From: a virus
IMG/VR virus record: IMGVR_UViG_3300039310_000155
Span: 1 to 25,556 of that record
Length of the DNA: 25,556 nt
Strand: one strand, 5' to 3'
The notes below the pieces were generated by a model. That model was not told the origin of the DNA. It did no database searches and saw only the letters and a list, made by a program, of their open reading frames with translations. The translations under genes and the position numbers were made by a program. Below, in pieces: positions 1 through 25,556 of the stretch; the first letter of the stretch is position 1; every line of letters begins with the position of its first letter.

Positions 1-698
1 GCGGCCTCTTTGTTCGCCTTCGCCATGTCGTCGCCGAGAATCTTCACCAGCGAGTCGCGCAATTTCAATTGTTCGTCGAGCCCCTGTTCCGCTGTCTTGA
101 GGTCCTTACTCTGCCCCATATAAAAGTGGTAAGCGTTCAAAAGGGGAATGAGCGCAGCGAGGTTCGAATCCAGGCCCTCCGCGTGCCGCTTCAGGCGCTC
201 GACGTCCGCTTCCCCGGCGACAATCTGAGCGTTCAGCAGCGCAAGCTGGGTGTGCGCGTATTCGACGCTCTTTTTGGCCATAGCCTCCATGGCCTTGACG
301 TTTTCCTCACCGATTTCCTTCACCAGCTTTTCGGACTGCGCGATTTCGTTCACCGCGTCCGCGGCTTTTTTGGCGTGCTCGGCAAACTTCACGATCTCTT
401 CGCCCGCAAACGCGCCCAGCAGCGCCGGGCCCAGCAGGCCGATGGCGGGCAGCATCTCGCCCAAGGCCTTAGTCACGGCGCGGGGCAGGTGAATGCCAAG
501 CTCTTGGGATAGCAGCCGCGCGGTTTCGCGGTTGGAAATCAGCCCCTTATCTACGCTCTTGGTGCTCTCTTCCCAGTCGTGATTCCATTTTTCCGTGGCA
601 TCATCGAGCTGCTGATCGAAGTCCTGAAGTCCGGGCGCGACGCCGGAAGTATCCAGCCCCAGCCCGAGCACGAGTCCGATTCCGGGAGAGTAAGACAC
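1..698 (-). CDS. Tail tape measure protein, N-terminal part (runs off the left edge)
   Basis: An open minus-strand frame starts at GTG 698 with a GAAAGG ribosome site 5 bases upstream and an in-frame TGA just before it. It stays open for 232 codons to the window edge. The product has a hydrophobic stretch near residues 80-95 (around AIGLLGPALLGAFAG) followed by long charged helices rich in Lys, Glu and Ala, typical of the coiled-coil start of a tape measure protein, which sets tail length and sits inside the tail tube. It directly follows the tail-tube-like gene, as tape measures commonly do, although no tail assembly chaperone gene lies between. Only the N-terminus is visible, so the assignment rests on position and helical character. 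Another tail or internal virion protein is possible. Confidence 0.6.
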   Translation of the reverse strand, partial: MSYSPGIGLVLGLGLDTSGVAPGLQDFDQQLDDATEKWNHDWEESTKSVDKGLISNRETARLLSQELGIHLPRAVTKALGEMLPAIGLLGPALLGAFAGEEIVKFAEHAKKAADAVNEIAQSEKLVKEIGEENVKAMEAMAKKSVEYAHTQLALLNAQIVAGEADVERLKRHAEGLDSNLAALIPLLNAYHFYMGQSKDLKTAEQGLDEQLKLRDSLVKILGDDMAKANKEA

Positions 699-769
699 GG
701 AAACCTTTCACCACTGAGGCATTGAGACGCCGAGCAATCTCAAATCTCAAATCGCAAATCGCAAATGGT

Positions 770-1795
770 CTAAAGCTGATCCCAAAACTGCCCGATCATG
801 TCCCCGACCGGGCGCCACGTCACCACCGAGGCCTTGCAGGCGACGTCGTAGACGGTGGGCTTTTCGAGCGAGAATGGGAATTTCCCAGGGCTCGACGGCC
901 CCACGGCGTAAAGCACACCGCCAAACCACTTGTAGGGGTTCGTGCCGGAATTCAGCGGATCGCCGAACTGGCGGCGATAAGAGAAGCAGCCAACGCAGGG
1001 CCTGGGAACGCGCGTCTGTCCGCCGAACGTCAATTCCTGAAAGTTCTGCGCATTGGCTGGGAAGTTCGGGTCAGTGCCGCTCGAATAAGAAGTGTTGGGC
1101 ATAACCTTGGCCACAGTGGAGAGCAGCAGCTCCATCAGCTTGCCGGTGATGTCGCCGTCCTCGCCCGTGGTCACGAAATCCATAGGCGCGGTAAAGTCGT
1201 CGGCTTTGATAGGGGACATCTTGGGCATGATGTTGAAATCGATCGCGCCTTCGTTCGCCCCCACAAATATCGAGGGTCCGAGATTCATCCAGATCGCCGC
1301 CCCATCCTGCACGGGCGCCCCGTAGAGCCCTCCGACCGGCGCCGAGCCGTTGCCGCAAGTTCCGGGGAAGATGCACTGCAGGATGTTCCCGTTCGCATCG
1401 CGGATTTGCTGGTCCGGAATGGCGGTCATCCCGGCAACCCAAACCCACGTTGGCCCCACCATCCTCCAGGTGATCTGGTTTGTACCGCTGTTATCGACTA
1501 CGGTGCCGCCCACGGCGGTTGGCCAGGTGGGATGCGTCGCGCCGCTCGTCCCCGTGCCGGCAACGGCCGTCACAAGCTCGATGTTGGCGTTCGAGTCGAT
1601 GCACATCGCGCCGACGGCGTAGGCATTGTTTAGAACCCAAGCGGCCGGCGTGGCCGGGTCGGAGATTTGCAGCGGCGTGCTCGGCCCGGGGATCGGCCGC
1701 ATGCTGAAAAGCGGGCGCAGAATGTTCCAGGCGAGAAATCCGGGCCCCTGGTGGACGTTCGCCGAATTCGGCTGGTAGGTGATTTGGATTGACAT
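770..1795 (-). CDS. Tail-tube-like major tail protein with inserted domain
   Basis: 341 residues. The start at 1795 has an AAGGAG site 5 bases upstream. Residues about 185-240 (around FNIMPKMSPIKADDF and MDFVTTGEDGDITGKLMELL) follow the pattern of phage tail tube proteins, in which a conserved strand is followed by a description of the tail terminator interface. Residues about 50-115 contain W, Gly and Thr rich sequence (VLNNAYAVGAMC to ITWRMVG) of the kind found in small beta domains displayed on phage tails, so this looks like a tube protein with an inserted surface domain. It lies just before the tape measure gene. Family membership is inferred from pattern and place; a homology search is needed to settle it. 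Confidence 0.55.
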   Translation of the reverse strand: MSIQITYQPNSANVHQGPGFLAWNILRPLFSMRPIPGPSTPLQISDPATPAAWVLNNAYAVGAMCIDSNANIELVTAVAGTGTSGATHPTWPTAVGGTVVDNSGTNQITWRMVGPTWVWVAGMTAIPDQQIRDANGNILQCIFPGTCGNGSAPVGGLYGAPVQDGAAIWMNLGPSIFVGANEGAIDFNIMPKMSPIKADDFTAPMDFVTTGEDGDITGKLMELLLSTVAKVMPNTSYSSGTDPNFPANAQNFQELTFGGQTRVPRPCVGCFSYRRQFGDPLNSGTNPYKWFGGVLYAVGPSSPGKFPFSLEKPTVYDVACKASVVTWRPVGDMIGQFWDQL

Positions 1796-1807
1796 TTTCG
1801 CTCCTTG

Positions 1808-1876
1808 TAGCTCTCAGCTTTCAGCTATCAGCTTTCAGCGAACTGTGCTTGCTGACGGCTGAGAGCTGAGTGCTGA
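1808..1876. repeat. CAGCTTTCAGC-type repeat with inverted ends
   Basis: Units TAGCTCTCAGC, TTTCAGC and their complements GCTGAGAGCTGA fill the gap between two tail genes. Same family as 17461-17591. Confidence 0.75.
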
Positions 1877-1884
1877 TCGCTTCT

Positions 1885-2475
1885 TCATTGTTCGATAATG
1901 TGAAACTCCACCGGCACGCTGATCCGGGCCACGGGGACCTTGCTTTCATCCCCGGGGACCTGGCCCGTGTGCGGGTCGTGCACGATCATCTTCTTCACCG
2001 AGCCCGGCTTGTAAGGCGTGGTCTGGCGCTCGTCCGTGTTATTCGGCCAGGTAATGCGCTGCGCGGTCTCGAAAAAGGCGAAGGAAGAAAACGCGCCCGT
2101 AACCGTGCTCATGATCTGATCGAGAATGCGCTCGTAGTGGTACGCCCAGTCGGAGAGCTGCTCGGGGTCTTCGTAGCTCAGATCGAGGTGGACCATGGCC
2201 GCAATGTTGTAGTCCCGAAAATAGGGGTCGGCGCTTGCGTTGAACACGGGATCGGAGGCCGTCACCGTGAGGCAGGGATACTGCGGCGCGGCCACTTTGC
2301 CTTTGTGGAAATCAGCGATCTGGTCGAAGACCTGGCTATTGAACGGCGTGAACCCGCCCGGCGCCGCCGCGTAAGCCGTAATCGCCGCCTGCTGATTGTT
2401 CTGAAACATGGCGATGAGCTGCTCGACCAGCGCGCCGCCGAAGAGTGCCTTAAACGCAGGTTGAAAAGTTCCCAT
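1885..2475 (-). CDS. Hypothetical tail protein in tail-terminator position
   Basis: 196 residues from ATG 2475 (MGTFQPAFKALFGGAL). An earlier in-frame ATG exists at 2538, but that extension (MAMDDCRFRAIENRQSKI) is the translation of interspersed repeat DNA, so the later start is preferred although no clear ribosome site precedes it. The protein is mixed alpha/beta with a motif HLDLSYEDPEQLSDWAYHYE followed by a conserved-looking ILDQIM segment and a beta-rich C-terminus (PVARISVPVEFHIIEQ). Size and place between the G-like morphogenesis gene and the tail tube gene suggest a tail terminator or completion protein. I do not recognise a family from sequence alone. Confidence 0.65.
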   Translation of the reverse strand: MGTFQPAFKALFGGALVEQLIAMFQNNQQAAITAYAAAPGGFTPFNSQVFDQIADFHKGKVAAPQYPCLTVTASDPVFNASADPYFRDYNIAAMVHLDLSYEDPEQLSDWAYHYERILDQIMSTVTGAFSSFAFFETAQRITWPNNTDERQTTPYKPGSVKKMIVHDPHTGQVPGDESKVPVARISVPVEFHIIEQ

Positions 2476-2546
2476 GTAATTGCCGATTTTCGATTGTCGA
2501 TTTTCGATTGCCCGGAATCGGCAATCGTCCATCGCCAATCGTCAAT

Positions 2547-3209
2547 TCAGAGCGGCATCGCCGCCTGCCCCAATGGCACCGCTCCGTATCCTCCGCCCAG
2601 CACCATTCTTCCCACCTGGCTCGCCTGCACGCGGGTCAAACCAATGCCCGCTTCCTTCCCCACGCGGAAGCCGACAATGCGGTAGCGCGCGCCCACGTAG
2701 CGCACCGCATCGGACTGAAGCGTTCCGCCGAAATCATCCGGAGGCATTCCCAGCGGCCGGCGCGGCAGCGTCGAGCGCGCGCCGCCTTCGCCCGCCAGAT
2801 GCCCTCGAAAGTGATAGCCCGCCAGCGGATTGCGGTTGCCCCACTTCATGCCCATGGGGCGTTCCTCGAAAACATGATCCGAGCCGCCAAAAAATCCCTC
2901 GAGCATTTCGCCTGTGGCAATCAGGATGGGCTGCTCGCCGTACTTCTTGAGCTTGCGCTTGGCGTAGTCGTCGCTGAGCGGCGCAAACGGCCCGATCGGC
3001 GTCGCCTGGTTACTTATCTCCCGCATCACGTTGGTCGAGAGCCGCGTTTGCACGTTCCACCAGTAGCCTTGCGGGAAGCCCGGCGCCGCTTCGCGGAAGT
3101 CCTCGATCGGCGTCTTCAGCCGGAACAGGATCGGCTTTGTCCCCGGATACCGCTTGCCATCGGCGTCGACGGTGTAGACGTTCATCGCGAATTTGAGAAA
3201 GCCTGGCAT
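2547..3209 (-). CDS. Virion morphogenesis protein, Mu G-like
   Basis: 220 residues. The central segment FAPLSDDYAKRKLKKYGEQP then ILIATGEMLEG matches the layout of phage virion morphogenesis/tail completion proteins (Mu gpG, P2 gpS type), which read W-x-PLS-x-x-Y-x-x-x-K followed by IL-x-x-TG-x-L. A later PRRPLGMPPDDF corresponds to the family's PxRPFLG motif. These proteins act at the head-tail joint. The start at 3209 lies directly in repeat DNA without a ribosome site; ATG 3185 (MNVYTVDADG) is the alternative. Neighbours are a head-tail connector candidate upstream and a tail terminator candidate downstream, consistent with a connector role. Confidence 0.65.
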   Translation of the reverse strand: MPGFLKFAMNVYTVDADGKRYPGTKPILFRLKTPIEDFREAAPGFPQGYWWNVQTRLSTNVMREISNQATPIGPFAPLSDDYAKRKLKKYGEQPILIATGEMLEGFFGGSDHVFEERPMGMKWGNRNPLAGYHFRGHLAGEGGARSTLPRRPLGMPPDDFGGTLQSDAVRYVGARYRIVGFRVGKEAGIGLTRVQASQVGRMVLGGGYGAVPLGQAAMPL

Positions 3210-3317
3210 TTGCGATTTCCGATTTTGGCCATTTGCGATTTGCGATTGATGATTTGCGATTTCGGGTCCGGATCGCCCCTCCGGCGCCAGACGCTTTTAA
3301 TCACAAATCACCAATCC
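3210..3317. repeat. GCAAATCGCAAAT-type repeat tract
   Basis: Imperfect copies of ATTTGCGATTT and related units fill the gap and supply the leader of the G-like gene. Other copies: 736-769, 2484-2540, 8571-8600, 8847-8875, 16770-16791, 20034-20059, 20667-20683, 21199-21230, 22963-22986, 24208-24234. Confidence 0.75.
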
Positions 3318-4157
3318 TCAGAACTTCTGATTCTTCCCAAACGCCCGATCCTCGCCCCGGTCTTCGGGCGTCGAGCGGTCGGTTTCCGCGCCGCCGATGC
3401 CGCTGAACGTGTCGCGCGGACTTTCGATCTTAGCCAGCGAATCGAACAGGAAATCATAATCGCCGCCCTGCTGGCGCGGCTTGCCGTCCTTATCGCGGGC
3501 ATTCAGACGGTCCAGCATGGTCTGGGCTTTGGCTTCGTACTCGGCGGCCAGCTTTTGATAAAGCGTCTGCCCGGTAGCGGCAAAGACGATGCCCATCTCG
3601 CCGCAGGCGCCGAAGCGATTGATTTTTTCGAGGAGATACTGCCGGTCCCAGCCGAACCCGTCAACCCAAGTGGCAAAGTTGCCTGAGAAGGGCGGCTGGG
3701 CGATGGCTTCCTGAAATCGGCGCTGAAGAATGGCATCGATCTGCGCGCCCTCGTCGTTAATGAACGCCTGGATTTGGCCGTCGGAGGGCCCCTTGGGTCC
3801 GTTGCGCACAAACGTGCCAAACATCCCGCAGACCGCATCGACCGTCGTGTAGGCCCCGCCTTCGATGACGAGCAGGATTTCGCCGACGTAGGTTTCGCCA
3901 ATGGTCGAGATGATGGTAATCGAAACCGTGTAATTCGCTCCGGGCACGCCGCCCTTGAGCGTCAGGTCCACGGCGGTGCCATCGGGGTCGATCGCCGGCG
4001 CCGGCGAGCCGATCAAAACCGCCGTCGCGTCCACGCCCGTCACCCGGTTCGCGGCCGTTACGGAGACGATGCTCGCAATCGTGTTCCCAGCCCCGAGATC
4101 GCCGGTGAAATCGAGCGAGACGCCGAATTGTTCCGAAGGCGATTTGTAGACAAGCAT
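3318..4157 (-). CDS. Ig-like domain fused to head-tail connector-like domain
   Basis: 279 residues in two parts. Residues 1-100 are beta-rich and end in ILLVIEGG, resembling an Ig/fibronectin-like virion domain (strand patterns DGTAVDLTLKGG, ANYTVSITIIST). From about residue 101 (YTTVDAVCGMFGTFVRN, then SDGQIQAFINDEGAQIDAIL) it resembles gp6-like/gp36-like head-tail connector proteins, which begin with a 'Y-x-T-x-x-D-V' segment and a helix rich in D and I. The last 60 residues are charged and probably disordered. It lies between capsid and G-like genes, the usual connector place. No ribosome site is visible at 4157 because repeat DNA fills the leader. Connector assignment is moderate. Confidence 0.6.
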   Translation of the reverse strand: MLVYKSPSEQFGVSLDFTGDLGAGNTIASIVSVTAANRVTGVDATAVLIGSPAPAIDPDGTAVDLTLKGGVPGANYTVSITIISTIGETYVGEILLVIEGGAYTTVDAVCGMFGTFVRNGPKGPSDGQIQAFINDEGAQIDAILQRRFQEAIAQPPFSGNFATWVDGFGWDRQYLLEKINRFGACGEMGIVFAATGQTLYQKLAAEYEAKAQTMLDRLNARDKDGKPRQQGGDYDFLFDSLAKIESPRDTFSGIGGAETDRSTPEDRGEDRAFGKNQKF

Positions 4158-4232
4158 GGTAATCAGGGAACAGGGGTTAGGGGCTAGGGACTAGGGCCAA
4201 CCCCTGATCCCTTAATCCCTAATCCCTGCCTT

Positions 4233-4526
4233 TCAATACTCGACGTACACCAGCACCGTGGTGACGGCGTTCGGGGTGAAAATATAGATATTCGTGGCGT
4301 CGAAGCCCGCCGCCGCGGTCGCGGTGTCCAGGCTGCAATTCGCCACATTCGCGCCGCTGCCGATGGCCGTGAACCACACGCGCCGCGGAGTGCGCGGCAG
4401 CCCGTGCGGCACCGTGTTGCTGGAGCCGCCGGTCAGCCCGGTTACCGTCAAGGTCGCTATGTCCTTGAACGTGCCCCGGTTGTCTTGGACGATGTCGTGC
4501 AGGCTTGCTGTTACGCTAAGTCCCAT
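4233..4526 (-). CDS. Small beta-rich virion protein
   Basis: 97 residues from ATG 4526, chosen because GGAGG lies 7 bases upstream; in-frame codons farther upstream read through repeat DNA. The product is almost wholly beta-type (TLTVTGLTGGSSNTVPHG, then RRVWFTAIGSG, ending TTVLVYVEY). The segment NTVPHGLPRTP resembles a motif I have seen in small phage structural proteins, but I cannot name a family. It directly follows the capsid gene, so a head decoration or connector-stabilising role is likely by position. Confidence 0.7.
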   Translation of the reverse strand: MGLSVTASLHDIVQDNRGTFKDIATLTVTGLTGGSSNTVPHGLPRTPRRVWFTAIGSGANVANCSLDTATAAAGFDATNIYIFTPNAVTTVLVYVEY

Positions 4527-4611
4527 GGTCTTTCCTCCTCGAGTAGTTCTTCCACGAATCGGGGACAAGCCGCAGACTGCAAAACCGGCAGTCTGCGCTA
4601 CCCATAATTGA

Positions 4612-5550
4612 TTACACGCACGGGTCCCAAAGATAGGCGGCGCAATTGCCCGCCGCATTGGCGACCAGCCGCTGGTCATAGTATTTCTTCACCCGCAGGA
4701 AATCGGATTCCAGCGAGAGTTCGCGCCAGCGCAGCACGCCGCTGCGCTTTGCCCAAAAGAACGTGTAGCCAAAGGCCGGCACGCGCAGTCCGGGGCGCGC
4801 GGGACGGTAGAACAGCAGGGCGTTGTGCGCGAAAAGGTAGCCGAGCGTGTCCGCCTGGCCTTCATTCACCGTCTGCTGCAGGGCGGCGGAAACGAGCACT
4901 TTATCCACCTTGAAGACCCGCGCCAGGTCCTGCTCGTCAAGCTGGTTTCGGGCGCCATTGGCCGTGTATTTCACGCGGTCGAGGATGCGCGGATGGTTGG
5001 ACAGGATATCCATCACGTCCTGCGCCAGCAGCAGGGTGTTGGGAAAATCGCCGATTTGCGACTGGATGGTGCGCCGGCGCGTGAGGATTTCCGTCACCGG
5101 GTCGGAATTCACGTAGTCGGACCACAGCGCGGTGGTGGCCAGGTTGGCGTGGTTCGGGATGTTCGCGTCGGTGATCTGGTTGAAGAAATTCACTTCCTGA
5201 TTGAGCGCGATGATGTTGGTCAGCTTCTCGGTCTTCTCGACTTCAAGCTGCGCGCCGGGATCGGCCTGCTCGCGCTCATCGTCCGTAATCGAGTCTTCCA
5301 GCGCATGGCCGTCCGCCATGTAGAACCCGCGCGCGTCCAAATCGACTTCAATTTGCTGGGCGCGCTGGCCGGCAGCATACGCGTCCTTGTAGGAACGGAA
5401 ATGCTGCTTCGAGAATTTGTAAAACACGTCGTTTTTCTTCATGACGGGCACAACCGGCAGAACCTCTTCGGACACGAAAGCCTGGTTTCGGTACGCGATC
5501 GAGATCTGGGTTAGCGCCTCGTCAACGTGCAGTTGGTTGAGGCTGGGCAT
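4612..5550 (-). CDS. Major capsid protein
   Basis: 312 residues from ATG 5550, which has GGAGG 4 bases upstream; an in-frame ATG at 5574 adds eight residues but has no such site. The N-terminal sequence PSLNQLHVDEALTQISIAYR followed by FVSEEVLPVVPVMKKNDVFY is the signature start of a group of HK97-fold phage major capsid proteins; a middle segment ANIPNHANLATTALWSDYVN and a C-terminal RELSLESDFLRVKKYYDQRL also fit. It would form the icosahedral shell. It sits after the protease/scaffold and decoration genes, the expected order. Size is normal for the family. Confidence 0.85.
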   Translation of the reverse strand: MPSLNQLHVDEALTQISIAYRNQAFVSEEVLPVVPVMKKNDVFYKFSKQHFRSYKDAYAAGQRAQQIEVDLDARGFYMADGHALEDSITDDEREQADPGAQLEVEKTEKLTNIIALNQEVNFFNQITDANIPNHANLATTALWSDYVNSDPVTEILTRRRTIQSQIGDFPNTLLLAQDVMDILSNHPRILDRVKYTANGARNQLDEQDLARVFKVDKVLVSAALQQTVNEGQADTLGYLFAHNALLFYRPARPGLRVPAFGYTFFWAKRSGVLRWRELSLESDFLRVKKYYDQRLVANAAGNCAAYLWDPCV

Positions 5551-5750
5551 TTTTCCTCCGGAGTCTTCAGTCATCAGTTGTCAGTCATCGGTTCGAACTG
5601 AGAACTGACGACCGATTACTGAGAACTGTTTTCCGCGCCCAGCGTTACCCGGCACGACACGGCGGGCTGATTGATAAGCGGGCGAATGCGCCGGCAGACG
5701 CCCGAAGGTTCGCGGACCGCCCCGATCCGATCGGGGTCCGCGGTTCTTCT

Positions 5751-6602
5751 TCAGTGCTTCTCGAAGCTCACACTCAAATTGGCGGCCGCGCCGCTGGTGG
5801 CCGTGGCATCGCTGACCGTAATCAGGTCGCCCGCAGCCACGCTGGCGGTATGGCTGGTATCGCTGCAGGTGGCGGTCGTGTGCACAAGCGAGCAGGTGAT
5901 GGACGTTGCGGCGCCGTTCTTGTTCACGGTCAGCACATCGGTGAGCGAGCCGCCCGGGGCCGTCCCTGCGTAGACGACGAAATTCTCAAGCGTGCCGGAA
6001 GTCGGCATCACAGCCGCGCTCACCGCGCTCGTATTCGAGCTGCACGCTATGGCCGCTCCGCCCAGGCCGAACACGTAGTTGGTGGCGTTCGAGCCCACCG
6101 TGCCCGAGCAGAATCCGGAAAAGGTCGCGGCGCCGTTCACGGTCACCGTGCCGGTGGTAGGCACCGCGCTCGACATGGCGATGCAGCCGGTGATGTTGCC
6201 GGCCGAAGTCGTGCAGGTATAGAGCGGGCTGGCAGCCAGCGCCGTGCCCTGCGTGCCGGTATGCGAGAGCGACCCACCGGAGCTCCAGTAGATGTACTCG
6301 GTTGCGGACGCCAGGGTCATCGTGCCTGCCGTGATCGTTTGCATCGCCGTGCTGCTGTAGTTGGCGATCGACCCGGCCGTGTAGGTCAGCGTCATGCCGG
6401 TGGCCGCCCAGGAAACGCTGGGCTGGCCAAAGTGCGCGCTGAAGGCGTTGTAATTCGCCGAATTCGCTGCGCTGGGCCCGGCAGTGCCCTGGCCGAAGGC
6501 GGCGGTCGGCACCAGGCAGCAGGCAGTCGCCAGCAGGCCCACAATCACGGCTGTCATTCTGAGGGAAGCGAAGAATCTCGCTCTGAGCAATTGGCTTTTC
6601 AT
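5751..6602 (-). CDS. Exported serine/threonine/alanine-rich phage protein
   Basis: 283 residues. ATG 6602 is supported by AAGGAG about 9 bases upstream. Residues 1-37 look like a Sec signal peptide: basic n-region, hydrophobic core AVIVGLLATACCLVPTAA and a possible cleavage after AFG. The n-region (LRARFFASLRMT) is the translation of an interspersed repeat. The rest is low in charge and rich in Ala, Ser, Thr and Gly, with paired cysteines (LYTCTTSAGNITGC, TSITCSLVHTTATCSD) and repeated beta-strand patterns, resembling surface or fibre-like beta proteins. It lies between the decoration and capsid genes. I do not recognise a family; an envelope-located exclusion protein or a virion surface protein are both possible. 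Confidence 0.7.
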   Translation of the reverse strand: MKSQLLRARFFASLRMTAVIVGLLATACCLVPTAAFGQGTAGPSAANSANYNAFSAHFGQPSVSWAATGMTLTYTAGSIANYSSTAMQTITAGTMTLASATEYIYWSSGGSLSHTGTQGTALAASPLYTCTTSAGNITGCIAMSSAVPTTGTVTVNGAATFSGFCSGTVGSNATNYVFGLGGAAIACSSNTSAVSAAVMPTSGTLENFVVYAGTAPGGSLTDVLTVNKNGAATSITCSLVHTTATCSDTSHTASVAAGDLITVSDATATSGAAANLSVSFEKH

Positions 6603-6688
6603 AGTCTTTTCTCCTTCACAACAGTGTCAGTGCCCACCGACACAAACGGCGGGCGGGTGCGTGGCGGAAAGGCGTGCGGCGCCGGCCG

Positions 6689-7168
6689 TCACGCCTTGTA
6701 GAGATACGGCATCACCAGAACGCGGATCACGTCGCCCTGGGCGCCCGCCGCGTCGATCGCGATCCCCACCACGTTGTAGGTGGTCCCCGCCTGTGCCGGG
6801 CAGGTTTCGACGTAGCCCGAGGTGGCGGCGACGATCACCACAGCGCCGCGGGCGATTGGGGCATTGGCCACCACGCGCGAGATCCCGAAAATGCGCGTGC
6901 GGATGTTCCGCCCCTGGCCGGTCGTGGGAATCGACCCGGCAGGCCAGGCGGTGCCGGAGGTCAGTGTGTACTGGCCACCCGAATAGTCCGCCATGGCATC
7001 CGGCAGAATCGATTCCTGCGCGATGCCCAGGAACGCCGCATTCGCGCCCGCAGGATGGACACAGCCATCCGTGTAGTTCGTCGCGCGTGCGCTCAGGCAG
7101 GTGAATTTGCCGATTTCGACGTTTTCGTCAAGATGGAAACTTTGGTCGATCGCAGTGATGTCACTCAT
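6689..7168 (-). CDS. Capsid decoration/cement-like protein (DUF2190-like)
   Basis: 159 residues; the start at 7168 has GGAGG 7 bases upstream. The pattern is a small beta protein with repeated glycine turns: an N-terminal ITAIDQSFHLDENVEIGKF, a middle RTRIFGISRVVANAPIARGA followed by VIVAATSGYVETC, and the end VVGIAIDAAGAQGDVIRVLV. The last phrase, a 'G-x-A-x-x-A-x-x-x-G-D-x-x-x-V-x-V' pattern, is typical of DUF2190-type head decoration proteins that stabilise the shell. Position between the protease/scaffold and the capsid gene agrees. The ribosome site abuts a long inverted repeat at 7188-7248. Confidence 0.65.
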   Translation of the reverse strand: MSDITAIDQSFHLDENVEIGKFTCLSARATNYTDGCVHPAGANAAFLGIAQESILPDAMADYSGGQYTLTSGTAWPAGSIPTTGQGRNIRTRIFGISRVVANAPIARGAVVIVAATSGYVETCPAQAGTTYNVVGIAIDAAGAQGDVIRVLVMPYLYKA

Positions 7169-7187
7169 CGAAAATCCTCCATTGAGT

Positions 7188-7248
7188 CATTGAGTCATTG
7201 GGCCATTTGGCCATCGGGCCAATAGCAAAATGGCCCGATGACTCAATG
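7188..7248. repeat. Inverted repeat before the decoration gene
   Basis: Arms of 21 bases (7188-7208 and 7228-7248, one mismatch; core GAGTCATTGGGCCATTT) around 19 bases. The 3' arm on the minus strand ends 6 bases before the GGAGG of the decoration gene. A related unit lies at 9771-9800. Confidence 0.8.
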
Positions 7249-7259
7249 GCTAAATCCGC

Positions 7260-8831
7260 TTACTCTTCCTCTTCCTGCGAGGCCTCGACGGCCATAACCA
7301 CTTCCTCGGAGTACTGCCGCCACAACTCGGGCTTGGCCTTGGTGATTTCCGAAAGCGCTACGCTCAGGGAGCATTTGTTCTCTTTGGCGTAGGCATTCAC
7401 TTCCGCCATCAGCGATTGCTGTGCGGTGGGCGTTTCGCCCGCGCCGGCATGTCCGTGTGCGCGCAGATCCACGACGGGCTTGGCTTCCTCCAGCAGCGCC
7501 GTGAACCCCGCCGCATCGCTGAGCGCCAGCTTGAATGCCGCGCCACGGTTCTTCGGCAGAACCTTTCCCGCCTTGATCGCCGCCTCGACTTTGCGCTCCG
7601 CCTCCTGCGCCGCCAGCACGTCCGAGAAGCGCACTTTGCCGGCATCCGCCAGCTCGCCGCACTTCGCGGTATTCAGCTTGCCGTCTGCGATGGCTTCCGA
7701 AAGCGCCGCAAAGCGGTCTACGGGCGCCTCGATGCCGCGCTTCACCATGGCAGCGGCCTCGAGCAGCGATTTCCCCGCCATGCCGATTTCAACAAGCACA
7801 GCGGCTTCGCTGGCCGTGCGGTCGCACCCGGTTACGTGCTGCCCGACGTACTCCTTCAGATGATCGCCATCGATTTCCCCAATTTTCCCGTCAGGACCGT
7901 GCACTTCGTGGGTGCCATCGGCGGCGCACTTCAATTGTAGTTTTCCCATTGTTTTGCCTCCTGGTTGGTCGAATCCAACCGAGATTTGCGGGCCGCCATT
8001 CCGGCCCTCGGAATTTACCGGCGCAGGAACGTGCACCTGGCCGAGACTTACAAACACTTTTTGGCTGCCTGCTTCCTCGGACAGGTGGAGCTGTGGCATC
8101 TCCTCGAGGAACGGCTTGTTGACCAGCGCCACGCTGGTGAGCACCGTGCCCACAGGCTTCCCCGTCACTTTATCCTTCGCGCCCCAGCGGATCGCCGGGC
8201 TGATGTAGCGGTATTCCCTGGCCGCAATCAATTCCCGCGCGCGCGCTGTGGGATCGAACCATCCCCAGAGAATCTGCTTTCCCGAGCCGTTGAAATTCTC
8301 CGGCGCGTCGAGCTTCACAATCCGTCCGGCCGAGAGCACGGGGCCGCCCGTTCCGTAAGGCACTTCGGAGGCGTGCTCGTAATCCACATTGATTTCGCCC
8401 GTGGGCTTGGCGGCAAAGTTCCTGCGAATCTCCTCGAGGTCGTCCAGCCCGACCGAGAACTCTTTCTCCGCGCCTTTCCATTGGCCGGTCACGGCGATGG
8501 GGATACGGATCAGGCCGTCCTTCGCCGCCTCGCCCAGGAGCACCATGAACCGAGGCCCGGTGTCATTGGCGATTTGCGATTTCTGGTTTGCGATTTCCCC
8601 GGCCTGTTCCCTATTCCCTGTTCCCCCTCCGGGCCAGTCCATCCCCTCGCTCTTGTAAAGCGCCCGGAGCCGCGTCTTCGCGCCTTCCTTGTCCGGCCCA
8701 GCATAGGGCTGGCCGCGGTAATTCGAAAACAAGGCCGCGTGGGCCGCCGCCATCAAGCGATGGTCCGGCTTCCCATCCTCGCCGGAAACCGGCAGATGCT
8801 TGCCTTCAGGAACGAGATAGCGCACCGCCAT
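7260..8831 (-). CDS. Head maturation protease/scaffold, Mu protein I-like
   Basis: 523 residues from ATG 8831 (AAGGA site 7 bases upstream). Residues 1-65 form a small helical domain (HRLMAAAHAALFSNYRGQPY, then RLRALYKSEGMDWP). Residues about 66-95 are repeat-derived linker (GTGNREQAGEIANQKSQIAN). Residues about 96-290 match Mu-type prophage protease I: EINVDYEHAS carries the conserved Asp-Tyr-x-His, with later ILWGWFDPTARARELIAARE and YRYISPAIRW, then VALVNKPFL. The C-terminal half, starting near an internal ATG (MGKLQLKCAADG), is helical and acidic, as expected of the scaffold; in Mu the scaffold Z is made from an internal start of gene I. It would process and shape the prohead. Confidence 0.85.
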   Translation of the reverse strand: MAVRYLVPEGKHLPVSGEDGKPDHRLMAAAHAALFSNYRGQPYAGPDKEGAKTRLRALYKSEGMDWPGGGTGNREQAGEIANQKSQIANDTGPRFMVLLGEAAKDGLIRIPIAVTGQWKGAEKEFSVGLDDLEEIRRNFAAKPTGEINVDYEHASEVPYGTGGPVLSAGRIVKLDAPENFNGSGKQILWGWFDPTARARELIAAREYRYISPAIRWGAKDKVTGKPVGTVLTSVALVNKPFLEEMPQLHLSEEAGSQKVFVSLGQVHVPAPVNSEGRNGGPQISVGFDQPGGKTMGKLQLKCAADGTHEVHGPDGKIGEIDGDHLKEYVGQHVTGCDRTASEAAVLVEIGMAGKSLLEAAAMVKRGIEAPVDRFAALSEAIADGKLNTAKCGELADAGKVRFSDVLAAQEAERKVEAAIKAGKVLPKNRGAAFKLALSDAAGFTALLEEAKPVVDLRAHGHAGAGETPTAQQSLMAEVNAYAKENKCSLSVALSEITKAKPELWRQYSEEVVMAVEASQEEEE

Positions 8832-8878
8832 GGTTGTTCCTTTCGATCGCAAATCGCAAATCGCCAATCACAAATGCT

Positions 8879-9163
8879 TCACCGTTTCTTCCCCTGCGCC
8901 CGCGCCGCGGCGGCATCCTCGCGCCGGTCTGCGGCAGCTTGATCGAGGCGCTCGCTGGCGCGGTCTTCGGCGGCCGCTGTCTTGGCGGCGGCCTTGGCAT
9001 CGGCCTTAGCGTCGGAGCCCCATTCATGCGGCGCCCACACTGGCGTTGGATAGACGGCGTCGCCAAACTTCGCCGCTTCCGCTTCAGTCAGCTCGAGGTC
9101 GATCCCCGGCATGACGAATCGACGCTCTCTCTCGATCCTTTTTCTCACCGTGTACTGCGCCAT
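8879..9163 (-). CDS. Small charged protein of the head region
   Basis: 94 residues. ATG 9163 is preceded by GGAGG at 4 bases. The first 45 residues (AQYTVRKRIERERRFVMPG, then DLELTEAEAAKFGDAV) follow a pattern common in short phage head-region proteins, 'x-Y-x-V-x-x-x-I...PG...L-T-x-x-x-A'. The rest is an Ala/Asp/Arg/Lys-rich helix (AKADAKAAAKTAAAEDRASE), probably extended or disordered. It lies immediately upstream of the protease/scaffold gene. No function can be assigned. Confidence 0.65.
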   Translation of the reverse strand: MAQYTVRKRIERERRFVMPGIDLELTEAEAAKFGDAVYPTPVWAPHEWGSDAKADAKAAAKTAAAEDRASERLDQAAADRREDAAAARAQGKKR

Positions 9164-9224
9164 AGCGCCTCCTGTTGTGTTGTAGGGCCGAAGAGCCTTC
9201 GGCCCGGCCGAACGCTGTTCGGCC

Positions 9225-9752
9225 CTACCGGTAAATCACGCTCACCGCCACCGGGGCCGATGTGCCGTAAGAACTGCAGGCGAACACAAACTCCGTCGCC
9301 TGGCCGAAGCCGAGCGCCACTGTCGCGCTCGCCGAGCTCGTGGTTACAGACGTTGTGCCAAGCTGCTCGATCAGCGTCCAGGCATTCACCGTGCCGGTGG
9401 TCGCAGTCACCGAGACGGCGGAGCCGAGTGTCAGAAAATTCGTGCCGTCGTAAGTCGTTTTCGCCTGCACGGTGCACGTTCCGTAGCTGCCGGAAACCGT
9501 GCCGAAAGTCCACTGGATTTGAGCCTCGCGGGCGCTCGTGGTTGGCGTGGAAGTCGTCGTTGCCGTGGCCGTGGTGATGGTTATCGCCGGCGTGTCCACA
9601 ATCACCCCGGTGGGACGCGGCTGCACGTTCGCGGCGGAGGCAGTGGGCAGGTGAGCAGTCGGCAGTAGGCAGTAGAAAACCAGGACAAGAAGAACCAACA
9701 CACTCACCCACGACTTAATTCGATTTTCCAGTTTCCAGTTTCCAGTTTCCAT
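9225..9752 (-). CDS. Exported beta-rich phage protein
   Basis: 175 residues from ATG 9752 (GGAGG 9 bases upstream); ATG 9761 lies too close to that site. Residues 1-45 form a signal peptide with core VSVLVLLVLVFYCLLPTA and likely cleavage in TASAA. The n-region (METGNWKLE) and the end of the signal (PTAHLPTASA) are translations of interspersed repeats. The mature part is Thr/Ser-rich and beta-rich, with QIQWTFGTVSGSYGTCTVQA and FLTLGSAVSVTATTG, close to the style of Ig-like virion proteins, ending VAVSVIYR. It is unusual for a protein in a head module to be exported. No family recognised. Confidence 0.65.
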   Translation of the reverse strand: METGNWKLENRIKSWVSVLVLLVLVFYCLLPTAHLPTASAANVQPRPTGVIVDTPAITITTATATTTSTPTTSAREAQIQWTFGTVSGSYGTCTVQAKTTYDGTNFLTLGSAVSVTATTGTVNAWTLIEQLGTTSVTTSSASATVALGFGQATEFVFACSSYGTSAPVAVSVIYR

Positions 9753-9803
9753 TGCCTTCATCCTCCAATCGCTCGATGACCCGATCGCCCAATGACTCAA
9801 TTC

Positions 9804-10784
9804 CTAAATGCTCTCTCCCTCCTCGCATTCACAGGCTTCTTTGCCCAAGCAGATGGCGCTTAAGTCTTCGCCAGGAGTCACCGTCTGCCCATTCGCGTCG
9901 ATACAGGGATCGCAGGAATTCTTTTCCATGGCGCAGATACGAATCGTGCGCAGCTCGTAGCCCTGCTTGGCGAGCTCCTGCCGGATCTCGTCAAAAGCAT
10001 CGCCACGCCCGGCGCGGAAAGTCCCGCGCGCCGCGCTGTCCGCGATCGTGTCGCAGAAGCCGTCCGCGTTGTCAGCGATCGCGCCGTACAGCTCATCCTC
10101 AAGCTCGTCCACGTCCTGGTCTGTGACGTCCGGGCCGTACTTCTTCAGTGCTTCGATCCCAGCGTTGGCCGCATCGTTCCCGATCGTCTCGTCAAAGAAC
10201 TGCGCCGCGATGTCGGCGAATAACCCTCCGGACTTCTTAGGGGCTAGGGATTGGAGATTAGGGATTAGGGGAACATCCGCCGCCAGCGCCTGGCGCCCCG
10301 CAAAAGCCGCTGCCCGCCGCGCGCCTTCCAGCCGCTGAGATTCCTCGCGCACCGCCTGCCTGCCGGTTTGATAGAGCGGATCGAGAATCGCCTGTAGGGC
10401 CGAACTGCGTTCGGCCCCCGTATTCAACACGACACCGCTGGGCCTTTTCCCGGCAATCAGCGCCTTGGCCATCTGTGAGGCCATGGCGCGAATCGTGCGC
10501 GGCCGTTCCGCCCGCAGCGCCGCCGCGATCTTGGCCTCCGCCCCGCGCAGCGCTTTCCAATGCGAGGGGAAATCCACATGCGCTTCGTGCGGATAAACAA
10601 ATCGCAAATGCTCCGGATCGCCTTCCTTGAAGAACGGAGACGGATGCGCGCGAGGAGCGACAAGCGGCTTCGCGGCGGCAGATAGGCAGGTCGGCAGGTC
10701 GGCAGATCGGGCCGCAAAAAGGCTCCTGGTATCCAGGTCCATCAACAGTATCGCCGGGTTAAACATTTGCCGACTGGCCATCAT
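9804..10784 (-). CDS. Head morphogenesis protein, Mu gp30/F-like
   Basis: 326 residues. The C-terminal part matches the Mu F-like minor head family: GYELRTIRICAMEKNSCDPC continues into IDANG, the 'D-x-x-x-C-x-x-C-x-x-x-x-G' zinc-type motif, after a long helical region with RQAVREESQRLEG and a Thr-rich adapter. Such proteins sit at the portal and help start head assembly and DNA ejection. Three repeat insertions are translated in frame: residues about 27-40 (SADLPTCLSAAAKP), NTGAERSSALQAIL, and DVPLIPNLQSLAP. ATG 10784 has an AAGAG site about 5 bases upstream; ATG 10781 is the alternative. It is separated from the portal by a plus-strand gene. Confidence 0.75.
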   Translation of the reverse strand: MMASRQMFNPAILLMDLDTRSLFAARSADLPTCLSAAAKPLVAPRAHPSPFFKEGDPEHLRFVYPHEAHVDFPSHWKALRGAEAKIAAALRAERPRTIRAMASQMAKALIAGKRPSGVVLNTGAERSSALQAILDPLYQTGRQAVREESQRLEGARRAAAFAGRQALAADVPLIPNLQSLAPKKSGGLFADIAAQFFDETIGNDAANAGIEALKKYGPDVTDQDVDELEDELYGAIADNADGFCDTIADSAARGTFRAGRGDAFDEIRQELAKQGYELRTIRICAMEKNSCDPCIDANGQTVTPGEDLSAICLGKEACECEEGESI

Positions 10785-10791
10785 TTTTCTC

Positions 10792-10838
10792 TTGACAAAC
10801 CCAAGGCCATGGGATAGACTCTAACTGCATCTCGGAGG
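10792..10838 (+). promoter_or_regulatory. Promoter and ribosome binding site of the plus-strand moron gene
   Basis: TTGACA at 10792-10797 (perfect -35) and TAGACT at 10815-10820 (4 of 6 for -10) are separated by exactly 17 bases. GGAGG at 10834-10838 lies 5 bases before ATG 10844. This sigma-70-type promoter lies in the 59-base gap between two divergent genes and points against the late operon. Confidence 0.7.
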
Positions 10839-10843
10839 TGCCT

Positions 10844-11212
10844 ATGTACAACAGAGCCATCATGAGTTTTCAGCGCATCAGTTATGGGCCAGCGACCATC
10901 ACCACCATGATTGGCAACGAGCCCGGCTACTGCGAAGGTGGCCGAATGCTCGTTTCCATCGCAGGGCCGGGGCTCCCAAACATCCGCGTCACAGACTCGG
11001 GTATCGAGCCGCTCAGCCCCGATGACATGCCGGGCAACGGCATGGGCGTGATCGTGTTCGGTCACTCGAAAGCCGACCGTCCGCGTCTGGGGCTGGACGC
11101 TGCTGCGACCGGGGCCATCGGGGGCCGCAGACGCACGGCTAGAAAAATTCATGCAGCTCGCGAGAACGGCAAAAAAGGTGGACGGCCCAAGCAGCATAAA
11201 GCGATCCTTTAG
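10844..11212 (+). CDS. Plus-strand moron-like gene, unknown protein with AT-hook-like tail
   Basis: 122 residues from ATG 10844; a GTG at 10838 overlaps the ribosome site and is rejected. This is the only plus-strand gene seen, and it sits antisense inside the late operon between portal and gp30-like gene, with its own promoter. Its TAG (11210-11212) overlaps the portal's TAA (11209-11211) tail to tail. The N-terminal 90 residues are Gly/Pro-rich with beta patterns (GGRMLVSIAGPGLPNIRV, GMGVIVFGHS) and no recognised family. The C-terminus is strongly basic with KKGGRPK, an AT-hook-like core, so DNA or RNA binding is possible. Own promoter, reverse orientation and no role in head assembly are the marks of a moron, a gene expressed from the prophage state. 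Confidence 0.75.
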   Translation: MYNRAIMSFQRISYGPATITTMIGNEPGYCEGGRMLVSIAGPGLPNIRVTDSGIEPLSPDDMPGNGMGVIVFGHSKADRPRLGLDAAATGAIGGRRRTARKIHAARENGKKGGRPKQHKAIL

Positions 11213-13404
11213 AACTTTATAAACACCGGGCTGCCGTCGATGGTGACCCAGTGGCCACCTTCCTCGGCAACCTGGCCTTCAAATTTCTTAGCCTCTTGCA
11301 CTGCTCCCCAGCGGTGATCTTCGACAGCTTTCGGATTAGAGCCGCTGCGCGGAGCGGATTTGGCAAGACTCACTCCCTTCCGGTTTGCAGCGATCCCGGC
11401 TTTCCATTCCTCCGGGCTGACCCCGGCTGGTGGTGACTGCTTCTCAAGTTGGTCCAGCTTGGCGTTCGCCTGGGCCACAGTGAGCTTGCCGCCGGTCACG
11501 CTGTGATAACCTCCCATGACGCCCTGTCCCCACCTGCCGAGGTAAACTGGGGGATGCGAGCTAACTGTCATCCCGCTTGACTCGCCGTACTGTGGGTCCG
11601 GAATCCGCTTGGCAAATGCGTAGTTGTAGGCCACTGTGTTACCACGGTCTAGGCCGGCAAGCGTGACCGCTGTTTCGCTGGCCTGAGTTTTCGCCGACTG
11701 CCCACTGCCGACTGCCGACTGCCCGCCGCCGGTCGCCTGCCGCATGCGCTCTTTGGCGGGCACTGCCATGCGCCCGCTCGGCAGCGCTTTCGAAGTGTCG
11801 CCTGGCTGCGTGTCCCCGGCCGGGGGCCGAACGCTGTTCGGCCCTACGGCTGCCGGCTGCCGGCTGCCGGCTGCTTTCTGCGGCTGCCCCTGGGCATTCT
11901 GAACCGGGATCTCCTCGTCTCCGGTTTCCATTTCCTGGATGCGCTCGACAACGGGCGCATACCGAACCCGGGCGGTCTTGCCCTTGAGCGGCAAGCCGAC
12001 CTTGCGGCGAATCCAGTTTTCCGTGTCATCGTCGGGCTGGAGGAGGTCGTTATCGTATTTCGCCGCGTCTTTGCAGGCTTCCAGCAATTCCAGCGGGTTG
12101 GTGACGATGATATTGGGAGTCACGAGGCGCGGATAGAGACTCTTCTGATCGGCTCCCAGATTGTAGTTGTAGTCGACCAGGCGTCGGATCGAGCTGTTGG
12201 TGATCGTCTCATCAACCTTGCGGGAAACCGCTTCGAGCGAGAGATAGAAGAAATCGCGCATCGAGCCGCCCAGCGCGCGGCTGCCGGTTTGCGTTGTGCC
12301 CAGCGTCAGGAAGTTGGCCAGCACGGAACGCATGATCATCTCGCTGTGATGCTGGATGGATTCATGCGGATCGCGAATGCGCCCGGTAATGCCGGTGAGG
12401 GCGAATTCCCAGCCGTTAGGCAAAGAAAGCCCGGTGCTCTCGTGCGCGGAAAGCATTTGGACCCACTGCTGCGACGCCTTGCGGTCTTCGGCGGAGACGT
12501 TCACGCCTTGCTTGATCGTGGGCACGCCCAGGCCGTTGCGCTCGATCGAGATGGCGTCGATGCGGTAGATCTGCGACTTCAGAAACCAGTGCTGGTAAGC
12601 GGCGCGCAGCACGGAGCGGCCGTAGAAATACGCGCCTTCCTGCTCGTTCACGAAGTAGGCGAGCTTTTCCGCGGGCACCAGGACATTGACAAAGTTGTTA
12701 CCTCGATAACCGTATTGCTCCAGGAAAAGCAAAGTCTCGCCATCATCATCAACGTGGTAGCGATAGAACGTGTAAGGCAGGCGGGGAGCGAGCTTGCGGA
12801 GACGCACCTTGTCTCCGTCAACGTGCCAAAGATCCTCGTGCGCCGCGCAACCGAAATCGAGGCAAAGTAGCGCATTCTCCTTCACCGTCTCGAAGTTCTG
12901 AGTGACCCACTGCCCGGTGCTGGTGGGGGATTCGAGCCCGCCGAAAAGGTTCTCTTTGGCGAATTGGGCGAGTTCTTTCGCGAGCGCGAAGCCCTGCTCA
13001 CCCTCTTTCACGCCCGGAACGATTTGCGATTCCGCCGCGCGGATAGGCAGCTTGCAGGCCATCAGCGCCGCGCGCACGTCGGCGTCTGAGCGCCGCATCT
13101 TTTCGTAAACCAGGAAGGCTGAGCGGCCTTCCATCACCGGGTTGTATTCGCCCAGGTCGCGCAGGAATCCGGCGAAGTTCGCAGTTCCCACGGCGCCTCT
13201 CAGCGACGTGTCGGTTTTCTGGCCTGTTCCCTGTCCGCTGTTCCCTGTTCCCTGCACTTGGGGCTCAGGAACAGATCCACCGTCTGGCCCGGCAGCGGGG
13301 TTCAGGCCGACGTCATTGCCAATCGGGCCGCCCGGAAAGAGCGTGACCATCGGATAACTCGCCCCGGGGGTCAGCACTTGGCGAATTGTCTCTAAAAACG
13401 ACAT
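11209..13404 (-). CDS. Portal protein, Mu gp29-like (DUF935), with C-terminal extension
   Basis: 731 residues from ATG 13404 (MSFLETIRQVL); an earlier in-frame ATG at 13482 would translate inverted-repeat DNA. Residues about 75-490 are the DUF935 portal: GEYNPVMEGRSAFLVYEKMR, DADVRAALMACKLPIRAA, then GRSVLRAAYQHWFLKSQIYR, IERNGLGVPTIKQG and SRALGGSMRDFFYLSLEAV. It forms the ring through which DNA enters. Beyond residue about 520 there is an extension of roughly 200 residues, interrupted by translated repeats (AAVGPNSVRPPAGD; GGGQSAVGSGQSAKT), ending in a small domain with EGGHWVTIDGSPVFIKF. The usual family size is near 500. A near-perfect inverted repeat sits 10 bases before the start and no clear ribosome site is seen. 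Confidence 0.9.
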   Translation of the reverse strand: MSFLETIRQVLTPGASYPMVTLFPGGPIGNDVGLNPAAGPDGGSVPEPQVQGTGNSGQGTGQKTDTSLRGAVGTANFAGFLRDLGEYNPVMEGRSAFLVYEKMRRSDADVRAALMACKLPIRAAESQIVPGVKEGEQGFALAKELAQFAKENLFGGLESPTSTGQWVTQNFETVKENALLCLDFGCAAHEDLWHVDGDKVRLRKLAPRLPYTFYRYHVDDDGETLLFLEQYGYRGNNFVNVLVPAEKLAYFVNEQEGAYFYGRSVLRAAYQHWFLKSQIYRIDAISIERNGLGVPTIKQGVNVSAEDRKASQQWVQMLSAHESTGLSLPNGWEFALTGITGRIRDPHESIQHHSEMIMRSVLANFLTLGTTQTGSRALGGSMRDFFYLSLEAVSRKVDETITNSSIRRLVDYNYNLGADQKSLYPRLVTPNIIVTNPLELLEACKDAAKYDNDLLQPDDDTENWIRRKVGLPLKGKTARVRYAPVVERIQEMETGDEEIPVQNAQGQPQKAAGSRQPAAVGPNSVRPPAGDTQPGDTSKALPSGRMAVPAKERMRQATGGGQSAVGSGQSAKTQASETAVTLAGLDRGNTVAYNYAFAKRIPDPQYGESSGMTVSSHPPVYLGRWGQGVMGGYHSVTGGKLTVAQANAKLDQLEKQSPPAGVSPEEWKAGIAANRKGVSLAKSAPRSGSNPKAVEDHRWGAVQEAKKFEGQVAEEGGHWVTIDGSPVFIKF

Positions 13405-13414
13405 CGGGTTTTCT

Positions 13415-13502
13415 GGTAGCGCAGACCGCCGTGTTTGCGGTCTGCGGTTCTTCCTGACCCGTGGACAAGCCGCAGACTGCAAACACGGCAGTCTGCGCTA
13501 CC
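13415..13502 (-). repeat. Long inverted repeat abutting the portal start
   Basis: Arms of 33 bases (13415-13447 and 13470-13502) match with two differences, both allowing G-U pairs, around a 22-base loop. The core reads GCAGACCGCC / GGCAGTCTGC. Partial relatives lie at 4572-4604 and 17828-17911. It ends 10 bases before ATG of the portal on the transcribed strand. Confidence 0.85.
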
Positions 13503-13561
13503 TCTTCTTTCAGCGAACGGCCGCCTGCTGACGGCTGATAGCTGATGGCTGAAAGCTTCTT

Positions 13562-15226
13562 TCAAAACTCTGCCGGCATTGCCTCCATCACGAGTTCCGC
13601 CGATCGCGGCACGCCCGTAATGTACCCATCCGCAAGCGGGCTGCCGGGCCGATCCGCGGCAAGGTCCGCCATGGCCTGCGCCCAGAAGGCTTCGGCGTGA
13701 GACCAGATTTTCTTCTTCTGGCCGCCTGCAACCACCGTATCCACCTCGATGCGTGGAGCGTCGAACGTGACGGCCGCGCTGCTTTGCTCGCGCTTGATGG
13801 CCATCAGCTCCCCGCGCACCTGGGGATCGTGCGGGATGCGATTCAGGCGCCGCTCGTAGCGCTTCTTCATGCCCGTGGCCATGGCGATCTTGATGTTCAC
13901 CGTATCCGCCAGAGCACTGCGCACGCGCGTGGTGGAATCGCCCTGCTCCATTTTTTTGATCGACCCGCCGAAGTTCACTCCCATCACATGGCTGGGATAA
14001 TTTGCGGAGAATTTCTCATAGAGCGGGAGGCCAATGCCGGTCGAGTCCAGCGCGGTACGATTGGCCAATTTCACCAGCGGCATCAGCACGTCTTCCTGGC
14101 AGAGTTTCCCGGCTTTCTTATCCTCGTCGGGGATAAAGAACGGCATGTTGTGCAAGTAGAGCACCAGCCTGCACCAGGCGATATCGCCCAAATTCTCGCG
14201 CAGCCAGGCGCAAGTGCGGTCTCCGGACCTGCCGAAGTCGATGCCGAGGGACAATTGGCCCCCGGTGCAGCGATCGAGCACAGCCTGTAAATTAAACTCG
14301 CGCACGTCGCTGATCACCACGCCGTCGCAGCCGCCGTCCTCGGCGCCCGAAACCAGGTCAAGCGTCAGCCATGCGCCGACCGCTTTGAGGAACACGCACA
14401 AGAATTCCTGGTTAAAGGCGTCCTCATCCTGCATGCCTTCGCGCATTTCCTCGAGGTTGATGGGGCAGCCTTCCGCGATCGCCATGGGCGCATCGAGATA
14501 ATGCCAGCTCCAGGCGCCCGGCGTGCCGTCAGCTCGCGGGGGGCGAAAGGGATTCTGTGCGGGCGCCACAGCATCGGTTAGGCCTACGCCTTTGGCAAGA
14601 TCGTAAAACTTGCCCTGCTCTCCGTTGGGAGTGCTGAGCACCCGCAATTTATGCCCCAGCGCGATCCCGCGCAGGATTGCCGCCCAGATGGCGTAGCTGT
14701 CCTCAACGTGCGCATATTCATCAAGATCGGAATTGCCGGGATAGCCGCGCGCCGTGCGCGGGTTGCACGGCAGCGCGAGGATGCGCGAGCCGTTCGAGAA
14801 TTGGCAGCGATGCTGGATCAGGTCGGTTTTGCCCAGCTCGTCGGCGTAAGGCTCGTGATAAATTTCGGCGGTAAAGTTCATTGCCTCTTTGATTTTCCCC
14901 ACGCCTTCCATCATGAACTCGATCGCTTGAGCGTCCGAGGCGCTCAGATAGTTCCAATAGGTACGCGGCCGCTCGACGCACTCGAGCGTGTTCTCGACCG
15001 CCGTGCCGAACGTGAAGCCCGTGCGCGCCGACTTTACCGCGCCCTTGAACCGCGACCGGTCGTCAACCCACCTTTGTTGGTACGGGTAGAGTTGAACCAC
15101 CGGTGGCAGCTTCACTTCCGGCTGGCTGAGCTGCACGCGCGGGTAATCCGAAGACGCGCTCCCGGATGCGGTCAATGTCTTCGCGCGTGATGGCCCTGCC
15201 GCTTTCGATTTTGTTTCTCGCTTCAT
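13562..15226 (-). CDS. Terminase large subunit, Mu gp28-like
   Basis: 554 residues. ATPase part: a Walker A-like KSARTGFTFG near residue 65 (the family uses a degenerate P-loop) and Walker B-like GNSDLDEYAHVED near residue 170. Nuclease part: LGIDFGRSGDRT near residue 330 carries the first acidic residue of the RNase H fold, TALDSTGIGLPL near residue 395 the second, and WSHAEAFWAQAMADL near 520 the end motif. YPYQQRWVDD near residue 48 is the family start. It cuts and pumps DNA into the head. The start at 15226 overlaps the preceding gene by 164 bases; no other ATG lies before the conserved region, only GTG codons. Confidence 0.93.
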   Translation of the reverse strand: MKRETKSKAAGPSRAKTLTASGSASSDYPRVQLSQPEVKLPPVVQLYPYQQRWVDDRSRFKGAVKSARTGFTFGTAVENTLECVERPRTYWNYLSASDAQAIEFMMEGVGKIKEAMNFTAEIYHEPYADELGKTDLIQHRCQFSNGSRILALPCNPRTARGYPGNSDLDEYAHVEDSYAIWAAILRGIALGHKLRVLSTPNGEQGKFYDLAKGVGLTDAVAPAQNPFRPPRADGTPGAWSWHYLDAPMAIAEGCPINLEEMREGMQDEDAFNQEFLCVFLKAVGAWLTLDLVSGAEDGGCDGVVISDVREFNLQAVLDRCTGGQLSLGIDFGRSGDRTCAWLRENLGDIAWCRLVLYLHNMPFFIPDEDKKAGKLCQEDVLMPLVKLANRTALDSTGIGLPLYEKFSANYPSHVMGVNFGGSIKKMEQGDSTTRVRSALADTVNIKIAMATGMKKRYERRLNRIPHDPQVRGELMAIKREQSSAAVTFDAPRIEVDTVVAGGQKKKIWSHAEAFWAQAMADLAADRPGSPLADGYITGVPRSAELVMEAMPAEF

Positions 15227-15743
15227 CCGTCGCTTCTTCCACGTTCCGGTTGTACTCCGCGATCTTGAGTTCCAGGGCTTTCTTTTCGTTCTCCGCCGTC
15301 TGCCTTGCCACCTCGAGCTTGCCCGCCTCGATTTCCTTGTCCGCCTCGAGCTGCTTCCATTTCCGCAATTCCGCCAGCAGCTTCATGACGTCCTGCTCGG
15401 CAAGCTGGCCTTGCTGCTGAAGCACGCCCTCGAGCGCAAATGCCTCGATGATTTTCGCGGCATCGCAGGCAGGATCTTCTTTCTGCTCCTCCAGAAGCAC
15501 TTTCACCTTGTTGCGCGCCTCGCGGTAGGAGGCGCGGTCTTTCTCCTGCTCTTCCCAGATGCGAAGCTGGTAGTAGTTCGCGCAAGCGCCAATCGAAACT
15601 TCCTCGTTGTACAGCTCCCAAATCAGCGACGCCACCCGGGTGTGGGTCGAGTGATTGGCGTACCACAGCTTTACCTGGCCCAGCAGCCCCGGGTGCTTCC
15701 GGTCAAGCTCTTCGAGTTTCAGCAAGCGGTAAAATTCAGCCAT
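15063..15743 (-). CDS. Terminase small subunit, Mu gp27-like (DUF3486)
   Basis: 226 residues. An N-terminal DNA-binding helical domain (AEFYRLLKLEELDRKHPG; THTRVASLIWELYNEEVS; GACANYYQLRIWEEQEKD, which carries the family's small recognition segment) is followed by a long helix with Glu/Lys-rich coiled coil and a terminal ITREDIDRIRERVFGL. That last phrase is the usual DUF3486 ending ('I-R-x-x-x-x-G-x') and shows that at least residues to about 210 are coding even though the large terminase gene overlaps there in another frame. It recognises phage DNA and recruits the large subunit. Confidence 0.8.
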   Translation of the reverse strand: MAEFYRLLKLEELDRKHPGLLGQVKLWYANHSTHTRVASLIWELYNEEVSIGACANYYQLRIWEEQEKDRASYREARNKVKVLLEEQKEDPACDAAKIIEAFALEGVLQQQGQLAEQDVMKLLAELRKWKQLEADKEIEAGKLEVARQTAENEKKALELKIAEYNRNVEEATDEARNKIESGRAITREDIDRIRERVFGLPARAAQPAGSEAATGGSTLPVPTKVG

Positions 15744-15747
15744 GCGC

Positions 15748-15812
15748 GTAGGGCCGAACGGCGTTCGGCCCCATCGGTCAACTCACCCGGGCCGAACGCT
15801 GTTCGGCCCTAC
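15748..15812. repeat. Two hairpin repeats of the GGGCCGAAC...GTTCGGCCC family
   Basis: Two copies (15748-15772 and 15789-15812) of a short palindrome with arms GGGCCGAAC and GTTCGGCCC, flanked by GTA/TAC. Other copies: 9182-9228 (two), 10393-10416, 11826-11847, 18709-18730, 20348-20372; variants with GAGGC/GCCTC arms at 18881-18907 and 25078-25101. Confidence 0.85.
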
Positions 15813-15815
15813 GAT

Positions 15816-16124
15816 TCAAAACCTAACAAACTCATCGGGCGGAATCCGCCCGTCGTGCAGGTCCACGGCCCGCACCGTGGCGCGCACCATCTGCAGCTCG
15901 AAATCCGCGCGGCCGCTCCGCAGCGAACGCCGCTCGATGTAGCCGCGCTGCTCGAGGCCGTTCAAATGGAATGTCTTGCTCTTCTCGTCCGGGAAGTACC
16001 CCTGTCCGGCGAGCTGCACCCAGAGATCCCGAAGGGGCATCCATTCGAGATTCGCGAAGATCAGGGCATCCAGCATGACGCCGCGTTCAAGCTCCCTGTG
16101 GAGCAGATCGTTGATGTTCGGCAT
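15816..16124 (-). CDS. Winged-helix phage protein, VpaChn25_0724-like
   Basis: 102 residues. The layout is a winged helix: RGVMLDALIFANLEWMPLRD, then FHLNGLEQRGYIERRSL (recognition helix and wing), ending ATVRAVDLHDGRIPPDEFV. The terminal phrase matches the 'T-x-x-G-x-D-V-x-x-G-R-x-x-x-x-G-V' style of the small winged-helix family that stands just before the small terminase gene in many Mu-like phages. A role in DNA recognition near packaging or transcription is likely but not established. It overlaps the preceding gene's end by 38 bases. Confidence 0.7.
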   Translation of the reverse strand: MPNINDLLHRELERGVMLDALIFANLEWMPLRDLWVQLAGQGYFPDEKSKTFHLNGLEQRGYIERRSLRSGRADFELQMVRATVRAVDLHDGRIPPDEFVRF

Positions 16125-16473
16125 ATTTGCACTCTCGGCAATTGCTGATCAGATCGTTCACTCGCGCGCTGGTGGTTTGGATGGCCAGCCACACGTCCTT
16201 GTTGGTCTGCGCCTGCTCGCGGGCGTAATCGCGAAAGCCTTCCGCCACCGCACGCATCGATTCGCCCTGGACTTTCATGCCTTCGCCGAAGCTGGCCAGC
16301 GCCTGAGCCTGCGCCTGGAGCAGCGAATTCATTTCCTTCTGATTGTCGGCGCTCTGCTGGATCGCCTGGATCACTCGCCCGCTGGCCTGGCCTCGCGAGA
16401 AAAAAAGGTAGCCCAGGGCGATGCAGGCGAAGATAAACCCGATCACTCCAACTGCGGCCAAAATCGCGGTCAT
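16087..16473 (-). CDS. Membrane-anchored coiled-coil protein in DUF2730 position
   Basis: 128 residues. One N-terminal membrane helix (AAVGVIGFIFACIALGYLFF) followed by a Gln/Ala-rich coiled coil (VIQAIQQSADNQKEMNSLLQ; QAQALASFGEGMKVQG) and a short tail with CRECKYAEH. Its ATG overlaps the preceding gene's TGA as ATGA, so translation is probably coupled. Mu-like phages carry a DUF2730 protein with this layout at this place, just before the winged-helix and gp27 genes. I infer the match from layout, not from residues. It may act at the inner membrane during lysis. Confidence 0.6.
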   Translation of the reverse strand: MTAILAAVGVIGFIFACIALGYLFFSRGQASGRVIQAIQQSADNQKEMNSLLQAQAQALASFGEGMKVQGESMRAVAEGFRDYAREQAQTNKDVWLAIQTTSARVNDLISNCRECKYAEHQRSAPQGA

Positions 16474-16799
16474 GCTCGTCCCTCCAGGCGGTGGGCAGGC
16501 CGGCAGTCGGCAGGCGGCAGTCGGCAGTCGGCAGGTGGGCAGTCGGAAAGAACCGCGAACCCCCGCTGCTCCCTCGCCCAGATCGCCAGTTGCAGCCGGC
16601 TGTGCATACCTCGCCGATCGAAGATCGACTGCAAGTGGTTCTTCACCGTCTGCTCGCTTATTCCCATGATTCCGGCAATCTCGGCGTTGCTAAACCCGGC
16701 AGCAACGAAGCCTGCCACTCGGGTCTGCGTTGACGTCAGCCCATCCAGCAAGAGGGCAGGGTTGGGGAATTTCAAATTTGAGATTTGAGATCCCGACAT
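16470..16799 (-). CDS. Stand-alone LuxR-type helix-turn-helix protein
   Basis: 109 residues from ATG 16799. Residues about 20-75 are a clear LuxR/GerE DNA-binding domain: LTSTQTRVAGFVAAGFSNAE, then IAGIMGISEQTVKNHLQSIF and RRGMHSRLQLAIWA, including the usual 'S-N-x-E-I-A-x-x-M-x-I-S-x-x-T-V-K-x-H'. No receiver or ligand domain precedes it. The last 25 residues (DCPPADCRLPPADCRPAH) are the translation of a GTCGGCAG-type repeat. An upstream extension to 16925 would overlap the preceding gene and is rejected. No ribosome site is seen at 16799 as repeat DNA fills the leader. A late-gene regulator role is an inference. Confidence 0.75.
   Translation of the reverse strand: MSGSQISNLKFPNPALLLDGLTSTQTRVAGFVAAGFSNAEIAGIMGISEQTVKNHLQSIFDRRGMHSRLQLAIWAREQRGFAVLSDCPPADCRLPPADCRPAHRLEGRA
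16492..16546. repeat. Tandem GTCGGCAG repeat, inside the end of the LuxR-type gene
   Basis: Imperfect tandem copies of the 8-base unit GTCGGCAG (and GCGGCAGTC) run inside the coding frame. Similar tracts: 9642-9671, 11696-11733, 21811-21847, 22453-22484, 23223-23275, 24337-24362, 25106-25139. Confidence 0.85.
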
Positions 16800-16840
16800 C
16801 TGCCGATCTACCGGCCTCCGTGTCTCTGTGCCTCTGTGGT

Positions 16841-17452
16841 TCACTTGCGCCCCGCCCTTGCGATTAAATAACCGGCCGCCGCCGAAATCACAATCGTCTC
16901 CGCGCTGTGCTTCACTCGCGTCCACACGCTGCCGCCCTTGGCCGCTTTCACCGCCGCATCCCGTTCTTTGGTGAGCGACGTGATCTTGTCCTCATCGATC
17001 GAGGTTTGCATCTGCGCGCCGGTCAGCTTCTCGCTGCACTCTTTGCAGGTAATGAGTTCATCGAAAAGAGGCCGCATGTCAGCGGCGGGGATCTGCATGC
17101 CGGTAATCGTGGGCGGCGTGCCTGGAGCTGCGCCTGCCGGCGCCGGCGTCGTTACTGTCGTGACGGGCGCCGGCAGGGTCTGGGGGAGAAAAGTTGGAAT
17201 CTCGCGCACAATTTGCGCGGGCGTAACAGCCTGCGCCTTAACTTGCTCGAGCGCCGCCACACGCTCTTTGAGGTCGCGAACCACGAGCTCCGATTGCGAT
17301 TTCAAGTCCGCCTGGTTGGCGTGCTCGGCTTTCAGCGTGGCATCCAGCACGGCGCGATCCACGAGGGCGCCGTGCCACTCGTGCACCACAACGCCCAGGG
17401 CGAGCCCCAGCAGCGCCGCAACAGCCAAAGCCGCTTTGTGCCCTTCAGTCAT
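16841..17452 (-). CDS. Spanin-like membrane protein with coiled coils
   Basis: 203 residues. N-terminal membrane helix at residues 7-25 (AALAVAALLGLALGVVVH), coiled coil at about 40-75 (SELVVRDLKERVAALEQVKA), Pro/Thr/Ala linker, ITGMQIPAADMRPLFDELIT, a CKEC motif, a second helix-forming segment (EDKITSLTKERDAAVKAAKG) and a hydrophobic C-terminal segment (IVISAAAGYLIA). Rz-type inner membrane spanins have the N-terminal membrane helix plus periplasmic coiled coil, and this gene lies next to a holin-like gene, so that role is likely. The C-terminal hydrophobic stretch is unusual for a spanin. A structural membrane protein is the alternative. Confidence 0.55.
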   Translation of the reverse strand: MTEGHKAALAVAALLGLALGVVVHEWHGALVDRAVLDATLKAEHANQADLKSQSELVVRDLKERVAALEQVKAQAVTPAQIVREIPTFLPQTLPAPVTTVTTPAPAGAAPGTPPTITGMQIPAADMRPLFDELITCKECSEKLTGAQMQTSIDEDKITSLTKERDAAVKAAKGGSVWTRVKHSAETIVISAAAGYLIARAGRK

Positions 17453-17460
17453 AAGAACCA

Positions 17461-17591
17461 GCTCTCAGCTATCAGCTTTCAGCTCTCAGCGAGCCGGAGG
17501 AAAGGCGAACGCTTGCGTGCCACCGTCGCCAGTGCGGTGGCTCGTGATTCTCCGGCTCGCTGAAAGCTGACGGCTGATAGCTGACAGCTTC
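17461..17591. repeat. Long inverted repeat filling the gap between spanin-like and holin-like genes
   Basis: Arms of about 40 bases (from AGCTCTCAGCTATCAGC to CGAGCCGGAG, and CTCCGGCTCGCTGAAAGC to GATAGCTGACAGCT) enclose an inner hairpin GTGCCACCG / TGCGGTGGC. The family with CAGCTTTCAGC units also occurs at 1808-1876, 5569-5629, 13507-13558 and 19711-19741. Confidence 0.8.
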
Positions 17592-17592
17592 A

Positions 17593-17814
17593 CTACGGCC
17601 TTCCAAAAATCTTCTGCACGGACTCCGCGCCTTTGCCCAGAAAGTACATCACGGCCGGAAAGCTGGTGGCGCCCGTCAGCTCAGGCAGTTCGTGCTTTTT
17701 CCACACCAGGAAGCTCACCCACGTAATCACCGCGGCCAGGGCGAGGAAGGATGCAAAGCGCGAAAAGCTGGTCTCGTTCGAGTCGCTGAAAAGCTTCTTA
17801 ATCCACTCGATCAT
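17593..17814 (-). CDS. Holin-like small membrane protein
   Basis: 73 residues from ATG 17814, which has GGAG 8 bases upstream; the longer frame upstream reads repeat DNA. Charged N-terminus (IEWIKKLFSDSNETSFSRF), a membrane helix at about 20-40 (ASFLALAAVITWVSFLVW), a polar turn (KKHELPELTG) and a second weakly hydrophobic segment (SFPAVMYFLGKGAESV) ending KIFGRP. Size and layout suit a class II or III holin, and the neighbouring spanin-like gene supports a lysis group. Holins are not identifiable by residues alone, so function is inferred. Confidence 0.6.
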   Translation of the reverse strand: MIEWIKKLFSDSNETSFSRFASFLALAAVITWVSFLVWKKHELPELTGATSFPAVMYFLGKGAESVQKIFGRP

Positions 17815-17827
17815 GGCGAAATCTCCG

Positions 17828-17911
17828 TAGCGCAGACCGCCGATTTTGCGGTCTGCGGTTCTTCCCGGTGCAAAAGCCGCAGGCCACAAAAGCGGTGGTC
17901 TGCGCTACCAT
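17828..17911. repeat. Inverted repeat of the GTAGCGCAGACC family
   Basis: Outer arms GTAGCGCAGACC and GGTCTGCGCTAC with a smaller internal hairpin (GCAGACCGCCG / TGCGGTCTGC). Related to the element before the portal gene and the half copy at 4572-4604. It ends 14 bases before the holin-like ATG. Confidence 0.8.
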
Positions 17912-17993
17912 TGCCGATCTGCCGCGCCGTCTATCCGCTGTTTTCACGCCATGGGGACGCAAAGAGCAGCCTGTCGGCGCGGCAGGCGCGAAA

Positions 17994-18686
17994 CTACGAG
18001 CCCGGAGGTGCCTGCACTCCGGGCATCTTGGCCAAGTAAGCGAGGTACGTAATTTTGTTGGCCATGTCCTGCGTGAACGGCACGACTTGGGATGCTGCCT
18101 GGGCCACGGCCGCTACCTGCTGCGCCTGGATCACCATGTTGTGGACGTTTGGAGCATTCGCCAGGAACATGTTGTTGTCGGTGAACAGCTCCTCGGTGCC
18201 GGCAACGGGCGGCCGTTGGGGCAAAGGCCACGGGTTCGCAATCGGGTTCGACGTGGCCGCGCCGTCTGCGAGACTCCCGGGCTCGAAGCAGTTGTAGCTG
18301 GCCGCTTCTGCAACCGTCATAACCAGGTGCGTGATCGTGTACGCGCAGCTTCCATCGGCGTTGTAGGCTTGGCTGCCATTGGCGTTCAGGGTGAAGTTGA
18401 TCACCGGATAGGCAATGAACCCTCCGCCGAGAGGCAAGATTCCGGTGAGCGCATTGGCCGGGTCGCTTGCGGACCGCGATGCCGCTTGGGGATCAACCCA
18501 GTTCTTGTACCTCTTGCCGCCCGTCATGTTGGCCGCGAGGTAAGTAGGGGCCTGGCCGGCAGTCTTCAGGGCCTGGTAAGTCGCCTCGTCAAGTGTGGGG
18601 AATAACTGAAGGACGCTGAACGGCGCTTCCACCGTCGCAATGGGTATGCTCGGCGTTGCCGGCGCTGCGGGAGTCGATGTTGTCAT
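17994..18686 (-). CDS. Hypothetical protein of the lysis/structural region
   Basis: 230 residues; ATG 18686 has GGAGG 4 bases upstream. Pro/Ala/Thr-rich start (TTSTPAAPATPSIPIATVEA), then VLQLFPTLDEATYQALKTAG, a central part with GGGFIAYPVINFTLNANGSQ and DGSCAYTITHLVMTVAEAAS, and a helical C-terminus (VHNMVIQAQQVAAVAQAASQ). Two cysteines but no catalytic lysozyme or amidase motif, so it is not a recognisable endolysin although it sits in a lysis-like group. I do not recognise a family. Strong ribosome site and good codon character support a real gene. Confidence 0.75.
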   Translation of the reverse strand: MTTSTPAAPATPSIPIATVEAPFSVLQLFPTLDEATYQALKTAGQAPTYLAANMTGGKRYKNWVDPQAASRSASDPANALTGILPLGGGFIAYPVINFTLNANGSQAYNADGSCAYTITHLVMTVAEAASYNCFEPGSLADGAATSNPIANPWPLPQRPPVAGTEELFTDNNMFLANAPNVHNMVIQAQQVAAVAQAASQVVPFTQDMANKITYLAYLAKMPGVQAPPGS

Positions 18687-18740
18687 AAAGCCTCCAGTCG
18701 AGAGCAGTAGGGCCGAACAGCGTTCGGCCCGAACCGATAG

Positions 18741-18866
18741 TTACTTCTTCAAAGTTGCGCTGAGCTTCACGAATTCGGCCGAGGCCCACGCCTTGAGGCG
18801 GCCAAGCTCATAGTGCACGAAGGCCGCTAACCCGATGCCCAGCACGACGAAAAACAGATAAACCAT
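18741..18866 (-). CDS. Tiny membrane protein (41 residues)
   Basis: Very small gene with GGGGGAA about 6 bases before ATG 18866 and TAA at 18741. The product has a membrane helix at residues 2-18 (VYLFFVVLGIGLAAFVH) and an amphipathic tail (AWASAEFVKLSATLKK). It lies between the terminator of the Ig-like gene and the 230-residue unknown gene. Small one-helix proteins of this form in phage lysis groups are often holin partners or antiholins, but no function can be assigned. Confidence 0.55.
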   Translation of the reverse strand: MVYLFFVVLGIGLAAFVHYELGRLKAWASAEFVKLSATLKK

Positions 18867-18945
18867 GGCCGTTCCCCCTGGGGCCGAGGCAGCGCCTCGG
18901 CCCTACGATTTGCCGATCTGCCCACCTGCCCATCTGCCCACCGAG

Positions 18946-19011
18946 AAAAAACGGCCGGCGCGCGAGTGGTGCCAGGGCGGGAGAAGGAGGAAAACCGCCC
19001 TCCCGCGCGCC
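18946..19011 (-). terminator. Intrinsic terminator after the Ig-like gene
   Basis: Read on the minus strand, GGCGCGCG pairs with CGCGCGCC (19004-19011 with 18957-18964) and an inner stem GGGCGG/CCGCCC (18995-19000 with 18975-18980) extends it, followed by GGCCG and six T (18951-18946). It begins 16 bases after the TAG stop at 19027. Confidence 0.65.
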
Positions 19012-19026
19012 AGCCAGGCGGTAAAC

Positions 19027-19419
19027 TTAGCTCTTCGCCGGCGCTGCGGCTGCCGAAGCCGCGGCGGGCGCGGCCGGAGCGGCAGGCGCGGGCGCGGGCG
19101 GCGTCACTATCGTGTACTGATAGGTGCGAACCATCGTGGCCGGCGCGGTGGGCACGACGTTCAGGGTGTCGACGTCCTGGATCTGCCCTTCGGCATTCGA
19201 CGCCACGTAGGTGATCTCAGCCGATTGCCCTGCCGGGCCGTCTGTTAGTGGAATCGTGTCGGGATCGCCGCCCGCTGCAGCGCCCACAGCTACGCCGGCC
19301 GGGTTTGACGAGGACGCGGTAAGCGTGCAAGAGCCGGTGATGTCGTTCCCAAATTGGTCGAATACCTGGATGCTCACCGCATTGGGCCCTGATGGAACGT
19401 TCACGTTAAGGTCTGCCAT
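19027..19419 (-). CDS. Ig-like (Big_2-type) virion protein with Ala/Pro tail
   Basis: 130 residues from ATG 19419 (AAGGAG upstream, followed by an A-rich spacer). Residues 1-100 form a bacterial Ig-like domain: NAVSIQVFDQFGNDITGSCT, a middle with AEITYVASNAEGQIQDVDTL and a closing strand VRTYQYTIV. The last 30 residues are an Ala/Pro-rich tail, probably flexible. Ig-like domains are common as decorations on phage heads and tails. It is enclosed by a 309-base gap upstream and a strong terminator downstream, so it looks like its own transcription unit, unlike the other late genes. An upstream in-frame extension (MRRTYKYVVKSKHRHEGEEKK) is possible but has no support. Confidence 0.75.
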   Translation of the reverse strand: MADLNVNVPSGPNAVSIQVFDQFGNDITGSCTLTASSSNPAGVAVGAAAGGDPDTIPLTDGPAGQSAEITYVASNAEGQIQDVDTLNVVPTAPATMVRTYQYTIVTPPAPAPAAPAAPAAASAAAAPAKS

Positions 19420-19728
19420 TTTTTTTTCTTCTCCTTCGTGTCGATGTTTGGACTTAACAACGTACTTGTAGGTTCTCCGCATGGATCGCGGGGCCAGGCG
19501 GTGCCGATGCTCGGCTGTGACTTCCATCTGCGCTACGCCGCCTCCCGGGGACGAAAATGGAAACTGGAAATTGGAAACTGGAAAATGGGAAGACGCGCCG
19601 ATTTTCGAATTTCGCTTTTCGAATTGCGACGCCCTGCTTGCGGGTTGTAGGTCTGCTCTTCGCTCAGTTGGGCAGCGGCGGGTCTAGACCACCGCCGCCC
19701 TCGGCCGAGAGTGATCAGCTCTCAGCTT
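19420..19728. other. Gene-free stretch between the HTH gene and the Ig-like gene
   Basis: 309 bases with no convincing gene. It contains repeat units (19557-19585, GGAAACTGGAAATTGG family; 19711-19728, CAGCTTTCAGC family) and two adjacent palindromes at 19675-19709. A promoter for the Ig-like unit is expected here but no good -35/-10 pair is visible by eye. Confidence 0.6.
19675..19709. promoter_or_regulatory. Two adjacent palindromes, candidate operator
   Basis: GGTCTAGACC (19681-19690, perfect 10-base palindrome) flanked by GCGGCG (19675-19680) and CGCCGC (19693-19698), followed at once by CTCGGCCGAG (19700-19709, perfect). No T-tract follows, so a terminator is unlikely. Binding function is inferred. 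Confidence 0.4.
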
Positions 19729-19953
19729 TCAGCTTTCAGCTTCTTTCTTTTCCGCTTTCCTGCGCCGATGACTTAGGCGGCGCGAAATCGTCTCCGGGCG
19801 GATGCCCAGGGCGATCGCCGCCTTGAACTGCGAGCCGGTTTTCTCAACCACCTGCGCGATGATTTGGTCCATAAGCTCGGCAAGATTCACAGGCAACTCG
19901 CAATCGATCACGACGCGTCCGCTCATGACGTCTATACAGTTAGAATGCTTCAT
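19729..19953 (-). CDS. Small Fis-type helix-turn-helix protein
   Basis: 74 residues. The C-terminal half (EKTGSQFKAAIALGIRPETI then SRRLSHRR) is a Fis/NtrC-type HTH_8: 'G-x-Q-x-x-A-A-x-x-L-G-I-x-x-x-T-I-x-R-x-L'. The N-terminal half (VVIDCELPVNLAELMDQIIA) is strand-helix and probably dimerises. The last 15 residues are basic. It lies just downstream of a dyad of ATTGACAGT sites and before the late genes, the place where Mu carries its Mor activator, so a middle or late gene regulator is likely by position. ATG 19926 (MSGRVVID) is an alternative start, preceded by TTGACA 19966-19961 and TCTAAC 19944-19939 on the minus strand. Confidence 0.7.
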   Translation of the reverse strand: MKHSNCIDVMSGRVVIDCELPVNLAELMDQIIAQVVEKTGSQFKAAIALGIRPETISRRLSHRRRKAEKKEAES

Positions 19954-19981
19954 GCGTGCTTGTCAATCCCCCGACGAGCCG

Positions 19982-20015
19982 TTATTGACAGTCTCTATTG
20001 AGCAACTGTCAATAA
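19982..20015. promoter_or_regulatory. Inverted repeat TTATTGACAGT/ACTGTCAATAA, candidate operator
   Basis: Perfect 11-base arms (19982-19992 and 20005-20015) around a 12-base spacer; a third ATTGACA lies on the minus strand at 19967-19961. Each arm contains a -35-like TTGACA. It lies in the only repeat-poor gap of the early-to-late boundary, upstream of the Fis-type HTH gene. Confidence 0.55.
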
Positions 20016-20078
20016 TCCCGGTTTGGCCATCTGAAATCTCAAATTTCCGATTTTCGGCCTGCCCATCGCCCGACTCCA

Positions 20079-20414
20079 TCACCTTGCCTCCAATCGTGCA
20101 AGGGCGCCGCCTTCGCGCGCCATGACTGCCCTATCCTGGTGGTTTCTCCACTCTTCCGCCGCCTGGATGAACGTGCCGCGAAATCCCGCCGCCCTGGCCA
20201 GCCGGATGTAATCCCGCGCCGCCTCGCAGCGCTCGGCGAACTTCGAGCAGAGCACGCCCTTTCGCCTGCCGGTCTTAAACATCGCGACCTGCTGATGCCG
20301 GCCGCGGAAGAACGACGACGCGCACAAGGCGTAAGCACAGCCGGGCAGTAGGGCCGAACTGCGTTCGGCCCCGGCACATCGGCAGCTAGCCATCGAAGAC
20401 CGTTCCATCGTCAT
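20079..20414 (-). CDS. Small cysteine-containing hypothetical protein
   Basis: 111 residues. ATG 20414 is chosen because GGAGG ends 6 bases upstream, inside the end of the preceding gene. The start (MERSSMASCRCAGAERSSAL) includes a translated GGGCCGAAC-type repeat; beyond it CAYALCASSFFRGRHQQVAM and GVLCSKFAERCEAARDYIRL form a cysteine-bearing region that may bind metal, followed by a helical end (FIQAAEEWRNHQDR). No family is recognised. It is the last gene before the early-to-late boundary. Confidence 0.6.
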   Translation of the reverse strand: MTMERSSMASCRCAGAERSSALLPGCAYALCASSFFRGRHQQVAMFKTGRRKGVLCSKFAERCEAARDYIRLARAAGFRGTFIQAAEEWRNHQDRAVMAREGGALARLEAR

Positions 20415-20688
20415 GTTCATCCTCCATCCAAAATGCGAAGTCGTCAGGCGGTCCGGCGTAGACCGGTTCGCCAATCTCGTCGTACTTCTCACGGCAAAGG
20501 TCGCTCCACTCTTCATACTCCTCGTCGGTCATCCACATCCAAGAGGTTTGGATTTCCAAACCGCAAACGCGGAAGCCATCGTAGCGGCGCGTGGCGCATT
20601 CGAAGTGCCACGACCGGTGCAGCCAGGCCCGCAGTCCGCGACACTCGCCAGGCCGAAACCAGTGAATCTCAAATTTCAAATCACGCAT
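20386..20688 (-). CDS. Small acidic hypothetical protein
   Basis: 100 residues from ATG 20688, with GGGAAA upstream and a 13-base overlap with the preceding gene's end. The N-terminal half is basic and aromatic (FEIHWFRPGECRGLRAWLHR) and the C-terminal half acidic (DEEYEEWSDLCREKYDEIGE, then FAFWMEDEHDDG). The charge split is the main feature; an acidic tail on a small phage protein can indicate DNA mimicry or binding to a basic partner, which is speculation. No family recognised. Confidence 0.65.
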   Translation of the reverse strand: MRDLKFEIHWFRPGECRGLRAWLHRSWHFECATRRYDGFRVCGLEIQTSWMWMTDEEYEEWSDLCREKYDEIGEPVYAGPPDDFAFWMEDEHDDGTVFDG

Positions 20689-21557
20689 TGTTTTTCCCGA
20701 TCTGCCGATCTGCCGACCTGCCCACCTGCCGGTTTTCCCCCACGCACCGCCGCGACCATCTCTTTGCGCAGAGCTTCCTTGGCCTTGCGCAGTTCTTCCC
20801 GATTTTCGAATTTCGAGTTTCGAGTTTCGGCTTGCGCCCGCGCCAGCCGGTCCAGCATCTCCTCGATCAGGCCATGCATGCGGCGCGGATCGAGTTCCGT
20901 GACCGAGCCGTAGTAGAGATACGGCGAGCGTTCGAGCCGCTGGTGGAGCATCGAGTCCCACTCGCCGCCATAGAGCCGCCGAGCGAGCCAGAGAACGTAG
21001 TGCAGGATGTAGCGCTTGGTGCGCAGCTCGATGTACATGGCGCGGACGAGTTGGCCCATCTCCGCGCTTTCGAGCGTGGTCCAGGACTCGACTTCGCGGC
21101 CCAGCACGGCTGAGGAATAGTGCAGCCGCTCGAGCCGGTCTCCGGAAATCCCGCGCTGCTTCGCGAGGCGCTTCCAGAGAGGGAAAAGCTGTTTCATTGG
21201 CGATTTGCGATTTGTGATTTGTGATTTCCGGCCCATCTGCCTACCTGCCGATCTGCCCATCTGCCCGGGCATTCCTCCCTCGTAGTCCGCCTTGAGGGAC
21301 TCGAGGTCGATCTCACGTCTTTGTCTTCCCATTTTCGTTTCCTCCCTTTGTTTCCTCTGCTTCGCTCGCCTCACGGCAAGCACGCTGCCGGGCACCAGGC
21401 TGGTGTCGGCGTTCAAGTCGAGCGTCTCTCCCATCATTGCGTAGTTCGCGATCGCGTCCGCCTCGGTGCCTTTGTGGAATGGCAGGCCCACCTCGGGCGC
21501 CGCAGGGCAGTGCATGATCTGGTGAGTTCGCAACCACTCAATCTGTTGCTCGTTCAT
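20676..21557 (-). CDS. gp16/GemA-like regulator fused to an N-terminal unknown segment
   Basis: 293-residue open frame starting at ATG 21557 (CGGAG upstream). Part one, residues 1-75, is an unknown domain (NEQQIEWLRTHQIMHCPAAP). Part two starts near an internal ATG at 21332 with its own GAGGAAA site (MGRQRREIDLESLKADYEGG). Then repeat DNA is translated in frame (GQMGRSAGRQMGRKSQITNR). Part three, from about 21197 (MKQLFPLWKRLAKQRG), has SAVLGREVESWTTLESAEMG and GSVTELDPRRMHGLIEEMLD, resembling the DUF1018/gp16 layout of Mu-like phages. It may be one protein or three nested ones made from internal starts. Confidence 0.55.
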   Translation of the reverse strand: MNEQQIEWLRTHQIMHCPAAPEVGLPFHKGTEADAIANYAMMGETLDLNADTSLVPGSVLAVRRAKQRKQREETKMGRQRREIDLESLKADYEGGMPGQMGRSAGRQMGRKSQITNRKSPMKQLFPLWKRLAKQRGISGDRLERLHYSSAVLGREVESWTTLESAEMGQLVRAMYIELRTKRYILHYVLWLARRLYGGEWDSMLHQRLERSPYLYYGSVTELDPRRMHGLIEEMLDRLARAQAETRNSKFENREELRKAKEALRKEMVAAVRGGKPAGGQVGRSADREKQCVI

Positions 21558-21795
21558 CTCCGTGCCTCCGTGCCTCTGTGGTGCAAAGGACTAAAAACCC
21601 GCTCGCCCGCCGATGCGGATCGCGCCGCAAGCCGCGCAGCAGGCGTGTGCCAACCACGGCCACCCATAGGCGCAGGACCATGCCGGCGAGCCGATCCGAG
21701 AAAGCGAAAAGCAGCAGCGCCAAACCCACGGGCGCCGAGTAGCTGTAATCCAGAACGAGTAAAATGCCGCCCAGCGCGGCTGCGAGCATTTTCAT
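21538..21795 (-). CDS. Small membrane protein coupled to the methyltransferase
   Basis: 85 residues; its ATG overlaps the methyltransferase TGA as ATGA, so translation is probably coupled. Two hydrophobic segments (KMLAAALGGILLVLDYSYSA; VGLALLLFAFSDRLAGMVLR) form a hairpin, followed by a basic tail. The last 16 residues (LCTTEARRHGDERATD) are translated from a CCTCCGTGCCTCTGTGG repeat. Function unknown. Confidence 0.6.
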   Translation of the reverse strand: MKMLAAALGGILLVLDYSYSAPVGLALLLFAFSDRLAGMVLRLWVAVVGTRLLRGLRRDPHRRASGFLVLCTTEARRHGDERATD

Positions 21796-22457
21796 GAGAG
21801 AAGTCCTTGGCCGGCAGTCGGCAGTCGGCAGTCGGCAGTCGGCAGATCGGGGGCCCGTCTCGGCTCCCCCGGGGTTTCGCCAGCGCCAAAGGCCAATCCC
21901 TGCGGCTGCTGTAGCCAGCGGTTGTACCGAAGCTGCGGACCTCGCCGGAACCAGCGCGATGGCTCCTGCTTGGATCTCGAGGTTCGGAAGATTTCGATGC
22001 AGCGGACACGGCAGTTTCGCCCCACGCGCACCAGCCAGGCACGTTCGAGGCGCATAAACGGTCCCTCATTGTCGAGCCACATCGTGTGAAACCACACGAC
22101 CGCCTCGCGCGCGATCCAAGCCGCGGTCATAAGCAGTTGCAGCTTCTGCTGCTGATTGAGAGAAATATACGGAGGGTCGAGAATCACAAAGTCGAAACTG
22201 TCACAGCCGAATGGAGGGAGCCACGCATCCGCGAGGACGTCTGGCCGCGTCTGCGGGTCGATGTCAAGCCGCAGCCCAAAGCGAGCGTGGCCGCCGAACA
22301 TCTGCAGAACGGACTTGCCCTTTGTGATCTCGAGGAGCAGGCTCTCGACCTGGGGAGGAAACGCCCAGCCGTCGTGTCGTGAAGTCCGCCTCCGGGTGCA
22401 CCATAGCACCTCGATGGGGAACTTCTTGCTCGCAACGGATTGTTCCTGCTTCGCCAT
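21792..22457 (-). CDS. DNA methyltransferase, DPPY type
   Basis: 221 residues from ATG 22457 (MAKQEQSVASKKFP); upstream in-frame ATGs lie in repeat DNA and an overlap with the preceding gene. Motif I-like VLQMFGGHARFGLRLDID near residue 60 for S-adenosylmethionine, then DVLADAWLPPFGCDSFDF, and the catalytic motif IV FVILDPPYISL near residue 95, typical of amino-methyltransferases acting on adenine (or N4-cytosine). RRGPQLRYNRWLQQPQG near the end suits this phage methyltransferase group. No restriction enzyme is next to it. It would protect phage DNA or alter host gene control. The last residues (PTADCRLPTAGQ) are translated repeat DNA. Confidence 0.8.
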   Translation of the reverse strand: MAKQEQSVASKKFPIEVLWCTRRRTSRHDGWAFPPQVESLLLEITKGKSVLQMFGGHARFGLRLDIDPQTRPDVLADAWLPPFGCDSFDFVILDPPYISLNQQQKLQLLMTAAWIAREAVVWFHTMWLDNEGPFMRLERAWLVRVGRNCRVRCIEIFRTSRSKQEPSRWFRRGPQLRYNRWLQQPQGLAFGAGETPGEPRRAPDLPTADCRLPTAGQGLLS

Positions 22458-22461
22458 CTGC

Positions 22462-22953
22462 CTACCTGCCGACCTGCCCATCTGCCTCTCCCCCTCCCGC
22501 CTCTGGCAGTCCAAGCCTTTTCCGCCTCTCGGCATCCAATCGCCTCCACTCCGCGAGGCAGGGATGGGGCGGGTGGGGCTTCTCAATTCGTTTTGGCGAT
22601 CCGTACTCATCCAGCGGGGCGTGCGCATAGTTGGGGAGCTTCGGAATCCAGCGCACCGGCTCCTCGGATGGGTTAATCCCATCGGACCGGAAGCGGTTGC
22701 GGACGCAGCGCACCAAAACGTCGGCCGGCCACGCTCGGAGATTGTCCAGTAGGTCCGCCAGCACCTTCGCCGTGTGCCCTGTCCACGGTACTGTGAGGCC
22801 GTTTGCAGCCGCGTAGCTTTCCGCGATCACCTTCCGCACGGTGACATGCCGGGGATCGGGAGACCCGGCCTGTCGCCTGTTCCCTGTCACCTGTTCCCCG
22901 TTCTCTGCTTTCTGCAGCACGTCTTGCGCGATCTCTCCTGCGCCTTTGAACAT
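22462..22953 (-). CDS. Hypothetical early protein
   Basis: 163 residues. After a repeat-derived stretch (ENGEQVTGNRRQAG) the core reads VTVRKVIAESYAAANGLTVP, LADLLDNLRAWPADVLVRCV and NRFRSDGINPSEEPVRWIPK, an all-helical domain with a terminal Pro-rich 'H-x-P-L-D-E-Y' piece. The pattern (helix, 'L-x-x-L-L', 'R-N-R-F-x-S-D-G') resembles a common but uncharacterised phage replication-region domain. The end (GGEADGQVGR) is repeat-coded. Its stop lies 5 bases before the methyltransferase ATG. Confidence 0.6.
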   Translation of the reverse strand: MFKGAGEIAQDVLQKAENGEQVTGNRRQAGSPDPRHVTVRKVIAESYAAANGLTVPWTGHTAKVLADLLDNLRAWPADVLVRCVRNRFRSDGINPSEEPVRWIPKLPNYAHAPLDEYGSPKRIEKPHPPHPCLAEWRRLDAERRKRLGLPEAGGGEADGQVGR

Positions 22954-22983
22954 AAGGAAATCTCAGATTCCAGATTTCAGATT

Positions 22984-23193
22984 TCAAAACGCGTCGATGG
23001 TGCCGCGATTCTCGATAAAAGTGATCTGCCTCGACCTGGGAAGATAGCGGCCAGCGACCGGGTTCCTAAGACGCAAAGCTTTTCTTATTGCGCTTTCGGG
23101 GGTATTGCCGGCCAGAATCCACAACCCCGAGGGGAACCCTGCGACCCTGACAAGCCATAGGGTCCGCGAGCGGTGCGCTTGTCTTTTTTTCAT
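22984..23193 (-). CDS. Small hypothetical early protein
   Basis: 69 residues from ATG 23193 (GGTGAA upstream). The product LWLVRVAGFPSGLWILAGNT followed by PESAIRKALRLRNPVAGRYL and a terminal RSRQITFIENRGTIDAF looks like a compact beta-alpha domain and is free of repeat-coded sequence. I do not recognise a family. Position within the early cluster suggests a replication or host-takeover accessory role, by place only. Confidence 0.55.
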   Translation of the reverse strand: MKKRQAHRSRTLWLVRVAGFPSGLWILAGNTPESAIRKALRLRNPVAGRYLPRSRQITFIENRGTIDAF

Positions 23194-23222
23194 AATTCAC
23201 CATTCACAATTCAGAATTTCCG

Positions 23223-23275
23223 ACCTGCCGACTGCCGACTGCCGACTGCCTACTGCCGACTGCCGACTGCCTACT
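23223..23275. repeat. Tandem GTCGGCAG/CTGCCGAC tract
   Basis: Six to seven imperfect copies of CTGCCGACTGCC fill the gap between two early genes. Units follow each other directly with no unique spacers, so this is not a CRISPR array. Confidence 0.85.
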
Positions 23276-23279
23276 CTCC

Positions 23280-23828
23280 TCAAATGAGCGCCGCCTGGCT
23301 GCCGGACAGCAACGCATCGGCATGCAGCTTCAGGCGGTCGCCGAGATCTTCGTCGCGCACAAAAAGCTGGCTGAGCGCGATCAGCTTCCAGCCTTCCTGG
23401 ATCATGCGATCGTGGTATTCCTGCCGCTCCTGGGCGGTGGCGGGAAGGAAATAGCCCGCCGACTCGCCTTTGTCGCCGATAATCGGGTAGCGGCCTTCGT
23501 CGCGCATCCTGGCAATCACCCGCTTCACCTCGCGGTGGCAGTCCTGCTCTTCCTGATTGCTCCGGGGCACGATGCCTTCGGGCCAGATCGTGTCCACGAC
23601 CTGGCGGATACGAATCGCCTGCTCGTGGCCGCGCCGCTCGAGAATCAAATCGTGAATGCGCACTTCATCACCACCGAGGCGCGCGCGGAATGCGGCATTA
23701 ACCGAAATCGAAACGGCTTCGAGCCCGAGCGCCCGCGCGCCGTGGTTGCAAGGCGTGACCGCCGTGTAGCCGCCGTCGAGAGTGACCTTCCGCCAGCCGG
23801 TGTCGTCGCATTGGAGACATCGTTCCAT
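23280..23828 (-). CDS. Zinc-finger-like and winged-helix early protein
   Basis: 182 residues. N-terminal CLQCDDTGWRKVT... to VTPCNHG gives a CxxC...C-x-H pattern that may bind zinc. Residues about 60-90 (IHDLILERRGHEQAIRIRQV) are helical, and 90-150 form a winged helix: QEEQDCHREVKRVIARMRDE, then YPIIGDKGESAGYFLPATAQ. The C-terminal helix (KLIALSQLFVRDEDLGDRLK) may dimerise. Winged helices of this type occur in phage replication and host-control proteins. No ribosome site is clear because repeat DNA fills the leader. Role unknown. Confidence 0.65.
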   Translation of the reverse strand: MERCLQCDDTGWRKVTLDGGYTAVTPCNHGARALGLEAVSISVNAAFRARLGGDEVRIHDLILERRGHEQAIRIRQVVDTIWPEGIVPRSNQEEQDCHREVKRVIARMRDEGRYPIIGDKGESAGYFLPATAQERQEYHDRMIQEGWKLIALSQLFVRDEDLGDRLKLHADALLSGSQAALI

Positions 23829-23894
23829 GGTCGAAACTCGAAAAGCCTGTCATTCTGAGCGAAGCGAAGAATCTCGCCCTGCCCTTAAAACTCG

Positions 23895-24188
23895 CTAGGC
23901 CGCGCCAGCCCGCCCGGCCTGCTCCGAGAGTTCCTGCACGCGGCGCTTGAGCTTCGAGATCTCGCTCCGCTGCTCCGAGAGCTCGCGCCGATAGCCCACG
24001 AGCGTTCCTTCGAGCTTCCCCATCTGCGCGCGCAAGTCCGACATGGAAGTGCACAGCTTGCCGATCATATCGACGTTGCCGGGGGACATCAGGCGAGGCA
24101 CGAAGAGTGCGTCCTCGGCGATCGCATCGATAATCTCGATGGGACTGGCCTGCAAAACCGTCACTTGCTCGCCGTTTCCATTTATCAT
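23895..24188 (-). CDS. Coiled-coil early protein
   Basis: 97 residues from ATG 24188 (GGGAGTG upstream), preferred over an upstream in-frame start in repeat DNA. N-terminal EQVTVLQASPIEIIDAIAED is compact; residues 50-90 (MGKLEGTLVGYRRELSEQRS, then KLKRRVQELSEQAG) are a clear leucine-heptad coiled coil. It lies next to Gam. Possible partner or regulator; no family recognised. Confidence 0.6.
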   Translation of the reverse strand: MINGNGEQVTVLQASPIEIIDAIAEDALFVPRLMSPGNVDMIGKLCTSMSDLRAQMGKLEGTLVGYRRELSEQRSEISKLKRRVQELSEQAGRAGAA

Positions 24189-24344
24189 AAGAAGCACTCC
24201 CTGCGGAATCTCAAATCTCAAATTTCAAATCTCAGCCGGCCGCTCGACCCCGCCGAGCCTGGCGGGGCTGCGATCATTCTCGGATACCAGGAGTCCTCGT
24301 TTCTCCTGCTGGCTCTGGGCCGGCAGGGCCCAGCGGCCGACTGC

Positions 24345-24875
24345 CTACTGCCGACTGCCTACTTCCGTTTCCTGCTCCGCCTCCCGCACCAGGGCCTCGA
24401 CCAGGCGGTCGATCTCGCTGTTGTCCGCCTCGATGATGACGGAGTCGGTGCCACGATCCAGCGTGACGCCAAGCTGCTTCAGAACTTTCTCGCCCATCAG
24501 GAGCAGGGCTTTGGCCAGCGGCTTGCGCTCGACTTTGACCAGGGTCGGGTAAAGCTCCGGGAAAAGCTCCTGTATTTTGGCGGCAAGCTGTTCATTGTCC
24601 GCCCATTCGGCGCGGTCTTTGGCCTTGCGATAGCCCACCGTAATACCGCACAGCAATAGGCTCTTAGGCTTCTGGAAAAGCTCGGGAGCTTCCTGGATGG
24701 CCTGGAAAAGAGCGGCGTGGGCTTCGCCGGCGCGCTCGACAGCGCGCTTGATGCTCTCCAGGTAGATTTTGCGAATTTTGGCGGCTTCGGTCTGCATCTC
24801 GCCGACTTTGTCCGCCAGCGCCGCCCGCTGCTTCGAGTACTCGCGCGTCAGTCTTTCGATTTCCGCTAAGTTCAT
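24345..24875 (-). CDS. gam: Host-nuclease inhibitor, Mu Gam-like
   Basis: 176 residues; ATG 24875 has GGAGG 6 bases upstream. The layout is that of Mu Gam: long N-terminal helices (EIERLTREYSKQRAALADKV; EMQTEAAKIRKIYLESIKRA), a core of KPKSLLLCGITVGYRKAKDR, then LVKVERKPLAKALLLMGEKV and LGVTLDRGTDSVIIEAD. Mu Gam binds DNA ends as a dimer, is a relative of Ku, and shields phage DNA from host exonucleases. It stands in its usual place after the MuB-like gene. The final residues (QETEVGSRQ) are repeat-coded. Confidence 0.85.
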   Translation of the reverse strand: MNLAEIERLTREYSKQRAALADKVGEMQTEAAKIRKIYLESIKRAVERAGEAHAALFQAIQEAPELFQKPKSLLLCGITVGYRKAKDRAEWADNEQLAAKIQELFPELYPTLVKVERKPLAKALLLMGEKVLKQLGVTLDRGTDSVIIEADNSEIDRLVEALVREAEQETEVGSRQ

Positions 24876-24891
24876 GGTTTTCCTCCGTGCC

Positions 24892-25056
24892 TCAGTGGTG
24901 GTACGTCAAAATCCAGGTAAAAAGCGCCGTCGCAGCCACTCCGCAAAGCGCGCCGAAACCGAACAGCATGAGGATATCGATCTTGCGCAGGCGGTCAGCC
25001 GTGTGACGGCCCCGCATAAAGGCTGAGTGCTGCGTGTCGGTGTTTTCTCCGTCCAT
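24892..25056 (-). CDS. Small membrane protein of the early region (54 residues)
   Basis: ATG 25056 has GGAGAA about 6 bases upstream; the TGA is at 24892-24894, and Gam starts 17 bases on. The product has a charged start (HSAFMRGRHTADRLRKIDIL) and a membrane helix near residues 31-50 (MLFGFGALCGVAATALFTWI), ending LTYHH. It occupies the place of small accessory genes between MuB and Gam (kil-like region of Mu), but sequence gives no function. Confidence 0.6.
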   Translation of the reverse strand: MDGENTDTQHSAFMRGRHTADRLRKIDILMLFGFGALCGVAATALFTWILTYHH

Positions 25057-25139
25057 GGTTTTTCTCCTTCTCCCGAAGGCCGAGGCACCGCCTCGGCCCT
25101 ACGATCTGCCCACCTGCCGACTGCCTACTGCCGACTGCC

Positions 25140-25556
25140 TCACATCGCCTCCATCATCTTCCCCGCCGCCGCGGCAATTAGCCCGCGCAGGCTGGCGTGT
25201 TCGTTGCCGGGAAGGGCGCGAAGCTTCTCGACGTTGCGGGCCAGGAAGCGCAAGCGGCGATAGCTGAAATAGAGCTTGGGAAATTTTTGCCCCGTGAGAC
25301 GCGAGCGGTGAAGGTAATTATGGTCGATGGCGCGCGCCGCCTTCTCGACCAGAGCGAACGTGGCAGGGTCAAGCTGAGCGCCGAAGAACTTCGTGGCCAC
25401 AAGATCAAGCTCGTCGGGCTGAATGCCGCGCAAATGCTCCTGGATGGGAATGCGCGAAAGCCACTGCTCGACTTTGCGGCCCAGGCCGTTGCTCAGCTCG
25501 GCCATGAAACTAAAGTGTCCGGCCAGCAGCAGGCCGCACTTGGCTTCGTCCATCAC
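25140..25556 (-). CDS. MuB-like AAA ATPase, C-terminal part (runs off the right edge)
   Basis: The frame is open to the window edge; 138 residues are visible. The start reads DEAKCGLLLAGHFSFMAELS, close to the AAA sensor-1 strand of MuB/TniB/ExeA-type ATPases ('G-x-x-L-x-G...L...L'), followed by KVEQWLSRIPIQEHLRGIQP and a helical C-terminal domain (LYFSYRRLRFLARNVEKLRA). In Mu, B selects target DNA and delivers it to the MuA transposase. Position directly before Gam supports this. The Walker A part lies outside the window, so the call is moderate. Confidence 0.6.
   Translation of the reverse strand: MMDEAKCGLLLAGHFSFMAELSNGLGRKVEQWLSRIPIQEHLRGIQPDELDLVATKFFGAQLDPATFALVEKAARAIDHNYLHRSRLTGQKFPKLYFSYRRLRFLARNVEKLRALPGNEHASLRGLIAAAAGKMMEAM

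Follow-up and report, generated by a model that had tools for sequence, protein, structure and literature searches.

A lone plus-strand gene with a GGRP tail between the portal and gp30-like genes of a Mu-like phage

orf122, a small gene located between the portal and gp30-like genes of a Mu-like phage, is tentatively assigned as a genuine moron (a phage accessory gene); its product would be a small, antitoxin-like protein that probably binds DNA and lacks a cognate toxin. Judged from its sequence, we give this assignment slightly less than an even chance. The gene is carried by the IMG/VR record IMGVR_UViG_3300039310_000155, the whole of which (25,556 bases) is called the window below. Morons are a known kind of gene. 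What is new here is the combination of an orphan N-terminal part with a C-terminal tail otherwise found mostly on antitoxins in Acidobacteriota. A lone phage moron is thus linked to a tail that many bacterial antitoxins carry, and a gene otherwise filed as unknown gains testable roles, namely DNA binding by the tail and neutralisation of a DUF4160-type toxin.

The gene, its expression signals and its coding strand

Inspection of the genes over the whole window placed every convincing gene except orf122 on the minus strand, in agreement with the first-pass annotation, which had called it the only plus-strand gene. The minus-strand genes comprise a long gene running off the left end and genes for a Gp77-type adaptor, a capsid-E-like protein, a scaffold, a Mu-like protease, the gp30-like protein, the portal, a terminase, a LuxR-type regulator and Mu Gam. 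The regulator (16470-16925, minus strand) has a LuxR/GerE-type helix-turn-helix (PF00196, 8.2e-14), here in a Mu-like phage. Protein comparison revealed relatives of the window portal in Acidobacteria MAGs, which suggests the host phylum; the host is probably a member of the Acidobacteriota from soil.

Table 1 Features of the window around orf122 and its insertion site
Feature	Position	Strand	Remarks
gp30/Mu F-like minor head protein	9804-10784	-	
Octamer tandem array	10676-10710		One edge of the insert
Insert of about 1 kb	about 10706-11712		As compared with the relatives in which portal and gp30 form one ORF; edges approximate
Opposing 138-aa ORF	10781-11197	-	Judged a shadow ORF
Predicted sigma-70-type promoter, TTGACA-17-TAGACT	10792-10820	+	TTGACA 10792-10797; TAGACT 10815-10820
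Imperfect 14-bp dyad	10800-10813		In the promoter spacer
Shine-Dalgarno sequence, GGAGG	10834-10838	+	5 nt ahead of the orf122 ATG
orf122	10844-11212	+	122-aa orphan small protein; ATG 10844, TAG 11210-11212
C-terminal GGRP tail module	11099-11197	+	orf122 residues 86-118
Mu-type portal protein	11209-13482	-	PF06074, 2.3e-36; TAA 11209-11211
Portal C-terminal extension	11209-11712	-	Final 167 residues
Heptamer tandem array	11693-11723		Other edge of the insert

The annotation had also described a promoter, a GGAGG and a tail-to-tail stop overlap with the portal, and all three are present (Table 1): the TAG of orf122 overlaps the TAA of the portal on the other strand. The promoter is assigned from its consensus match alone, i.e. 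it is a predicted promoter. No other site on either strand of the 25.6 kb reaches 10 of the 12 promoter matches. Markov shuffles gave a mean of 0.48 such sites per window, and none of 60 shuffled windows combined a site with a Shine-Dalgarno sequence and an ORF of at least 60 aa. The dyad in the promoter spacer, CCCAAGGCCATGGG, could be an operator; its chance probability is about 0.016 within the promoter and 0.08 over 70 nt, a weak signal that may be due to chance.

The region between portal and gp30 also contains an open frame on the minus strand. If this 138-aa ORF were the real gene, orf122 would be its shadow. It starts 12 nt after the portal stop, where an AAAGGA site may serve as a Shine-Dalgarno sequence, and its stop overlaps the start of gp30 (ATGA). 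However, its codon score is negative in two calculations (-20 and -12 bits), which give the plus frame +25.8 bits (from the GTG start) and +30 bits, respectively. Since orf122 and this ORF are in codon register, 39% of synonymous recodings are expected to leave the opposite frame open by chance. The homology of the orf122 tail, described below, falls in the plus frame and is the strongest sequence argument for it. The minus-strand ORF, which has no Pfam match, was rejected as a gene on the basis of its codon score and of this homology; that it is the genuine gene appears extremely improbable. Two shadow plus-strand ORFs (69-512 and 24165-24659), both opposite good minus-strand genes and without Pfam match, reach codon scores similar to that of orf122, so codon use supports the plus frame but is no proof by itself.

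The plus frame being preferred, the RNA rather than the protein might still be the functional product. orf122 and the portal gene are convergent with overlapping stops, and no good terminator is found directly 3' of orf122. Plus-strand RNA could then oppose late transcription at the portal 3' end and tune the late operon. The good Shine-Dalgarno sequence and codon use argue against this possibility, as does the tail homology, which indicates that the protein has been selected somewhere. We consider it very improbable.

An insert between the portal and gp30-like proteins

In five relatives (L005, L125, L191, L192 and L193), a single ORF of 840 to 1257 aa encodes both the portal and the gp30/Mu F-like protein. 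No gene lies between the fused parts and orf122 is absent from the site. In the window, the fusion is thus split by an insert of about 1 kb, as a moron would be expected to do. This insert contains the C-terminal extension of the portal, orf122 and 26 codons at the start of gp30. Judging from these five relatives, fusion of the portal with the Mu F-like protein would be the ancestral state. No match to the insert DNA was found in phage records. The possibility that the insert had been flipped between the related arrays in which it ends was considered and rejected, since inspection of the reading frames showed that flipping restores no portal-gp30 fusion.

The window portal is 77-78% identical to those of L002-L004, 43-58% to most others and 33% to that of L125. 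For its C-terminal extension, ending in HWVTIDGSPVFIKF, searches of viral and phage collections gave no relatives, and a search of 396 Acidobacteriota genomes gave no convincing one (best E 2e-4). On the other side of the insert, the gp30-like protein has no Pfam match itself. From residue 27 onward it shares 75% identity with the fused part of L125; that part in turn shows weak matches to Mu F and VG15.

The portal looks mosaic (11600-12400, minus strand). Its body is near L002-L004, and about residues 470-590 are near L005, with similarity to L005 running up to about residue 590 and including 49 bases at 94% identity. The fused ORF of L192 (positions 5869-9642 of that record) encodes, in 1257 aa, the portal, a histidine-phosphatase domain in the linker (PF00300, 4.4e-23) and the gp30/Mu F-like domain. 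The linker thus tolerates extra sequence, which marks it as a site at which phages of this group take up additional genes or domains.

Like phage morons, orf122 is a single accessory gene with its own predicted promoter, opposite to the late operon and absent from relatives. The first-pass reading of an antisense moron is supported on these points: the promoter, the strand and the absence from the five relatives with the fused ORF. An insert may also have brought in a tailed gene that is now functionless, orf122 being a captured or decaying fragment. The lack of a cognate toxin, of an N-terminal homologue and of counterparts in relatives would fit such a history. Nevertheless, the frame is intact, the promoter and Shine-Dalgarno sequence are present and codon use is phage-like, and we regard decay as unlikely.

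The GGRP tail and the possible role of orf122

The annotation had assigned the orf122 product to no recognised family. This holds for Pfam (E <= 1), PHROGs, NCBIfam, PADLOC and PDB sequences, and no direct homologue was found in viral contigs, genome contigs, phage and plasmid records or PDB sequences. The homology search that it had called for was successful for the C-terminal tail. Residues 1-84 match no family or collection searched. Over the 396 Acidobacteriota genomes, nearly all of the best orf122 matches (E <= 1e-4) fall in the tail, and scattered weaker N-terminal matches look like noise. A single-sequence AlphaFold prediction (pLDDT 40.7) was too poor for the fold to be read.

The tail belongs to a module that recurs at C-termini with the pattern G..GG...[ST]..K..A...NG..GGRP. 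A model of the tail built without orf122 recovered its residues 86-118 with 53.5 bits (E 1.1e-18) and reported none of 5000 shuffles. With a pattern for ENGKKGGRPK, more than 100 phage stretches were found. The match forms the C-terminus of small proteins in 23 of 120 stretches and is internal in most others. A stricter tail pattern gave one more phage contig, in which the N-terminus is unrelated. Proteins other than antitoxins also carry the tail, and it can form an internal linker, which counts against an antitoxin-like role. AT-hook proteins bind the minor groove through an RGRP core. The end of orf122 had been described as AT-hook-like; it is basic, its residues 112-115 read GGRP instead of RGRP, and the recurring module is found on DUF2442 antitoxins and other small proteins. 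The KGG repeat (PF10685) was matched by one other tailed protein (0.0034), and orf122 has no Pfam match to it at E <= 1.

Of the 396 Acidobacteriota genomes, 38 contain the tail at E <= 1e-5. Among the matches listed, a sample set by the chosen seed sequences, 30 distinct proteins carry the tail at the C-terminus; 19 of these match DUF2442 and 17 have a DUF4160-like ORF directly upstream. Two other tailed proteins look HicB-like, one from a weak Pfam match (E 0.038) and one by eye. DUF2442 proteins of Acidobacteriota (L133, L139, L177, L180, L190 and others) commonly end in the GGRP tail, which lies outside the Pfam DUF2442 model. The tail sequence is named in no paper of the literature searched and, as far as those papers show, this tail widespread on bacterial antitoxins is undescribed.

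The DUF4160/DUF2442 pair corresponds to dhiTA, experimentally shown to be a functional type II toxin-antitoxin system, in which the antitoxin lowers the activity of its own promoter (PMC8198452). The pair is likewise regarded as a toxin-antitoxin system in a study of plasmids (PMC12724237). orf122 shares the tail, the small size and the probable host phylum with the DUF2442 antitoxins that bear the GGRP tail, which are often about 140 aa long. Unlike them, it has neither a DUF2442 domain nor an adjacent DUF4160 gene. The idea that it is a divergent DUF2442 protein was rejected by hhalign, which gave a probability of 0.5 where a left-out member used as control reached 99.5. No toxin gene adjoins orf122, and upstream of its promoter lies only the 5' end of gp30, on the other strand. 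With neither DUF2442 in residues 1-84 nor a toxin gene as neighbour, orf122 is not classified among the DUF2442 antitoxins. It also resembles small phage proteins, zinc-ribbon-like or orphan, that carry the tail at the C-terminus (for example L054, L061 and L075) and in which the N-terminal domain is different or missing. The L054 gene also points opposite to its neighbours.

The presence of the tail on DUF2442 antitoxins points to an antitoxin-like or regulatory role rather than specifically to phage exclusion. In a classical effector moron, the N-terminal part would alter the host or block superinfecting phages, and the tail would add only charge or stability. The own promoter, the position of the gene and the orphan N-terminal part are compatible with an effector. 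In contrast, no known exclusion or defence family is matched (PADLOC), and the tail resides mostly on antitoxins and other small, possibly nucleic-acid-related proteins. An effector of this type seems unlikely to us. The exclusion of other phages suggested by the annotation may still occur; it is neither refuted nor specifically supported.

For the antitoxin-like moron that we favour, the following course can be proposed. The insert would have brought orf122 into a linker that ancestrally joined the portal to the Mu F-like protein. The housekeeping-type promoter could allow expression while the late operon is silent. The basic tail may contact nucleic acid, and the orphan N-terminal part may bind a host or prophage partner. 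The protein may also repress its own promoter, as antitoxins do. While the gene, its promoter, the insertion and the tail homology can be read in the DNA itself, we infer expression in the lysogen, DNA and partner binding, and a benefit to phage or host. More speculatively, the GGRP tail might be an interchangeable nucleic-acid-binding module of antitoxins and lone phage proteins. orf122 might then be a solitary antitoxin of a new type, which would protect the prophage either by neutralising a toxin of the host or by repressing a host toxin-antitoxin locus, an improbable scenario at present.

Short tandem arrays

The window contains 49 short tandem arrays that have a period of 7 or 8 and are built from a large variety of units, as compared with 0-3 in shuffles (for example 23220-23275, 21812-21850, 16494-16546 and 3208-3262). 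The sequence between genes, 14% of the window, holds the centres of 21 of them. Arrays of period 7 or 8 are also present in most relatives and are densest in three Acidobacteria MAG contigs (2.3-3.5 per kb).
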